This document shows, piece after piece, positions 1 through 64,000 of a DNA stretch of 64,000 nt. The notes beneath the pieces were generated by a model. That model searched no databases. It was not told the origin of the DNA and was given only the letters and a program-made list of their open reading frames with translations. The translations under genes and the position numbers were made by a program. The first letter of the stretch is position 1. Each line of letters opens with the position of its first letter. Location: positions 186,001-250,000 of the forward strand of contig NZ_ATVA01000011.1 in NCBI RefSeq assembly GCF_000420485.1, read 5' to 3'. The stretch is from Paucidesulfovibrio longus DSM 6739. GTDB taxonomy: Bacteria; Desulfobacterota; Desulfovibrionia; Desulfovibrionales; Desulfovibrionaceae.

Positions 1-1240
1 GGGAAATGACGCCGAACTCGCCGTCGAATCCGGGCTTGCGCATGACCTGCCCCTCGCGCATCCGGCCGATGCCTTCGGCCAGGACCGGGTCCAGGCGGCG
101 GATGTCCTCCAGGGGGGCGCGACGCAGAACGGCCAGTTCCGACCCGAAAGCGCCCACGAGTTCCAGGTAGCGGGCGTGGACCTTCTTGGAACCCGCTCCC
201 ACGCCGAGGATCTCGCCGAGCACTTCCTTGAACGGGATCATGGATTCGAATCCGGGCTGGCCCTGGGGCCGCTGCGGTTCGGCGCGGTCCGCGAGGTCCG
301 CGATGCGGGCGAGCACGCCCCGCGTGACGGGCTTGCCGCAGACCGGGCAAAGCCCGCCGCGCATGGCCGTTTCCTGCGGGTCCATGACCACGCCGCATTT
401 GCGGTGGCCGTCCATGTGGTACTTGCCCTCTTCCGGGAAGAATTCGAGCGTGCCGAGAAATTTGTGGCCCAGGCTTTCGCCGCGCAGGGCGCGATAGATG
501 CCTTCGTAGGAGGCCTCGCCCTGGAAGAGGTTGCACTCGCGGCCGAGCTTTTCGCCGGAATGCGCGTCCGAGTTGGAGATCATCCGGAAACGGTCCAGCG
601 CGCTCCAGGTCCAGTTCATTTCCGGATCGGAGGAGAGGCCCGTTTCCATGGCGAAGATGTGCTGGGAAAGGTCGCCGAAGCATTCCTCCACGGAGTCGAA
701 GCCGGAATTGGAGCCGAAGAGCGCGAACCAGGGGGTCCAGATGTGCGCCGGGACCAGGAAGGCCATGGGGTGCGTCTCCAGGACCATTTCCAGGAGGTTG
801 CGCGAATCCAGGCCGAGGATGGGCCTGCCGTCCGAAGCCAGGTTGCCCACCTGGGCCAGGCGTTCGTTGAAGCGGCGCACGGAATCCAGGTCCGGCATGT
901 AGACGAGGTTGTGGACCTTGCGGACCTTGCCGCCGCGCTTGTAGATGGAGCTGATTTCGGCCTGGAGCATGAAGCGGGTCACCCCGGCCGGATCGCCGTC
1001 CAGGGCGGGGACTTCCGCGCCGATGCCCGCCGGATCCTTGAGCACGTAGAGGCCGCGCCCGTCCTCGCGGAGCTGATCCTCCATCTCGGCGACCCATTCG
1101 GGGTGGGTGAAGTCGCCCGTGCCGAGCACGTCGATTCCCTTGACCCGCGCCCAGGCCGCGAGTCCCCGGAGGTTCAGGTTTTTGCTCGTGGCGCGGGAAA
1201 ACCGGGAGTGGATGTGCAGATCGGCGGTAAAGCGGTCCAT
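1..1240 (-). CDS. PHP-domain endonuclease Q-like protein (3' part cut by window edge)
   Basis: The first 413 codons are present and the gene runs off the left edge. The N-terminus carries a PHP metal motif (ADLHIHSRFSRATS, residues 6-19), followed by GTGDFTHPEW and NSDAHS. A zinc-finger block with HRKCGV and CPVCGKP lies near residues 280-305. This order matches endonuclease Q (EndoQ), which nicks DNA 5' of deaminated bases. EndoQ is about 400-420 residues, so the visible part may be nearly all of that domain. In some bacteria this PHP domain is the front half of a UvrD-type helicase fusion, and whether that is so here cannot be seen. The start is the ATG at 1240; the SD is weak. feoB lies upstream on the same strand but is separated by a terminator. 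Confidence 0.8.
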   Translation of the reverse strand, partial: MDRFTADLHIHSRFSRATSKNLNLRGLAAWARVKGIDVLGTGDFTHPEWVAEMEDQLREDGRGLYVLKDPAGIGAEVPALDGDPAGVTRFMLQAEISSIYKRGGKVRKVHNLVYMPDLDSVRRFNERLAQVGNLASDGRPILGLDSRNLLEMVLETHPMAFLVPAHIWTPWFALFGSNSGFDSVEECFGDLSQHIFAMETGLSSDPEMNWTWSALDRFRMISNSDAHSGEKLGRECNLFQGEASYEGIYRALRGESLGHKFLGTLEFFPEEGKYHMDGHRKCGVVMDPQETAMRGGLCPVCGKPVTRGVLARIADLADRAEPQRPQGQPGFESMIPFKEVLGEILGVGAGSKKVHARYLELVGAFGSELAVLRRAPLEDIRRLDPVLAEGIGRMREGQVMRKPGFDGEFGVIS

Positions 1241-1334
1241 CCGGCCACGATATTCTCTCGCCACGGAGAATGCAAGCGGGACCGGGTCTTGAACCGGGTT
1301 TTGCGGCGTGTTTCAGGCGTATTCGCGCTGCATG

Positions 1335-1372
1335 AAAAAGGCGGCCTTTCCGACATGTTCGGAAAGGCCGCC
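1335..1372 (-). terminator. Intrinsic terminator of the feoAB operon
   Basis: A perfect GC-rich inverted repeat (arms GGCGGCCTTTCCGA) has a short loop and is followed on the minus strand by TTTTT. It sits about 20 nt beyond the feoB stop and isolates feoAB from the PHP-domain gene. Confidence 0.85.
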
Positions 1373-1393
1373 GTCATGACGCGAGGAGCAGGA

Positions 1394-3565
1394 TCAGCCC
1401 AGGCCGGACACGATCTGGTAGGAGACCGTTGCCAGGCCGAAGGCCAGAGCCGTGTTGAAGACCACGGCGAACCCGGCCCAGCCCCAGGACGCCTCCTTGG
1501 CCATGGCGACCACGGTGACGAAGCAGGGCGCATAGAGCAGGATGAAGATGATCAAGGATACCGCGGTGGCCGTGGAGAAGTCCGGGTCCGAGGCGAGCCG
1601 CTGGGAAAGCGGGGCCGCGTCTTCGGGGTCCACGTCGCCCAGGGAATAGGCCGTGCCCAGGGTGGTGACGATGACCTCCTTGGCGGCGATGCCGCCGATG
1701 AGGGCGATGTTCACGCGCCAGTCGAAGCCCGCTGCGCTGGTGACCTTTTCCAGGGCCATGCCCACGCGGCCCGCCACGGAGTTTTGCAGCGCTGCCTCGG
1801 CCTGGTTGTTGTCCACGGCGGTCAGGGAGGCTTCCAGGGCGGGCCGGGCGAGTTCGTCGGCCTGCTCCATCTGGGCCTCGATGGCGGCGCGCTGGGCGTC
1901 GAAGCGTTCCAGAGTTTCCGCCGGAAGCTGCGGGAAGGTCATGGCCGCCCAGAAGAGGATGGAGATGGCCAGAATGACCGTGCCCGCCTTCTTGATGTAC
2001 TGCCAGGCGCGCTCCCAGGTGTGCAGCAGCACGCCGCGCAGGGTGGGCATCCGGTAGGGGGGCAGCTCCATGAGGAAGGGGGTCGGCTCTCCCTTGAGCA
2101 GGGTCATGCGCAGGCCCTTGGCCACGACCAGGGCCATGGCCCAGCCCACCAGGGTGATCCAGAACATGGCGTTGCCCGCGGACTGGGGGAAGAAGGCGGC
2201 CACGAGCAGGATGAACACGGGCACCTTGGCTCCGCAGACCATGAACGGCGCCGTGAGGATCGTTGCCAGCCGTTCCTTGGGGCTGCGCAGGGTGCGCGCG
2301 GCCATGACGCCGGGCACGGCGCAGCCGCCGGGGATGCCGCCGGAGATGATGAAGGGCATCACGGAGCAGCCGTGCAGGCCGAAGGCCTTGAACACGCGGT
2401 CCAGCATGTAGGCCATGCGCGCCATGTAGCCGAGGTCTTCGAGAAACGCGAGCATCAGGAACATGATCACGATCAGGGGCACGAAGCCGAGCACGCCGCC
2501 CACGCCGTCGATCATGCCGGAGACGATCAGGGACTTGAGCAGGCCGTCGGGCAGCAGGGCGCCCGCCGTGTCGCTGAGCCAGCCGAACATGCTTTCGACC
2601 CAGCCCATGGGGATGTCGCCCACGGTGAAGGTCACCTGGAACATGCCGTAGAGCACGAGCAGCATCAGGGCCGGGCCGAACAGGGCGCTGGTCACGACGC
2701 GGTCGATCTTGTCCGATATTTCGATGCGCGTGCGCGAGGTGCCCCGCCGGACCACGCCGCGCTTCATCAGCGAGGCGATGAAGCCGTAGCGGTAATCCGC
2801 GATCACGGCTTCCGGGTCGGTGTTCAGGGTCTTGCGGCAATGGTTTTCCACGCGCTCGGCTATGGCTTCCAGGCTGGCGGAAAGGTCGCCCGCCTTGCGG
2901 CCTTCCACGCGGATCTGCTCGTCGCCTTCGAGATATTTCAGGGCCAGCCAGCGCGCCGGGTAGCGGTCCGTGAGGAAGTGGGCGTTGTTGATCAGCTCCT
3001 CCATTTCCAGCAGGGCCTCGTCCATGTCCGCGCTGTAGGAGATGCGCAGGGGCTTCCACTCGTCCACGGAGTCGGCCACGGCCAGGGCCGCGCGGACCAT
3101 GGCGTCGCGGCCTTCGCCCGTGCGGGCCACGGTTTCGATCACGGGGCAGCCGATCAGCTCGGAAAGCAGGGCCGAGTTGATCTGCATGTCCTTCTTGCGG
3201 ACCTCGTCCATCATGTTCAGCCCCAGGACCAGGGGCGCGCCCATTTCCAGGAGCTGCACGGCCAGGTAGAGGCTGCGCTCCAGGGTGTTGGCGTCGAGCA
3301 CGTCCACCACGGCGTCGGGCCGCTGGCCCAGCAGGAAGTCGCGGGCCGCGATTTCCTCCGCGGTGTAGGCCGTCAGGGAATATGTTCCGGGCAGGTCCAC
3401 AACGCGGATGTTGCGCTCCGCGAGCTTGAAGAAGCCCTCCTTGCAGTCCACGGTCACGCCGGGATAGTTGCCCACGTGCTGCCGCGAGCCCGTGAGGGCG
3501 TTGAAGCTGGTGGTCTTGCCGGAGTTGGGGTTGCCCGTCAGGGCGATGGTCACGGGGCTAGTCAT
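1394..3565 (-). CDS. feoB: Ferrous iron transporter B (GTPase plus permease)
   Basis: 723 residues, normal for FeoB. This inner-membrane protein imports Fe(II) and depends on its N-terminal G domain. G1 is GNPNSGKT (11-18), G3 is DLPG (57-60) and G4 is NMMD (117-120). A helical region follows, then the membrane part with paired gate segments; GGIPGGCAVPGVMAARTL holds the conserved Cys of the first gate region. The ATG overlaps the last 8 bases of feoA, which argues for translational coupling. A Fur-box-like palindrome lies upstream of feoA, so iron repression of the pair is likely. The last third includes a charged, Ala/Glu-rich loop before the final helices. Confidence 0.97.
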   Translation of the reverse strand: MTSPVTIALTGNPNSGKTTSFNALTGSRQHVGNYPGVTVDCKEGFFKLAERNIRVVDLPGTYSLTAYTAEEIAARDFLLGQRPDAVVDVLDANTLERSLYLAVQLLEMGAPLVLGLNMMDEVRKKDMQINSALLSELIGCPVIETVARTGEGRDAMVRAALAVADSVDEWKPLRISYSADMDEALLEMEELINNAHFLTDRYPARWLALKYLEGDEQIRVEGRKAGDLSASLEAIAERVENHCRKTLNTDPEAVIADYRYGFIASLMKRGVVRRGTSRTRIEISDKIDRVVTSALFGPALMLLVLYGMFQVTFTVGDIPMGWVESMFGWLSDTAGALLPDGLLKSLIVSGMIDGVGGVLGFVPLIVIMFLMLAFLEDLGYMARMAYMLDRVFKAFGLHGCSVMPFIISGGIPGGCAVPGVMAARTLRSPKERLATILTAPFMVCGAKVPVFILLVAAFFPQSAGNAMFWITLVGWAMALVVAKGLRMTLLKGEPTPFLMELPPYRMPTLRGVLLHTWERAWQYIKKAGTVILAISILFWAAMTFPQLPAETLERFDAQRAAIEAQMEQADELARPALEASLTAVDNNQAEAALQNSVAGRVGMALEKVTSAAGFDWRVNIALIGGIAAKEVIVTTLGTAYSLGDVDPEDAAPLSQRLASDPDFSTATAVSLIIFILLYAPCFVTVVAMAKEASWGWAGFAVVFNTALAFGLATVSYQIVSGLG

Positions 3566-3803
3566 TGTCGAGCACCTCCACGCTGATGTGGTCGGCCTCG
3601 TTGTTGCGCAGGGTCAGGGTAAAGCCGTTCAGCCGCAGGGCCACGGGGTCGCGCAGGGGAGCCCTGCCCGTGACCGCGATCTCCGTGCCGGGAATCAGGC
3701 CCATCTCGCGGATGCGCCGCCCGAGGTCGCCCTGGGCGCGCACGCTGCGGATGACCGCCTTCTGGTCCACCTTGAGTTTTCGAAGTCCGATGTAGTCTGC
3801 CAT
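3558..3803 (-). CDS. feoA: Ferrous iron transport protein A
   Basis: 81 residues, starting MADYIGLRKLKVDQ. This is a small cytosolic SH3-like protein that works with FeoB. The FeoA core is visible as RRIREMGLIPGTEIAVTGRA and then DPVALRLNGFTLTLRNNEA. The start at 3803 was chosen over an in-frame upstream ATG because a strong GAGGAGA Shine-Dalgarno lies just before it. The gene overlaps feoB by 8 bp. A second FeoA paralogue is divergently encoded about 300 bp away. Confidence 0.95.
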   Translation of the reverse strand: MADYIGLRKLKVDQKAVIRSVRAQGDLGRRIREMGLIPGTEIAVTGRAPLRDPVALRLNGFTLTLRNNEADHISVEVLDND

Positions 3804-3850
3804 AGTCTCCTCAAAGGGGCTTGATGTGTATCGTTCGCAGAGACTGAATA

Positions 3851-3873
3851 TTGACATTGAAAATCATTGTCAA
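3851..3873. promoter_or_regulatory. Fur box upstream of feoAB
   Basis: A 23-bp near-perfect palindrome with arms TTGACATTGA and TCATTGTCAA, 48 bp before the feoA start. Its sequence and symmetry fit the classical Fur operator (GATAATGATAATCATTATC-like), which suggests iron repression of feoAB. Confidence 0.8.
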
Positions 3874-4072
3874 CTAAAAAGAGGTGACGAGGTGTAAATA
3901 ATTGCACAAGCCAAGCGTGGCAAGGGCCCGGCCCGGAGCTGAGACGGGGGAGGCAGGGACTTCCGCGAACGCGGGGCGAAGCGCGTCCCGCGCGCACGGG
4001 TTCGGGAAGCCTCGGGAAGGATATTGTTCGGGGCGCGAGAATGTCGCTTGACGCTCCGGGAGCAAGTAGGTA

Positions 4073-4089
4073 TTGACTCTCGTTCTCAA
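4073..4089. promoter_or_regulatory. Possible second Fur-type operator
   Basis: TTGACTCTCGTTCTCAA is an imperfect palindrome with the same TTGA...TCAA ends as the Fur box upstream of feoAB. It lies 17 bp before the start of the second feoA. The match is weaker than that of the 3851-3873 site. Confidence 0.5.
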
Positions 4090-4106
4090 CAAGGTAGAAT
4101 GCAAGC

Positions 4107-4391
4107 ATGTCGGAAACAAATATGAAAAATCAGCCGCTTTGCCGGTTCCCGCAAGGTTCCCTGGTCCGCGTCGAGGATCTGGCCTCCTGTCGGGGAGCGC
4201 GTTCGCGGCTTTACGCCCTGGGGCTGACCCCCGGCACCGAGCTGGAAGTGATTTCCACTTCCGGGGGGCCTTGCCGTCTGCGGGTGCGCGGCTCGGATTT
4301 GATCATCGGGCACGGCCTCGCCAACAAGATCATCGTCTGCCCCGTGGACCCCTGCGCCTCGGAGTGCCGCATCGAGGACGATCCTTCCTGA
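4107..4391 (+). CDS. Second FeoA-domain protein
   Basis: 94 residues. The FeoA SH3-like core is present: SCRGARSRLYALGLTPGTEL, then PCRLRVRGSDLIIGHGLA. The C-terminal tail holds three cysteines (CPVDPCASEC), unlike the feoA that precedes feoB, so it might bind metal; that is an inference. The start ATG has AAGGTAGAA upstream. The gene is divergent from feoAB and has its own Fur-like palindrome, so it is probably an iron-regulated accessory of the same FeoB. No permease follows it. Confidence 0.9.
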   Translation: MSETNMKNQPLCRFPQGSLVRVEDLASCRGARSRLYALGLTPGTELEVISTSGGPCRLRVRGSDLIIGHGLANKIIVCPVDPCASECRIEDDPS

Positions 4392-4565
4392 TTTTCCTTC
4401 CCTTTCGCCGAGCGGCTGGCTCTCCCTCTCTCCGGCGCGACTTGCGCCGCGTTCTTTGACGCGCTGCGCGGCCGCTTTTGAGCCGCTCTCTTTAGGCACG
4501 GGTCATGCACATATGTTTCAAGAGAAAAATATGCCTATGCTGAACCTTTTCCGGAGAGATGCCGC

Positions 4566-5189
4566 ATGTGCGCCATGACCATCGACAACAACGCCAATTA
4601 CAGCATCTATAACCTGGGCCTCGGCCTGGGGAATTCTTCGTCCACGTCGTCCACGTCCTCCTCGCGCTCGTCCCGCTACGGCGGGGGCGTGGAGAGCATG
4701 AGCACCCAGGAGCTGCGCGCGCAGATCGACAAGCTGCTTGAGGACGTGCCCGTGGGCAGCAGCGGCAAGCTCTCGTTTGCCGACGTCATGGACTACCGCG
4801 ACAAGCTCCGAAACGAGTTCGAAGCCATCGCCAAGGAAGATCTGGAAGCCTTGGGAGTGGATACGGAAAGGGATTTCTCCCTCAGCTACAACGCCACCAC
4901 GGGCAAGGTCACGGTGGACTCCAGCCATCCGGACAAGGCGATCATCGACAAGTATTTCGAGGACACGCCGGAGATGACGGAGGCCTTCGCCAAGATCGTG
5001 ACGCTTTCCAAACTCACGGCCACGGCGGAAAACAAGCTTTCGCCCACGGAGTTCAAGCGCCAGATGCAGACGCAGGCCATGGCCTGGTGGGCCGAGGGCA
5101 ACGGCAGCAGCGACTGGTTCAGCGGAGGCGGCATGATGCTCTCGCCTGCCGGGATGAGCATGCTCGCGGGAGTCAATATTCAGGTCTAG
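4566..5189 (+). CDS. Conserved-looking protein of unknown function
   Basis: 207 residues, not recognised. The N-terminus is an Asn/Ser-rich stretch (a run of Ser/Thr at about 24-37). The rest is soluble and mixed-charge, with the segment SMSTQELRAQIDKLLEDVP and a hydrophobic C-terminus rich in Met and Gly. No signal peptide, membrane helix or catalytic motif is visible. The start is supported by GGAGAG 7 nt before the ATG; a second ATG three codons later is possible. Base composition is like its neighbours. It stands alone between feoA and a ComFB-like gene. Confidence 0.75.
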   Translation: MCAMTIDNNANYSIYNLGLGLGNSSSTSSTSSSRSSRYGGGVESMSTQELRAQIDKLLEDVPVGSSGKLSFADVMDYRDKLRNEFEAIAKEDLEALGVDTERDFSLSYNATTGKVTVDSSHPDKAIIDKYFEDTPEMTEAFAKIVTLSKLTATAENKLSPTEFKRQMQTQAMAWWAEGNGSSDWFSGGGMMLSPAGMSMLAGVNIQV

Positions 5190-5270
5190 CCCGTGGACGA
5201 GCGGAAATTCTTGCCGCGGAAAGCTTGTCGGGCTATTCTGGAACGGAACCTCGAGCAGAAGGAGCGCCCC

Positions 5271-5567
5271 ATGCCCGACATGGACCTGATCGTCCTTGGA
5301 TACGACCTTTCCGGAATCCGCAACAGCAACGAGGCCCGCGTGGCCCGACTGCTGCCGGAAGCATTGAAGGATTTTCCGGACTATGCCCCGGACCAGCTGG
5401 ATGTCGAGGACATCTACGGCCTGACCCTGAACCGCCTGGAACCCCGCTACCGCCAGCGCGGCACGATCCAGCTTTCCGGCCGCACGCCGGACGACGAGAT
5501 CTTGTGGGAAATCGGCAACGCCATCCGCATCGTCCGCGAAAATCCCACGGACGGCCGCACAAGCTGA
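5271..5567 (+). CDS. ComFB-like protein
   Basis: 98 residues. The central segment DVEDIYGLTLNRLEPRYRQR (44-63) followed by DDEILWEIGNAIRIVRENP resembles the late-competence ComFB family, small proteins with a conserved A/L-L-N-x-L-x-P-x-Y motif. ComFB-type proteins have been linked to c-di-GMP binding in cyanobacteria; the role here is unknown. The start at 5271 is preferred over an upstream in-frame ATG at 5193 because AAGGAG precedes it by 6 nt. A strong bidirectional terminator follows. Confidence 0.7.
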   Translation: MPDMDLIVLGYDLSGIRNSNEARVARLLPEALKDFPDYAPDQLDVEDIYGLTLNRLEPRYRQRGTIQLSGRTPDDEILWEIGNAIRIVRENPTDGRTS

Positions 5568-5580
5568 AACGCGCCTCGGA

Positions 5581-5631
5581 AAAATCACAGGGCCGGAATG
5601 CGATCTCCCGCATTCCGGCCCTGTGATTTTT
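5581..5631. terminator. Bidirectional intrinsic terminator
   Basis: 22-bp perfect inverted repeat (5581-5602 and 5609-5630) with a 6-nt loop, bordered by A-rich and T-rich ends. It serves both the ComFB-like gene and the convergent aminotransferase gene. Confidence 0.9.
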
Positions 5632-5644
5632 GTGCGATGGCGGA

Positions 5645-6817
5645 TCAGCGGTTCGCCAGATACCGCTCCAGACGGTCCATGCCCTCGGCGATGTTTTCCA
5701 GGCTGCTGGCGTAGGAGAACCGCAGATAGCCCTCTGCGCCGGGTCCGAAGTCGATGCCGGGGGTCACGCCCACGTGCGCCTTTTCCAGGATGTCGAAGGC
5801 CAGGGCCAGGGAATCCCCGGACACGTGCCTGAAATCCACCAGCACGTAGAACGCGCCCGTGGGCTCATGGGGAATGGACAGGCCCATGCCCCGCAGCCTG
5901 CCGAGCATGTAGCGCCGCCGCTCGTCGTAGATGCGCTTCATGCGTTCCACGTCCTCGGCCGCTTCCTGGAGCGCGGCCACCCCGCCCCATTGGGCGGGCG
6001 CGTTGGCCGAGATGAAGAAGTTCTGGCAGAGCTTCTGCATGGGCCGGATGAACGGCTTGGGCGCGATGAGGTAGCCGAGCCGCCAGCCCGTCATGGCGTA
6101 GAGCTTGGAAAATCCGTTGAAAACGAAACACTTGTCCGTGAATTCGAGGATGGAGTGCTCGCGGCCCTCGTAGACCAGGCCGTGATAGATCTCGTCCGAG
6201 ACGATCCAGGGACCGTTGCCCCGGCCCAGGTCCGCTATGGCCTGCATGCGTTCCTTGGAGAGCAGGGTGCCCGTGGGGTTGGCGGGCGAGTTGATCAGGA
6301 TCGCCTTGGGCTGTTCGCCGAGCCGTTCCCGGATGGCTTCGGGCCGGTACTGGAAGCCGTCCTCCTCGTAGACGCGGATGGGCAGCGGCTCGCCGCCGGG
6401 AAAGCGGATGAAGTTCGCATAGCAGGCGTAGCTGGGGTCGGAGATGACGACCTTGTCCCCGCGTTCCAGGAGCGTGGAAAAGAGCATGAACATGGCCGGC
6501 GAGGTGCCCTGGGTGACGATGATCTGGTCCGGATGGATCTCCACGTCGTACCTGTTCAGGTAGTCCTCGCAGATGGCCTCGCGCAGCTCGATGATGCCCA
6601 GGGAGTGCGTGTAGTGGGTCTGGTTTTCGTCCAGAGCGCGGCAGGCCGCCTCCTTGATGCATTCGGGCGTGTCGAAGTCCGGTTCGCCGATTTCCAGGTG
6701 GACCACGTGGTGGCCTTCGCGTTCCAGCCGCTGGGCGGCTTCCAGGATGTCCATGACCAGGAACGAGGTCATTTCGCGGCAGCGGGCGGATATTTCGGTG
6801 CAGGTGGTGTCGTTCAT
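5645..6817 (-). CDS. Class I/II PLP-dependent aminotransferase
   Basis: 390 residues, the usual length for aspartate aminotransferase-like fold-type I enzymes. Visible are EIGEPDFDTP near the N-terminus, INSPANPTGTLL (substrate and PLP phosphate region), SDEIYHGLVYEG (Asp and Tyr of the PLP site) and FNGFSKLYAMTGWRLGY with the Schiff-base lysine. C-terminal RFSYASS holds the carboxylate-binding Arg. The exact amino-acid substrate cannot be told from sequence. The start ATG has AAAGGT upstream. It stands alone between two terminators. Confidence 0.92.
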   Translation of the reverse strand: MNDTTCTEISARCREMTSFLVMDILEAAQRLEREGHHVVHLEIGEPDFDTPECIKEAACRALDENQTHYTHSLGIIELREAICEDYLNRYDVEIHPDQIIVTQGTSPAMFMLFSTLLERGDKVVISDPSYACYANFIRFPGGEPLPIRVYEEDGFQYRPEAIRERLGEQPKAILINSPANPTGTLLSKERMQAIADLGRGNGPWIVSDEIYHGLVYEGREHSILEFTDKCFVFNGFSKLYAMTGWRLGYLIAPKPFIRPMQKLCQNFFISANAPAQWGGVAALQEAAEDVERMKRIYDERRRYMLGRLRGMGLSIPHEPTGAFYVLVDFRHVSGDSLALAFDILEKAHVGVTPGIDFGPGAEGYLRFSYASSLENIAEGMDRLERYLANR

Positions 6818-6844
6818 GTCCGGACCTTTTGGGGATTGCTTATG

Positions 6845-6884
6845 AAAACGCCCCGCCCGCCCGAATTCGTGGGGGGACGGGGCG
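6845..6884 (-). terminator. Intrinsic terminator after slyD
   Basis: GC-rich hairpin with arms CGCCCCG/CGGGGCG and an EcoRI-like centre, followed on the minus strand by TTTT. It ends transcription of slyD before the aminotransferase gene. Confidence 0.75.
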
Positions 6885-6906
6885 AGCGTTTCCGAGGCTT
6901 CGCGCG

Positions 6907-7332
6907 CTAGCCGATTTCCACCAGGCTGAGCTCGAAGTTCAGGGTCTTGCCCGCCAGAGGCGGATTGCCGTCCAGGGTGACGATGTCCCCTTCCACGGCG
7001 ACCACGGTCAGCTGGGCCGGACCGTGCTCGGTCTGGACCTCGAGGACCATGTCTTCTTCGGGATCCAGGTCCGGCGGCATCTGTTCGCGTTCCACGCGGA
7101 AGATCAGTTCCTCGTTGCGCTCGCCGTAGGCCTCTTCGGGCGGAATGGAGATGGAGCAGCTGTCGCCCGGTTCCATGCCTGCCACGGCCTTTTCAAAGCC
7201 TTCGATGACCATGCCCTCTCCGAGCACGAACTCAAGGGGCTCACGGCCTTCGGAGGAATCGAACTGGGAACCGTCCTCCAGGGTGCCGATGTAATGTACT
7301 TTGACCTTGTCGCCTTGCTTCGCCTTGGCCAT
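6907..7332 (-). CDS. slyD: FKBP-type peptidyl-prolyl isomerase, SlyD family
   Basis: 141 residues. N-terminal FKBP half (KVHYIGTLEDGSQFDSSEGR), insert-in-flap region (EEAYGERNEELIFRVERE), and a returning FKBP strand (VTLDGNPPLAGKTLNFELSLVEIG). This is the layout of SlyD-type cis-trans prolyl isomerase chaperones. It lacks the His/Cys-rich metal-binding tail of E. coli SlyD, so a nickel-delivery role is not supported. The start at 7332 is favoured over a longer in-frame ATG because AAGGAG lies just upstream. trpS is encoded upstream on the same strand but is cut off by a terminator. Confidence 0.93.
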   Translation of the reverse strand: MAKAKQGDKVKVHYIGTLEDGSQFDSSEGREPLEFVLGEGMVIEGFEKAVAGMEPGDSCSISIPPEEAYGERNEELIFRVEREQMPPDLDPEEDMVLEVQTEHGPAQLTVVAVEGDIVTLDGNPPLAGKTLNFELSLVEIG

Positions 7333-7389
7333 GATGGCTCCTTCGTTTGGGCGGTTGATAAAGACCGAGCCTAACACGGCCTTCTGATG

Positions 7390-7423
7390 AAAAAAAGGGG
7401 GGACGACGGATAGTCGATCCCCC
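7390..7423 (-). terminator. Intrinsic terminator after trpS
   Basis: Minus-strand stem GGGGGATCGAC/GTCGTCCCCC with one bulged base, followed by a run of seven T. It sits directly after the trpS stop. Confidence 0.75.
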
Positions 7424-7437
7424 GTGATATCAGTAAA

Positions 7438-8436
7438 CTAGAAATCGAAGTGCAGCAGTTCGCGGACCTTCGAGATGGTTTCGCGGGCAGCCTCGCGGGC
7501 CTTGGCGTTGCCGCTTTCGATGATGGCGCGCAGACGCTCCGGATCGTTTTCGATGGCGGCGCGGCGCTCGTGCAGGGGCGTGAGGAACGCTTCCATGGAC
7601 TGCACGAGGCGCTTCTTGCAATCCACGCAGCCCCAGGAGGTGTCGCGGCAGCCCTTTTCGATCATGGCGCAGGTCTCCGCGTCGGTCATGAGCTTGTGGT
7701 AGGGGTACAGATTGCAGATTTCAGGGTCGCCGGGGTCGCTCTTGCGCTTGCGGTTTTCGTCCGTGAGCATGCCCATGACCTTGGGGGCCACGGTTTCCAT
7801 GGACTCGCCCAGGCCGATGGAGTTGCCGTAGCTCTTGCTCATCTTGCGCCCGTCCAGGCCGGGCAGCTTGGCGTCCGGGGTGAGCAGATCCTTGGGCTCG
7901 GGCAGGTAGTCTCCGCCGGTGATGAAATTGAAGCGGCGGGCGATCTCGCGGCAGAGCTCCAGGTGGGGCAGCTGGTCCTGGCCCACGGGCACGGCTTCGG
8001 GCCGGTACATCAGGATGTCGGAACTCATCAGCACGGGATAGCCCAGGAATCCGTAAGTGTTCAGATCCTTCTGCACGAGCTGCTGCTTCTGTTCCTTATA
8101 GGTGGGGCAGCGCTCCAGCCAGCCGAGCGGGGTGATCATGGAGAGCAGCAGGTGCAGCTCGGCGATTTCCTTGACGGCGGACTGCTGGTAGATCACGCAT
8201 TTGCTCTCGTCCAGACCCGCGGCGACCCAGTCCACCACGAGGCCGGGCACGAAGCCCTTGATCCGCGAGGAGTCGGCGTATTCGCTGGTCAGCGCGTGCC
8301 AGTCCGCCACGAAGAAGAAACAGTCGTAGTCTTCCTGGAGCTTGACCCAGTTGACCAGGACGCCGAAATAGTGGCCCAAGTGAAGCGGTCCGGTGGGGCG
8401 CATGCCCGAAACAATGCGTTTTCTTGTGTTGCTCAT
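7438..8436 (-). CDS. trpS: Tryptophanyl-tRNA synthetase
   Basis: 332 residues, normal length for bacterial TrpRS, a class I synthetase that charges tRNA-Trp. The HIGH-type motif is PLHLGHY (17-23) and the KMSKS motif is intact (GRKMSKSYGNS, near residue 200). VPVGQDQLPHLELCREIARR and the Cys-bearing segment WGCVDCKKRL near the C-terminus are also typical. The gene starts 24 nt after the site-2 protease stop, so the two are probably cotranscribed. The SD is weak. Confidence 0.97.
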   Translation of the reverse strand: MSNTRKRIVSGMRPTGPLHLGHYFGVLVNWVKLQEDYDCFFFVADWHALTSEYADSSRIKGFVPGLVVDWVAAGLDESKCVIYQQSAVKEIAELHLLLSMITPLGWLERCPTYKEQKQQLVQKDLNTYGFLGYPVLMSSDILMYRPEAVPVGQDQLPHLELCREIARRFNFITGGDYLPEPKDLLTPDAKLPGLDGRKMSKSYGNSIGLGESMETVAPKVMGMLTDENRKRKSDPGDPEICNLYPYHKLMTDAETCAMIEKGCRDTSWGCVDCKKRLVQSMEAFLTPLHERRAAIENDPERLRAIIESGNAKAREAARETISKVRELLHFDF

Positions 8437-8460
8437 GATTCTTTGCGGGGTTGGGGGTGA

Positions 8461-9132
8461 TCAGAACGCCGGCACTCCGAGGAGCCGTGCCCCGAATTCC
8501 ACAGGCGGGAACAGGACGCTGCTGAGGATGGAGACGTCGAAGAGGTGGCTGGCCACCACGAGGCCGAGGATCAGGAAAACGCCGTAGCGCGAGAGCGACA
8601 TGTATCGGGCGGCGAGGCCCGGCGGCAGGACTCCCGCCAGAATGTTGCTCCCGTCCAGCGGCGGGATGGGCATGAGGTTGAAGATGCCGAGGATCAGGTT
8701 CACGAGCACGCCCGTCTGGCAGATCAGCACCGTGGGGTAGAGGATGTTGTAGAGCAGGCTGTCCCGGCCTGGAATCTCGATGGAGCCGAAGAGGTGGTAG
8801 AGCGCGGCGAAGCCCAGGGCCAGCGCGAAGTTCGCCGCGGGACCGGCCACGGCCACGAGCAGCATGCCCTTGCGCGGGTTCTTGAAGTAGCGCGGGTTCA
8901 CGGGCACGGGCTTGGCCCAGCCCACGTGGGCGATGAAAAAGATCAACGTGCCCAGCGGGTCGAGGTGCTTCAGCGGATTCAGCGTCAGCCGCCCCATGAG
9001 CTTGGCCGTGGGGTCGCCGAGGCGGTACGCCACCATGCCGTGCGCCACCTCGTGAAACGTCAGGGCCACGAGCAGGGGCAGGGCGATGATGCTGATCTGA
9101 AGAGCGTATTGTGTGAAGGATGATTCCAGCAT
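8461..9132 (-). CDS. Site-2 protease family (M50) membrane metalloprotease
   Basis: 223 residues from the ATG at 9132. The zinc motif FHEVAHG (HEVAH 27-31) lies in a transmembrane helix, and NLMPIPPLDG near residue 170 supplies the third ligand Asp. Four to five hydrophobic segments and no PDZ domain make it the short group of M50 proteases found widely upstream of housekeeping genes; the substrate is unknown. A longer TTG/GTG-initiated form reaching 9171 is possible, since a GGGAGGT sequence lies about 25 nt upstream of the ATG. It probably forms an operon with trpS. Confidence 0.9.
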   Translation of the reverse strand: MLESSFTQYALQISIIALPLLVALTFHEVAHGMVAYRLGDPTAKLMGRLTLNPLKHLDPLGTLIFFIAHVGWAKPVPVNPRYFKNPRKGMLLVAVAGPAANFALALGFAALYHLFGSIEIPGRDSLLYNILYPTVLICQTGVLVNLILGIFNLMPIPPLDGSNILAGVLPPGLAARYMSLSRYGVFLILGLVVASHLFDVSILSSVLFPPVEFGARLLGVPAF

Positions 9133-9189
9133 ATGCGCTTTGGCGCTAGCACGAACCACCTCCCGGAGCAAGGGAAAAGGGGACGGGGA

Positions 9190-9564
9190 TCAAACCGCTC
9201 CGGCCTTCTCCAGAGCCGAATGGACCTTGCTCTTGAGGTCGCTGAGGTCCACGGACTTGACCACGTAGTAGTCGGCGGCGATGGACTTCAGGTCATGCTG
9301 GAAGCTGTCGTAGGCCGTGCTCAGGATCACCGGCAGGTTCGGCTCCTTGCTGCGGATGACCTGGAGCAGGTCGAGGCCGGAAAGATTCTGGCCGAGCTTG
9401 ATGTCGAGGATCACGATCTCCGGCGCGGCGCGCTTCAGCAATTCCAGAATGTCTTCACTCCCGTCGGAAGTGATGACGGCATATCCTTCGGATTCCAGTT
9501 CTTCCTGGTAGAGCATCCGGATGTGCTTTTCATCGTCCACGACGAGAATTCTAGGCTTGGTCAT
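9190..9564 (-). CDS. Stand-alone response regulator receiver protein
   Basis: 124 residues, one CheY-like receiver domain and no output domain. Conserved residues are in place: acidic pair D10/D11, phosphorylation site D54, T83 and K103. GGAGG precedes the ATG. No histidine kinase lies nearby, so the partner is unknown. Loops before K103 (YYVVKS) are typical of CheY/Spo0F-like relay proteins. The gene reads toward the site-2 protease, 57 nt away. Confidence 0.95.
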   Translation of the reverse strand: MTKPRILVVDDEKHIRMLYQEELESEGYAVITSDGSEDILELLKRAAPEIVILDIKLGQNLSGLDLLQVIRSKEPNLPVILSTAYDSFQHDLKSIAADYYVVKSVDLSDLKSKVHSALEKAGAV

Positions 9565-9790
9565 GGAACCTCCGTGAGATTTACTCCCTTACCTGAAACC
9601 GTAGCGCATTCCCAGGTTCGGAGCAACATGATGAGAAACTATTTCCGCTCTTCCCGCGAAATCATAACTCGAAAGGAAGCCCCGGCTTGACAGGCTTCAG
9701 GCCGCATGCCACATCCCGCCCGGCCCTTCCGCCCGGTTCGCCGTATTGACACCCGCCGCCGAAGCCCTAGATTCCCAAAAAGGAGAGCCC

Positions 9791-9988
9791 ATGATCACCG
9801 TCCACATCCAGCCGGAGAACGAAACCCTGGAGTTCGCGACCCTGAACACCGTGCTCCAGCTGCTCAATCGTCTGAAGCTGCGGGCAACGCACGCCCTGAT
9901 CATCCGCGACGGCAAACTGCTTACCGCGGACCGCAAGCTGCACTACGGCGACGAGATCATCGTCAAGAAAGTGATTTCCGCGGGCTGA
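9791..9988 (+). CDS. ThiS/MoaD-like ubiquitin-fold sulfur carrier (TtuB-like)
   Basis: 65 residues starting MITVHIQPENETLEF. The beta-grasp pattern of ThiS/MoaD/TtuB is clear: NTVLQLLNRLKLRATHALIIRDGKLL..., then LHYGDEIIVKKVISAG. It is followed 42 nt later by a TtuA-like tRNA thiolase, which makes a sulfur-carrier role in tRNA 2-thiouridine formation likely. The protein ends in Ala-Gly rather than the Gly-Gly normally needed for adenylation and thiocarboxylation. The start at 9791 is chosen for the AAAAGGAG just upstream. Confidence 0.82.
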   Translation: MITVHIQPENETLEFATLNTVLQLLNRLKLRATHALIIRDGKLLTADRKLHYGDEIIVKKVISAG

Positions 9989-10030
9989 GGCCCTGTTTTC
10001 CCCATCCGCCCCTCCAGGAGACCCGAACCC

Positions 10031-10942
10031 ATGAAATGCAAACGCTGCAAGGAACAGGCTGTCGTCGGCCTGCCGAGCCACAACGCCGCCTTCTGCGAGC
10101 CCTGTTTCCTGGGCTTCTTCCGAAAGCAGATCGAAACCGCCATTCGCCGCCAGAAGCTCTTCACCCACGAGGACCGCATCCTCGTGGCCCTTTCCGGCGG
10201 CAAGGATTCCCTCTCGCTCATGCTCGAACTGGGCGAACTGGGCTACGACGTCACCGGCCTGCACATCGACCTGGGCATCGGCGAATCCTCCCGCAAGGCC
10301 CGCGCCAAGGTCGAAGCCTTCTGCGAAAAGCACGGCTTTGCGCTGCGCGTGGCGGAAATGGAAAAGGAAGGGCTGCCCATGCCCCTGGTCAAGCAGCACA
10401 TCAAGCGGCCCATCTGCTCGGTCTGCGGCAAGGTCAAGCGGCATTACTTCAACCGCATCGCCCGAGAGGGCGGCTTCACGGTCCTGGCCACGGGACACAA
10501 CCTCGACGACGAAGTGGCCCGCCTCTTCGCCAACACCCTGCGCTGGGACGTTTCCTATCTTTCGGACCAAGGCCCCAAGCTGCCCGCCGAAGAGGGCTTC
10601 GCCAGCAAGGTCAAGCCTCTGTTCCGGCTCAGCGAATACGAAACCGCGCATTACGCCTTCCTCAAGGGCATCGAGATCCACTCGGATCCCTGCCCCTTCT
10701 CTTCCGGCGCCAGCTTTACCAGCCACAAGCTGCTCTGGTCCGAGCTGGAGCATCGCAGCCCCGGCCAAAAGTTCAATTTCTACGAGTCGTTTCTGCGGCA
10801 GGGCAGGCCGGCCTTTGCCCAGCTTGAAAAAGAGCAGGGCGCGGAGCTGCATTCCTGTCCGGATTGCGGTTCGCCCACCTCCACCGACCTCTGCGGGGTC
10901 TGCCGGGTGCGGGCCATGCTCGCCGAAAAGACGGGAGCGTAG
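10031..10942 (+). CDS. TtuA/TtcA-family tRNA 2-thiolation protein
   Basis: 303 residues. The PP-loop SGGKDS (55-60) binds ATP. An N-terminal zinc finger uses C3, C6, C22 and C25, and a C-terminal one uses CPDCG and CGVC. Cysteines C129, C132 and C221 sit where TtuA carries its [4Fe-4S] cluster. This layout fits TtuA, which makes 2-thiouridine at tRNA position 54, better than TtcA, which lacks both zinc fingers. The ThiS-like gene just upstream would be its sulfur carrier. The assignment to position 54 is inferred from the family. Confidence 0.88.
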   Translation: MKCKRCKEQAVVGLPSHNAAFCEPCFLGFFRKQIETAIRRQKLFTHEDRILVALSGGKDSLSLMLELGELGYDVTGLHIDLGIGESSRKARAKVEAFCEKHGFALRVAEMEKEGLPMPLVKQHIKRPICSVCGKVKRHYFNRIAREGGFTVLATGHNLDDEVARLFANTLRWDVSYLSDQGPKLPAEEGFASKVKPLFRLSEYETAHYAFLKGIEIHSDPCPFSSGASFTSHKLLWSELEHRSPGQKFNFYESFLRQGRPAFAQLEKEQGAELHSCPDCGSPTSTDLCGVCRVRAMLAEKTGA

Positions 10943-10996
10943 GGAAAGCCCGTCCAGGGGAATCCAGCCCGGCACGCGCCCGGTGTCCAGCTGCTG

Positions 10997-11569
10997 CTAT
11001 CTCGGCACGCGCGCATGGTCGTAATCGCCCTGCTCGGCGTCCATGTGGCAGGCCGGGCAGTTTTGCAGGCCGCCCACGGATTCCCTCCGGAGCACGGCGG
11101 GATCTATCTTGCGGTGCTTCTTTTGTATCATGGGCACCTGGGTGACGCGCAGAGGGGCCGCCCCTTTCAGGCAGTCCGTGATCTTCTCGCCGATTTCGGT
11201 CCCGGACGCGTCCGCGGCATTGGCCGTCAGATAGTCGCTGAGGGCGTCCAGCTCGTCCGGGGCGAGATCCAGCGAGGCGCCGAAATGGTCGGCGCAGCCG
11301 TCGAGCAGCGCCTGCCAGGAGCAGGCGGGCAGCAGGGCGGGCTGGTAGGCGAAATGGCACGCGCCGCAGGTTTCCCGATAGACCGGGTCGCTCGCGGGCG
11401 GCACGGAGTCCTCCCCATCGAACCAGCCCTGGCCGTTGCGGTGTCCGTGTTCTTCCCGCGATTCGGAGCCATGCCGTTCCCGTTCCCGTTCGTGGTCGTC
11501 GGGCCGGACCAGCGCAACCGAGCCGAGCAAAAGCGCGGCGACGGTGACCAGAATCATCAATTTTCGCAT
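10997..11569 (-). CDS. Periplasmic diheme c-type cytochrome
   Basis: 190 residues. A signal peptide (MRKLMILVTVAALLLGSVAL) is followed by a linker rich in His, Arg and Glu (about 24-45). Two heme-c sites are visible: CGACH (68-72) and CPACH (171-175). ACSWQALLDGCADHFGASLDL and the LSDYLTANAA segment resemble the dihaem cytochrome c (DHC) family. It probably carries electrons in the periplasm; the partner is unknown. The start is fixed by AGGAG 7 nt before the ATG at 11569. It is convergent with the TtuA-like gene, leaving 54 bp between them. Confidence 0.85.
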   Translation of the reverse strand: MRKLMILVTVAALLLGSVALVRPDDHERERERHGSESREEHGHRNGQGWFDGEDSVPPASDPVYRETCGACHFAYQPALLPACSWQALLDGCADHFGASLDLAPDELDALSDYLTANAADASGTEIGEKITDCLKGAAPLRVTQVPMIQKKHRKIDPAVLRRESVGGLQNCPACHMDAEQGDYDHARVPR

Positions 11570-11845
11570 GGGCCGGCTCCTGATGTGCTGTTTGCGGGAC
11601 AAGTACGGAGCAAATTAGTTGATCGAAAGGCAGGAGGCAAGACAAAACGTGACACGATTATCAAGTTCGTGCTGCTTTCGCGCGGCGAGAAGATGTCCGC
11701 GGTTCGACCGGCCCTCGCGCCCTCGGCCAGGGGCGGCGCATCGCCGCTGCGACTCCGTTTGCCGCTTTCCGTCATCTCCGGGCCGCCGCGATTCCCGAGC
11801 CGTGCGGTTGACGCCCTGTTCCCGGCCATATTAGGGGGAGCGATC

Positions 11846-12886
11846 ATGCCGCTCCAAGGACAATACGCCCATGCGCCCACGGTTTCCGTGACGTTGCCCT
11901 GCTTCAATGCCGAGGCCACGCTGCCGGCCTGTCTCGACAGCCTCCTGGCCCAGACCTGGCGCGATTTCGAAATCGTGGCCGTGGACGACGGCTCCACGGA
12001 TCGCACGGGCGAGGTGCTGCGGGAATACGCGCGGCGCGACGGGCGGGTGCGGCCTGTTTTCGCGGCGCACGGCGGGGTCGCCGCAGCCGCCAATCTGGCC
12101 TTGGAAAAGGCCGGGGGACGCTATGTGGCGCGCATGGACGCGGACGATCTGGCCCTGCCCGAACGGCTGGCTTCCCAGGTGGGCTGGCTGGAAACGCGGC
12201 CCAAGGTCGGGCTGGTGGGCAGCCGCGTGCGTTTCGGCGGGGACCGCAAGGCCGCGCGCGGCTATGCGCTCTATGTGGATTGGACCAATCGCCAGATGAC
12301 CAGCGAGGCCATCGCCCTGAACCGGTTCGTGGAGTCGCCGTTCGCGTTTCCGTCCGTGATGTTCCGGCGCGAGCTGTACTTCGAGCACGGCGGATTCCGC
12401 AGCGGGGACTTTCCCGAAGACTACGAGTTTCTGCTGCGGCTGCTCGACCGGGGCGTGGTCATGGAGAAAGTCGATGCGGAGCTGCTGATCTGGAACGATC
12501 CGCCCACCCGGCTGACCCGCAACGATCCCCGCTACGATCCCAAGGCGTTCTACCGCGTCAAGGCGCGCTACCTGGGCCGCTGGCTGGCCGCGAACAATCG
12601 GCGGCACCCGGCGGTCGGGGTCATCGGCGCGGGCCGACCGTCGCGCAAGCGGTCGGAAATGCTGGTTGATCACAATATCGAGATTGTAGAATATTACGAT
12701 TTGGATCCGAAGAAAATCGGGCAGGTCGTGAGCGGCAGGCCCGTGCTGGACAGGGAGCTGGTGCCGCCGCCGGGGCAAAGATTTTTGCTGTCCTACGTGG
12801 CCTCGCGGGGCGCGCGGGAGGACATCGCCGCGTTTCTGCGCTCGCGCGGCTACGTTGCCGGACGGGATTGGCTGGCCGTGGCGTGA
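11846..12886 (+). CDS. Family 2 glycosyltransferase with C-terminal Rossmann-like extension
   Basis: 346 residues. GT-A core: SVTLPCFNAEATLPACLDSL, VDDGSTDRTG (47-56), the metal-binding DAD at 98-100 and PEDYEFLLRLL in the acceptor region. Beyond about residue 250 there is an extra module starting GVIGAGRPSRKRSEML, then VEYYDLDPKKIGQ and GRPVLDRELVPPP. This looks like a nucleotide-binding Rossmann fold of the type seen in sugar-modifying enzymes. The role is probably in surface polysaccharide assembly. The start at 11846 follows GGGGGAG. It is isolated, and an AT-rich gene follows. Confidence 0.85.
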   Translation: MPLQGQYAHAPTVSVTLPCFNAEATLPACLDSLLAQTWRDFEIVAVDDGSTDRTGEVLREYARRDGRVRPVFAAHGGVAAAANLALEKAGGRYVARMDADDLALPERLASQVGWLETRPKVGLVGSRVRFGGDRKAARGYALYVDWTNRQMTSEAIALNRFVESPFAFPSVMFRRELYFEHGGFRSGDFPEDYEFLLRLLDRGVVMEKVDAELLIWNDPPTRLTRNDPRYDPKAFYRVKARYLGRWLAANNRRHPAVGVIGAGRPSRKRSEMLVDHNIEIVEYYDLDPKKIGQVVSGRPVLDRELVPPPGQRFLLSYVASRGAREDIAAFLRSRGYVAGRDWLAVA

Positions 12887-12960
12887 ATAAGTAATTATCT
12901 GATGGCCTATTGACCGAGGGGGGATTGTTACGTAATGGCTTCACAAGAGGGGTGGCCAGC

Positions 12961-14010
12961 ATGTTTCAAATCAACAGCGGTTTCCGTTTAAACTGGTACG
13001 ATTTTTTTGGCCTGCTTGCTCCCGGAATTTTGTTCTCAATCCTCGCTCTTATCTGCACGATCCAGATCAAGTACCGCATCGGGCTTATTGAAAGCTTTAC
13101 AAAAGTGGGATTGGCCACAAGCGAGTTAGAAGCCCCAATGACTTTGGTCGTCATCTTTGTCGCAGTAATAGTTGCTTACATTATCGGCCATATAATTGCT
13201 TCTTTGGCAACGTTGTTTATTGAAAGGATATTCCTTGGGAAAATTCTGCAGCACCCTATCAACGTGATAGTATTTTATCAAAACCCGCAAAGGGACCTAT
13301 CAAGTACATACTATCGAGCAGTGGTTGTCATTATCTATATGTGTCTATTTTGCTATTTAGTTGAGGTAAGAATTCCAGATAACAGCTTGTATATATTAGA
13401 TATATTTTCGGGTGCTCCGCTATGCTGTTTTTTGGGATCGCTTTATTTTATTGTGATAATTTTAAAAATGTTCGGCGATCTGCTGCAGGGTAGATCAACG
13501 CGTAGATTGAAAAAGTACCATAAGAATGTGTATTTTATTTTGCAAATCTTGGGGGCACCTTTCTTCACGAGTGAAAAGATGGTCATCCAGTTTCTTGGTT
13601 TGGCGCAGGCTTTTCCTTATGATGTACAATCAGCGTTGCGAAATAAGTATAAAAAAGTATTTGGGAGAAGAATAAATGAAGCACTCTTGACTGAAGCATT
13701 TTGGTCAGTATATTGGCATATAACAAGTGTTAATTTATATGTTAGAACGAATATTGAAAAATTACAAAACTTATATTTACTCATGAGAAATATGAGTTTC
13801 GTTGCGCTTTGTTCGTCTGTGTTATTGGTTTTGCCTGAGAAATTTGGTGGGTGTTCTTCTGATTTTATGCGTAACCTGGCGGTATTTATGTTTTTATTGA
13901 GCTTTGTGTTCGTTATACAATTTTACTATTATTTTTGGCAATTTTCTATAACTGTATTTAGGACATTTATCTACCTTGATTGCGAGGGAGGCGTACAAAC
14001 ACAGCGGTAG
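12961..14010 (+). CDS. AT-rich multi-pass membrane protein of unknown function
   Basis: 349 residues, not recognised. The start ATG at 12961 follows GAGGGG; an in-frame TTG at 12910 is less likely. The N-terminus NWYDFFGLLAPGILFSILAL leads into the first of roughly six membrane helices, including LVVIFVAVIVAYIIGHII and, at the C-terminus, LAVFMFLLSFVFVIQFYYYF. A basic cytoplasmic loop (KKYHKNVYF) and a helical stretch lie in the middle. Codon use is strikingly AT-rich (AAA, ATT, TTT, TAT) next to GC-rich neighbours on both sides, the mark of recent horizontal transfer. No mobile-element gene or flanking repeat was seen. Confidence 0.8.
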   Translation: MFQINSGFRLNWYDFFGLLAPGILFSILALICTIQIKYRIGLIESFTKVGLATSELEAPMTLVVIFVAVIVAYIIGHIIASLATLFIERIFLGKILQHPINVIVFYQNPQRDLSSTYYRAVVVIIYMCLFCYLVEVRIPDNSLYILDIFSGAPLCCFLGSLYFIVIILKMFGDLLQGRSTRRLKKYHKNVYFILQILGAPFFTSEKMVIQFLGLAQAFPYDVQSALRNKYKKVFGRRINEALLTEAFWSVYWHITSVNLYVRTNIEKLQNLYLLMRNMSFVALCSSVLLVLPEKFGGCSSDFMRNLAVFMFLLSFVFVIQFYYYFWQFSITVFRTFIYLDCEGGVQTQR

Positions 14011-14033
14011 ACAGGAACTGAACAGTATCCGTC

Positions 14034-15167
14034 CTACTCTTCCCTCTTCTGCGACGTATAATCCTTCCGATTCCTTCCCCATTTCTGATACCGCCCCACG
14101 GCGTCATTGTGTTCACGCAGGGTCTTGGAGAAGTGATGCGTGCCGTCGCCCTTGGCCACGAAGAACACGTAGCCGTGGTCTTCGGGATGGGCGGCGGCGG
14201 CCAGGGCGGCGCGCCCGGGCGAGCAGATCGGCCCCGGAGGCAGGCCGTCGTGCTGGTAGGTGTTGTACGGATTGGACGCGTCGAGCAGGTCGCTCTGCCG
14301 CAGGTTGCCGTTGAACGAGGGGCCGAGCCCGTAGATGATGGTCGGGTCGGCCTGGAGGCGCATGGGCCGGTTCAGGCGGTTGACGTAGACCCCGGCGATG
14401 GCGGGGCGCTCGGACGGATCGCCGGTTTCCTTCTCCACGATGGAGGCAAGGATCACCAGTTTGTGGAGCTTTTCCGGGTCCGGCAGCTTTTCTCCCAGGG
14501 CGGCCTCGGCGTTCTTGAAGAATTCGCGGACCATCATTTCGGCCACGCTGTGCGCGGAATTCTCGCGCGCGCGGGTGAGCATGTAAGTTTCGGGAAAAAG
14601 ATAGCCTTCGGCCGAGTCCGCCGGGATGTTGAACTGGGCGAGCAGTTTCGGGTCGTGCACCGCGGCGTCGAATTCCTCGTAGGTGCCGAGTCCGGCCTCC
14701 TGCACGAGGTCGGCCACCTGCCACCAGGTCAGCCCCTCGCGCACGGTGAAGCGGTGCAGGATGCCGGGCGTGGAAGTGATGGTGGTCAGGACGCGGTCGG
14801 GCAGCCAGCCCGTATTGAGCAGAAATTCCCCGGCCTTGACCTTTTCCGTGAGCTGCTTGTCCTGGGCGTAGGCCAGGAACTGCTTCACGTCGGAGATGAG
14901 GCGTTCTTCCTTGAGGCCGCGCGCGATGGTCAGGAAGTGCTGGCCCGGTTCGATGACGAAGCGCACGTCCCTGCCCGGATCCTCGGGCGGGATGTTCAGG
15001 AAGGTCCAGGTCCGGTAGAGGAACCACGATCCCACGGCCATCATGCCCAGACAGAGCACGATGCCCGCGTAGGCGACGTATCTCAGGGCCGGTTTGTCGC
15101 CAGCCACGCTTCCAGGATGATCACCGCCGCCTGGCTGTCCAGCCGGGTTTTCCGTTTCTTGCCGCAC
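14034..15167 (-). CDS. mltG: Endolytic murein transglycosylase
   Basis: 377 residues. One transmembrane helix (about 29-50) anchors the protein. LysM-like and YceG domains follow, and the catalytic Glu is in ILASIVEKETG near residue 245. PTIIYGLG, SPYNTYQHDGLPPGPI-like and KGDGTHHFSKTLREHN are conserved MltG segments. The enzyme cleaves nascent glycan strands and sets their length. The GTG start at 15167 has AAGGAGG 7 nt upstream but lies 85 bp inside ruvX; a second GTG at 15107 would shorten the overlap. ruvX is immediately upstream, a common bacterial pairing. Confidence 0.93.
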   Translation of the reverse strand: MRQETENPAGQPGGGDHPGSVAGDKPALRYVAYAGIVLCLGMMAVGSWFLYRTWTFLNIPPEDPGRDVRFVIEPGQHFLTIARGLKEERLISDVKQFLAYAQDKQLTEKVKAGEFLLNTGWLPDRVLTTITSTPGILHRFTVREGLTWWQVADLVQEAGLGTYEEFDAAVHDPKLLAQFNIPADSAEGYLFPETYMLTRARENSAHSVAEMMVREFFKNAEAALGEKLPDPEKLHKLVILASIVEKETGDPSERPAIAGVYVNRLNRPMRLQADPTIIYGLGPSFNGNLRQSDLLDASNPYNTYQHDGLPPGPICSPGRAALAAAAHPEDHGYVFFVAKGDGTHHFSKTLREHNDAVGRYQKWGRNRKDYTSQKREE

Positions 15168-15496
15168 AGTCCGGCCTCCTTGAGCAGTCCCTCGGCTTCC
15201 GCCGAGGTCAGGCGTTCGTCCATGAATTCGATGGGCAGGGGGGTCCGTCTTCCAAGTCGTTCCGCAAAGTTGCGGGCCTGCCGGGTGGTTTCGGTGTCCG
15301 ACCCGTCCAGGGCCAGGGGCAGGCCCACGACGATCCGTTCGATCCGGTCGGCTTCGATGAGCGCGAGCAGGTCGGCGAAGAGCCGGTCCTTGGTCGTGCG
15401 CTCCAGGGCCGGGCGCGGAAAGGCCATCATGCCGTACGGGTCCGTGACGGCGAGGCCCACGCGCTTGAGGCCGAAGTCGATGCCGAGTGTACGCAT
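15083..15496 (-). CDS. ruvX: Putative pre-16S rRNA nuclease / Holliday junction resolvase (YqgF family)
   Basis: 137 residues, the usual size for RuvX/YqgF. RNase H-like fold with GIDFGLKRVGLAVTD at the N-terminus (catalytic Asp), VVGLPLALDGSDTETTRQ in the middle and FMDERLTS toward the C-terminus. In E. coli YqgF is implicated in pre-16S rRNA 5' end processing. GGAG precedes the ATG. The 3' end overlaps the mltG start. Confidence 0.95.
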   Translation of the reverse strand: MRTLGIDFGLKRVGLAVTDPYGMMAFPRPALERTTKDRLFADLLALIEADRIERIVVGLPLALDGSDTETTRQARNFAERLGRRTPLPIEFMDERLTSAEAEGLLKEAGLCGKKRKTRLDSQAAVIILEAWLATNRP

Positions 15497-15571
15497 TTAT
15501 TCTCCAGGACGAGTTTTTTCAGGGAAACCCGGCCCGTGTCAAGTCAGGCGAAGGAATCCGGCGGGTTCCGC

Positions 15572-18500
15572 TCAGTTCGCGCGGCCCACGGTCAGGCTGC
15601 GTCCCCTGGCCTCGCCCGAATCGAGCATGGCCTTGAGTTCGCGCTTCCATTTCGGCCCGCCCGCGAGCCTGGCCAGATATTCCACGGTGTGCAGCACGGG
15701 GTTGGCCCGGCCCATCTGGATCAGGGAGCGCTTGATGCCGCTCTTGCAGGAGGGGCAGCCCACGACCACGGGCCGTTCCCGCCCGAAGCCCTCCAGGTCC
15801 AGTTCCATCTGCTTTTGCTTGCGGTGGCGCACCCGGTTGTAGATTTCCGGGCTGGTCACCGCGCCCGTGCCGGACTCGCCGCAGCAGCCGGGCGAGAGGG
15901 AAACCTGGGCGTCGATGAGTCCGGCGAAGGCCGCGCGGTAGATTTCCGGAGCCTTGGCCTTGGGCTGGCCGACCCATTCCGCGTGGCAGGCCGCGTGGTA
16001 GAGCGGGGCGGTTTCCGGAGCCGCGAGGTCGAGGCCGCCCAGCTCGTGCAGATACTGCATGGCGTCCATGTGTTTCAGCGGTTCCACCAGCTCGCCGGAA
16101 AGGTCGTAGCTCTCCAGGGATTCGCGGCAGGTGCCGCAGGCAGTGAGCAGCACCGTGGCCTTGAGTCCGGAGCGGCCCGTGGTGATCAGGGTGTCGATGA
16201 GGGCCTGCCGGGTGCGGTGGCGGTTGGTCTTGTAGGCCTCGGCCGCTCCGGCCGAGAGCAGCGGGTAGCCGCAGCAGAGGTGCTGCTCCGGCAGGACCAC
16301 GTTCACCCCGGACTTGAGCAGCAGATAGAGCGTGGCCTGGCCGATGGAACGGGAGAAGAGGCCGCCCCCGCAGCCGGGGAAGTAGATGACGGTGCGGTCC
16401 GCGGGCGCGTCCGCGCTCTTGAAGACGTTGCGCTCCGCGAGCCTCAGCTCCTGGGCGAGGTTGGTGAAGTCCAGCGCCGGGCCAGGCCCCTGGAACACGG
16501 GCGAGATCATGCGCCTGCGCCAGATTCCCGGAATCAGTCCGAGCCCCTTGTTGGCGATGGATTGGCCGAGGGAAAACGCCTTGGCCGCCATGGGCAGCCG
16601 GGCGGCGGGGTCTTTGGCGAGGTAGGAGAGCACCTTGCCCTTGAGGGCGTGGCCGCTCTTGCCCTTGTAGTCCAGAAAGGCCCGCACGCTGAGCGCGGCC
16701 CCGGCGGAGTCGATCTTCACCGGGCAGACCGAGGTGCATTTGCCGCAGGCCGTGCAGTGGTCCATGAGCGCGCGCAGGCGGTCGAGCAGCTCCGGCGCGG
16801 GTTCGCCGAGCTGAAGCTGCGAATAGTAGACGGCCTCGATGAGCGCGCCCAGGGAGATGTTCTTGTTGCGCGGGTGCGCTTCCAGGCCCTGCTGCGGGTA
16901 GTACATGGGGCAGACCTGCTTGCACTTGCCGCAGCGGGTGCAGGTCTGGACGTTTTTCAGCAGCTCGGTGAGGTGCTCGCGGTCCTTGAGCGCGGTGTCG
17001 TCCAGGTCGTGGATGAGCCTGTTGAAAGAGAAGGTATAGGGCTCTCCGGGCAGCTTGCGGCTGGTCAGCTTGCCGGGGTTGAGCACGCCCTTGGGATCGA
17101 CCTCCGCCTTGTAGGCGCGCAGGGCGTCGATCTTGGACTGGGCCTGGAAGGCGATCTTGGTGATGCCGATGCCGTGCTCGCCGCTGACCTCGCCGCCGAG
17201 CTTGAGCACGTGCTCGAAGACCTCGCGCGCGGCGCGGTGGGCCTCGGCGAGCATGTCCGCGTCGTTGGAGTTCACGGGCAGGTTGACGTGGCAGTTGCCG
17301 TCGCCCGCGTGCATGTGGTTGGCGATGACCACGCGGGTGGCCAGCAGCCTCTCGAACACGGCCTTGAGTTCGCGGTCCTGCTTGGGATAGGCGTCGCGCA
17401 GGGCCTGGAAGAGATAGCGGATCTGGGCTTCCTGCTCCACGTCCGAAATGGTCGCGGCGGTGACGCGCCCGGCCAGGATGTCCTCCACGCGCGCCTTGGC
17501 CTCGACGATGCGCGGGTCCGCGTATTCCACGCCGGGCAGGGCCGTGGCCCTGGAGAGCGCGCGGCGATAGGCCAGGGCCAGATATTTGAGGTTCAGGTTT
17601 TCGAGGTAGTCCGCGAAGTCCGGAATGGCCTGAAGCGGAATGACCACGTCTTCGTTGACCTTGAAGCCGGAGGTGCGCTTGGCGATGGCCGAGAGCTTGT
17701 GGCGGTCCTCCCAGAACAGCTCCGCCTCGCGCTCGTCGCGGGCCGCGAAGATGTCCACGCCGTCGTAGGGCTGGGCCAGGGAGACGACCGTGTCCACGGC
17801 CTCGTCCAGGGCCTGCTGGTGGTCCGAGTCGAGCTGGAGCAGCAGCACGCTGATGGGGTCGCCTTCGTATTGCTGCGACTTTTTGACGTATTCGATGGCC
17901 TGGACGTATTTGGAGCCGAATTCCTCCAGGGCGGAAATCTTGACCAGGTCGCCCTGCTCGCGGATGCGGTTGCGCAGGGCCACCACGTCGTTGATGACCA
18001 GCATGGCGTTGCGCATGGAACGGCCGAAGAATTCGAGGCAGAGCGTGCGCGAGAACGCGGGCCGGGGATGGAGAACGAAGCAGGCTTCGGTGATGACGCC
18101 GTCCACGCCTTCCTTCTGCACGCCGGGCAGGCCGCCGAGGAACTTGTTGGAGACGTCCTTGCCCAGGCCGGGCTTGCGCAGTTCGTCGCCGCGCAGGCGC
18201 ACGTTCCGGATCAGCTCTCCGGCCTCGTCGCGGATTTCGAATTCGGCGCCGTCGCCCTCGAAGATCTTGTGGCGCGGGTGGTCCTTGCGCGAAACCTGGA
18301 TGATCTCGCCCTGGGGCGTGACCATGCGGTAGGAGAAAAGATTGTCGATGGTGGTGCCGTACTCGAAGGCAAAGGGGCCGCCCGCGTTTTCCGCGACGTT
18401 GCCGCCCAGGCTGGAGGCCATCTTCGAGGCCGGGTCCACGGTGAGCAGGAGATTTCTCTCCGCGGCCGCGCGAATGGCGTCCATGGTCAGCACGCCGGTC

Positions 18501-19126
18501 TGGGCACAGAGAATGCGGCTGTCCTCGTCCACCCGGACGATGCGGTTCATGCGGGTGAGCGAGAGCACGGCGGTGCGGCCGTGGATGGGCACGGCGCCGC
18601 CCGTGAGGCCGGTTCCGCCGCCGCGCGGGATGAGCGAAAAGCCCATTTCCCCGGCGAGCCGCACCACGCCCTGGACCTCGGCCTCGGATTCCGGGAAGAG
18701 CACGAGCATGGGCAGCTCCAGGCGCAGGTCCGTCGCGTCCGTGGCGGACTCCACCAGCAGGTGCGGGGAGGAGCCGATGGCGTTGGACGGCAGGACCGCC
18801 TTGAGGCGTTCCATGACCTGCTCCCGGAAGCGGCGGTCCGCCTCGTAGCGGTCCCAGAATTCGCGGATGGCTTCGGTGAGGATCTTGGGATATTCGCCGG
18901 AAAGCATGGGCCGGGACATGTCCAGCCTGCGGGAGACGCTCTTCTTGACCAGGGCGGGGTCCACGAAGGGATTGTAGCGCACGAGGAAAAGCTCGGCAGC
19001 GAGGCTGGCTGCGAGCTTGCGCACGGCGTCGGGCCAGTGGGCCACCTGCTCCAGGTCGGTCACTCCGAGAATCTTGGTCAGCAGATCCTCGTCGGGTATG
19101 GAAATATGCGGGCCTGTTTCGGGCAT
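15572..19126 (-). CDS. FAD-linked D-lactate dehydrogenase-like protein fused to iron-sulfur/CCG domain
   Basis: 1184 residues, a fusion of a GlcD/Dld-type flavoprotein with a GlpC/GlcF-type partner. The FAD-binding PCMH motif is IPRGGGTGLTGGAVP; HMHAGDGNCHVNLPVN and GGEVSGEHGIG mark the C-terminal FAD-oxidase domain. Two [4Fe-4S] motifs follow (CTRCGKCKQVCPMYYP, CTACGKCTSVCPVKID), then two CCG repeats (CCGYPLL, CCGESG). It most likely oxidises D-lactate or another 2-hydroxyacid and passes electrons to the membrane pool, central to growth of sulfate reducers on lactate. The start ATG at 19126 has AGGAGG 10 nt upstream. It is divergent from the serine biosynthesis genes. Confidence 0.9.
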   Translation of the reverse strand: MPETGPHISIPDEDLLTKILGVTDLEQVAHWPDAVRKLAASLAAELFLVRYNPFVDPALVKKSVSRRLDMSRPMLSGEYPKILTEAIREFWDRYEADRRFREQVMERLKAVLPSNAIGSSPHLLVESATDATDLRLELPMLVLFPESEAEVQGVVRLAGEMGFSLIPRGGGTGLTGGAVPIHGRTAVLSLTRMNRIVRVDEDSRILCAQTGVLTMDAIRAAAERNLLLTVDPASKMASSLGGNVAENAGGPFAFEYGTTIDNLFSYRMVTPQGEIIQVSRKDHPRHKIFEGDGAEFEIRDEAGELIRNVRLRGDELRKPGLGKDVSNKFLGGLPGVQKEGVDGVITEACFVLHPRPAFSRTLCLEFFGRSMRNAMLVINDVVALRNRIREQGDLVKISALEEFGSKYVQAIEYVKKSQQYEGDPISVLLLQLDSDHQQALDEAVDTVVSLAQPYDGVDIFAARDEREAELFWEDRHKLSAIAKRTSGFKVNEDVVIPLQAIPDFADYLENLNLKYLALAYRRALSRATALPGVEYADPRIVEAKARVEDILAGRVTAATISDVEQEAQIRYLFQALRDAYPKQDRELKAVFERLLATRVVIANHMHAGDGNCHVNLPVNSNDADMLAEAHRAAREVFEHVLKLGGEVSGEHGIGITKIAFQAQSKIDALRAYKAEVDPKGVLNPGKLTSRKLPGEPYTFSFNRLIHDLDDTALKDREHLTELLKNVQTCTRCGKCKQVCPMYYPQQGLEAHPRNKNISLGALIEAVYYSQLQLGEPAPELLDRLRALMDHCTACGKCTSVCPVKIDSAGAALSVRAFLDYKGKSGHALKGKVLSYLAKDPAARLPMAAKAFSLGQSIANKGLGLIPGIWRRRMISPVFQGPGPALDFTNLAQELRLAERNVFKSADAPADRTVIYFPGCGGGLFSRSIGQATLYLLLKSGVNVVLPEQHLCCGYPLLSAGAAEAYKTNRHRTRQALIDTLITTGRSGLKATVLLTACGTCRESLESYDLSGELVEPLKHMDAMQYLHELGGLDLAAPETAPLYHAACHAEWVGQPKAKAPEIYRAAFAGLIDAQVSLSPGCCGESGTGAVTSPEIYNRVRHRKQKQMELDLEGFGRERPVVVGCPSCKSGIKRSLIQMGRANPVLHTVEYLARLAGGPKWKRELKAMLDSGEARGRSLTVGRAN

Positions 19127-19360
19127 CTTGAAGAATCCTCCTGGGCGGGAATCAGCCGGGCGGCGGGAAAGGGGGAATATAGGTACGGCCGGCCCGCTTG
19201 GCAAGGCCTGCGAACCCGCGCCGGGCCGAGGCCCGCAGGGGCGTTGACGAATCCGAAGGAAATTCTGCCTGAAACTGTTTTCTGGACACCGAACCCCGCA
19301 GGGGATAAGAGAAATGTTCTTTACGCGATCCGCAATCCAAGAACCATAGGCGAGGACTCC

Positions 19361-20497
19361 ATGAACACGAACGATTTCGCGAAACTGAAACTGTTCATCA
19401 CCGGCCCGACCTATTTGCGGGAAGAGGTCCGGCAGGCGGGAATGCTGCCCGAATTCGGGCACCGCGACTCTGAAAACGACAAGCGTTTCAAGCCGATAAT
19501 GGGCTGGCTGCGCGAGCTCACCGATGCGGGCGACGAATATACGCCCGTGCTCTTCCTCGGTTCCGGCTCCACGGCCATGGAATCCTCGATCCGCTCCCTG
19601 GTGGCGGACGGCGAAACCGTGCTCAACGTCTCCGTGGGCGCCTTCGGCGATCTTTACCACACCATGGCCGTGGCCAACGGCAAGTGCGCGGTGCAGCTCA
19701 AGTTCGACTACGGCCAGGCCATCGACCTGGACGTGCTGGAGCGGACCATCATGGAGCACAAGCCCGCCGTGGTCACCTTCACCCACAACGAAACCTCCAC
19801 GGGCGTGACAAGCGACATCCAGGCCGTGTGCGAGCTGGTGCGCCAGTATGACGCCCTGCCCCTGGTGGACGGCGTGTCCATCTTCGGCGGCGCGCCCATC
19901 GGCCTCAAGGGTTCCGGCGCGGCCATGTACAGCACGGCCACCCAGAAGAGCCTGGGGCTGCCCGCGGGCTTCGGCATCGGCTTCATCCATGCCGACGCCG
20001 AGGAAAAGGCGGCCCGCGTGTCCGACAAGGGGCACGGCACCGACATCCTCAAGCAGCTCGGCCGGGCTCGCAAGTTCCAGACCCTGAGCACCCCGAACAC
20101 CACCCTGGCCAACCAGATGTTCGTGCAGCTCAAGTACATCTTCGAGGAAGAGGGCGTGGAGAACCGCTTCGCCCGCCACGCGGCCATGCGCGCGATGGTC
20201 GCGGACTGGGTTGCCGGGCTGCCCGGCTTCGAGCTTTTCGCCCAGGAGGGCCACCGCTCCCCGACCCTGACCACGGTGCTCGTGCCGGAAGGCGTGAGCG
20301 TGAAGCAGCTCAAGGCCGCCAAGGAAAGCATGCGCGCCAAGGGCTACCTCTACGACCCCGGCTACGGCAAGCTGAACACCCTCCTGGAAGAGGCGGGACG
20401 CAGGCCTGTCTTCCGCGTGGGGCACATGGGCGACATCACCCCGGCCATGCTCGAAGAGTATCTGGCCGATCTCGGACAGGTACTTCAGAATCTCTAA
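19361..20497 (+). CDS. Class V aminotransferase, probable phosphoserine aminotransferase
   Basis: 378 residues of the serine-pyruvate/alanine-glyoxylate aminotransferase type. PLP lysine lies in STATQKSLGLPAGFG; GSGSTAMESSIRSL and TFTHNETSTGV surround the cofactor. SerA is 13 nt downstream, so this enzyme most likely converts 3-phosphohydroxypyruvate to phosphoserine in place of a canonical SerC; that role is inferred from the neighbour. Some members act on pyruvate or glyoxylate instead. GAGGA precedes the ATG by 6 nt. Confidence 0.9.
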   Translation: MNTNDFAKLKLFITGPTYLREEVRQAGMLPEFGHRDSENDKRFKPIMGWLRELTDAGDEYTPVLFLGSGSTAMESSIRSLVADGETVLNVSVGAFGDLYHTMAVANGKCAVQLKFDYGQAIDLDVLERTIMEHKPAVVTFTHNETSTGVTSDIQAVCELVRQYDALPLVDGVSIFGGAPIGLKGSGAAMYSTATQKSLGLPAGFGIGFIHADAEEKAARVSDKGHGTDILKQLGRARKFQTLSTPNTTLANQMFVQLKYIFEEEGVENRFARHAAMRAMVADWVAGLPGFELFAQEGHRSPTLTTVLVPEGVSVKQLKAAKESMRAKGYLYDPGYGKLNTLLEEAGRRPVFRVGHMGDITPAMLEEYLADLGQVLQNL

Positions 20498-20510
20498 TCG
20501 GGAGGCCGGA

Positions 20511-21695
20511 ATGCGTATTCTTGCGAACGACGGGCTGGTGGAACAGGCTGCTGACTATCTCCGCAAGGAGGGGTTCAGCGTGGAGACCGAGAAGCGGGAC
20601 ACCGAGGATCTGCTCGGCGAGATCGGCGGCTACGACGCCCTGCTCGTGCGCAGCGCCACCAAGGTCACGCGCGAAGTCCTGGAAGCCGGAACCCGCAACG
20701 GCGGCAAGCTCAAGATCGTGGGCCGCGGCGGCGTGGGCACGGACAATATCGACCTGGAAGCGGCCAAGGAACTGGGCGTCATCGTCAAGTTCGCGCCCAA
20801 CGGCAACACCAACGCCACTGCCGAGCACGCCCTGGGCCTGATGTTCGCCATTGCCCGGCGCGTGCCCCTGGCGCACGAGACGCTCAAGAACGGCGTCTGG
20901 CACAAGAAGCGTTTCGTGGGGGTGGAGCTTCAGGGCAAGACCCTCGGCGTCATCGGCTGCGGGCGCATCGGCCAGTCGCTGGCGGGCAAGGCGCGCGGCA
21001 TCGGCATGAAGGTCATCGGCTACGACGTCTACCACGCCATCGATACCAAGTGCGAGTACGTGGACAGCATGGACGACCTGCTGCGCCAGTCCGACTTCAT
21101 CAGCCTGCACACGGGCGGCAAGGACGCCATCATCACCGCCCGCGAACTGGCCCTGATGAAGCCCACGGCCTATCTGGTCAACGCCTCGCGCGGCAACAAC
21201 GTGGACATCGACGCGCTGCACCACGCGCTTTCCACCGGGATCATCGCGGGCGCGGCCCTGGACTGCTACCCGAGCGAGCCCAAGCGCGAGGGCGAGCCTT
21301 TCCAGACCAAGCTGCACGAGCTGGACAACGTGGTCTTCTCGGCCCACCTGGGCGCGAGCACCAAGAACGCGGGCATCCGCACGGGCATGGAGATCGCCGA
21401 GGTGGTCACGCGCTACCTGCGGCGCGGCGATTTCGGAAATTCCGTGAACGTGGGCGAAACCGTGGAGCAGGAAGGCCAGGCCATCTACACCATTTTCATC
21501 ACCCACGAGGACAAGCCGGGCATGTTCGGCAAGTTCGGCACCGCCCTGGGCGAGATGGGCGTGAACATCCGCGAGAACAACTCCCGCAAGCTCGCGGAAA
21601 GCGTGCAGACCGTCTACATCGTGCACACCAAGCCGGACAAGGCCGTGGTGGAGCGCATCGCCGCCATCGACGGCGTCATCCGCGTGGCTGTCTAG
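20511..21695 (+). CDS. serA: D-3-phosphoglycerate dehydrogenase
   Basis: 394 residues. NAD-binding Rossmann motif GVIGCGRIGQSLAGKARGIG, catalytic Arg in NASRGNNVD, Glu in DCYPSEP and His in SAHLGAS are all present. A C-terminal ACT domain (IYTIFITHEDKPGMFGKFGTALGEMGVNIRE) probably binds serine for feedback control. It makes 3-phosphohydroxypyruvate, the first step of serine synthesis, and is cotranscribed with the class V aminotransferase. GGGAGG precedes the ATG. A bidirectional terminator follows. Confidence 0.95.
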   Translation: MRILANDGLVEQAADYLRKEGFSVETEKRDTEDLLGEIGGYDALLVRSATKVTREVLEAGTRNGGKLKIVGRGGVGTDNIDLEAAKELGVIVKFAPNGNTNATAEHALGLMFAIARRVPLAHETLKNGVWHKKRFVGVELQGKTLGVIGCGRIGQSLAGKARGIGMKVIGYDVYHAIDTKCEYVDSMDDLLRQSDFISLHTGGKDAIITARELALMKPTAYLVNASRGNNVDIDALHHALSTGIIAGAALDCYPSEPKREGEPFQTKLHELDNVVFSAHLGASTKNAGIRTGMEIAEVVTRYLRRGDFGNSVNVGETVEQEGQAIYTIFITHEDKPGMFGKFGTALGEMGVNIRENNSRKLAESVQTVYIVHTKPDKAVVERIAAIDGVIRVAV

Positions 21696-21718
21696 CCCCG
21701 CCATTCTCCGCAACAACA

Positions 21719-21752
21719 AAAAACGCCCGGTCAGCAATGGCCGGGCGTTTTC
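21719..21752. terminator. Bidirectional terminator after serA
   Basis: Inverted repeat AAACGCCCGGTC / GGCCGGGCGTTT with A- and T-rich flanks. It separates serA from the convergent small gene. Confidence 0.9.
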
Positions 21753-21772
21753 GCTTCCATCCTGTTCGGGCG

Positions 21773-22162
21773 TCAGCCCAGTTCGTCCAGAATGGCGGCC
21801 AGCGCCTTTTCCACGCCCGTGGCCTGCTCGAAGGCCTGTTCGTAGAGCTCGGCGATGAGATCCTTCTGCCGGGCCAGGGGGGAGACGCCGGAAATCACGG
21901 CCTTGTCGATCATGTCCTTGCCGTCCGCCGAGCAGATGATCAGATGGTAGGTGGCCTGGGGTTCGGGAAGTCCCTGCGCGCCTTCCGGCAGGGGCGGGGC
22001 TTCCTGGCAGCGCAGCTTGATGACGTATCCGGCCAGGGACGCGCGCACGTCGCAGCGGTCCGGCCCGGAGGTCCAGGAAAGCTTGCCGGAGAGGGTGTTT
22101 CGATGGAGCTTGCGGATCATGTCCGCCATCATCATGCTGCGGCGTTCGAGTTTGCTGGACAA
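21773..22162 (-). CDS. Small protein of unknown function downstream of hypF
   Basis: 129 residues if started at the TTG at 22162, which has GGGAGG 6 nt upstream; an ATG cluster nine codons later is the alternative. Not recognised. The sequence is soluble: RKLHRNTLSGKLSWTSG, then VRASLAGYVIKLRCQE and YHLIICSADGKDMIDKAVIS, ending in a helix. It looks like a small alpha/beta protein without catalytic motifs. It follows hypF at 66 nt on the same strand and may be cotranscribed with it. Confidence 0.65.
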   Translation of the reverse strand: MSSKLERRSMMMADMIRKLHRNTLSGKLSWTSGPDRCDVRASLAGYVIKLRCQEAPPLPEGAQGLPEPQATYHLIICSADGKDMIDKAVISGVSPLARQKDLIAELYEQAFEQATGVEKALAAILDELG

Positions 22163-22228
22163 GGGCGGCCTCCCGGTTGTGATGGAGTGCGGTGTATGTG
22201 GTTTCACGTACTGCAACCGGATGAATTG

Positions 22229-24634
22229 TCAAGCCTTGGAGAGCAGCAGACGCCGCCGTCCCCAGGCGGCCTGGCCGAGCGAGATGCAGGCGTCGCCCGG
22301 CGGCACGAGGCGGTGCACGAGCGGGGTCAGGCCGCGGGCGCGCAGGGCGGCGGGCAGCTCCGCGGCCAGGGTCAGGTTCTGCATCACCCCGCCGGAGAGG
22401 GCCGCGTGTTCCACGCCGAGGGCGGCGGCGAAGTGCGCGGCCATATCCGCCAGCCCGGTCACGAGTCCCCGGTGGAAGCGGCGGGCGATGGTTCCCGGCG
22501 CGACGCCCGCGTCCAGGTCGGCCTTGCAGGCCGCGAACAGGGCGAGCGTGTCCAGCAGGGCGGGCGCGCCTTCTTCCGGCGCGGGCCGAAGCGGGCAGGG
22601 GTAGTCCCCCTGCGCGTCCATGTCCTGGCTTGCCTCCAGCACGATGGCGGCCTGTCCCTCGTAGCTGATCACGTGCATCAGGCCGAGCAGGGCGGCCACC
22701 GCGTCGAAGAGCCGCCCGCAGCTGGACGTGGCCGGGCAGTTCAGGCCGCGCTCGAGCATCTGGGGCAGGAAGCGGCAGGCTTGCTCGTGCTCCTTCGCCC
22801 AGGACCAGCGCTCGGGGTCGGGCGCGCGCTCGCCCAGCTGCCAGAGCATGGCCTGGGCGATGCGCCAGGGCTCGCGCACGGCCGCCTCGCCTCCGGGCAG
22901 GGCGCAGGTGGAAAAATGGGCCAGACGTCTGTGTTCCAGCGTGGCGGAATCCACGAACAGGCATTCGCCGCCCCAGATGGTTCCGTCCTCGCCGTACCCG
23001 GTGCCGTCCAGGGCCAGGCCGATGGCGGGGCCTTCGTGGCGGTGCTCGGCCAGCACGGCGTGGATGTGGGCGTAGTGGTGCTGGAGCGGGAGCACGGGCA
23101 GGGGCTCGCCCCCGCGTGCGAGGCCGATGGACGCGGCCAGTTCCCCGGCAACCTGGCTGGTCATGTAGTCCGGGTGCAGGTCGCGCACGATCAGATCCGG
23201 CTCGACCTGGAGCACGTCCCGCAGGTGCGCCTGGATTTCCTTGTAGAAGCCGAGGGTGGCGAGGTTTTCCATGTCCCCGATGTGCTGCGAGGGGAAGGCC
23301 TGGTCGCCCTTGGTCAGGCAGAGCGTGGCCTTGAGTTCCGGCCCGGTGCCGAGCACGCAGGGCGCTTTCCGGCCTTGGGGCGCGGGCGGCAGAAACACGG
23401 GCGCCGGGGTGTAGCCGCGGGCGCGGCGCATGAAGAGGGCGTCCATTCCGGTGGCGGGGCCGCCGTTCTCCGGCGCGGGGCGGACCACGGAGTCGTCCGT
23501 GCGGATGAGGATGTCCCGGTTGTGCAGCAGGAAGACGTCGGCCATGCCGGAAAGGCGGGACAGGGCCTCGCGGTTGCCCAGGCAGATGGGCTCGGAGCTG
23601 AGGTTGCCGGAGGTCATGACCAGGGCGGGCAGGCGGCCCTGCTCCGCGAAAAGTTCGAGCAGCACGTGGTGCAGCGGCGTGTAGGGCAGCATCAGGCCGA
23701 CGAACGGCGTGTCCGGGGAAATGTCCTCGGCCAGGGGGCTGCCGTCCCGGCGGCGCAGCAGCGTGATGGGGCGCTCGCGGCACTGGAGCAGTTCGGCCCC
23801 GGCCCGGTCCGTTTCCGCGATGATCCGGGCCGTTTCCAGGTTCGGGACCATCACGGCCAGGGGCTTGTGCGGCCGGTTCTTGCGTGCGCGCAGCTCGGCC
23901 ACGGCGGCGTCCGAGGTCGCGTCGCAGGCGAGGTGGAAGCCCCCCAGTCCCTTGATCGCGGCCAGCTTCCCCTGGGCCAGCAGGGCCGCGAGTCTTTCCA
24001 GGGCCGCAGGGCCTTCGGCAAGCGGCTTGCCGCCTGCGTCCGCGAGCCAGACCTGCGGGCCGCAGACCGGGCAGGCATTGGGCTGGGCGTGAAAGCGCCG
24101 GTCCAGGGGATTTTCGTATTCCGCGCCGCATTCCGGGCACATGGGAAAGCAGCCCATGGAAGTCACGGGCCGGTCGTAGGGAATGGAGCGGGTGATGGTC
24201 CAGCGCGGGCCGCAATTGGTGCAGTTGGTGAAGGGGTAGCGGAAGCGGCGGTCCGCAGGGTCGCGCATTTCCGCGAGGCAGTCCTCGCAGGTGGCGATGT
24301 CCGGGCTGATGAGCACGTTGTGCCCCTTGCCCGCGCTGCTTTTCTTGATTTCAAAGGCGGCTTCGTCCGCAGCCGGGGGCATCTCGTCCACCCGCAGGTC
24401 CACGATGCGCGCGAGCGGCGGCAGGGTGTGCACGAGGTCGTCGCCGAAACCGTCCGCCTGGGGGGCAGGGCCCTGCACCTCGATGACCACGCCCTCGGAG
24501 GTGTTGCGGACCGATCCGGTCAGGGCGTGCTTCAGGGCGGTGCGGTAGACGAAAGGCCGGAAGCCCACGCCCTGGACCTGGCCGTTGACCACATAGCGGC
24601 GGCGGATGGTTTGGTTCGGCATGGGCAAGGTCAT
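22229..24634 (-). CDS. hypF: Carbamoyltransferase for [NiFe] hydrogenase maturation
   Basis: 801 residues, full length for HypF. Domains in order are an acylphosphatase-like N-terminus (VNGQVQGVGFRPFVYR), two zinc-finger pairs (CEDC...CTNC, CPEC...CPVC), a YrdC-like domain and a Kae1/TobZ-like C-terminal domain with HHYAHIHAVLAEH and LALDGTGYGEDGTIWGGE. HypF uses carbamoyl phosphate and ATP to make the thiocarbamate on HypE that becomes the cyanide ligand. No other hyp gene is in the window. The start is the ATG at 24634; no clear SD is seen, and an ATG four codons later is possible. Confidence 0.96.
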   Translation of the reverse strand: MTLPMPNQTIRRRYVVNGQVQGVGFRPFVYRTALKHALTGSVRNTSEGVVIEVQGPAPQADGFGDDLVHTLPPLARIVDLRVDEMPPAADEAAFEIKKSSAGKGHNVLISPDIATCEDCLAEMRDPADRRFRYPFTNCTNCGPRWTITRSIPYDRPVTSMGCFPMCPECGAEYENPLDRRFHAQPNACPVCGPQVWLADAGGKPLAEGPAALERLAALLAQGKLAAIKGLGGFHLACDATSDAAVAELRARKNRPHKPLAVMVPNLETARIIAETDRAGAELLQCRERPITLLRRRDGSPLAEDISPDTPFVGLMLPYTPLHHVLLELFAEQGRLPALVMTSGNLSSEPICLGNREALSRLSGMADVFLLHNRDILIRTDDSVVRPAPENGGPATGMDALFMRRARGYTPAPVFLPPAPQGRKAPCVLGTGPELKATLCLTKGDQAFPSQHIGDMENLATLGFYKEIQAHLRDVLQVEPDLIVRDLHPDYMTSQVAGELAASIGLARGGEPLPVLPLQHHYAHIHAVLAEHRHEGPAIGLALDGTGYGEDGTIWGGECLFVDSATLEHRRLAHFSTCALPGGEAAVREPWRIAQAMLWQLGERAPDPERWSWAKEHEQACRFLPQMLERGLNCPATSSCGRLFDAVAALLGLMHVISYEGQAAIVLEASQDMDAQGDYPCPLRPAPEEGAPALLDTLALFAACKADLDAGVAPGTIARRFHRGLVTGLADMAAHFAAALGVEHAALSGGVMQNLTLAAELPAALRARGLTPLVHRLVPPGDACISLGQAAWGRRRLLLSKA

Positions 24635-24699
24635 AGCCGCGCGGGCGCAAAAAGGGAAGTCCCTCTGGCGGATTGGCGGCTTCCCGGATCAGATGGCCG

Positions 24700-24751
24700 C
24701 CCTATCCGGCGCTCTATCCGGCGCCCCAGCCAGCGGCATCATCCGGCGCCC
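24700..24751. repeat. Short direct repeats of an ATCCGGCGC(C) unit
   Basis: Between the permease stop and hypF there are three copies of ATCCGGCGC within about 50 bp, two of which extend to ATCCGGCGCCCCAGCC. The repeat centres are GC-rich palindromes (GGCGCC). No gene is visible between 24635 and 24797. Confidence 0.6.
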
Positions 24752-24797
24752 CAGCCGACGTCGCATTCTGCGATTCGTCCGGCAAGTGACCCGGCGA

Positions 24798-25940
24798 TCA
24801 ATCCAGCGTCTGGCGATACCGCTTCAGGCCCACGATGACGATCACGGTCCAGAAAAGCAGGATGGGCCAGGCATGGGGCATGGACTCGCCGATGCCGTTG
24901 CCCTTGAGCAGGATGCCCCGCGCGAGCCGGAGGTAGTGCGTCAGGGGCAGGACCGAGCCTACGTACTGCGCCCATTCGGGCATGCCCCGGAACGGGAACA
25001 TGAACCCGGAGAGCAGCAGCGAGGGGAGGAAGAAGAAGATGGACATCTGCACGGCCTGGAGCTGGTTCCGGGCGATGGTGGAGATGGTCACGCCCACGCT
25101 GAGGTTCGCGCCGATGAAGATCAGTGTCAGCAGGAGCAGGAGCGCCAGGGAGCCGTGCATGGGCACGCCGAAGAGCACCTTTGCCGCCGTGAGGATCAGG
25201 AGCACCTGGATGTAGCCGACCATGACGTAGGGCAGGATCTTGCCGAGGGTCACTTCCAGCGGGCGCACCGGAGTGGTCAGCAGGTTTTCCATGGTGCCGC
25301 GCTCGCGTTCGCGGGTGATGGCCAGGGAGGTGATCATGGTCAGGGTCATGGTCAGGATCACGCCCATGAGGCCCGGCACGATGTTGTACTGGCTTTCGGC
25401 CTCCGGGTTGTATTCCGCGTGGGTGAGGATTTCCACCGGGGACGGACCCGCCGCGAGCGTGGCCAGGGGGCCGCGCAGGAGCGGGGCCAGGGCGTGGTCC
25501 ACGATGGCGGGGAGATTCTTCAGCGCGCCGCCCGTGGCCACGGGGTCCGTGGCGTCCGCTTCCACGAACAGGGCGGGCCGGTCGCCGCGCACGAGGTCGC
25601 GTCCGAAGTTCTCCGGGATGGTCACGGCGAACTGCACCTCGCCCAGGTCCAGGAGCCTGAGGATTTCGGCGCGGGAGTCCGGCAGCACGCGCACCTCGAA
25701 ATAGTCGCTGTTGCGCATGGCCGCCACGATGGAGCGGGCATAGGGCGAGTTGTCCGCCGAGAGCACGGCCGTGGGCAGGTGGCGCGGGTCCGAGTTGATG
25801 GCGTAGCCGAAGAGCACCAGCTGCATCAGGGGGATGCCGATCATCATGGCGAAGGTCAGGCGGTCGCGGCGCATCTGCACGAACTCCTTGCGGACCACGG
25901 CCTTGAAGCGGGACCAGGAAAAACGCTTGAAAGCGGCCAT
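24798..25940 (-). CDS. ABC-2 type transporter permease (YhhJ/YbhR-like)
   Basis: 380 residues. N-terminal helix after FVQMRRDRLTFAMMIGIPLMQLVLFGYAIN, a large extracytoplasmic domain (about 50-170), then five more helices; TRERERGTMENLLTTPVRPLE is the conserved ABC-2 loop. This is the membrane channel for the ATPase encoded 1 nt upstream. With the HlyD-type adaptor it forms an efflux system like E. coli YbhGFSR or YhiI-RbbA-YhhJ. Those systems have two permeases or a double ATPase; here only one permease is present. Substrate unknown. Confidence 0.93.
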   Translation of the reverse strand: MAAFKRFSWSRFKAVVRKEFVQMRRDRLTFAMMIGIPLMQLVLFGYAINSDPRHLPTAVLSADNSPYARSIVAAMRNSDYFEVRVLPDSRAEILRLLDLGEVQFAVTIPENFGRDLVRGDRPALFVEADATDPVATGGALKNLPAIVDHALAPLLRGPLATLAAGPSPVEILTHAEYNPEAESQYNIVPGLMGVILTMTLTMITSLAITRERERGTMENLLTTPVRPLEVTLGKILPYVMVGYIQVLLILTAAKVLFGVPMHGSLALLLLLTLIFIGANLSVGVTISTIARNQLQAVQMSIFFFLPSLLLSGFMFPFRGMPEWAQYVGSVLPLTHYLRLARGILLKGNGIGESMPHAWPILLFWTVIVIVGLKRYRQTLD

Positions 25941-25941
25941 T

Positions 25942-26877
25942 TCAATTCACCTCGGCATTGCGCATCAGATCGATGAAGACCATTTCCAGGCTGGTTTCGG
26001 CGCGGCTCCAGCGAAACCCGTCGGCATACTTCCGGGAAAGCTCCTCCAGGCGGGCGTCGTCGCGGCCGCAGACGTTCAGCGTCACGCCCACGGGCACGAC
26101 CTGGTTCACGCCGGGCTCCTCGCCCAGCTCGCGCGAAAGTTCGAACACGGCTTCGGAATCGCCCGCTTCGGCCCGCACCGCCCAGGTGATCAGGCCGGAA
26201 TCGCGGACGAGCTCCTCGGTGGAGCCTTGCGCCAGGAGGTTGCCGTAGGCGATGTAGGCCAGCCGGTGGCAGCGTTCGGCCTCGTCCATGTAGTGCGTGG
26301 AGATCAGCGCGGTCAGTCCTTGGCCCGCGAGATTGTGGACCTCGTCCCAGAAATCGCGGCGCGCGCCGGGGTCCACGCCCGCGGTGGGCTCGTCCAGGAG
26401 CAGCAGCAGCGGACGGTGCTGGGTGCAGGCCCCCAGGGCGAGGCGCTGCTTCCAGCCGCCGGAAAGCGAACCCGCGAGGTTTTCCGTATAGCGCTCCAGG
26501 CCCATGCGCTCGATGGTGTGGTCCACCTCGGCGCGCACGTTCTCCAGTCCGTAGACGCGGGCCATGAATTCGAGGTTTTCGCGCACGGTCAGGTCTTCAT
26601 ACAGGCTGAAGCGCTGGGCCATGTAGCCCACCTGCGGCTTGATCTCGGCGGCCTGGGTGCGGATGTCGAGGCCGAGGCAGGAGCCTTCGCCCGCGTCGGG
26701 CCGCAGCAGTCCGCAAAGCATGCGGATGAAGGTGGTCTTTCCCGAACCGTTGGGGCCGAGAAAGCCGAAGATTTCCCCTTTGCGGACCTGCATGTCCAGG
26801 CCGTTGACCACGGTGCGCTTGCCGAAGATCTTGGTCAGGCCGTGCACGTCGATGACCACTTCGCGGGCGTTCGTCAT
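25942..26877 (-). CDS. ABC transporter ATPase
   Basis: 311 residues, a single nucleotide-binding domain. Walker A GPNGSGKT, Q-loop VGYMAQRFSLYEDLTV, signature LSGGWKQRLALG, Walker B LLLLDEPTAGVDP and switch His in STHYMDEAERC are intact. The C-terminal 80 residues form a small regulatory-type domain. It powers the permease that follows after 1 nt. Its ATG overlaps the HlyD gene stop by 4 bp (ATGA), so the two are translationally coupled. Confidence 0.96.
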   Translation of the reverse strand: MTNAREVVIDVHGLTKIFGKRTVVNGLDMQVRKGEIFGFLGPNGSGKTTFIRMLCGLLRPDAGEGSCLGLDIRTQAAEIKPQVGYMAQRFSLYEDLTVRENLEFMARVYGLENVRAEVDHTIERMGLERYTENLAGSLSGGWKQRLALGACTQHRPLLLLLDEPTAGVDPGARRDFWDEVHNLAGQGLTALISTHYMDEAERCHRLAYIAYGNLLAQGSTEELVRDSGLITWAVRAEAGDSEAVFELSRELGEEPGVNQVVPVGVTLNVCGRDDARLEELSRKYADGFRWSRAETSLEMVFIDLMRNAEVN

Positions 26878-27899
26878 TGCGCGGCCTTTGCGGTTCCGGT
26901 CTGTCCGGCGGCCAGGGCCACGTCCACGGGCTGCCCCGGCCGAAGCTCGGTTTCGTGTCCCGGCGCGGGGCGGGCCTCCACCCGGAAGACCAGCTTGGCG
27001 CGGTTCTGGCTCGAATAGATCACCGGAGGGGTGTATTCCGCTTCCGGCGAGACGTAGCTGATGGTCACGGCAACGGGCGCGGGAGCGCCGTCAAAGCCGA
27101 TTTCGGCCTTCATGCCGGGTCGGAGCGTCCCGGCGAGGGTTTCGGGAACGAAAAAAATGACCTTGATGTTTTCGGGCGGCAAGAGCGAAACCACGGGACG
27201 CCCCGCCGCGACCCATTCGCCCCGGTCGTAGTAGGTGTCGAAGACGAGCCCGGAAACTGGCGCGCTCTGGGTCTTCTGGTCCAGGTTCCAGCGGGCCTGC
27301 TCCAACTTGGCGCGGGCCGCGTCCAGCTCGGCCTGGGCCGCGGCCACCTCGTCGCTGCGGCCGCCCAGCCGGGCCGTGTTCAGTTCGGCCTGGATGCGGT
27401 TGCTGGCCTGCCGCGCCGTTTCATACTCGGTCCGGGCGAGGTCCAGTTCCTGGGCGGAGATGGTCCGCTCCTCAAAGAGCCGCTTCTTGCGTTCGTAGTC
27501 CTTGCGGGCGTAGCTCAGGCTGGAGTCCGCCTCGCGGAGCTGCGCCTGGATGGCGGCCAGTTCCGAGGGGCGCTGTCCCTTGGTCTTGTCGGCCAGGGAA
27601 TTTTCCGCCCGCAGGACGTTCTGTTCGGCCTCGTCCACGGCGGCGCGCTCGTAGGCGTCCTCCAGCCGGAAGAGCGGTTCGCCCGCGCGGACCTCGCCGC
27701 CCCGGCGCACGTCCAGGGATTCCAGCCTGCCCGCCAGGGGCGAGGCCACGTCCACGTAATCCCCTTCCACATAGCCCTGGAGCGTGGCGGCGTCGTCACA
27801 CCCCGCCAGAAGCGCGGCGAGCAGCAGGGCGAGGGCCATGCCAGCGGAAAAGGATCCGGCTCTGCGCCGGGTCAGGCGATGGATTGAACGCTTTCGCAC
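26874..27899 (-). CDS. HlyD/membrane-fusion family efflux adaptor (lipoprotein)
   Basis: 341 residues. Signal sequence ending in LLAALLAGC, a lipobox, so probably anchored by lipid at the inner membrane's periplasmic face. Barrel-sandwich halves (GDYVDVASPLAGRLESLDVRR and QSAPVSGLVFDTYYDRGEWV) flank a long coiled-coil hairpin (about 95-200). It links the ABC pump to an outer-membrane channel not encoded here. The GTG start at 27899 has GGAGGAATCCCC before it and lies inside the end of the TetR gene (28-bp overlap). Confidence 0.93.
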   Translation of the reverse strand: MRKRSIHRLTRRRAGSFSAGMALALLLAALLAGCDDAATLQGYVEGDYVDVASPLAGRLESLDVRRGGEVRAGEPLFRLEDAYERAAVDEAEQNVLRAENSLADKTKGQRPSELAAIQAQLREADSSLSYARKDYERKKRLFEERTISAQELDLARTEYETARQASNRIQAELNTARLGGRSDEVAAAQAELDAARAKLEQARWNLDQKTQSAPVSGLVFDTYYDRGEWVAAGRPVVSLLPPENIKVIFFVPETLAGTLRPGMKAEIGFDGAPAPVAVTISYVSPEAEYTPPVIYSSQNRAKLVFRVEARPAPGHETELRPGQPVDVALAAGQTGTAKAAQ

Positions 27900-28522
27900 G
27901 GGGATTCCTCCACGGGGATGTCGCGCGGGGCGAGCATTTCACGGAATATGTTCCAGTTCCTTCCCACCTGGGCTTCCAGGTCGAATTCGCCCCGGCGGAG
28001 AAAGAACATGTGCGCGGGCAGCAGGATTTGTCCGAGAAAGAGCACGGCCAGATCCTTGGGGTCCACGTCGTCCCGGATGCGTCCGGCGCGCTGTCCCTGG
28101 GCCATGATCCCGGCGATGCCCGCGATCATGGCATCCTGCCCCTTGATGAGCATTTCGCGGAAGGGGCTTCCCTGGCCTGCGATGTCCTCCGAGAAGATGA
28201 TGCGCGGCACGGCCCCGTTGCTTTGGATCAGGGCCAGGTGCCGTTTCCAGAACCGCTCCAGCCCCAGCAGGGCGTCGGGTTCCGTGGAAGACGCCTCCAG
28301 GTTGGAGAGCAGCATGGTCCGCAGCAGGCCGAAGGCGGCGCGAAGGATGTCGCTCCTGCTCTTGAAGTGCCGATACAGCGCCGAGGGAACCAGGCCCACG
28401 GCCTCGGCCACGGCCGTGACCGTCACGGCGCGCAGCCCGTTTTCGGCCAGTTTCAGCGCGGCCCGCGCGATCTGCTCCTGACGGCTGTCGGTGTCCATGC
28501 GTTGATTTGCGGTGTCCTGCAC
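27872..28522 (-). CDS. TetR/AcrR-family repressor of the efflux operon
   Basis: 216 residues from the GTG at 28522, which has AAGGAG 8 nt upstream. The N-terminal helix-turn-helix is VTVTAVAEAVGLVPSALYRHF with the following KSRSDILRAAF; the rest is the ligand-binding helical domain. First gene of the TetR-HlyD-ATPase-permease operon, an arrangement like cecR-ybhGFSR. A 26-bp palindrome immediately upstream is the likely operator, so the gene should repress its own operon until an unknown toxic ligand binds. Confidence 0.92.
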   Translation of the reverse strand: MQDTANQRMDTDSRQEQIARAALKLAENGLRAVTVTAVAEAVGLVPSALYRHFKSRSDILRAAFGLLRTMLLSNLEASSTEPDALLGLERFWKRHLALIQSNGAVPRIIFSEDIAGQGSPFREMLIKGQDAMIAGIAGIMAQGQRAGRIRDDVDPKDLAVLFLGQILLPAHMFFLRRGEFDLEAQVGRNWNIFREMLAPRDIPVEESPCESVQSIA

Positions 28523-28534
28523 GTTCTTTGCTCC

Positions 28535-28560
28535 TTGTGAATGTGAATTCACTTTCACAA
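28535..28560. promoter_or_regulatory. TetR operator palindrome
   Basis: 26-bp inverted repeat centred on GAATTC; half-sites TTGTGAATGTGAA and TTGTGAAAGTGAA match at 12 of 13 positions. It lies 13 nt upstream of the TetR start and touches its SD, a position fit for autorepression. Confidence 0.8.
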
Positions 28561-28620
28561 ACGCGAGATGGATTGTCAAGCGTTCTGGCCGGGAAAATAT
28601 CGGATTGCCGGTGCAGCTAC

Positions 28621-28795
28621 GGAAAGGGCAGGAAGGCGCGGGAGGCTGGGAAGCGCCGGAAATGCCGGAAAAGCGGGAAGGCGCAGGAGGGGAGGAAGGC
28701 GCGGAAAGAGCGGAAAGAGTGGGAAGCGCGGACGGCTGGGAAGGCTTGTGGAAGGCTGGGAAGCGCGGGAAATGCGGGAGGGAAGGAAGGCGCGG
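28621..28795. repeat. Polypurine degenerate repeat tract
   Basis: About 175 bp almost entirely of G and A on the plus strand, built from variations on GGGAAGCGC, GGAAGGCGC and GGAAATGC in irregular tandem. It fills the space between the DUF362 stop and the TetR operator region. No ORF of plausible composition runs through it. Confidence 0.75.
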
Positions 28796-29725
28796 TCAGC
28801 CGCGCAGGCCGAGGCGGTGCAGCAGGCTGCGCAGCCTGCCTTTTGCCACTCGGAGCGGGTGGAATGTTTCCGGGTCGAGCGTCCGGGGAATCTCGAAACC
28901 CGAAGCGTCGAAGGCGGCGGGGGATTCGAGGGGATAGGCGAGCCGTTTCGGGTCGGCTCCGGCCCGGCCCCGTCTTCGCGCCTCGGCCCAGAGGGGCACC
29001 TTTTCCGGGGAGAGCCCAAGCAGGCCGTAGACCGCCGTATCCAGGGCAATGGGATCGGCGCAGGCGGCGAGAAGCCCCAGTTCGAAGGCCACGCCCTTGA
29101 CCGGGCCGGAGCGGTGCATGGGCCGGATGGCGTCCAGCAGCGTGAACGTGGGCGGCAGGGCCTCGGCAACGTCCAGGATCAATGCCGGGAATCGGTTGCC
29201 CTGGTCGCCGTGCCGGGCATGGGCCACGGCCTTTCGCCAGCCCGTGACGCAGCCGAAGAGGTTCTTGACCGCGCAGGTCAGGCGCATCTGGCAGTGGGCC
29301 TTGAGTCTCGGCAGGTTCACGATCATTTCGGCGTCGCGGGCCGTGCGCGAGAGGCCGATTTCCGCTCCGAAGGAAAGCCGCAGCGGCTCTGGGCGGCCCA
29401 AGCTCCGGACGCGCAGCCCCAAGGGGCGCAGCGCCTGCGCGAGTCCGCTGGCGCGGGCCACCTGGCCCGCCGTGCCGAAGGCAGGGGAGTCGGCCACCGT
29501 GACGGTCGCGCCCAGGTCCAGCAGGTGCTGGCAGACCGCGCGGACCACCAGGGGGTGGGTGCAGGAGAGTCCCGCATTGCCGCGCGAAACGAGGTTCGGC
29601 TTGACCAGCACGCGCTGGCCCCGCTGCGGCGCGCAGCCGATCTCGTCCAGCAGCAGCCGGACCGCCGGTTCGAGCAGGGTGGATTCGTATTCCAGGATGC
29701 GGGCCAGGGCCACGGGAATGCGCAT
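28796..29725 (-). CDS. DUF362 domain-containing protein
   Basis: 309 residues. Conserved DUF362 segments are GQRVLVKPNLVSR, HPLVVRAVCQHLLDLGATVTVADSP, and IVNLPRLKAHCQMRLTCAVKNLFGCV. DUF362 proteins often accompany iron-sulfur or corrinoid systems, but the function is unknown; no ferredoxin domain is fused here. The C-terminus is basic (KGRLRSLLHRLGLRG). AGGAG precedes the ATG by about 7 nt. The gene is divergent from a tandem ATPase gene only 78 bp away. Confidence 0.9.
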   Translation of the reverse strand: MRIPVALARILEYESTLLEPAVRLLLDEIGCAPQRGQRVLVKPNLVSRGNAGLSCTHPLVVRAVCQHLLDLGATVTVADSPAFGTAGQVARASGLAQALRPLGLRVRSLGRPEPLRLSFGAEIGLSRTARDAEMIVNLPRLKAHCQMRLTCAVKNLFGCVTGWRKAVAHARHGDQGNRFPALILDVAEALPPTFTLLDAIRPMHRSGPVKGVAFELGLLAACADPIALDTAVYGLLGLSPEKVPLWAEARRRGRAGADPKRLAYPLESPAAFDASGFEIPRTLDPETFHPLRVAKGRLRSLLHRLGLRG

Positions 29726-29803
29726 GAACCACTCCTGCCCGGATTCGCTGGCGAAGGCAAGCGGGGTTGCGCTTCGCGATGCAAAGGAGCAAAATATTCA
29801 ATC

Positions 29804-31270
29804 ATGAACACGGAAAATCCATTGATCCGACTGCGGCGCGCCTCGGTGCGTCGGGGAGGAAAGACCATACTCGGCTGCGTCGATTTCGCGTTGCGCCGCG
29901 GCGAGCATGTCGCCGTGCTCGGCGGCAACGGTGCGGGCAAGTCCACGCTGCTTTCCCTGTGCCGGGGCGACCTGCCGCCCACGGAAGGGGAGCGCGTCTA
30001 TGATTTCGGCGCCGGACCGCAGGTGTCGCCCATCGGCCTGCGCGAACGCATGGGCCTCGTTTCCGCGGCCCTGCACGACAAATACGCCTGCTCCGACTGG
30101 CGCATCAGCGTGGAGGAGGCCGTTGCCTCGGCGTTCCAGGATTCCTGGCTCTGCTACAATCCGCCCCTGGAAAAGGAACGCGCCGAGGCCAGAGCCATGC
30201 TCGACGACCTCGGCATCGCCGACCTGGCCGACCAGCCTGTTTCCGGGCTTTCCACGGGACAACTCCGGGCTGTGCTTCTGGCCCGCGCCCTGGTCACGAG
30301 GCCGGAGGTGCTCTTTCTGGACGAGTGCCTGGACGGCCTGGACGCGGCTGCCCGCAAGCTGATCATGCAGCTCATGAACCGTGCGGCCGGGCGGTGCACC
30401 CTGGTTTGCGCCGTGCACCACCAGGCCGACATCCCGGCGTCGGTGCGCCGCGCCCTGCTCCTGCGCGAGGGGAGCGTCGTGGCTTCGGGAGCCCTGGAAG
30501 AGGTTGCGGCGCATCGGCGCGACCATGAGGACGGGGAGTGCCTCGCCGAGCTGCCGGCTCCGCCCGACCTGGACGTGCCCTACATCTTTCGGCTGGAGAA
30601 CGTCTCCGTGGTTTTCGCGGGGCGCAAGGCCCTGGACGGACTGGACTGGACCGTGCGCCCCGGCGAGAACTGGGCCGTGCTCGGCGGCAACGGCGCGGGC
30701 AAGTCCACGCTGCTTCGGGTGCTCCTCGGCCTGGAGGACGTGTATCCGGGCGGACGCCTGGGCTGGTTCGGAGTGGACGAACTGCCGGACCTGACCGAGG
30801 TGCGCCGCAGGGTCGGCTATGCCTCGCCCCTGCTCCAGGGAAGCTACTCCTACGATCTGCCCGTCCGGGAAACGGTCTGGTCGGGCTATTTCGGCAGCGT
30901 CGGGCTCTACGAGCAGCCGGACGAGGAACAAAAGGCGCGGGCCGAGCTGTACCTGCGCTTCTTCGGCCTGGACCGTCTGGCGGACCGGCGCATCCGCAGT
31001 CTATCCTACGGCCAGCTGCGCCGCGTTCTTCTGGCCCGCGCCGCCGTGTCCGGCCCTGCGCTGCTGCTGCTCGACGAGCCTCTTTCCGGCCTGGACCGCC
31101 GCGCCCGGCCCAAGGTGCTCGGGCTGCTGGAACGCCTTGCCGCGACAGGAACCCATTTCGTCTATGTGACCCACCATGTCGAGGAGCTTTTCCCGGCCAT
31201 CGATCACGTCCTGCATCTGGAACAGGGGCGGGCCGTGTATTGCGGGCTGCGCGAGAATCTTCGTTCTTGA
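29804..31270 (+). CDS. Tandem-domain ABC ATPase, ModF-like
   Basis: 488 residues with two complete nucleotide-binding domains. Each has Walker A GGNGAGKSTLL; signatures are LSTGQLRAVLLARAL and LSYGQLRRVLLARAA; Walker B regions are VLFLDECLDGLD and LLLLDEPLSGLD. This layout matches E. coli ModF (also called PhrA), a soluble tandem ATPase linked to the molybdate locus. There is no permease or binding protein nearby, so it is an orphan. It starts at the ATG at 29804; the closest SD (AAAGGAG) is about 15 nt away, longer than usual. Confidence 0.88.
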   Translation: MNTENPLIRLRRASVRRGGKTILGCVDFALRRGEHVAVLGGNGAGKSTLLSLCRGDLPPTEGERVYDFGAGPQVSPIGLRERMGLVSAALHDKYACSDWRISVEEAVASAFQDSWLCYNPPLEKERAEARAMLDDLGIADLADQPVSGLSTGQLRAVLLARALVTRPEVLFLDECLDGLDAAARKLIMQLMNRAAGRCTLVCAVHHQADIPASVRRALLLREGSVVASGALEEVAAHRRDHEDGECLAELPAPPDLDVPYIFRLENVSVVFAGRKALDGLDWTVRPGENWAVLGGNGAGKSTLLRVLLGLEDVYPGGRLGWFGVDELPDLTEVRRRVGYASPLLQGSYSYDLPVRETVWSGYFGSVGLYEQPDEEQKARAELYLRFFGLDRLADRRIRSLSYGQLRRVLLARAAVSGPALLLLDEPLSGLDRRARPKVLGLLERLAATGTHFVYVTHHVEELFPAIDHVLHLEQGRAVYCGLRENLRS

Positions 31271-31407
31271 TTGTTGTTTTGCATTCAAAAATTATTGACT
31301 TTCGATAACTACGGGCGTAGCTCTGCCCTTGACGAAGGCATGCGTTCCTTGGTGCGCGATGCGAACGACGCGTTGCGCCGCATGCCGAAGACAAAGCGAG
31401 GTATGCG

Positions 31408-31950
31408 ATGGACAGGATCAAACGGGTCAGCGTCTGGTTCAAATGGCTGTTCATGGCGGCCCTTGTGGGGCTGCCCCTGCTGAATGCGCTGCTGTGGACC
31501 CTGGTGGACAGGGCCGATCTGGCGGGAGCGGTGAGCGTCGGCGGGGTCAATCTCGCCGGGATTCCCATGAGCGATCCCCTGACCTGGGACGCGCGGCTTC
31601 TGGCCCTGGGGGCGAGTCTGTTGCCCCTGGGCGCGAACATGGTCGCGCTGTTCAACCTGGTCCGGCTTTTCGGGCTGTATGCGGCCGGCGAGATCTTCTC
31701 GGTCCGCAACGTGCGCTGCATCCGCTTCCTCGGCTACGCGCTCATTGCGCGCCAGGCCGTGGACCCGCTTTTCCAGGCCCTGCTCAGCGCGGCGCTGACG
31801 CTGCACAATCCCGAAGGCCAGCGCGTGATCAGCGTGGGACTGAGCGATACCAACGTCACGGAACTGGTCATCGGCTTCGTCATTCTTCTGGTGTCCTGGG
31901 TCATGGACGAGGGCCGCAGGCTCAAGGACGAGGAAGCGCTCGTCATCTGA
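31408..31950 (+). CDS. DUF2975-type membrane protein
   Basis: 180 residues with four hydrophobic helices: WLFMAALVGLPLLNALLWTL, LLALGASLLPLGANMVALFNLV, a stretch around IRFLGYALIARQAVDPLF, and ELVIGFVILLVSWVMDEG. The end DEGRRLKDEEALVI is the characteristic finish of DUF2975 proteins, which are usually paired with a small XRE regulator as here (13-nt gap). Function unknown. GAGGT precedes the ATG. Confidence 0.85.
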   Translation: MDRIKRVSVWFKWLFMAALVGLPLLNALLWTLVDRADLAGAVSVGGVNLAGIPMSDPLTWDARLLALGASLLPLGANMVALFNLVRLFGLYAAGEIFSVRNVRCIRFLGYALIARQAVDPLFQALLSAALTLHNPEGQRVISVGLSDTNVTELVIGFVILLVSWVMDEGRRLKDEEALVI

Positions 31951-31963
31951 ATCGGGGGGAAGC

Positions 31964-32185
31964 ATGTCCATCGTCGTGAATCTGGACGTGATGCTCGCGC
32001 GCCGCAAGCTCAGCTCCAAGGAACTGGCCGAGGCCGTGGGCATCACCGTCCAGAACATCTCCATCCTCAAGACGGGAAAGGCCAAGGCCATCCGATTCGG
32101 CACGCTGGACGCCATCTGCCGTTTCCTTGAATGCCAGCCCGGCGATATTCTTGAATATCGGCCTGAGGTGGAACCGCTGAATTGA
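31964..32185 (+). CDS. XRE-family (Cro/CI-type) small transcriptional regulator
   Basis: 73 residues, almost all helix-turn-helix: MLARRKLSSKELAEAVGITVQNISILKTGKAKAIRF, then LDAICRFLECQPGDILEY. This is the YozG-type partner of DUF2975 membrane proteins. GGGGGGAAGC precedes the ATG. It probably regulates its own operon; the signal is unknown. Two TTGATC-type palindromes overlap and follow its stop codon. Confidence 0.93.
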   Translation: MSIVVNLDVMLARRKLSSKELAEAVGITVQNISILKTGKAKAIRFGTLDAICRFLECQPGDILEYRPEVEPLN

Positions 32186-32335
32186 TCATGATCTCGGAAG
32201 AAATTGCCTTGTTGTTCACTGTTGATCATTATTGATCAATCGACTCGGAATGACCGGAAGCCCGCGTCTTCCGACGGCGCACGGGCGCACGGGGGCACGG
32301 GCATCCCGCATCCGGGTGCGGGGGGGCGATGAAGG

Positions 32336-32458
32336 TCAGTCGCGCACGGCGGGATCCTGCGTGGCGAAAAGCGAGTCCGCCGAGGCGGCCGCCGGCAAGG
32401 CGCAAAACACGACAAGCCAGAGCAGGACGGGCAATGGCGTGAGAGGGGCGGCGGACAT
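32336..32458 (-). CDS. Possible 40-residue exported peptide
   Basis: An ATG at 32458 opens 40 codons ending at a TGA. The start is polar and short (MSAAPLTP), then a hydrophobic core (LPVLLWLVVFCALPAAAS) ending in an AxA-like cleavage site, and the mature part would be only about 13 residues (ADSLFATQDPAVRD). It starts 11 nt after the HD-GYP stop on the same strand, so it may be cotranscribed. The SD is weak (ACGGGAA). It could also be the remnant of a longer exported protein. The rest of 32186-32469 shows only two palindromes. Confidence 0.4.
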   Translation of the reverse strand: MSAAPLTPLPVLLWLVVFCALPAAASADSLFATQDPAVRD

Positions 32459-32469
32459 CAGGATTCCCG

Positions 32470-33720
32470 TTATTTGCGTTCCTGGTACTTGCTCTTGATG
32501 GCCTGGATGGTGTCGTAGATCTCGAAAAACGTGTCCACGACCTGCGGGTCGAAGTGGCGGCCCCGCTCTTCGCGGACGAGCGCCAGGATGCGCTCTTCGG
32601 GCCAGGCATTCTTGTAGGAGCGCACGGAGCCGAGCGCGTCGTACACGTCGGCCAGGGCGCAGATGCGGGCGGGCAGGGGAATGTCCTCCCCGGCGAGATT
32701 CTGGATGCAGAGCCGTTCAACGCGCGCGAGGTCGTCGTTCAGCACGCCCGGATAGCCGTTTCCGTCCCAGCGTTCGTGGTGGTGCAGGGCGATGTCCAGG
32801 CAGAGGGAGTCCAGTTCCGAAGTCGTGTTCACGAACAGCGCGCCGCCGAAGACCGTGTGCCACTGGATCGTGGCGAATTCCTCCTTGTCCAGCCGACCGG
32901 GCTTCTTCAGGATGGCGTCCGGGATGCCGACCTTGCCCACGTCGTGGAGCATGGCCGCCAGGCGGATGAGGTCTTTTGTGCGGCGAATCTCGTGCTCTTC
33001 CAGTCCCAGCTTCTGGGCGATCTTGTGGTACAGCTCCGCCGTGTAGGAGCCGACGCGCATGACGTGGGCGCCCGTTTCCGACGGATCGCGCATTTCGGCC
33101 ATCTTCATCATGCGCAGGATCAATTCGCGGGTCATGATGCCGCGTTCGATGGCCACGGAAGCGTGGTTGGCGAAGAACGGGGCATACTTGAGGTCGTCCT
33201 CGTTGAAGGGGCGGACCACGCCTTCCTCGTCGCGCGCGTTGATCAGCTGGAGAACGCCCACGGCGGCTCCGCGCAGGGTCTTCAGGGGAATGGTCAGGAT
33301 CGAGCGGGTGGCGTATCCGCTTTCCTCGTCAAAGGAGCGGTTGAAGCTGTATGGAAGATTCTTGTCCAGTTCGTAGGCGTCGTCGATGACCAGGGTCTTG
33401 CCCGTGAGCGCGGCGTAGCCCACGATGGACTTGTCGTTGATGGGGACGGTGAAGTCGGTGTAGACGTGCTTATTGACGCCGTTGTTGCCGAACAACGTAT
33501 CGTTGTGCACGTAGCTGAAGCGCAGTTGCCCGTCCTGGATGAGGAATATGGAGCCGGCGTCCGCCCGCGTCAGGTGCCGGGCCTCGAACAGCACGCGGTC
33601 GAGGATCGTGTCCACGTCCTTGAGATGATTGAGTTCCTCAATCACCGACATGATGTTCTTCACGATGTCCATGGGACGTTTGCACACGTTGTCCACGGGG
33701 CCCTCCGGCGAAATGCGCAT
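32470..33720 (-). CDS. GAF/HD-GYP domain cyclic-di-GMP phosphodiesterase
   Basis: 416 residues. A GAF sensor domain (about 25-190, with ADAGSIFLIQDGQLRF and IVGYAALTGKTLVIDD) is followed by an HD-GYP domain: LAAMLHDVGKVGIPDAIL (near 260), HHERWDGNGYPG (near 315) and LADVYDALGS. All metal ligands and the GYP signature are visible, so it should hydrolyse c-di-GMP. The start is uncertain: ATG at 33720 has no clear SD, while a GTG at 33696 follows GGAGGG closely. No receiver or diguanylate cyclase lies nearby. Confidence 0.93.
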   Translation of the reverse strand: MRISPEGPVDNVCKRPMDIVKNIMSVIEELNHLKDVDTILDRVLFEARHLTRADAGSIFLIQDGQLRFSYVHNDTLFGNNGVNKHVYTDFTVPINDKSIVGYAALTGKTLVIDDAYELDKNLPYSFNRSFDEESGYATRSILTIPLKTLRGAAVGVLQLINARDEEGVVRPFNEDDLKYAPFFANHASVAIERGIMTRELILRMMKMAEMRDPSETGAHVMRVGSYTAELYHKIAQKLGLEEHEIRRTKDLIRLAAMLHDVGKVGIPDAILKKPGRLDKEEFATIQWHTVFGGALFVNTTSELDSLCLDIALHHHERWDGNGYPGVLNDDLARVERLCIQNLAGEDIPLPARICALADVYDALGSVRSYKNAWPEERILALVREERGRHFDPQVVDTFFEIYDTIQAIKSKYQERK

Positions 33721-33763
33721 TTCAGATCATGTTCATACACTTCCGCAAAGGAAAAATCCAGGC

Positions 33764-34507
33764 ATGGAGAATTGTATATCTTTCGTAACACCATGCGTTC
33801 AGGCGGCCGGGGTTCGGACCCTCGACGAGGCCCGCATGCTCGCGTTGGCCGGGTTCACGCATCTCGGCTTTCCCCTCGGCCCCGGCGTGGTCGAGGAGGA
33901 TGTGGACGCGGGCGAGGCCCTGCGGATCGTCCGCTCCCTGGCGGCGGCCCCGGACACGGCAGACGTCTGCTGCGTGCTCATCACCTATCTGCGCAAAGCC
34001 GAGGACGTGCTGGAGCTGCTGCGCCGCTCCGGAATGCGCGCGGTCCAGCTGCATGCGCCCGTGGACCCCGCATCCGTCGCGGAGCTGCGCCGCGCCGATC
34101 CCTCGCTGCTCATTTTCAAGAGCATCGTCATGGGCCGGACAGAGGACGCGGACCCGCTGACCCTGGCCCGTGCGCACGCCCCGTTTGTCGACGCCTTTCT
34201 CACCGACACCTATGACCCCGCCACGGGAAACAGCGGGGCCACGGGCCGGACGCACGACTGGAGCCTGAGCCGGGCCTTGGTCCGGGCGGGCCTGCGCCCC
34301 GTGATTCTCGCTGGAGGGCTGACCCCTGGGAACGTGGCCGAGGCCGTGCAGAGGGTGCGGCCCGCAGGGGTGGACGCGCACACCGGGCTGGAGGACGCGA
34401 ACGGTGCGAAAGATCCGGAAAAGGCCCGTTGCTTCGTCCGCAACGCTCTCCGGGTGTTGCCTAACGTTCCGGAAAAGGGTAAGCAGTTTCCACCTTTTTG
34501 CCGGTAG
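33764..34507 (+). CDS. TrpF-like (phosphoribosylanthranilate isomerase family) protein lacking the catalytic Cys
   Basis: 247 residues. The (beta/alpha)8 barrel of TrpF is clear in the C-terminal half: FLTDTYDPATGNSGATGRTHDW (general-acid Asp retained), PVILAGGLTPGNVAEAVQ and PAGVDAHTGLED. At the N-terminus the ICG motif that holds the general-base Cys reads QAAGVRT, so the Cys is Ala; cysteines occur only further upstream (C4, C11). No trp gene adjoins it. It may be a paralogue with another substrate. The start at 33764 is preceded by AAAGGA at a long spacing. Confidence 0.75.
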   Translation: MENCISFVTPCVQAAGVRTLDEARMLALAGFTHLGFPLGPGVVEEDVDAGEALRIVRSLAAAPDTADVCCVLITYLRKAEDVLELLRRSGMRAVQLHAPVDPASVAELRRADPSLLIFKSIVMGRTEDADPLTLARAHAPFVDAFLTDTYDPATGNSGATGRTHDWSLSRALVRAGLRPVILAGGLTPGNVAEAVQRVRPAGVDAHTGLEDANGAKDPEKARCFVRNALRVLPNVPEKGKQFPPFCR

Positions 34508-34537
34508 AGAGCAATGCGACGTAAGCGAGGGTGATGT

Positions 34538-34756
34538 ATGGCGAAAGAAGAAGCCATCGAGGTGGAGGGCATCATTCAGGAGGCCCTTCCGAACGCCATG
34601 TTCCGAGTTGAGCTGGAAAACGGCCACAACATCCTGGGCCACATTTCCGGCAAGATGAGAAAGCACTACATCCGCATCCTGCCCGGAGACAAGGTCAAGG
34701 TGGAACTCTCCCCCTACGACCTGACGCGCGGCCGCATCACCTACCGCATGCGCTGA
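34538..34756 (+). CDS. infA: Translation initiation factor IF-1
   Basis: 72 residues, exactly the family length, a single S1/OB fold. [40 protein letters not shown] and [20 protein letters not shown] are diagnostic. It binds the 30S A site during initiation. The gene stands 30 nt after the TrpF-like gene and upstream of a cold-shock gene. Confidence 0.98.
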
Positions 34757-34896
34757 ACAACCATCCTTCCATGTCGGCGTTGCAGCCGGATGCCTGCCCG
34801 CGCGTTGCGCGGCGCGTCTTTTTGCGCGCTCATGGCGTTGCGCGGGGCAGCGAACCAGGGTATCCTGGCGTCCGCATTTCAAAATGGGAGGACGGC

Positions 34897-35106
34897 GTGG
34901 CCAGACACAAGGGCACGGTGACGTGGTTCAACGACATCAAAGGGTTCGGCTTCATCCGCACGGAAAACGGACAGGACGTGTTCGTGAACTACCAGGAGAT
35001 CGAGCGCGACGGCTTCCAGACCCTGAACGTGGGCGAGAACGTCAGCTTCGAGATCGAAGGCGAGGAGCACGCGCCCAAGGCGCTGCGGGTCGTGCCCGAG
35101 AAATGA
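34897..35106 (+). CDS. Cold-shock domain protein
   Basis: 69 residues starting at a GTG (34897) with GGGAGGA 4-5 nt upstream; a longer reading from 34771 adds unrelated sequence. RNP1 is KGFGFIR and RNP2 is VFVNYQEI, in a complete five-strand cold-shock domain (HKGTVTWFNDIKGFGF...). It binds single-stranded RNA/DNA, probably as an RNA chaperone. It is convergent with the 35108-35428 gene, with one base between the stops. Confidence 0.95.
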   Translation: MARHKGTVTWFNDIKGFGFIRTENGQDVFVNYQEIERDGFQTLNVGENVSFEIEGEEHAPKALRVVPEK

Positions 35107-35107
35107 A

Positions 35108-35428
35108 TCAGAGTCCGCGCATCTCCGCGGTGCCGATGGCGCTGAAGGGGCGCCGCTCCGCCTTCCAGCCGCCCCGACGCAGCCGGTAGCGGACCATTTC
35201 CTGGCCGAGGTGGTCCAGGAAATCCACTTCTCCCCAGCCGTCCTCGTCCATGAGCTGCACCAGCTCGTCCAGAAATCCCTCCACGTCGATGTACTTGCCC
35301 TCGTGGTCCAGATGCAGCTTGCCGTCCGCGTAGCGCACCTGCGGGTAGGGGATCGAATCCTTGATCTTTTCGTAGTTCTCCGGGGAAATCCCGGTGATGT
35401 CGCCGTAGCTGCGCACGTCGTCACGCAT
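35108..35428 (-). CDS. Small acidic protein of unknown function, coupled to lpxB
   Basis: 106 residues, not recognised. Soluble and acidic, with YPQVRYADGKLHLDHEGKYI and FLDELVQLMDEDGWGEVDF. It has no signal peptide or membrane helix. Its ATG overlaps the end of lpxB by 8 bp, so the two are probably translated from one message. The gene is convergent with the cold-shock gene. Confidence 0.75.
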   Translation of the reverse strand: MRDDVRSYGDITGISPENYEKIKDSIPYPQVRYADGKLHLDHEGKYIDVEGFLDELVQLMDEDGWGEVDFLDHLGQEMVRYRLRRGGWKAERRPFSAIGTAEMRGL

Positions 35429-36599
35429 GGGGAGTCTCCATGGTCTTGCGGGTCAGGTCGCGGAGGATGATATCGGCGGCGCGCCGGGGCGCGCCCGGTT
35501 CGCCGACCATGCCCCGCAGGGCGGCCAGGTCCGCGAGCACGGCGTCCCGCCGGGGGCCGTCCATCAGTTCCACTGCGGCGCGGGCCAATCCTTCGGGTTC
35601 GGCGCGTTCCTGGATCAGTTCCGGGAACACCTCGCGGTTCAGGATCAGGTTGGGCAATCCCGCGAACTCCACGTTCACGAGCCAGTTGGTCAATTTGAAT
35701 TCGAAGGCCGAAAGCTTGTAGGAGAGCAGCGCGGGCGTGCCGATGAGCGCGGCCTCCAGGGTCACGGTACCGGAAGCCGCCAGCAGAACGCGGCTCTTGC
35801 GCATGGCCTGGTAGCGCTGGTCCGGGGCGACGATCTCGCAGGGCAGGTCCGCTGGCCAGAGCGAGCGCAGCAGGGCTTCGTCCACGCCGGGAGCGCGCAC
35901 CAGCCGGACCCGCTCCACGGGCCGCTCCGCGCGGATGCGCCGCACGGCCTGGCCGAAGAGCGGCAGCAGGCCGCGGATTTCGCGCAGGCGGCTGCCGGGC
36001 AGCACGCCCACGCTGCCCGCCTCCGGGGCCATTGCGTCCAGCTCGGAAAGGGGCAGCTGGTCCATGAGCGGGTGGCCCACGTAATCGGCCTCCATGCCCC
36101 GCTCCTTGTAGAAGTCCTGCTCAAAGGGCAGGATGCAGAGCATCTTGCGCACGTGCTTCTTGAGGAACTTGACGCGGCCGGAACGCCAGGCCCAGATCTG
36201 CGGGCTGATGTAGTAGTAGACCGGAATGCCCAGGCCGTGCGCGATCTTGGCCACGCGGAAATGAAATTCCGGACAGTCGAGGAGCACCACGGCGCGGGGC
36301 CGCAGCCGCTTCAGGTCGGCCTTGATGCGCCGGAGCAGGGAGAGGATGCCGGGCAGCCCCTTGAGAATGCCGCCCAGGCCCACCAGGGAGACGAGTTCCA
36401 TGCCGTGGCGCACTTCGCAGCCCGCTTCGGCCAGGACGGGACCGCCCATGCCCGTGAGCTTGAGGCCGGGAGCCTCGGCCAGCAGGGCGCGCGCCAGCAG
36501 CCCGGCGTGCATGTCGCCGGAGGGTTCGCCCGCGCTGATCCAGACCAGGCCGCTTTCCGCGGCGAAATCCCCTTGCGGGGAATGATGTTCGGCATTCAT
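35421..36599 (-). CDS. lpxB: Lipid-A-disaccharide synthase
   Basis: 392 residues, normal for LpxB (GT19). WISAGEPSGDMHAGLLARAL at the N-terminus, LLDCPEFHFRVAK, YYISPQIWAWRSGRVKFL, YVGHPLMDQ and LPGSRLREI are diagnostic. It joins UDP-2,3-diacylglucosamine to lipid X to form the lipid A disaccharide at the inner membrane. The ATG at 36599 starts the conserved part; a longer in-frame reading to 36698 has no homologous look. The SD is weak. A sugar dehydrogenase is divergent, 164 bp away. Confidence 0.95.
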   Translation of the reverse strand: MNAEHHSPQGDFAAESGLVWISAGEPSGDMHAGLLARALLAEAPGLKLTGMGGPVLAEAGCEVRHGMELVSLVGLGGILKGLPGILSLLRRIKADLKRLRPRAVVLLDCPEFHFRVAKIAHGLGIPVYYYISPQIWAWRSGRVKFLKKHVRKMLCILPFEQDFYKERGMEADYVGHPLMDQLPLSELDAMAPEAGSVGVLPGSRLREIRGLLPLFGQAVRRIRAERPVERVRLVRAPGVDEALLRSLWPADLPCEIVAPDQRYQAMRKSRVLLAASGTVTLEAALIGTPALLSYKLSAFEFKLTNWLVNVEFAGLPNLILNREVFPELIQERAEPEGLARAAVELMDGPRRDAVLADLAALRGMVGEPGAPRRAADIILRDLTRKTMETPHA

Positions 36600-36763
36600 G
36601 CCGGGCAAACTAGCCGGAAACCCGTTTTCGGGCAAGACGCCGGACCCCCCGTCCCGGAGGAGGGCAACGGCGCGCCGGAGCAGCGCGGCCCTTGCCAAGG
36701 CCGCTGCGAGCGGGTACGTTCCGGCGCATCAATTTCTGACCGCTAACCGCACAGGAACATGCC

Positions 36764-37693
36764 ATGTTGAAAGTCGGCGTAATCGGACTGGGTTGGATGG
36801 GCCGCATCCATCTGCGCAACTATACGGAAATGCCGGACGTGGAAGTGCTCGGCGTGGTCGATCCCGACCCGGAAGCCCGCAAGGCCGCTTCGGAGAATTT
36901 CGGCGTGGCCGCGTTCGCCGACCTCGCCGACCTGCTCGCCCTGAAGCCGGACGCGGTGAGCGTCTGCGTGCCCACGGTGCTGCATCACGACGTGGCCCTC
37001 AAGGTCATCGCCGCGGGCAGCAGCCTGCTCGTGGAAAAGCCCCTGGCCGCCACGGCCCAGGAAGGCCGCGAGGTGGTCGAGGCGGCGCGCGCCGCCGGGC
37101 TGACCCTCATGGTCGGGCACGTGGAGCGCTACAACCCGGCTGTTCAGCGGATCAAGGAGCTGCTCTCCGAGGAGGGCACCGAGACCATCTCCATCACCAT
37201 CGAGCGCGTGGGACCGTATCCGCCGCGCATCCAGGACGTGGGCGTGATCAAGGATCTGGCCTCCCACGACATCGACCTGCTGCGGTTCCTCACGGGCTCG
37301 GAGTTCAAGAGCGTCTACGCCGTGACCTCCACGAGCCTGGGCAAGCACGAGGACACGGCCCTGATCACCGCCCAGATGGAAAACGGCGTGCTGGCCAACA
37401 TTTCCACCAACTGGGTCACGCCGTACAAGTCCCGCAAGATCCAGGCCGCGTGCAAGAACAAGTACGTCGAGGCCAACCTGATCACCCAGGAGGTCAAGGA
37501 GTATTCGAGCTTCTCCTCCTACGACAAGAGCTATTCCGTGCGCGAATGGCCCCTGATCTACCGGGAGCCCGTCAAGGAAGAGCTGCGCGATTTCCTCGGA
37601 GCCGTGCGCGCCCACGAGCCCGCGCCCATTCGCGGCGAGGACGGCCTGGCCGTGCTGGAGACCTTCGACCGCATTTTCGAGTGCGCCTGCTGA
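36764..37693 (+). CDS. Gfo/Idh/MocA-family sugar oxidoreductase
   Basis: 309 residues. NAD(P)-binding VGVIGLGWMGRIH, the EKPLA motif (near 92) and VGHVERYNPAVQRIKELL are typical of the family, as is the catalytic His in DLASHDIDLLRFL. Its position next to lpxB recalls GnnA, which oxidises UDP-GlcNAc at C3 to make 3-amino lipid A, but no GnnB-type aminotransferase is adjacent, so that role is only a suggestion. The start ATG is at 36764. A terminator follows. Confidence 0.88.
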   Translation: MLKVGVIGLGWMGRIHLRNYTEMPDVEVLGVVDPDPEARKAASENFGVAAFADLADLLALKPDAVSVCVPTVLHHDVALKVIAAGSSLLVEKPLAATAQEGREVVEAARAAGLTLMVGHVERYNPAVQRIKELLSEEGTETISITIERVGPYPPRIQDVGVIKDLASHDIDLLRFLTGSEFKSVYAVTSTSLGKHEDTALITAQMENGVLANISTNWVTPYKSRKIQAACKNKYVEANLITQEVKEYSSFSSYDKSYSVREWPLIYREPVKEELRDFLGAVRAHEPAPIRGEDGLAVLETFDRIFECAC

Positions 37694-37753
37694 GGCGTCC
37701 CTAGGCGTTGTCCGCGTCGCCCGCGTCGCGGGCTGCGTCGGCAGCGGCAAAAC

Positions 37754-37795
37754 AAACGCCCCCGCCCGGATTCGTCCAGGCGGGGGCGTTTTGCG
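37754..37795. terminator. Intrinsic terminator between the Gfo/Idh/MocA gene and the BON lipoprotein gene
   Basis: Inverted repeat AAACGCCCCCGCC / GGCGGGGGCGTTT followed by T residues; A residues on the left also suit the convergent minus-strand gene. Confidence 0.85.
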
Positions 37796-37811
37796 TCCGG
37801 CGTTCGGCCTT

Positions 37812-38414
37812 TCAGCTTCGTACGGCGAGGTAGGAGCGGATCTCCCGCAGGCCTTCGACCTTGCGCAGCAGCGATTCCAGGTGGTGCTTCTGCGCCGGGC
37901 TGTCCACCCGGCCCATGACCACGGCGCTGCGCTCCAGCACGCGCACCCGGACCAGGGCGGAGCCGATGACCTTGTCCTCGTCCAGTTGCAGGAGAATGCG
38001 CCGGGCCAGTTCGCGGTCCGCTTCCGGGTCGCGCTGCGCTCCGGGGGCCGGACGGAAGAAGGAACAGGTCAGCCGGCGCACGCCGGGAACCTGGCGCGCA
38101 GTCAGACGGGCGCGCTCCGCTTCTTCCAGGTTCGGAAACACGCCCACCAGGAAGAGATGTCCGTCCATGGCGATGGGCGCGATGCTGGTGTAGCGGACGC
38201 GCTTCTGGTCCAGGCGCAGGCGGACGGCCTGCTCGATGTGCCGGTCTTCGGCGGAGACGCCGACGAAATCCACGCGCGAGCGGGGCATGACCACGTCGCG
38301 GTAGTCGTAGGCGGTCTTGGCGACCCCGGCGGCCTGGATCACGGGCATGGCCGCCGTGCCGCATCCGGAAAGCAGGAGCGAGCCGAAGATCAGGGCGATG
38401 AGAGCATGGCGCAT
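37812..38414 (-). CDS. BON-domain lipoprotein
   Basis: 200 residues. Signal peptide ending in the lipobox LLLSGC (Cys 18). Two BON-like modules: VDFVGVSAEDRHIEQAVRLRL...AIAMDGHLFLVGVFPNLEEAERA and ADRELARRILLQLDEDKVIGS...SAVVMGRVDSPAQKHHLESLL. Such double-BON lipoproteins (YraP/DolP type) sit in the outer membrane and help keep the envelope sound. The start ATG at 38414 follows GAGGGAGA. It is the last gene of a minus-strand set with the ArnT-like and PAP2 genes. Confidence 0.9.
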   Translation of the reverse strand: MRHALIALIFGSLLLSGCGTAAMPVIQAAGVAKTAYDYRDVVMPRSRVDFVGVSAEDRHIEQAVRLRLDQKRVRYTSIAPIAMDGHLFLVGVFPNLEEAERARLTARQVPGVRRLTCSFFRPAPGAQRDPEADRELARRILLQLDEDKVIGSALVRVRVLERSAVVMGRVDSPAQKHHLESLLRKVEGLREIRSYLAVRS

Positions 38415-38512
38415 AGAGTCTCCCTCGTGAGGACGGGCCAAAGATGCCAGGCCCATCCGTTCGGCAGGAGACAATGCAAAAAGCGAGACGAACAGGTAAA
38501 AAGTACGTTATT

Positions 38513-40198
38513 TCAAGGCTGTTGCTCTGCGAAAGGGGCAATATCTGCCGCAGGCCCTTGAATCGCCAGGACATAGGGCTGGTCCGCGATGAATTGCTCG
38601 TGGACAACGTGCAGGCTCGCGGGGCGGTCGGTCCAGCGCTCCCAGTGCTTCTTCTTCATGACCAGGGCGACCTTGGGATGTTCCGTGAGCAGCTTCTCCA
38701 CCTCTTCGAGATGCTTGGGGATCTCAATGATGTTTTCGCCCGCGTAGTAGGTGAAGATGCCGGAGTAGATGTCGTAGGCCACGGGCGTGTAGCCTTTCTT
38801 GATGAAGAAGCCGAGCCGTTCGCCCTGTTCCTTGGGGCTCATGACGCTGTCCAGGGAGGGAACCGTGGCCCGCGCGGCCACCTGGATCCAGAGCGTCACG
38901 CCGAGGAGCAGGCAGAGCAGCAGGGTCCGCGCGCTCATGCGGCGCACGAGCAGCAGCGCCCCCGCCGTGGCCAGCAGGGTCAGGGCCGTGGGCGCGAGGC
39001 CGGTGATCTCGGCGGGGAAGGGGATCAGGGCGTCGCCGAAGAACAGCGCGACGCCGAGAAGCGTGAAGAAGACGGCGAAGGCCGCGGCCAGCCGATTGCG
39101 GCGCGCTGCGTTCCAGCCGAGCAGGCTGTGCGCGGTCAGCGCGGCCATGGGCGCGAACAGGGGCAGGACGTAGATGACCACCTTGCCGCTCAGGCAGGAG
39201 AGCAGCGCAAAGGCGGAAAGAGCGCTGATCCAGAGCCAGGTGCGGCCGCGCACGAGGGTGGAGTCGGCCTTGCGCTCGGCGCGGACTTCGCGCCAGAAGG
39301 AGCGCCGCAGCAGCAGGGCCACGGGCGCGGCCGCGAGGGTCAGGGTCCAGGGCAGCCACGTTGCCGGAAGCACGATGAAATAGTAGAGCGGGCCTTCCTT
39401 GTGGTGGAAGGTGTTGGTGGCGCGCTGGAAGATCTGCTGCACGAAGACCGTGCGCACGAAGTCGCCGCCTTCCACGAGATAGGCCGCGAGCACCCAGGCC
39501 GAGGACACGGCCGCGAAGCAGCCCAGCCCGGCCAGGGTGCGCAGGCTCAGGAAGCGGCGCATCTCGCCCCGCCAGCCCAGATAGACGAGCACCGTCAGCA
39601 GCGGAAAGAGCACCCCCAGAGGCCCCTTGACCAGCACGGCCAGCCCGCAGAGGCTGAATCCGCCCAGAATCCAGCGCACGTCCCGGCGCGAATCCGGGTC
39701 GGCGTAGCCGCGAAAGAGGCAGGCCTCGGCGGCCACGGTCAGGGCGGCGAACATCAGGTCCATGCGCGAGTAGTGCAGGATGGCCGCGAAGAACAGGCAG
39801 GAGGCGCAGATCAGGGCCGTGGCCAGGGAGGCGTCGCGCTTCAGCCGCACGGCGCGGGCCAGCGCATAGGCCGCGAAGAGAAAGCCCAGGCCCGAAAGGG
39901 CCGCGCCCAGGAAAAAGACCGAGGGCGGATCCAGCGGGGTGATCTTGTCCAGCAGGGCCAGGAACCAGAAATAGACCGGAGGCTTGTCCGGGTAGGGCAT
40001 GCCGTTGAGCGAGAGCACCACCCAGGTTCCGGCGCGGTGCATGTTTTCGTAGGCGTTGGCGTAGCGGACTTCGTCCGAGAACCAGAGCGCGCGGGAATTG
40101 AGCAGGAAGGCGCTCTGGAGGAAGACGGCGGCGCTCATGGTCAGCCAGGGGTGCGCGCTGAGGCGGTCCCAGATTCGATCCCAGAGGGTATGGGGCAT
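38513..40198 (-). CDS. ArnT-like/GT39-family membrane glycosyltransferase
   Basis: 561 residues, 11-13 membrane helices. The first periplasmic loop holds the acidic LWFSDEVRYANAYENM and PYPDKPPVYFWFLAL, both characteristic of the ArnT/PMT group that move a sugar from a polyprenyl phosphate. The last 110 residues form a periplasmic domain (KKGYTPVAYDIYSGIFTYY). It probably modifies lipid A or another surface molecule. The start lies 3 nt after the PAP2 phosphatase stop, so they are an operon. Confidence 0.87.
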   Translation of the reverse strand: MPHTLWDRIWDRLSAHPWLTMSAAVFLQSAFLLNSRALWFSDEVRYANAYENMHRAGTWVVLSLNGMPYPDKPPVYFWFLALLDKITPLDPPSVFFLGAALSGLGFLFAAYALARAVRLKRDASLATALICASCLFFAAILHYSRMDLMFAALTVAAEACLFRGYADPDSRRDVRWILGGFSLCGLAVLVKGPLGVLFPLLTVLVYLGWRGEMRRFLSLRTLAGLGCFAAVSSAWVLAAYLVEGGDFVRTVFVQQIFQRATNTFHHKEGPLYYFIVLPATWLPWTLTLAAAPVALLLRRSFWREVRAERKADSTLVRGRTWLWISALSAFALLSCLSGKVVIYVLPLFAPMAALTAHSLLGWNAARRNRLAAAFAVFFTLLGVALFFGDALIPFPAEITGLAPTALTLLATAGALLLVRRMSARTLLLCLLLGVTLWIQVAARATVPSLDSVMSPKEQGERLGFFIKKGYTPVAYDIYSGIFTYYAGENIIEIPKHLEEVEKLLTEHPKVALVMKKKHWERWTDRPASLHVVHEQFIADQPYVLAIQGPAADIAPFAEQQP

Positions 40199-40201
40199 GG
40201 T

Positions 40202-40843
40202 CTATTCCTTGTGGGAGAAGAGATGTACGGCCAGACCGGCCACGCCGCCCAAGGCCCAGCCGAAGAAGACGTCCGAGGGATGATGCCAGCCGAGGTAGAC
40301 GCGGGAAAAGCCCAGCAGGGCCAGGAGCAGACCCAGGGCCAGGGAGGGAAGCGTCCTGCCGAGGCGCAGCCCCAGGGCCGTGCAGGTGGTGGCGGCCTCG
40401 GTGGTGTGGCCCGACGGCAGGGAGTGGTAGGACGGGCGGTTGGTCATGGTCTGAAAGAAGGGATCCTCGCCGGGACGGGGACGGCCGATGATGCTCTTGA
40501 TGCCGCGCACGGCCAGGAGGGAAACGGCCAACTGCACGGCGATCCAGACCAGGACGAAGCGCTTCAGGCCGGGGCGTTTCTCTTTCCAGGCCTTGATCAG
40601 CAGAAAGAGGAACACGCCGTAAAAGGCCGGATTGACGGCGTCCGTGAAGAATTGGAACACGGCCGCGAAATCCGGGTGGGCCTGCCGGTGCGTCCGGAAG
40701 AAGGCGAAGACCGCGTGTTCGTCGAAGCCGAAGCGGATTCCCAGCAGGAGCAGCACGAGCAGAAGCGGCCCGGAAACGAGCAGCCAGGACGGCGGGAAGC
40801 CGGACCCTGCGGGGCCGGAGGCGAACAGGCGGGGAAAACGCAT
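40202..40843 (-). CDS. PAP2-family membrane phosphatase
   Basis: 213 residues, about six helices. The three phosphatase motifs are intact: KSIIGRPRPG, PSYHSLPSGHTTEA, and GFSRVYLGWHHPSDV. The family dephosphorylates lipid phosphates such as undecaprenyl pyrophosphate or lipid A phosphates. Together with the ArnT-like gene 3 nt downstream a lipid A or lipid-carrier modifying role is likely. Confidence 0.93.
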   Translation of the reverse strand: MRFPRLFASGPAGSGFPPSWLLVSGPLLLVLLLLGIRFGFDEHAVFAFFRTHRQAHPDFAAVFQFFTDAVNPAFYGVFLFLLIKAWKEKRPGLKRFVLVWIAVQLAVSLLAVRGIKSIIGRPRPGEDPFFQTMTNRPSYHSLPSGHTTEAATTCTALGLRLGRTLPSLALGLLLALLGFSRVYLGWHHPSDVFFGWALGGVAGLAVHLFSHKE

Positions 40844-40904
40844 GCAGGCGTTATAGGAGGAAAGGCCCGGCCTTGCAACCGTGGCCCGGCGCGCGCCCGG
40901 CGGT

Positions 40905-41114
40905 CTAGCCTTCGTCTTCCAGCTTCTTCAGGTCTTCGGGCGTGGGCAGGCGGGGCAGGTAGCGCAGCAGGACTTCGTCGGACGCGCCGAGGCCGTGGAG
41001 CAGCTTGAGCATCTTCATGCCCTCGGGTTTCCAGTATTTGAAGGCGTTGTCCGGACAGGCGAAGGGGATGACCAGGTCGCCGTTGTCGTCGAGGTAGGGC
41101 TTGTCGTTGGGCAT
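40905..41114 (-). CDS. Small conserved-looking protein of unknown function
   Basis: 69 residues, start ATG at 41114. The sequence DNGDLVIPFACPDNAFKYWK (10-29) followed by MKMLKLLHGLGASDEVLLRYLPRLPTPEDL is well formed but not recognised. Soluble, one Cys. It reads into the PAP2 gene 61 nt downstream and may be part of that operon. The SD is weak; longer in-frame readings into the LysE promoter region are unlikely. Confidence 0.65.
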   Translation of the reverse strand: MPNDKPYLDDNGDLVIPFACPDNAFKYWKPEGMKMLKLLHGLGASDEVLLRYLPRLPTPEDLKKLEDEG

Positions 41115-41271
41115 GGCGATTTCTAGCCGCAAACCATCTCCAAGGCAAGGCGGATGCGCGCGGAGCTTGACATGGACGCCCCGGAGCGGGAAACCGGAGC
41201 GCAGCGCATGGGGCGCGAAAGCCGGATCGTTCCGGCCGGACTCCGGCCCGGGCCGGAAAAGAGGTGAGCGC

Positions 41272-41901
41272 ATGGAGGCGACGGTTCCCCTTGTGGCGGT
41301 GGCGGGCATTCATCTGGTATCCTGCATGAGTCCCGGCCCCAATTTCCTGATCAGCGTGCGGCGGGGCCTGCGGCATTCCCCGCGCATCCTGCTGCTGACC
41401 ACCCTGGGCGTGGCCACGGGAACCACGACCTGGACGCTGCTCGGCGTGCTCGGCTTTACCGCCGTGATTCTGGGTTCCCCAGGACTTTTCCTCGCGCTCA
41501 AATTCGTCGGCGGGGTCTATCTTGCCCGGCTGGGGCTGCTCGCCCTGCGCTCGGCCTGGCTGGGAAGCGCAGGCATCCGACTCGCCGCAGAGGCTCCGGC
41601 GCAGCCCATCAGCGGTTGGCGGGCCTACCGCAGCGGACTGCTGACCTGCCTTTCCAATCCCAAGGCCGCCGCCTACTATCTTGCGCTCTTCACCACGGTG
41701 CTCGGCCCGCAGACCCCGTCCCAGGTCAAGTGGCTGCTCGTGCCGCTGCTGCCGCTGATCTCGTTCACCTTCTACACGCTGTCCGCCCTTGCGCTTTCGC
41801 GTTTCAGGGGCGTCTACGCCCGCATGGTTCGGGGCGTGGACGCGGTCTTCGGCGTGGTCATGCTCGCTGTGGGCCTGCGCATTTTCTTCGCCGGGAATTG
41901 A
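41272..41901 (+). CDS. LysE/RhtB-family amino-acid exporter
   Basis: 209 residues with six hydrophobic helices. The N-terminal signature is VSCMSPGPNFLISVRRGLRH and the family motif GFTAVILGSPGLFLALKFVGGVYLARLG follows; LTCLSNPKAAAYYLALFTTV is also conserved. It probably exports an amino acid or analogue by proton exchange; the substrate cannot be told. The start ATG at 41272 follows AAGAGGTGAG. No LysG-type regulator adjoins it. Confidence 0.9.
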   Translation: MEATVPLVAVAGIHLVSCMSPGPNFLISVRRGLRHSPRILLLTTLGVATGTTTWTLLGVLGFTAVILGSPGLFLALKFVGGVYLARLGLLALRSAWLGSAGIRLAAEAPAQPISGWRAYRSGLLTCLSNPKAAAYYLALFTTVLGPQTPSQVKWLLVPLLPLISFTFYTLSALALSRFRGVYARMVRGVDAVFGVVMLAVGLRIFFAGN

Positions 41902-41907
41902 ACGCGA

Positions 41908-41938
41908 AAGGGCGCCCCTCGCAGCCGGGGCGCCCTTG
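41908..41938. terminator. Hairpin after the LysE-family gene
   Basis: Inverted repeat AGGGCGCCCC / GGGGCGCCCT with a 9-nt loop; the T-run is short, so termination may be weak. It lies between convergent genes. Confidence 0.6.
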
Positions 41939-41966
41939 TCGTGGGCAGGTTCGCTGCCGGACGCGA

Positions 41967-43751
41967 TCAGGCCGCGTCGCGCCGCGTCTCGGTGCCGGTG
42001 AGGCGGCGGTCCACCTCCTTGACCTTCTTGAGCACGCTGCGGACGATGCGGCGGAATTCGCCCAGATCGCGCGGCTCGTAGCGCGCCTTGGCCTTTGTCA
42101 GGCCCGCGAGGTCCAGGGTTTCGTTGTAAAGGTAGGGCAGGTAGAGCGGATCCTGATGGATGAAGAGCGATACCTGCTCCATGAGTCCGTGGATTTCGTC
42201 CTGGTTCTTGGCCAGCTTGCGGAAGAGCTTTTCCAGCCGCTTTTCCGCGCGGTGCAGGCTGGAGGTCCAGGAGTTGCTCTGGGGCTCGAACTGGAAATCG
42301 CGATGGCAGGCCGAGCAGAGCGTGAGCCGTTCCAGAAAGTGCTTCAGGCTGCCAGGAGCCGAGGCCAGGGCTCCGGCCATGCGGGCCTCCTCCAGCGACA
42401 CGGCGCGCGCGCCCTGGATGGGGGCGTAGCCGCCGTAGAGATAGGCGATGGGGAAGGGCGTCTGGCGGATGTCGTCCTCCAGGTCGCGCTTGGCCGCGAG
42501 GTACTGCCGCGAGGTGACGATGCTCTCGCCTTCCAGGTTCTGGATTCTGCGGTGGACGCGCTCGTTGAAGACCTTGTTCGTGCCGTGGGCGTGGTGGCCT
42601 TCCACGTGGGAGCCTTCCTCCTTCCAGGCGAAGTCCTGGCCCACGAGGGTGATTCCGGCCACGCCGCACCAGCGCAGCAGCCGGATCAGGGTCAGGCTGA
42701 CGTTGCCGCCCGCGTCCAGGACCAGCTCGTTGTCCTTGAGCACGAAGGTGGCCATGCCGCCCATGGTCCAGAGCGGAATGGTCGGGCCGGGATACGTCTC
42801 CACGACGCGCGGGTCCACCTTGGTGGAATAGATCAGGGGCACGTCGCGGGCGGCCTGCATGTCCAGGCGCTTGTAGATGTCGAGCATCTGCGCGTTGAAG
42901 TCCAGGGCCAGGCAGAAATGGGGCGTCAGGCCCAGGCGCTGGAGCGCGGGCATGGTCTGGAGCGATGTGGCGTAGAGGGCGTTGCCGGGCTGCTCCGCCA
43001 GCTTCGGGGCGAATTCTTCCAGCGAGGGGCCGGCGCCGAGAATCACGGCGGAAAGGCCCTTGGCCGCGCCGCGAAGCGGGGTCACGCTGCCTTCCTCCAT
43101 GGCCCTGCGGAAGTTCTTCAGCTCGTTGCCGACCATGAGATCCTGGCGGAACTTGAGCGTGTTCAGCTCCACGGAGAAGTTTTCCAGCCGGGCCTGGGCC
43201 TTCTTGCTCCAGACCGAATACAGCGGGGAAAGCTGGCTGGAGGGCAGATCCTGGCGCAGGTGGATGCGTCCGTAGATGAACTGGAGTTCCAGGTTCTGGA
43301 CCACGGCGGCGAGATGGTCCTCGCTGGGCGGCAGAAAGTGGAGCTTCTTGGTTGCGAAGGCCGGGCGGTAGTCCGTCTGCCCCAGGCAGCAGTAGAGCTG
43401 CACGGGGTCCGGCTCCAGGACGAGAATCTTATGGGAAATAGGCGTATTGGTGCAGAGGTGGTTGATTCCGTAGCCCAGGTTGCAGCCCACGACGAGGCTC
43501 GCGCCCGTGGCGGCCTTGTCCTGCGGAATCCAGTCGCGGTAGAGTGCCACGGGGGGCATGGACTCGAACATGCCTTTGCCGCTGGGCAGCTTGAGGTCCA
43601 GGAGTCCCCAGCGGTTGTTGAAAACGCGGGCCTCAGCGGCTTCGCGCAACTCCTTGTCGTCGAGCGGCTGCGCGCGCAGCCAGTTGACGAGTTCGGGAGC
43701 GTAGTTATTCAGTGTGTCGAGGTTTCCGTCCAAATGAGGAAGCAGCGTCAT
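41967..43751 (-). CDS. DUF115/MAF family protein (MptE-like fold)
   Basis: 594 residues. Conserved DUF115 core: LSAVILGAGPSLEEFAPKLAEQ, FCLALDFNAQMLDIYKRL, VLDAGGNVSLTLIRLLRWCGV and ITLVGQDFAWKEEGSHVEGHH. An N-terminal MAF-type domain with LVVGCNLGYGINHL and ILVLEPDPVQLY precedes it. In Campylobacter and relatives such motility-accessory-factor proteins transfer nonulosonic acids to flagellin; a flagellin- or polysaccharide-glycosylation role is likely here, though no flagellar gene is nearby. The start at 43751 (AAGGA upstream) is preferred to a TTG six codons earlier. Confidence 0.85.
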   Translation of the reverse strand: MTLLPHLDGNLDTLNNYAPELVNWLRAQPLDDKELREAAEARVFNNRWGLLDLKLPSGKGMFESMPPVALYRDWIPQDKAATGASLVVGCNLGYGINHLCTNTPISHKILVLEPDPVQLYCCLGQTDYRPAFATKKLHFLPPSEDHLAAVVQNLELQFIYGRIHLRQDLPSSQLSPLYSVWSKKAQARLENFSVELNTLKFRQDLMVGNELKNFRRAMEEGSVTPLRGAAKGLSAVILGAGPSLEEFAPKLAEQPGNALYATSLQTMPALQRLGLTPHFCLALDFNAQMLDIYKRLDMQAARDVPLIYSTKVDPRVVETYPGPTIPLWTMGGMATFVLKDNELVLDAGGNVSLTLIRLLRWCGVAGITLVGQDFAWKEEGSHVEGHHAHGTNKVFNERVHRRIQNLEGESIVTSRQYLAAKRDLEDDIRQTPFPIAYLYGGYAPIQGARAVSLEEARMAGALASAPGSLKHFLERLTLCSACHRDFQFEPQSNSWTSSLHRAEKRLEKLFRKLAKNQDEIHGLMEQVSLFIHQDPLYLPYLYNETLDLAGLTKAKARYEPRDLGEFRRIVRSVLKKVKEVDRRLTGTETRRDAA

Positions 43752-43880
43752 GGTTCCGTCCTTGTTCAAGGTTGACGCTCCTGGTCTGCAAGGATCGTGC
43801 TATCGCCTTGCGGGCCGGTCGGATTTGCCGTACACCTCACCCATCATAAACGCTTCAAGCCTTGGAAAACGAGTTTGAAA

Positions 43881-46181
43881 ATGATCTACAAGGACGTTCT
43901 TTCCCGCATCGGCAACACCCCGCTCGTGGAAATCAACAGGCTCAACCCGTTCGCACCGGGCGTCAGCATTCTGGCGAAAATCGAGTGCGTGAATCCGGGC
44001 GGCTCCATCAAGGACCGGGTGGCGTTGTGTATGATCGAGGCGGCGGAGCGCTCCGGCGAGCTGACCCCGGACAAGACCATCATCGAGGCCACCAGCGGCA
44101 ATACCGGCATCGGCCTGGCCATGGTCGCGGCGGTCAAGGGCTACAAGATCACGCTGCTCATGAGCGAGCGCGCCTCGGAAGAGCGCAAGATGATCGTCCA
44201 GGCCTTCGGCGCGGACATCCTGCTCACCCCCGGCCACCTTTCCACGGACGGGGCCATCGAGAAGGCCTACCGCATGGCCCGGGAGGAGCCGGACAAATAC
44301 GTGCTCATGGACCAGTTCAACAACACGTCCTCCATCGAGGCCCACTACAAGGGCACGGGCCTGGAGATCTGGGAGCAGACCGGAGGCGCGGTCACGCATG
44401 TGGTCGTGACCCTCGGCACCACCGGAACCTGCATGGGCATCACCAAGCGCATGCGGGAAATGAACCCCGACGTGCAGGTGGTGGCCGTGGAACCCCATGC
44501 CGGGCACAAGCTCCAGGGCCTGAAGAACATGCACGAATCCTACCCGCCGGGAATCTGGGACAAGAAGGCTCCGGACCGGGTCATGCGCATCGAGGACGAC
44601 ATCGCCTTCGAGTATTGCCGCAGGCTCGCGCGGGAGGAGGGCATCTTCGCGGGCATGAGTTCCGGCGCGGCCCTGGCCGCCAGCGTACGCTTGGCCGAAG
44701 AGCTGGCCGCGCAGGGGCGCGGGGCCAAGATCGTGACCATCTTCCCGGACTCCGGGGAACGCTATCTCTCCACCCCGCTCTTTTCCCTGGCGGCGGCCAA
44801 GGGCCTCAAGCTGCGCAACGCGGCCACGGGAACCGGCGTGACCATCGGCACCAGCGGGACTCGCGGGCTCTACGCCGTGGGGCCGAGCATGGACCGTCCC
44901 GACGACGCCGGAGCCTGGCGGCGGGCCGTGCTGCTCGACGTGCTGGCCCGCGCCCTTGAGGAACGCGGCGCAGCCGTGAGCGCGGCCATCGGCCTGACGG
45001 ACATGGACGACCGCACCCTGGAAGCGGCGCGTGCTTCGGGCGGGAGCCGTGCCAAGTACGCCGAGGCTGTGCGCGCCCGGATCAAGGAGCGCGCCCGGAT
45101 GCTCGGCATGCGCGAAGGCACGGCCTTTCCCCTGGCTTCCGGCTCCGCGGCCAAGTGCGTGGAGCTGACCCGCAAGCTGACGGAAAAGGGGCTGGCCTAC
45201 GAGAAACTGCGTAGCGTCTACTTCGACGTGCTGCGGGACGAACGCTACGGAGCCATGGCCCTTCAGGATCCGGACAAGATTTCCGCGGGCAAGACCGTGG
45301 ACCTGGACGACTACGTCAAGTCCAACCCCCTGGATTTCACATTGCTCAAGCGCGCCAGCCTCCAGGATCTCAAGGAAGGCGAAGTCTTTGAGACGGCCTG
45401 GGGCAACGTGCGGCCCACGTGGTTCCTTCAGGTGGCCGCTGCCGGGCTCGACGCGCTGCCTTCGGTGGACGTCTTTCTCGCCGACGAATCCCAGAGCTTT
45501 CCGCATCTGGAGAATCTGCGCGCGCTCTGGTCCGCCGCGGGCCGGGAGGTCCAGGCCTGGATCCTGGGCCAGCAGGCCGTGGCCGAGGACGGGCTGGAGT
45601 TCGGCGACTTGCTGGCCGAGGCCGAGCATCCGTTGGCCCTGCGCATGTGGCTGCTTTCGGGTTCCTATCACAAGACCCTGACCGCCACCCGGCAGGCCGT
45701 GGAAATGTGGTCCAGGAACTGGCGGCGCGTGCAGGACGCGGCCGCGACCCTGGCCCTGGCCCAGTCCGCGCCGGGAGACGACGTGCCCCAGCCCGCGGAG
45801 CAGGCCGTGTTCGATCTCAAGAGAGGGCTGGCCGAAGCGTTGGACAACGATTTCGGGCTGCACCGCTTCTGGACGGCGCTGTTCAAGTTCGTCAAGGACG
45901 TGCACCAGCTCGAATCCGCCGGACGGCTCACGGGCGCCGCGGCCAAGGCCTGCCTTCGCCAGCTTCGCGCCGTGGACCGGGTGCTCGGCATTCTCGACGA
46001 AAACACGCTGCCGCTGCTGCTCGCGGATTTGCCCGAAGAGGTCCGCGCCCTGGTGGGCAAGCGGCAGGCGGCGCGGGAAGCCAAGGATTTCGCCGCCTCG
46101 GACGCCCTGCGCGACGAGCTGGCGGCCAAGGGCTACCGGGTCGAGGACTCGGCCAAGGGACCGCGCATCTTCCGCGCCTAG
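43881..46181 (+). CDS. Cysteine synthase fused to a degenerate cysteinyl-tRNA-synthetase-like domain
   Basis: 766 residues. Residues 1 to about 310 are a complete O-acetylserine sulfhydrylase: PLP lysine K44 in GSIKDRV, TSGNTGIG, and GTTGTCMGI for the PLP phosphate. From about 325 to the end the chain follows CysRS: YAVGPSMD, LTDMDDRTLEAA, VYFDVLRDERYG, NPLDFTLLKRA, FPHLEN, and the end EAKDFAASDALRDELAAKGY. The HIGH site reads DDAGAW, KMSKS is deleted, and zinc ligands Cys28 and Cys209 (E. coli numbering) are Val; one His/Glu pair remains. It therefore cannot charge tRNA by the known mechanism. The ATG at 43881 has a poor SD. It is monocistronic, with a terminator at its end. Confidence 0.92.
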   Translation: MIYKDVLSRIGNTPLVEINRLNPFAPGVSILAKIECVNPGGSIKDRVALCMIEAAERSGELTPDKTIIEATSGNTGIGLAMVAAVKGYKITLLMSERASEERKMIVQAFGADILLTPGHLSTDGAIEKAYRMAREEPDKYVLMDQFNNTSSIEAHYKGTGLEIWEQTGGAVTHVVVTLGTTGTCMGITKRMREMNPDVQVVAVEPHAGHKLQGLKNMHESYPPGIWDKKAPDRVMRIEDDIAFEYCRRLAREEGIFAGMSSGAALAASVRLAEELAAQGRGAKIVTIFPDSGERYLSTPLFSLAAAKGLKLRNAATGTGVTIGTSGTRGLYAVGPSMDRPDDAGAWRRAVLLDVLARALEERGAAVSAAIGLTDMDDRTLEAARASGGSRAKYAEAVRARIKERARMLGMREGTAFPLASGSAAKCVELTRKLTEKGLAYEKLRSVYFDVLRDERYGAMALQDPDKISAGKTVDLDDYVKSNPLDFTLLKRASLQDLKEGEVFETAWGNVRPTWFLQVAAAGLDALPSVDVFLADESQSFPHLENLRALWSAAGREVQAWILGQQAVAEDGLEFGDLLAEAEHPLALRMWLLSGSYHKTLTATRQAVEMWSRNWRRVQDAAATLALAQSAPGDDVPQPAEQAVFDLKRGLAEALDNDFGLHRFWTALFKFVKDVHQLESAGRLTGAAAKACLRQLRAVDRVLGILDENTLPLLLADLPEEVRALVGKRQAAREAKDFAASDALRDELAAKGYRVEDSAKGPRIFRA

Positions 46182-46223
46182 GCTCGACCGGGGCGGAGGC
46201 GCAAGCCTCCATCGACAGTACGC

Positions 46224-46256
46224 AAAAGGGCGGAACCGCGCGGTTCCGCCCTTTTT
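46224..46256. terminator. Bidirectional intrinsic terminator
   Basis: Perfect inverted repeat AAAAGGGCGGAACCGC / GCGGTTCCGCCCTTTTT between the cysteine synthase fusion gene and the convergent uraA. Confidence 0.92.
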
Positions 46257-46285
46257 AATGGTTGAAGCGGGGTGGGTGTCCCGTT

Positions 46286-47695
46286 CTATTCGTTGCAGTC
46301 CTTGCAGGGCAGAACCAGGTTCAGCAGCACGCCCACGATGCCCGCGAGGCCGATGCCGCCCATCTGGAGCTGGCCGATGCTGATGTCCGCGCCGAAGATG
46401 TCGGCGATGGCGTTGATCGGGCCGCTCAGGGGCACGGTCAGCCCGCCGATGCCGACCACGAGGATGATGCCCACGATGGCCATGTTGCGCGGCAGCATGA
46501 GGTCGTGTCCGGCCCGGACCAGGGTGTTGATGCCGATGGTGGTGATGGCGCCGAAGAGCAGGACCATGATGCCGCCCATGACCGGGGTGGGCACGGTCTG
46601 GAGCAGGCCGCCGAGCTTGCCCACGAAGGCCAGGAGCACGGCGGAGATGGCGGCCCAGGTCATGATCGCGGGGTTGAACGCGCGGGTCAGGGCCACGGCG
46701 CCGGAAACCTCGGAGTAGGTGGTGTTCGGAGGACCGCCGAGCAGGGCCGCCAGAGAGGTGGCCAGGCCGTCGCCGAGCAGGGTGTTCTTGATGCCGGGAT
46801 CCTTGACGTAGTCCTTGCCCGTGATGCCGCTGATGGCCAGCACGTCGCCGAAGTGCTCGATGGACGGGGCGATGGCCACGGGCACGATGTAGAGCACGGC
46901 GGCCCAGTTCCAGTTGCTCCAGCTGGGGAAGGAGAAGTTCGGAACGGCGAACCAGGGGGCGTCCTTGAGGGAGCTGAGGTTCACGAGATGGTCGCCGGCC
47001 ACGCTGAAGAGCAGGGTGGCTCCGGCGGCCTCCTTGGCCGCGCGCTCGGCGGTGAACTGGGCCAGGGCCGAAGCGGTGAAGCCCGTGGCGTCCAGAAGCA
47101 CGGCCGTGCCGTAGCCCGCGAGGATGCCGCAGAGGATGGGCACGAGCTTGAACCAGCCCTTGCCCAGCAGGGAGACGAGGATGGTGGTCAGCAGGGCGAC
47201 CACGGCGCAGATGGCCGCGGCCTTGGGCACGGCCAGCACGATGCTGGCGTCGCCGCCCAGGCCCATGGACATGTTCACGGCCACCGGGGCCAGGAACAGG
47301 CCGATGACCATGATCACCGGGCCGGTGACCACCGGGGGCAGGATGCGGGCCAGGGCCGCGTTGCCGCGCCAGCGGATGATCAGGCTCAGGATAACGTAGA
47401 GCAGGCCTGCGGCGAAGAGGCCGCAGAGCGTGCCCTCGATGCCCCATTCCTTCACGCCGTAGCCGATGGGCGCGATGAAGGCGAAGGACGAGGCCAGGAA
47501 CACGGGCACCTTGCCCTTGGTGACGACCTGGAACAGCAGCGTGCCTGCTCCGGCGGTGAACAGGGCCACGTTCGGGTCCATGCCCACCAGCAGGGGCACG
47601 AGAACCAGCGCGCCGAAAGCCACAAACAGCATCTGCGCGCCGAGAATCCCGTCTTTCAATCGGAAATTGTACTCAGTCGAATGAACGTTGCTCAT
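46286..47695 (-). CDS. uraA: Uracil permease (NCS2 family)
   Basis: 469 residues, 14-helix NCS2 transporter. Diagnostic segments are SIEHFGDVLAISGITGKDYV (Glu of the uracil site), GDGLATSLAALLGGPPNTTYSE and TPVMGGIMVLLFGAI. It imports uracil with protons. The gene lies 57 nt downstream of upp on the same strand, but a hairpin-T structure sits between them. SD AGGAGGAG is strong. The end carries CKDCNE, an unusual Cys pair. Confidence 0.95.
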   Translation of the reverse strand: MSNVHSTEYNFRLKDGILGAQMLFVAFGALVLVPLLVGMDPNVALFTAGAGTLLFQVVTKGKVPVFLASSFAFIAPIGYGVKEWGIEGTLCGLFAAGLLYVILSLIIRWRGNAALARILPPVVTGPVIMVIGLFLAPVAVNMSMGLGGDASIVLAVPKAAAICAVVALLTTILVSLLGKGWFKLVPILCGILAGYGTAVLLDATGFTASALAQFTAERAAKEAAGATLLFSVAGDHLVNLSSLKDAPWFAVPNFSFPSWSNWNWAAVLYIVPVAIAPSIEHFGDVLAISGITGKDYVKDPGIKNTLLGDGLATSLAALLGGPPNTTYSEVSGAVALTRAFNPAIMTWAAISAVLLAFVGKLGGLLQTVPTPVMGGIMVLLFGAITTIGINTLVRAGHDLMLPRNMAIVGIILVVGIGGLTVPLSGPINAIADIFGADISIGQLQMGGIGLAGIVGVLLNLVLPCKDCNE

Positions 47696-47724
47696 TAACT
47701 CCTCCTCTCTGGGTGCGAACGGAC

Positions 47725-47747
47725 AAAAAAAACGGGCCGGAGCCCGT
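47725..47747 (-). terminator. Terminator/attenuator between upp and uraA
   Basis: Minus-strand hairpin ACGGGC-tccg-GCCCGT followed by eight T. It lies after the upp stop (47753) and before the uraA start (47695), so it should lower uraA transcription relative to upp. Confidence 0.7.
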
Positions 47748-47752
47748 GGTTG

Positions 47753-48379
47753 CTATTTGGTGCCGAAGATTTTGTCCCCGGCGTCGCCGAGGCCCGGAAG
47801 AATGTACCCGACGTCGTTCAGCTTTTCGTCGATGGCCGCCACGTAGATGTCCACGTCCGGGTGCTCGCGTTCCAGACGGGCGATGCCTTCGGGCGCGGCC
47901 ACGAGGAACAGGCCCCGGATGCTGGGGCAGCCCGCTTCCTTGAGCAGCTTGATGGTGGCCATGAGCGTGCCGCCGGTGGCCAGCATGGGGTCGAGAATGA
48001 AGGCCAGGCGCTGGTCGATGTTCTTGGCCAGCTTGACGTAGTACTGCACGGGCTCCAGGGTTTCCTCGTTGCGGTAAAAGCCCACGACGCTGACCTTGGC
48101 GCCGGGAACCATGTCGATCACGCCGTCCATCATGCCCAGACCGGCCCGCAGAATGGGCACGACGGTGATCATCTTGCCGGAAATGGTTTCGACCTCGATT
48201 TCACCGGCCCAGCTCATGATCTTGGTGGACTCGGTCTGCAAGTCCTTGGTGGCCTCGTAGGTCAGCAGACGAGTGATTTCGATGGCGAGCGCCCGGAATT
48301 TGCTGGTGCTGATGTCGGACGTGCGCAGGAGCCCCAGCTTGTGCCGGATCAGCGGATGATCCACGACGGTTACAGACAC
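47753..48379 (-). CDS. upp: Uracil phosphoribosyltransferase
   Basis: 208 residues, normal size. PRPP-binding loop [22 protein letters not shown], the [13 protein letters not shown] loop and the C-terminal uracil site [17 protein letters not shown] are intact. It makes UMP from uracil and PRPP, feeding on uracil brought in by uraA. The start is a GTG at 48379 with GGAGG upstream. The divergent 158-bp gap to the RluD-CoaE gene is AT-rich and should hold both promoters. Confidence 0.97.
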
Positions 48380-48538
48380 GATAATCCTCCAATTTTCTTG
48401 AGAAAAAATATTCCAGCTCGGACAAACTTTTTATCTTTACTCGGCAAAGGGGGCGGAGGTCAAGCCCCGTGCGCCAGCGGCACTTCAATACCAAAAAGGT
48501 GTTTTGTCATCCGGGCGCGGGGGGTATATCATCCCCAT

Positions 48539-50215
48539 ATGAAAAACAGGAATGACGAAAGCGCCTCGGCGGCGGAGATTTTCGGGGCGGGCTGGCGGCG
48601 AAGGGTCGCGCCGGAAGACGGCGGTCTGCGGCTGGACCGTTACTGGGCCAGGGAGCTGGAAGAGGAGGGGGTTTCGCGCGGCAAGGTCCAGGACTGGATC
48701 AAGCTCGGTCTCGCCCTCGTGGACGGCATGGCCGTGAGCAAGCCCAACCAGACCCTGCTGCCCGGCCAGGAGCTGGAACTGCGGGGCAAGGCTCCCGCCT
48801 GCGGAACCCTTGCCGAGGCAGGCCCCCTGGAGGTGCTCCACGAGGACGCCCAGGTGATCGTCCTGAACAAGCCCGCCGGGCTGACCACGCATCCCGCTCC
48901 GGGCGAGCCGGAGGGCACGCTGGTCAATCGTCTCCTGGCGCGCTGGCCCGACATGGACCCGGCGAAATCCGGCATGGACCCGGTGCGGCCCGGCATCGTG
49001 CATCGGCTGGACAAGGACACCTCCGGCCTGATCATCGCGGTCCGCACCGAGGCGGCCCGGCTTCTGCTCGCAGCGGACTTCGCCGCCCGCAGCGTTGACA
49101 AGCTCTACCTCGCCCTGGTGCACGGCGTCCCCGAACCCCGCAAGGGCGAAATCGACCTGCCCATAGGCCGCGACCCGCGCAACAAGACGAAGATGGCCGT
49201 GGCCGAGAAAGGCGGAAGAGAGGCGCGCAGCAGCTACGAGACGCTCTGGGTCGCTCCGGGCATGAAGGCGTCCCTGGTGGCCGTGCGCATCCACACGGGC
49301 CGCACGCATCAGGTCCGCGTGCACATGGCGGCTATCGGTTGTCCGCTCCTGGGCGACGCCACCTACGGCGCGCGGCAGGCCGCGGAATGGTCGGCGGCGG
49401 GCGAGCCCGAAGCGGCCAGACAGATGCTCCACGCCTACGCCCTGCGCTTCACGCATCCGATCACGGGGAAGCTGCTCTTTTTTCGGCAGGATCCTCCCGA
49501 AGACTTCCAGAACCTGCTCGCGGCCCTGGCCCGGAGCGGGCTGCGCGTCGGACTGGTGGGGCCTCCGGGCTGCGGCAAGTCCACGCTGCTGGGGCTGCTG
49601 GCCGAGGCGGGGCTGCCGACCTTCAGCGCGGACGCGGCCGTGGCCGAGCTTTACGCGCCCGGCGGGGACGGAGCCGACCTCATCGGCAGGCGTTTCGGCA
49701 CGCAGTATCTTCACGCGGCAGGCGGCGTGGACAAGGCCGCGCTTTTCGCGGCCATGCGCGAATCCGGGCAGATCCTGCGCGAGGTCATGGAACTGGTGCA
49801 TCCCCTGGTGCGCCACAGGGCCGAATCGTTCTTTCGCCGCCACGCGGCACAGGTGGCCGTGGCCGAGGTTCCGCTGCTGCTGGAGGGCGGCTGGCACGAG
49901 AGCGGCGTCGTGGACTGCGTGGTCGGCGTGTTCTGCCCGGACGAACGACGCCGGGGCGCTTTCCGCGAGGCGCGCGGGCTCGACCCGGATACGCTGGCCG
50001 TGTTCGATTCCTGGCAGTGGCCCCCGGACCGCAAGCGGGCCTTCTGCGCCCTGTGCGTGGAGAACGACGCCGGGCTGGCAGAGCTGCGCAGCGAGGCGGC
50101 CCGCGTTTCCGCGAGCCTGGAGGAGATGCGTTCGCGGCGCGGGGCCGAGGCCCTGGAACGGGCCGGGCAGGCCATGCTTATCGTGGCCGAAAGGCTGAAA
50201 GAGGCGCCTGAGTGA
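48539..50215 (+). CDS. RluD-family pseudouridine synthase fused to dephospho-CoA kinase (CoaE)
   Basis: 558 residues in two enzymes. The first 320 hold an S4-type domain (GGLRLDRYWARELEEEGVSR) and an RluA/RluD catalytic domain with the active Asp in GIVHRLDKDTSGL and the HTGRTHQVRVHM motif. After a short linker the CoaE kinase starts: VGLVGPPGCGKSTLLGLLAE (P-loop), FSADAAVAELY (Asp of the catalytic site) and VAEVPLLLEGGWHE. The kinase carries out the last step of CoA synthesis; the synthase modifies rRNA. Both halves look active. Start ATG at 48539; the only SD-like G-run is distant. The stop overlaps the rhomboid start. Confidence 0.9.
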   Translation: MKNRNDESASAAEIFGAGWRRRVAPEDGGLRLDRYWARELEEEGVSRGKVQDWIKLGLALVDGMAVSKPNQTLLPGQELELRGKAPACGTLAEAGPLEVLHEDAQVIVLNKPAGLTTHPAPGEPEGTLVNRLLARWPDMDPAKSGMDPVRPGIVHRLDKDTSGLIIAVRTEAARLLLAADFAARSVDKLYLALVHGVPEPRKGEIDLPIGRDPRNKTKMAVAEKGGREARSSYETLWVAPGMKASLVAVRIHTGRTHQVRVHMAAIGCPLLGDATYGARQAAEWSAAGEPEAARQMLHAYALRFTHPITGKLLFFRQDPPEDFQNLLAALARSGLRVGLVGPPGCGKSTLLGLLAEAGLPTFSADAAVAELYAPGGDGADLIGRRFGTQYLHAAGGVDKAALFAAMRESGQILREVMELVHPLVRHRAESFFRRHAAQVAVAEVPLLLEGGWHESGVVDCVVGVFCPDERRRGAFREARGLDPDTLAVFDSWQWPPDRKRAFCALCVENDAGLAELRSEAARVSASLEEMRSRRGAEALERAGQAMLIVAERLKEAPE

Positions 50216-50925
50216 TTCCGCTGTACGACAACGTCCCCCGCGTGCATCCGCCTTACGCGGTGCTTGGGATCATCATTCTGAACGTTCTGGCGTTTCTTTA
50301 TGAACTCAGCCTGCCGCCGCAGGACCAGATGCTGTTCTTCCACCTCTTCGGGGTGGTGCCGGCGCGGTTCAGCGATCCGCAGTGGGCCATGCACGCCGGG
50401 TATCCCGACGCCACGCTCTGGCCCCTTTTCACCTACATGTTCCTGCACGGCGGCTGGCTGCATCTGATCATGAACATGTGGATGCTTTGGATTTTCGCGG
50501 ACAACATTGAGGACGTGACCGGGCATTGGCGGTTCGTGGGCTTCTATCTCTGCTGCGGGCTGGTGGCCGTGGCCCTGCACGTGCTCTTCAACCAGGACTC
50601 GCCGCTGCCCATCGTCGGCGCGTCCGGGGCCATCGCCGGGACGCTCGGCGCGTATCTCGTGCTGTATCCGCACGGCCGGGTGGCCACCCTGGTGCTCATC
50701 TTCATTTTTTATTTCCGGGCCTCTCTGTTTCTGGTCGTCTGGTTCGCGTTGCAGATCGTCTCCGGCATCGAGCAGGGCTCCGCCGGCCAGATCGCGGGCG
50801 TGGCCTGGTGGGCCCATGTGGGCGGTTTCGTGGCGGGCATGGTCCTGATCCGCGTGTTTCGCCTCAAGGATCGCTGCTACTACTGCTACGACGCCCGCCT
50901 TCGCCGATACGACCTGGCCGATTGA
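50212..50925 (+). CDS. Rhomboid-family intramembrane serine protease
   Basis: 237 residues, about six to seven helices. The catalytic Ser is in GASGAIAGTLGAYL and the catalytic His in WWAHVGGFVAGMVL; the first-loop motif FTYMFLHGGWLHLIMNMWML is conserved. The start GTG overlaps the preceding stop (GTGA), so it is translationally coupled to the RluD-CoaE gene. A Tyr/Cys-rich basic tail (RCYYCYDARLRRYD) follows the last helix. Substrates unknown. Confidence 0.93.
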   Translation: MIPLYDNVPRVHPPYAVLGIIILNVLAFLYELSLPPQDQMLFFHLFGVVPARFSDPQWAMHAGYPDATLWPLFTYMFLHGGWLHLIMNMWMLWIFADNIEDVTGHWRFVGFYLCCGLVAVALHVLFNQDSPLPIVGASGAIAGTLGAYLVLYPHGRVATLVLIFIFYFRASLFLVVWFALQIVSGIEQGSAGQIAGVAWWAHVGGFVAGMVLIRVFRLKDRCYYCYDARLRRYDLAD

Positions 50926-50955
50926 CGGGACGACGGTTTTCAAGGGGATGCTGGT

Positions 50956-51777
50956 TTGGTACAAAGCGTGATGCTCAAGACTTCGCCTTTCTATCGTGCT
51001 TGTGCGCTGCTGCTGGCCCTTGGGCTTTCTCTCGTCTTCGCAGCCGGAGCGGCGGCGGCGTCCGCAGGGACCGGGCGCACCCTGCGCGTTGTGGCCCTGG
51101 AGGCCCCGCCCTTGTGCATGCAGGGGCCGGACGGAAAAGCCGAAGGCCTGCTCGTGGACATCGTTCGAGAAGCCCTGCGCCGCGCCGGATATGGCGCGGA
51201 ATTCGAGATCCTGCCCTGGAAGCGCTGCCTGGAAACGACCCGCAACGGCGAGGCCGACGCGGTTTTTTACGCCGGGTACAGTCGGGAACGCGCAAAATAC
51301 CTCTACTTCCCCATGGAACAGCTTTTCGAGGAGCAGACCGTGTTCTGGCGTCGGGCCGGGAGCCCGGCGCAGCTTGCTCCGGACTATTCCAATGCACGGC
51401 GCTTCACCGTAGCCGCCGGGATAGGCTATCGTTACGGAGGCCGGTTGGACGGCGCTCTTGCCGAGGGGCTTTTTCGGCATGTGGAGCGCATTTCCGACTG
51501 GGAACGCGGCGCCTGGATGCTGTTGAACGGACGGGTGGATTTTTTTCTCGCCGACCGTCTGCCCGCGCTGCATCTCCTGCGCGTGCAAGGGCTGACGGAC
51601 CGCATTGAGCCGCTGCGCGACGCCCAAGGGCAGGTCATGATCTGGAGCCGCTCGCCCACGTATCTCTGCTTTTCCCGCGCGAGCACGACCCGGAAAGACG
51701 TGCGCGCGTTCGACGCGGCCTTGAGCGCCCTCAAGCAGGACGGCACGTATGAAAGATTGCTGTCCGCACCCCGCTGA
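50956..51777 (+). CDS. Extracellular solute-binding protein, family 3
   Basis: 273 residues from a TTG at 50956 with AAGGGG about 8 nt upstream; the ATG at 50971 is an alternative. Signal peptide (FYRACALLLALGLSLVFAAGAAAA). Then the SBP_bac_3 fold: LRVVALEAPPLCMQGPDGKAEGLLVDIVREAL, GEADAVFYAGYSRERAKYLYF and GRVDFFLADR. No permease or ATPase is adjacent, so it may be an orphan receptor or sensor-like binding protein; several such proteins lie alone in Desulfovibrio-type genomes. It follows the rhomboid gene by 30 nt. Confidence 0.85.
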   Translation: MVQSVMLKTSPFYRACALLLALGLSLVFAAGAAAASAGTGRTLRVVALEAPPLCMQGPDGKAEGLLVDIVREALRRAGYGAEFEILPWKRCLETTRNGEADAVFYAGYSRERAKYLYFPMEQLFEEQTVFWRRAGSPAQLAPDYSNARRFTVAAGIGYRYGGRLDGALAEGLFRHVERISDWERGAWMLLNGRVDFFLADRLPALHLLRVQGLTDRIEPLRDAQGQVMIWSRSPTYLCFSRASTTRKDVRAFDAALSALKQDGTYERLLSAPR

Positions 51778-51807
51778 GGGGGAGTCGCCGCTCTCCGCGT
51801 CGGGATC

Positions 51808-51835
51808 TTGACTGTCGGACAAATCGGCTTATTGT
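51808..51835 (+). promoter_or_regulatory. Putative promoter of cbpA
   Basis: TTGACT, 16-nt spacer, TATTGT, about 50 bp upstream of the cbpA start. It looks like a sigma-70-type promoter; no heat-shock sigma or CIRCE element was recognised. Confidence 0.4.
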
Positions 51836-51885
51836 AAAGTATTGCCGGACGGTTCCGGCGCGAGAAAATGAGGAGTCGATAGCCG

Positions 51886-52875
51886 ATGGCCGTTGAATAC
51901 AAGGACTACTACCAGACGCTCGGAGTTTCCAAGACCGCCGACAAGGATGAGATTTCCAAGGCGTTCAAAAAGCTCGCCAGGAAATGTCACCCCGACCTGA
52001 ACCCCAACGACAAGAGCGCGGAAGCCCGGTTCAAGGAGATCAACGAGGCCTACGAGGTGCTCAAGGATCCGGAAAAGCGCAAGCTCTACGACCAGCTCGG
52101 CCCCAATTGGGACCAGTATCAGCAGGGAGGCTTCCAGCGTCCTCCGGGCTTCGAGAACGTGCAGTTCGACTTCGGCGCGGGCGGCGGCGGTTTCAGCGAT
52201 TTCTTCGAGACGATTTTCGGCGGCGGCTTCCAGGGTGGCGGCGGCTTCGGCGGCGGCTTTCCGGGCGGCGGCTACCGGCAGGAGGGCTTTGGCGGGCGAC
52301 AGGGCTACCAGCGTCGGCCCCGGCGCGGCGCGGACTCCGAGGCCGTCTATGAAATCACGCTGGAAGAGGCCTACCGAGGCGGGCAGAAGACCATCACCCT
52401 CCAGGAGCAGGGCGGTCCGGGCGTGGCCGCCGGACAGAGCAAGACCCTGGACGTCAAGCTCCCGTCGGGCGTCAAGGACGGCCAGCGCATCCGGCTCTCC
52501 GGCCAGGGCAACCCCGGCATGGGGGGCGGTCCCGCGGGCGACCTCTACCTGAAGATCCGCATCCTGCCGCACCATCTCTACAGTCTTTCGGACAGCAACA
52601 TCCTTCTCGACCTGCCCCTGGCTCCGTGGGAGGCCGCGCTCGGCGCCAAGGTCCGCGTGCCCACCCTGGACGGCCCCGTGGAAATGAACATCCCCGCGGG
52701 CATGGCCTCCGGCAGGAAGCTGCGCGTCCGCGGGCGCGGACTGGGCTGCGGGGCGAAAAAGGGCGACCAGATCGTCCGCATCGTCATCGCCACGCCCAAG
52801 CAGCTCACGGACGAGGAACGGGAACTCTGGGAAAAGCTGGCCACGATCTCCGATTTCGAGCCACGGCCCTACTAG
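51886..52875 (+). CDS. cbpA: DnaJ-family co-chaperone, CbpA type
   Basis: 329 residues. The J domain (1-72) has the HPD motif in RKCHPDLNPND. A Gly/Phe-rich linker (about 95-140) follows, then two substrate-binding beta domains (DSEAVYEITLEEAYRGG, LDVKLPSGVKDGQRIRLSGQG, LPLAPWEAALGAKVRVPTLDG). The Cys-rich zinc domain of true DnaJ is absent, hence CbpA type. The CbpM modulator follows 45 nt downstream. GAGGAG lies 10 nt before the ATG. It stimulates DnaK, encoded 9 kb away. Confidence 0.95.
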   Translation: MAVEYKDYYQTLGVSKTADKDEISKAFKKLARKCHPDLNPNDKSAEARFKEINEAYEVLKDPEKRKLYDQLGPNWDQYQQGGFQRPPGFENVQFDFGAGGGGFSDFFETIFGGGFQGGGGFGGGFPGGGYRQEGFGGRQGYQRRPRRGADSEAVYEITLEEAYRGGQKTITLQEQGGPGVAAGQSKTLDVKLPSGVKDGQRIRLSGQGNPGMGGGPAGDLYLKIRILPHHLYSLSDSNILLDLPLAPWEAALGAKVRVPTLDGPVEMNIPAGMASGRKLRVRGRGLGCGAKKGDQIVRIVIATPKQLTDEERELWEKLATISDFEPRPY

Positions 52876-52920
52876 GCGGAAGCGCGCCGCCCTTCATATC
52901 CAAGCAAGGAAGCGGGAAAC

Positions 52921-53256
52921 ATGACCACCAAACGCCTTCAGGAAATTCTCTGCCGGGTCCAGCGGCCCAATCTGCCGGAACGCTCCGAGCTGGTCGCCTG
53001 GGCCCAGCTTGTGGAAATCACGCGTATCGAACCGAGCCACGTTTCGGAGCTTCTGGAGCTGGGCTGGATCAGCCCGGTAAAGACCAACGCCGAGGAGTAT
53101 CTCTTCCGCCTGCGCGACGTGTACCGCATCCAGAAGCTGATGCGCCTCTGCCGCGACCTGGAGGTTTCCCTCATGGGCGGCAGCATCATCGTGGATTTGC
53201 TGGAGCGCATCGAGCAGCTGGAAAGCGAACTGGAACAGGCCCGACGCCTGGGCTGA
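52921..53256 (+). CDS. cbpM: Chaperone modulator CbpM
   Basis: 111 residues. MerR-like helical N-terminus (LVAWAQLVEITRIEPSHVSELLELGWISP) and a C-terminal coiled coil (VDLLERIEQLESELEQARRLG). The size and the position after cbpA match CbpM, which binds the CbpA J domain and tunes it. GGAAGCGGGAA precedes the ATG. clpB follows after 301 bp, so it probably has its own promoter. Confidence 0.93.
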   Translation: MTTKRLQEILCRVQRPNLPERSELVAWAQLVEITRIEPSHVSELLELGWISPVKTNAEEYLFRLRDVYRIQKLMRLCRDLEVSLMGGSIIVDLLERIEQLESELEQARRLG

Positions 53257-53557
53257 CGGCCGGTGCGAACCTCCAGCCGCGGATTCCCGCACTTCCCGTT
53301 TCGCCGGGCCGGGTTCCGGCTTTCGCGCGCCGCTTGCGCCGTTGCGGCCGTCAGTCGCGGCATTCCCGAAATCCACATATTTTCGAGTCGTTCAGCGGGT
53401 TGCGAACATTTTCCACAGCTTTCCTCTTGCCAGTATAAAAGGCATGCTTACCTTTGTCCGTGATAGGAACAAAAATATATTTAGCTTGTCCTTTCAATAT
53501 CTTTAATTGTGGAAAATTATTTCGGGCGCAGATCCGGCCCGAGAGGAAGGAGGCGCA
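53257..53557. promoter_or_regulatory. 301-bp intergenic region upstream of clpB
   Basis: No gene is seen. The second half (53400-53520) is AT-rich and holds possible promoter hexamers (TATAAA near 53434; TATATTTAG near 53477), as well as a perfect 10-bp inverted repeat, ATTTTCCACA at 53408-53417 and TGTGGAAAAT at 53508-53517. These may be clpB control sites. No CIRCE element was found. Confidence 0.5.
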
Positions 53558-56158
<2,601 letters not shown>

Positions 56159-56184
56159 TCCGCAGGCGAATGCTGACGGCAATC

Positions 56185-56218
56185 ACGGGCCGGGGGAGCG
56201 ATCCTCCGGCCCGTTTTG
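56185..56218 (+). terminator. Intrinsic terminator after clpB
   Basis: 30-nt hairpin, arms ACGGGCCGGGGGA and TCCTCCGGCCCGT, with a 4-nt loop and TTTT. Confidence 0.85.
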
Positions 56219-56303
56219 CTGGCTGCGGCGAATCTGGCACCTTCGTCGATATCCTGCTAGGCTGCTGGAAAATCATCGGTGAAACCGAGCAAGGACGAGG
56301 AAC

Positions 56304-57617
56304 ATGCCGGAAACGTTGACGACCCTCCTGGGCGAACCGGACGCGCCCGAAGCCTTGGAGAGGCTCTACCGCGCCGATCCGGCGGCTTTTGCCTCGGCGC
56401 TGCCCTCGGCTCTGGCCGCGCGGCCCGACTCCCCGCTGCTGCGGGCCTGGCGAGCGCGGCTCGCGCCGGACGCGGAGGGGGTGTACCTCCTGGGAAAGCC
56501 GCCGAGGCGGGAAGCCGAGGGAAGGGCGCAGGCGACGCGGCCTGGGAGCCTGGGCGAAGTCTGGCTGGTCGTCGGCCTGGGGCTGCTGGCCGGGCTGTTC
56601 GTCAAGCTCCCTGAAATGGCGTCCGGCTCCTCCTGGGCCTTCTTCAGCGAGGACTGGTTCTACCCGCGAAACATCCTTCTTGGGCCGCTGGGAGCCATGT
56701 TTCTCTATCTGCTTCATCTGCGGGGCTGGAAGCGGCCCGGCTCCTGGATCGCCATCGGCCTGTTCGCGATTCCCGCCCTGTGGCTCAATGCCCTTCCGGA
56801 CACCCACGCGGACGCCACGGTGCTGGCCTGCCTGCATGCGCCGCTGCTGCTCTGGTGTCTGACCTGCGCCGCGTATGCGGGCGGGAGCTGGCCCAGCGCG
56901 GAGCAGCGCCGGGAATACGTGCGCTTCTTCGGCGAAGTGGTGGTCTTTTCCGGGCTGTTGCTGCTCGGAGGCGGCGTGCTGCTCGGCCTGACCCTGGGGC
57001 TGTTCGAACTGCTCGGCGTGCCCGTCTCCTGGATTTGGGAGTGGATGATGCCCCTGGGCGCCGCGGCCATTCCGGTTGCCGCGGCCTGGGCCGTGACGCG
57101 GCATGACGGCGGCGCGCGGATCATGCCGCTCCTGGCGCGCATCTTCGCGCCCCTGTTCCTGGTGGTGCTGATGGCCTATCTGGTGCGCATGGCCGTCCAT
57201 CTTCCGGAGTTGTTCCAGGACCGGGAGACGTTGCTGGTCTACAACCTGCTGCTGCTCTCCGTGCTGGGCCTGTCCGTCTTCGCGCTCTCCGGGCGGGACG
57301 CCGGAGGAAGGACGCGGGCCGGATTCCTGGAATGGCTGCTGGCCGCGCTGCTGCTTCTCACCGTCCTTCTCGACTTCGTGGGCCTGGCGGCCATCGGCGA
57401 CCGCATCCTGGGCATGGGGCTGACCCCGAACCGGCTGGCCGTGCTCGGCTCCAACCTCGCGGTGCTCGGCAACCTTCTGGCCCTGCTGCGGCTGTATGCG
57501 CTGCTGCTGCGCGGCAAGGCGGACGTCGCGGCCCTGGAACGCGTCACCGCCCTCTACCTTCCGGTCTACGCGGTCTGGGCCGCGCTGGTGACCTTCGTGT
57601 TCCCGTCGGCGTTCTGA
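56304..57617 (+). CDS. Multi-pass membrane protein of unknown function
   Basis: 437 residues. After a soluble head of about 85 residues there are roughly ten hydrophobic helices. The layout (WIWEWMMPLGAAAIPVAAAWAV, IFAPLFLVVLMAYLVRMAV) recalls DUF4153-type membrane proteins, but this is only a resemblance. No catalytic motif is visible. GAGGA precedes the ATG. The GC bias is as in the neighbours. It is followed 88 bp later by an M29 aminopeptidase gene. Confidence 0.78.
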   Translation: MPETLTTLLGEPDAPEALERLYRADPAAFASALPSALAARPDSPLLRAWRARLAPDAEGVYLLGKPPRREAEGRAQATRPGSLGEVWLVVGLGLLAGLFVKLPEMASGSSWAFFSEDWFYPRNILLGPLGAMFLYLLHLRGWKRPGSWIAIGLFAIPALWLNALPDTHADATVLACLHAPLLLWCLTCAAYAGGSWPSAEQRREYVRFFGEVVVFSGLLLLGGGVLLGLTLGLFELLGVPVSWIWEWMMPLGAAAIPVAAAWAVTRHDGGARIMPLLARIFAPLFLVVLMAYLVRMAVHLPELFQDRETLLVYNLLLLSVLGLSVFALSGRDAGGRTRAGFLEWLLAALLLLTVLLDFVGLAAIGDRILGMGLTPNRLAVLGSNLAVLGNLLALLRLYALLLRGKADVAALERVTALYLPVYAVWAALVTFVFPSAF

Positions 57618-57705
57618 CCGGGCGCGCCTTGACATACCCCTCCCAGGCCCGATCATATGGAAACCGGGACGCATCCCGATGCCCCGGCCAAGACTTGGAG
57701 ACGAC

Positions 57706-58911
57706 ATGAGCAGAATCACGAGCACGGATCTGGAAAACTATGCCGAGGTGCTGACCTGGGCCATGCGCACCTCGCGCGCCGAGAAGCTGCACAACGGCGA
57801 CGCCGTGGTGGTGCGCTTCGACTATCCGGCCATCCGGCTCGCCGAGGCGCTGTACACCAGGCTCGTGGACGAACATCTCAATCCGGTTCTTCGTCTTTTG
57901 CCCACCCCGCTCATGGAGGGCGAGCATTACCTGAACTCCAGCTTCGGCCAGCTGGTCTTTCAGGAACCGGGCGAGGTGGAGTTGTATGCGGGCTGCGCCG
58001 GGGTCATCACCGTCTATTCGCCCCTGGAGCTGACCCACCTCGCGGGGATCGACCCGCGAACCATCCAGGAGGGCCGCCGCGCCCGGCGAGCCGTGTTCGA
58101 GGTCATGGAGCGGCGTCGGCGTTCCGGCAGGCTCGGCTGGACCTCCTGCGTGCTGCCCAGTCCCGCCCTGGCCAATGCCGCGGGGCTGTCCCTGGACGAG
58201 TACGAGGAGCGCTGGCTGCGGGCCTGCTGGCTGAACATGCCCAGCCCGGTCAAGGAGTGGCGGCGCATCCGCGAGGAATTGTCCGAAATTTCGTCCTGGC
58301 TCGACTCCCTGGACATGGAGAGCGTGCACGTGCAGGCCGCCAACGTGGACCTGACCTTCGCCCCCGGCGACAACCGCCGCTTTCGGGGCATGCTCGGCAC
58401 CAACGTGCCCGGCAGCGAGGTGTTCATCTCCCCCGACTGCCGCAGCGTGCGGGGCCGTTTCTGGTCCGACCTGCCGTCGGTGGAGCTGGGCAGGGTGGTT
58501 CTCGGCGCGCGGCTCGACTTCGAGGGCGGTGTCGCGGTCCGGGCCGAGGCGCAGACCAACGCGCAGTTCTTGCAGCAGCGGCTGTATGCGGATGCCGGGG
58601 CGCGCAAGGTGGGCGAGTTCGCGCTTACGGACCGTCGCTTTTCCCGCGTGGACCGATTCATGGCCCACACCATTCTGGACGAGAACCACGCGGGCGAGCA
58701 CGGCAGTTGCCACATCGCCCTGGGAGCCTCCATCCCGGCCACGTTTTCGGGTCCGCAGGAAATTCTCACGCCGGAGATGGAGCTGGCGCTCGGCTTCAAC
58801 TCCTCCGGGGTGCACTGGGATCTGGTGAACACGGAAGACAAGCTCGTCACGGCGAAGACCGCTGACGGCTCCGAGGTCGTCATCTACGAGGACGGGGAGT
58901 TCCGGCGCTAG
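57706..58911 (+). CDS. M29-family aminopeptidase (thermophilic metalloprotease)
   Basis: 401 residues. Like AmpS and aminopeptidase T it has an N-terminal alpha/beta domain and a C-terminal metal domain: GTNVPGSEVFISPD, ILDENHAGEHGSCHIALGAS, and SGVHWDLVNTED with the HxD ligands. It binds two divalent metal ions and removes N-terminal residues from peptides. The start ATG at 57706 follows GGAG; an in-frame ATG nine codons earlier lacks an SD. A strong terminator follows. Confidence 0.9.
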   Translation: MSRITSTDLENYAEVLTWAMRTSRAEKLHNGDAVVVRFDYPAIRLAEALYTRLVDEHLNPVLRLLPTPLMEGEHYLNSSFGQLVFQEPGEVELYAGCAGVITVYSPLELTHLAGIDPRTIQEGRRARRAVFEVMERRRRSGRLGWTSCVLPSPALANAAGLSLDEYEERWLRACWLNMPSPVKEWRRIREELSEISSWLDSLDMESVHVQAANVDLTFAPGDNRRFRGMLGTNVPGSEVFISPDCRSVRGRFWSDLPSVELGRVVLGARLDFEGGVAVRAEAQTNAQFLQQRLYADAGARKVGEFALTDRRFSRVDRFMAHTILDENHAGEHGSCHIALGASIPATFSGPQEILTPEMELALGFNSSGVHWDLVNTEDKLVTAKTADGSEVVIYEDGEFRR

Positions 58912-58936
58912 AGCCGGAACTGTTGAAACCGTATCG

Positions 58937-58981
58937 GAATCGGCGCGGCGTCCCCGGGAACGCCGCGCCGATTCTGTTTTT
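58937..58981. terminator. Intrinsic terminator after the M29 peptidase
   Basis: Perfect 15-bp inverted repeat GAATCGGCGCGGCGT / ACGCCGCGCCGATTC with TTTTT on the plus strand. It lies between convergent genes. Confidence 0.9.
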
Positions 58982-58985
58982 CGGG

Positions 58986-59804
58986 CTATTCCTGGAGCAG
59001 GGCCTGGCCCTCGCTGTCCTTGTGGACGTTCAGGATCGCCAGCACGATGTCCAGCAGATACCACATCAGCAGTCCCCCCAGGGTGAAGATCTTGAGGATG
59101 CCGAGCACGCGGTGGCCGAGATAGAAGCGGTCCATGCCGAAGAATCCGCCCATGATGGCCAGCAGCAGGCAGACGCTCTGGTAGCGGCGTTTCGGCCGGA
59201 CCAGGGCCTCGCCCTCGGCGTCGGTGCGGATGCGCCCCGTGATGACCAGGTAGAGGTCCAGCAGCTGCCAGAGAATGACGATCAGCAGGAGGGGCCAGAA
59301 GAAGATCCCGGAACCCGTGGGGTGGCGGAACGGATTCGAATTGTACCAGAAAAAGGACGCGTAATAGAGCAGGCTTACGCCGAGCCGCGTGAAGCAGAGC
59401 CTGCGGAAGCCGAGGTAGAGGTAGTGCACGCCGAGCCCGGCTCCGAAGACGGTGAGGATGAGATAGGTGAGGGTTTCCTTGTTCTCCGAGCCTTCCAGCG
59501 GGACGCCGTTGACGTCCTTGGGCTTTCCGCCCACGAGCAGGTAGAGGTCGATGAGCCACCAGATGAACAGTCCGCCCAGGGTGATCATCTTGAGGATGCC
59601 GGTGCCGATCTTGCCGAGGTAGAAGCGGTCCAGTCCGGTCCAGCCGAGAAGCAGGCTGAGCACCACGGCTACGGAATACACCCTGCGGGGAGCGTTATCA
59701 GCGCTCTCCGGAGCCGGGCGCTTGATGGTGCCCAGCAGCCATTTCCACTCGTCGGCGTAGGCCGAGGACGGTACGGATTCCTCGTTGACGTTTTCCTGTT
59801 CCAT
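58986..59804 (-). CDS. Triple TM2-domain membrane protein
   Basis: 272 residues with three TM2 modules. The first is LLLGWTGLDRFYLGKIGTGI (about 51-70) and LITLGGLFIWWLIDLYLL-like sequence; the middle (FGAGLGVHYLYLGFRRLC...WQLLDLYLVITG) has lost the Asp-Arg-Phe motif; the third is GGFFGMDRFYLGHRVLGILK...LLDIVLAIL. TM2 proteins are of unclear function. The start ATG at 59804 follows AAGGAGACGACA. It is divergent from grpE. Confidence 0.85.
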   Translation of the reverse strand: MEQENVNEESVPSSAYADEWKWLLGTIKRPAPESADNAPRRVYSVAVVLSLLLGWTGLDRFYLGKIGTGILKMITLGGLFIWWLIDLYLLVGGKPKDVNGVPLEGSENKETLTYLILTVFGAGLGVHYLYLGFRRLCFTRLGVSLLYYASFFWYNSNPFRHPTGSGIFFWPLLLIVILWQLLDLYLVITGRIRTDAEGEALVRPKRRYQSVCLLLAIMGGFFGMDRFYLGHRVLGILKIFTLGGLLMWYLLDIVLAILNVHKDSEGQALLQE

Positions 59805-59976
59805 TGTCGTCTCCTTTTCATGCACGATTACGGTTGGTTGTTCGTCCGCATACGAAGACGGCATACCAGATGGGCGGCATGAATGCCAGTCTTTGGATAT
59901 GTTGAAACAGTGAAGAAGCGATCCGGGACGCAACGCGGCGGGTGTCCGTTTTGTCCTGTTTTTCCCGCCCGGACCG

Positions 59977-60004
59977 TTGACATCGGTTCCCTGGTGCTTA
60001 TCCC
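59977..60004 (+). promoter_or_regulatory. Putative promoter of grpE
   Basis: TTGACA, 16-nt spacer, TATCCC, 50 bp before the grpE start. The -35 is perfect; the -10 is a poor sigma-70 match, and the CCC could suit a heat-shock sigma. Confidence 0.4.
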
Positions 60005-60053
60005 TTCTGGGCAACGGGGCGTGGCCCCAATTACCAAGAGCAAGGAAAGACAG

Positions 60054-60620
60054 ATGAGCGAAGAGAAGAGCACTGAATCCGCGAAAGCCGAGGCCGGTCA
60101 GGCGGACGGCGTGACCCAGGAGATCGATCTCTCGGAAGAGGAACTGGAAGCGCTTTGCCGAGAACGCGTCTGCCCCGCCTGCAACGTCATGCAGGAGGCC
60201 GAGAATCTGCGTCTGCGCGCCCTGGCCGACACCGAGAACATCAAGAAGCGTCTCCTGCGGGAAACCGAGGAGTTGAGGAAGTACGCCGGGGAGAACATCC
60301 TCGCGGACCTGCTTCCGGTGCTCGACAATCTCGACCTCGCGCTGGAGCATGCCAAGGGGCTGGACGCCTGCGCGGATTTCGTGGTCGGCGTGGAAATGAC
60401 CCGAAAGATCTTCCTGGATACGCTGGAGCGGCAAGGCCTCTCCTCGATCCGCGCTTCCGCAGGGGAAGAGTTCGACCCCAACGTGCACGAGGCGGTGGGC
60501 ATGCTCCAGAATCCGGAACTGCCCGACGGAGCCGTGGTCCATCTGGTCCAGCGCGGCTACGCCCTCAAGGGGCGGCTGCTGCGGCCCGCCAAGGTCATGG
60601 TCAACAAGCTGGAAGGCTGA
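60054..60620 (+). CDS. grpE: Nucleotide exchange factor GrpE
   Basis: 188 residues. Long N-terminal helix (LRLRALADTENIKKRLLRETEELRKYA), then the beta-wing domain VDPNVHEAVGML-like sequence and VVHLVQRGYALKGRLLRPAKVMVNK. It drives ADP release from DnaK, encoded 110 nt downstream. A Cys cluster lies before the helix: C35, C40 and C43 (CPAC), not a part of standard GrpE. AAGGAAAGAC precedes the ATG. Confidence 0.96.
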   Translation: MSEEKSTESAKAEAGQADGVTQEIDLSEEELEALCRERVCPACNVMQEAENLRLRALADTENIKKRLLRETEELRKYAGENILADLLPVLDNLDLALEHAKGLDACADFVVGVEMTRKIFLDTLERQGLSSIRASAGEEFDPNVHEAVGMLQNPELPDGAVVHLVQRGYALKGRLLRPAKVMVNKLEG

Positions 60621-60730
60621 GCAATCGACCTGCATCCGCCCCCCTTTACAACGTGGCGGAGCGTCTTATCTTTGTATCGTTGCAGTGAACCGACAAATTT
60701 ATCTCCAGATTTGAATGAGGAGGACGCATA

Positions 60731-62656
<1,926 letters not shown>

Positions 62657-62677
62657 CCCTGAAAACGTAATGAATTC

Positions 62678-62709
62678 AAAAGGCCGCCGGTTTTCCCGGC
62701 GGCCTTTTT
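62678..62709 (+). terminator. Intrinsic terminator after dnaK
   Basis: AAAAGGCCGCCGG / CCGGCGGCCTTTTT hairpin 22 bp after the stop codon. The rest of the 240-bp gap to the next gene shows no further feature. Confidence 0.92.
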
Positions 62710-62896
62710 CATGTCTTCGCCCTGCTCGTGCGCCGTCCGGTTCGCTCCCCCGCGCGCTGGCGCAGGGAGCCGATCCCCAGGCAAAAGCCTTGCTCGGCCC
62801 GGCACTTGCCTTGCGGCGTCAACCAGTATAGCCTGTCCCCGCCCGTTTCCAAGGGCTCATGCACGGTTCACGCACCACGCCAACCGGAAGAGATCA

Positions 62897-64000
62897 ATGA
62901 TTCGAATGCAACACGAGATACCCCGCATTGCGGCCCTGATCCTGCTGGGAATCCTGCTCTTCGGCGCTACAGGCTGCCAGAGCGGAATGCAGATCAACCG
63001 GCGCTCCCTGGAGAGCGCCGCGACCCTGCCGACGCCTCAACTGAAGCAGGAGGCGGACACCGCCTTTGCCGAAAATCGTTGGGCGCAGAGCGAGTTCTAC
63101 TACCAGCGATTGGTGGAGCGCCAAGACCTTGCTGAAGAACAGCGGCCCGAAGCGCTCAAGCGCCTCGCGGACAGCGCCCTGCGCGCCGAGCACCCCATGC
63201 AGGCCCGCTTCGCCCTGGAACAGTGGGCCGCGATTCAGCCGGACGCGGCGAACGGCTGGCAATACAACGCCCTCCTGCTCGACGCCTACCGCGCCCTGGG
63301 CCGCGAAAGCGAGCTGGCCTCGCTCAAGGACAAGCTGCTCAACGACGCCTCCCTGACCTGGGCCTTGCGCCACCGCGCGGGCGTGCGCCTGGCCCTCGGC
63401 TACGCAGCGGAAGGGCAGAATGCCAAGGCCCTGCAGACGCTTGAGGAATTTTACGCCAAGGCGCCTTCGACCACAGCGCGCGGCGAGATGGAAGCGACGT
63501 TCTTCAAGGGCATGCAGGATCTTTCGAGCGTGGACGCGCTTGCCAAGGCCGTGCCCGCGGCGAAGCGTCTTTCCTTCCCTGGTGCCCTGGTGTTTTTCGA
63601 GCAGGCCCGGCGCGAAGCGCGCGGCGGCGAAAAGGGCTGGGACGCGGCCTGGAAGACCATGCGCGGCATCCTTTCCAACGCCGACCTTGCGGACAAGGTC
63701 ATGCTCGGCGACATCCTTCAGGCCCTGGAGCGCTCCAACGGCCAGCCCCGCACCGGAGTGGTCCTGCTCCTGCCCATCACCGGGCGCTACCAGGACGTGG
63801 GCCGCAAGATCGTGCGCGGCGCGGGCGCGGCCCAATGGATGCTCGCCAACCAAGGCGTGGAGCTGGACATCAAGGTCGTGAACACGGATGCGCCGGACTG
63901 GCTGGAACGGCTGCGCAACCTGCCGCCGGAATATGCCGTCGTGGGCGGGCCGCTGCGGGTTTCCAGCTTCAAGTCCCTGGAGGAGAGCGGCGAGCTGGCC
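62897..64000 (+). CDS. Penicillin-binding protein activator lipoprotein, LpoA/LppC-like (3' end cut by window edge)
   Basis: 368 codons are present and open at the right edge. Signal peptide ending at the Cys of GATGC (residue 27), so a lipoprotein. A TPR-like helical part (about 45-280: LKQEADTAFAENRWAQSEFYYQRLVE and later repeats) is followed by the start of a periplasmic-binding-protein fold (GVVLLLPITGRYQDVGRKIVRGAGAAQWML). That order matches the LppC/LpoA family, which activates class A PBPs from the outer membrane. The start ATG at 62897 follows GGAAGAG. Its stop lies beyond the window. Confidence 0.85.
   Translation, partial: MIRMQHEIPRIAALILLGILLFGATGCQSGMQINRRSLESAATLPTPQLKQEADTAFAENRWAQSEFYYQRLVERQDLAEEQRPEALKRLADSALRAEHPMQARFALEQWAAIQPDAANGWQYNALLLDAYRALGRESELASLKDKLLNDASLTWALRHRAGVRLALGYAAEGQNAKALQTLEEFYAKAPSTTARGEMEATFFKGMQDLSSVDALAKAVPAAKRLSFPGALVFFEQARREARGGEKGWDAAWKTMRGILSNADLADKVMLGDILQALERSNGQPRTGVVLLLPITGRYQDVGRKIVRGAGAAQWMLANQGVELDIKVVNTDAPDWLERLRNLPPEYAVVGGPLRVSSFKSLEESGELA

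Follow-up and report, generated by a model that had tools for sequence, protein, structure and literature searches.

In GCN2, a degenerate HisRS senses uncharged tRNA. The excerpt of PMC9437257 used here describes HisZ, a HisRS paralogue that lacks aminoacylation and serves HisG, an enzyme of histidine biosynthesis, together with MshC, the active mycothiol cysteine ligase of actinobacteria, and CysRS*, a non-canonical cysteinyl-tRNA synthetase (CysRS) of the Desulfobacterales, which are related sulfate reducers. Here we analyse a locus of Paucidesulfovibrio longus DSM 6739, in a stretch of 64,000 nucleotides that we call the window, where a biosynthetic enzyme is covalently tied to a catalytically degenerate tRNA synthetase of its own amino acid. 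A search of the open-licence PMC literature, which leaves subscription papers mostly outside its scope, found no earlier description of this fusion. D. vulgaris DVU0663 is presumably the same fusion. It is named cysK in the excerpt of PMC3431258 used here.

The fusion gene (43881..46181, + strand, as are all features located below) is an uninterrupted frame of 766 amino acids plus stop, with no internal stop and with the same start as locus L007. Pfam finds PALP at residues 8-290 (1.5e-69), the CysRS catalytic domain PF01406 at 329-555 (1.3e-26) and the CysS_C anticodon domain at 716-759 (3.5e-8), while DALR_2 scores only under its cut-off. Together with the motif losses and the fold described below, frame and domains confirm what the earlier note had proposed, a cysteine synthase and a degenerate CysRS in one chain: the gene product carries a degenerate CysRS fold of full length behind a cysteine synthase of the CysM type. 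The synthase domain (residues 1-302, 43881..44786) passes the TIGR01136 subfamily cut-off (357.7 against 344.15 bits) and misses the TIGR01138 cysM equivalog cut-off (348.8 against 394.2 bits). The PLP lysine K44, TSGNTG and GTTGT, claimed to be intact, can all be seen in the translation; Lys44 (44010..44012), whose PLP-binding role we take from the family, lies in NPGGS[IV]K in 57 of 57 fusions read. The identification as a cysteine synthase stands, with the correction that this half is closer to CysM than to CysK (TIGR01138 349 bits vs TIGR01139 319 bits). Its best PDB sequence matches are the CysM proteins of E. coli and Salmonella, and its fold matches E. coli CysM 2v03 and M. tuberculosis CysM 3dki, each with Z 38.4. 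The CysK loop GPH..QGIGAGF is replaced by the substrate loop HKLQGLKNMHESYPPGI (residues 209-225, 44505..44555); this loop is of the GLKN or GMKN type in all 57 fusions and of the QGIGA type in the 27 of 27 standalone CysK proteins of the order (Desulfovibrionales) that were read, with zero overlap between the two sets.

The second half retains the fold of CysRS and has lost its chemistry, as far as the motifs tell. The earlier note's expectation that it would superpose on CysRS is borne out by predicted structures, the full model matching 8qhp with Z 39.2 over 387 residues and the tRNA-bound 1u0b with Z 37.7 over 426 residues; folded alone, the domain gives Z 35.0 to 8qhp, 33.3 to 1u0b over 402 residues, 32.8 to MshC and at most 24.5 to MetRS. 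The pseudo-catalytic domain, a Rossmann fold plus connective peptide (44802..45545, from the PF01406 match and the fold), nonetheless belongs to a protein that misses the TIGR00435 CysRS cut-off of 340 bits, at 137.4 bits. On alignment to canonical CysRS (28 of 30 loci used), the HIGH position reads DAGA (D342-A345, 44904..44915), KMSKS and its loop are deleted at the junction of residues 570/571 (45588..45593; the length here differs among species), and the zinc ligands Cys28, Cys209 and Glu238 (E. coli numbering) are replaced by Val333 (44877..44879), Val518 (45432..45434) and Leu, which removes three of the four ligands and leaves His234 as the sole survivor. The degenerate HIGH, deleted KMSKS and cysteine-to-valine changes that had been reported are thus all present. 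Because they are common to all 19 aligned order fusions, the window protein included, the motif losses are not sequencing errors. HIGH and KMSKS are entirely missing from these 19; across the 57 fusions the fourth-position His of HIGH is present in 4 and the second Lys of KMSKS in none. Of 111 near-invariant canonical columns, 45 are lost in all 19 order fusions, and of the 95 that fall in the catalytic part, 28 remain in 18 or more of them. From these motifs we infer that cysteine activation has been lost. The separate, complete cysS that the earlier note had proposed to look for is present elsewhere in the genome (G000:C18, 3.9e-137), with HIGH and KMSKS.

A second half that weakly activates cysteine and joins it to another molecule, as MshC does, would be in keeping with the fold similarity to MshC and with the HLG and KKMSR that some fusions outside the order retain, but the protein scores 48.4 bits on the MshC model TIGR03447 (cut-off 485.1) and no order fusion has HIGH or KMSKS; we consider such a ligase very improbable. 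The fate of the zinc site differs with lineage. Both zinc cysteines and Glu238 are gone in 19 of 19 order fusions, so that the zinc loss claimed earlier is correct for the window protein and the order; as a trait of the fusion family it fails, since fusions outside the order retain Cys28 in 33 of 38, Cys209 in 36, His234 in all 38 and Glu238 in 26. A thiol-binding zinc site may therefore persist there, and the old active site might, with HisZ as precedent (PMC9437257, excerpt), bind cysteine and feed back on the synthase. In the order, however, the lost ligands rule out a function that depends on binding cysteine through zinc, and a product sensor would leave the anticodon residues unexplained. 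We regard it as improbable.

Loss in the pseudo-CysRS is, on the alignments, selective: the catalytic motifs are gone and the anticodon residues are retained. Mapped onto the tRNA contacts of E. coli CysRS given in the excerpt of PMC12684709 used here, residues R728, R732, F737 and D741 of the CysS_C domain (residues 716-759, 46026..46157) occupy the G34-contact positions Arg423, Arg427, Trp432 and Asp436; Phe at the Trp432 position is also found in 11 of 28 canonical CysRS. The equivalents of Arg423, Asp436, Arg439 and Asp451 are kept in 57 of 57 fusions, position 427 is Arg in 50 and Lys in 7, and position 432 is aromatic in every one. Five of the seven near-invariant anticodon-domain columns survive in at least 18 of the 19 order fusions, and Trp487 (own cysS numbering) is lost in all 19. 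These residues point to tRNA-Cys, and the allosteric or tRNA-binding role that the earlier note had listed among its possibilities remains, on this evidence, the best class of explanation. Given a catalytic site lost and tRNA-reading residues kept, the fusion may tune cysteine production to need. We also observe that the loss is graded: adenylation motifs go first, the zinc site later, and the anticodon residues in 0 of 57.

The anticodon-domain residues could be held partly for structure. If the CysRS fold were only a scaffold for oligomerisation or stability, with these residues holding a small C-terminal domain together, the eight fusion-specific near-invariant residues (R348, T472, Y478, R491 and K498 among them) could make a contact face with the synthase, and the faster evolution of the C half would be in keeping. 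Its dN/dS is 0.12-0.23 in five order pairs, 1.5-3 times that of the N half, values that at the level of codon comparison show the C half to be under purifying selection. A scaffold, however, need not keep Arg423 and Asp436, Arg or Lys at 427 and an aromatic residue at 432 in 57 of 57 proteins while 45 of 111 near-invariant columns disappear from every order fusion, and we think it unlikely, if the least so of the alternatives.

The pseudo-synthetase domain has a match in 155 of 297 order genomes and none in 142; in the phylum sample it is matched in 146 of 395 genomes, 140 being others of the phylum beyond the order. The contig scan used window-protein peptides and reaches close relatives only. 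The order alignment comprises 23 loci (L007-L029) minus the incomplete or N-filled L016, L022, L023, L027 and L028, plus the window, hence 19. From 47 loci read in the phylum we left out L143 and L158 (not fusions), L152, L100 and L108 (wrong frame), L153 (short) and L103, L104 and L106 (duplicates), leaving 38 and a total of 57. These 57 group together in a single clade (SH-aLRT 100), and the order's fusions branch inside those of the phylum. An in-frame TGA in L159-L161 was considered as selenocysteine and rejected; it lies at the domain end and reads as a stop codon.

The genomes also divide by CysE. Where the fusion is the sole synthase match, a long CysE (E<1e-40) is absent in 47 of 47 genomes (order 22/22, phylum 25/25), and where there are further synthase matches it is present in 149 of 149 (order 131/131, phylum 18/18); both states occur within four order-sample genera and three phylum-sample families, all concordant. 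The Fisher test on the order counts takes no account of kinship. 'Further synthase match' denotes match counts, of which 28 standalone order candidates were read (27 of CysK type, one truncated fusion) along with G282. The order fusion-only class leaves out G079, whose only synthase match is a standalone CysK, and the 43% complete G051, and takes in G033, with three matches, none strong, and two pseudo-CysRS copies. G060 and G282 are counted among the 131 and have no strong second synthase match; G282 has a contig-cut QGIGA-type CysK next to CysE. The CysE search is a soft one, the TIGR01172 cut-off being passed by 0 of 297 order and 7 of 62 phylum genomes. Weak CysE matches (3e-31 to 2e-34) occur in four fusion-only genomes (G000, G017, G022, G347), and the single CysE-like match of the window genome, L092, stops at 120.5 bits, where EpsC has its cut-off at 150 and cysE at 211. 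By our reading, L092 sits between frames resembling sulfotransferase and glycosyltransferase genes. Six order genomes (G025, G242, G248, G261, G271, G275) have a synthase match with neither a fusion call nor a long CysE, the G025 synthase being a truncated fusion; among 16 order genomes with no synthase match, CysE is absent in 9 and present in 7. In the phylum, CysE is missing from 4 of the 17 genomes free of the fusion (G306, G308, G312, G335), and G421 and G423, which lack CysE and carry a fusion plus a synthase that is extra or broken, fall outside both the 25 and the 18.

CysE docks on CysK by a C-terminal isoleucine tail. Both long CysE proteins that were scanned score above the EpsC cut-off for serine acetyltransferase and end in isoleucine. 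CysE binding, a further role suggested in the earlier note, we reject for the fusion: fusion-only genomes are without a long CysE, and the GPH..QGIGAGF loop of the CysK type is missing. The 47 genomes have a route to cysteine in which no long CysE can be recognised, and on this co-occurrence the fusion synthase appears to be CysE-independent. An acetyltransferase of another family could stand in for CysE.

Judging from gene content, the fusion probably uses O-phosphoserine as its sulfur acceptor and not the O-acetylserine that CysE makes. E. coli CysM uses O-acetylserine. C. jejuni CysM likewise accepts O-acetylserine and not O-phosphoserine, according to the excerpt of PMC9855970 used here. 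Because these two enzymes use O-acetylserine, a CysM-type loop is no proof of phosphoserine use. The window holds a pair of genes that could make phosphoserine: a class V aminotransferase and candidate phosphoserine transaminase (19361..20497; PF00266 73 bits), whose best NCBIfam match is PhnW-AepZ (144 bits, under cut-off) and which matches SerC weakly (serC_3 38.6 bits), and, directly 3' of it, a SerA-like phosphoglycerate dehydrogenase (20511..21695; TIGR01327 330 bits, under the cut-off of 454), both candidates for acceptor supply. Canonical SerC was rejected as the phosphoserine source; a search of 22 genomes (20 fusion-only, 2 with CysK) detected it in only 2, and 17 more gave nothing but weak matches. 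Around 24 fusion loci, the recurrent neighbours resemble the window's divergent MptE-like (DUF115-type), PAP2 and PMT-family genes, PAP2 and PMT clusters occurring at 15 of the 24; the clusters listed show no prominent cysteine gene, in a family search that covered the window's neighbours only. A scan of 43000-46700 for RNA elements gave no match at gathering score and one chance mir-2 match.

Dispensable CysE, tRNA-reading-head residues and a beta-replacement enzyme in one chain would also suit a synthesis that depends on tRNA, in which tRNA-Cys on the pseudo-CysRS lets CysM act on a tRNA-bound serine derivative, or cysteine is passed directly to tRNA or CysRS; SepCysS is a precedent for tRNA-bound phosphoserine chemistry in the excerpt of PMC5424206 used here. 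But a canonical cysS is present and the synthase domain resembles ordinary CysM, and with HIGH and KMSKS gone the fusion is unlikely to load tRNA itself. We rate such synthesis or handover as quite improbable, and give equally long odds to a second, SepCysS-independent bacterial route by which the fusion would make cysteine on or for tRNA.

Overall, we favour a CysE-independent cysteine synthase, probably using O-phosphoserine, whose pseudo-synthetase has kept the ability to bind tRNA-Cys and links synthesis to the state of that tRNA, and we give this reading as a whole a tentative probability of roughly 0.4. It builds on what alignments and genome searches contain, namely the fusion, its single clade, the loss of catalytic motifs, the retention of anticodon residues, purifying selection and the absence of a long CysE where the fusion is the sole synthase match. 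The pseudo-CysRS, its cysteine activation apparently lost and its anticodon-reading head apparently retained, would bind tRNA-Cys, most usefully in the uncharged form, and this binding would raise or localise synthase activity, so that cysteine supply would follow translation demand. If the tRNA head works, anaerobes living with sulfide would have a single protein that ties the making of cysteine to the status of tRNA-Cys. The graded loss across fusions offers a natural series on the purpose of a pseudo-synthetase.

The logic may be likened to GCN2 and HisZ-HisG. Like GCN2, the fusion has a degenerate synthetase domain, here a proposed tRNA sensor, joined to an effector enzyme; GCN2, however, is eukaryotic, with a kinase effector and a class II synthetase, and for the fusion sensing is our inference. 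MshC is a CysRS-derived protein of similar fold outside translation and is not known to be joined to a synthase. CysM and O-phosphoserine sulfhydrylase resemble the N-terminal domain but are stand-alone proteins of about 300 residues with no synthetase domain. CysRS*, as the excerpt describes it, has no anticodon domain and charges SelC*, whereas the anticodon domain is the part that the fusion keeps. HisZ-HisG offers a synthetase paralogue without aminoacylation serving the biosynthetic enzyme of its own amino acid, but HisZ belongs to class II and works as a separate subunit at the first step of its pathway, whereas the fusion has a class I CysRS, covalently attached, at the last. In the order the zinc site is lost and the anticodon head kept, and there the contrast with HisZ that the earlier note drew from the lost zinc is sound; elsewhere in the phylum, where the zinc cysteines are mostly kept, the likeness to HisZ is closer than that note claimed.

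The fusion gene (43881-46181, + strand) encodes 766 residues in a stop-free reading frame, ordered as a PALP domain, a CysRS catalytic domain and a CysS_C anticodon domain. In NCBIfam its first 300 residues belong to cysteine synthase subfamily TIGR01136 (357.7 bits, above cut-off) and lie closer to cysM than to cysK, with CysM of E. coli and Salmonella as top PDB sequence matches; the second half reaches 137 bits where the cysS model requires 340, and its top PDB matches are CysRS, including the E. coli structure with tRNA-Cys. When the full-length protein is modelled by AlphaFold2 (alignment of 19 fusions, pLDDT 83), residues 3-303 and 2-306 superpose on CysM of E. coli and M. tuberculosis, respectively (Z 38.4 each), residues 307-711 on CysRS 8qhp (Z 39.2, 387 residues) and residues 308-766 on tRNA-bound CysRS 1u0b (Z 37.7, 426 residues, rmsd 5.7). 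The second half modelled alone (pLDDT 86) gives Z 31-35 with CysRS, 31-33 with MshC and at most 24.5 with MetRS. A complete canonical CysRS with HIGH and KMSKS lies on another contig of the genome (3.9e-137); the fusion is the genome's sole cysteine synthase above family cut-off. Judged by motif and score, the second half is not a functional CysRS, and by membership tests the fusion is neither MshC nor the CysK of the CysE complex.

Searched against named genomes, the protein matched 24 loci, from Desulfovibrio, Humidesulfovibrio, Pseudodesulfovibrio, Desulfohalobiaceae, Desulfonatronospira, Desulfonatronovibrio, Desulfothermus (in NCBI taxonomy within Desulfovibrionales, Thermodesulfobacteriota) or unassigned bins; 23 hold a synthase of the fusion type, matching into the second half except where the contig ends (L027), and one (L030) is a synthase alone. 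At a threshold set between 1e-62 and 1e-70, 155 of 297 Desulfovibrionales genomes score more strongly on the pseudo-synthetase profile than canonical CysRS does, and in the phylum sample 146 of 395 genomes reach 1e-70, including 140 from beyond the order. Among the matches listed outside the order, open frames are of fusion length (740-929 residues, one of 1403); 45 were seen with a cysteine synthase match, and 38 were read and kept for comparison. When 85 CysRS domains are placed in one tree, built by a quick search without bootstrapping and rooted on the canonical sequences, fusions part from canonical enzymes at SH-aLRT 100, and those of the order make up a single nested clade, also at SH-aLRT 100, whose branch is long (1.28). 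Across five pairs from the order, two sharing one sequence and two with dS >1, dN/dS is 0.12-0.23 in the second half and 0.04-0.15 in the first. Five genera of the order (g3, g6, g10, g15 and g17) have no fusion in the sampled genomes, most of which carry CysK and CysE instead, an absence we read as loss or replacement. Genome G256 carries the fusion twice; in the second copy (L187, 797-3106, - strand), the reading frame differs between the synthase and pseudo-CysRS portions.

What the CysRS half has lost emerges from a comparison of 57 fusions, 19 from the order and 38 from elsewhere in the phylum, with 28 canonical CysRS. The second KMSKS lysine is present in 0/57 fusions versus 28/28 canonical enzymes, and the His at the fourth HIGH position in 0/19, 4/38 and 28/28, respectively. 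At the zinc site, the corresponding counts are 0/19, 33/38 and 28/28 for Cys28, 0/19, 36/38 and 28/28 for Cys209, and 0/19, 26/38 and 28/28 for Glu238; His234 is retained in every sequence compared. By these counts, loss of the adenylation signature probably preceded that of the zinc site, which followed on the branch leading to Desulfovibrionales. The fusions nearest that clade in the tree (L170, L177 and L107) already miss at least one zinc residue and may represent intermediate stages of zinc-site degeneration. Outside the order, the pseudo-CysRS could sense cysteine in addition to a tRNA role; inside it, this could hardly be so.

In E. coli CysRS, the G34 anticodon base is contacted by Arg427, Asp436 and Trp432, with Arg423 part of a water network there (excerpt of PMC12684709). 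Aligned with the tRNA-complex E. coli chain, positions 423, 427, 432 and 436 become R728, R732, F737 and D741 of the fusion. All 57 fusions retain equivalents of Arg423, Asp436, Arg439 and Asp451 and an aromatic residue at 432; at 427 they have Arg in 50 cases and Lys in 7. The canonical enzymes have 111 near-invariant columns. Those that 18 or more of the 19 order fusions still share are 5/7 in the anticodon domain, 28/95 in the catalytic part and 0/9 in the stem region, small as these counts are; one anticodon-domain tryptophan is missing from all 19. Eight near-invariant residues are fusion-specific (P335, R348, S445, D449, T472, Y478, R491 and K498), and by our own reading sit in the former active-site helix and the connective peptide. 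The main rival is that the pseudo-CysRS is purely a scaffold. All members read keep the tRNA-reading residues and none keeps the activation signature intact; on the simplest view, the pseudo-CysRS would be a domain that binds tRNA-Cys and regulates or localises the cysteine synthase. Uncharged tRNA-Cys would signal cysteine shortage and, bound by the pseudo-CysRS, would switch cysteine synthesis up, both binding and direction being proposed here.

Scored as long profile matches (E<1e-40; CysE matches fall below the TIGR01172 cut-off in 297/297 order genomes and all but 7 of the 62 further phylum genomes), CysE is absent from all 22 order genomes whose only synthase match is the fusion, and present in 131/131 with the fusion and further synthase matches and in 120/126 with a synthase but no fusion; absence in 22/22 versus 6/257 gives Fisher p 1.6e-27, kinship ignored. 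In those 62 phylum genomes, CysE is lacking in 25/25 fusion-only genomes and present in 18/18 with fusion and strong CysK and 13/17 without fusion; G421 and G423 also lack CysE, and there the fusion is accompanied by a synthase that is additional or broken. The standalone synthase of G423 (C38:26488-27383), split over two frames, is perhaps a decaying CysK. Fusion-only genomes span 14 genera and 4 families in the order and 16 families in the phylum, and both states occur together within four genera and three families, concordantly in every case. Two CysE proteins scanned exceed the EpsC serine acetyltransferase cut-off and end in isoleucine, and match coordinates in order genomes often place CysE beside CysK. 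Weak, shorter CysE matches occur in four fusion-only genomes. The window genome encodes a 197-residue CysE-like acetyltransferase below curated cut-offs (L092, 1408-1998, - strand), between frames that we read as sulfotransferase-like and glycosyltransferase-like. The substrate loop is GLKN or GMKN, without insertion, in 57/57 fusions and of QGIGA type in 27/27 standalone CysK read from the order. Since long CysE is absent from fusion-only genomes and the loop is not of CysK type, the fusion can probably do without O-acetylserine from CysE. The likeliest alternative acceptor is O-phosphoserine, the analogy being M. tuberculosis CysM, whose PDB entry 3dki bears the title of an O-phosphoserine-dependent synthase; since CysM of C. 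jejuni rejects this substrate (excerpt of PMC9855970), we can only infer its use here. In the window, a class V aminotransferase followed directly by a SerA-like phosphoglycerate dehydrogenase (19361-21695, + strand) could be the source of O-phosphoserine, and may form part of the path to serine and phosphoserine, which GapMind reported as unresolved for D. vulgaris (excerpt of PMC7311316).

Literature searches aimed at the fusion, in open-licence papers, found no report of it. A further CysRS-like protein in genome G316 (L185, 2463-4688, + strand) retains HLGN, KMAKS and the zinc residues, extends into a glycosyltransferase domain of family 2 (PF00535, 44.9 bits) and recalls MshC-type chemistry. 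The fusion itself, in its proposed principle of working, is akin to HisZ-HisG and to GCN2, yet is a member of neither system.
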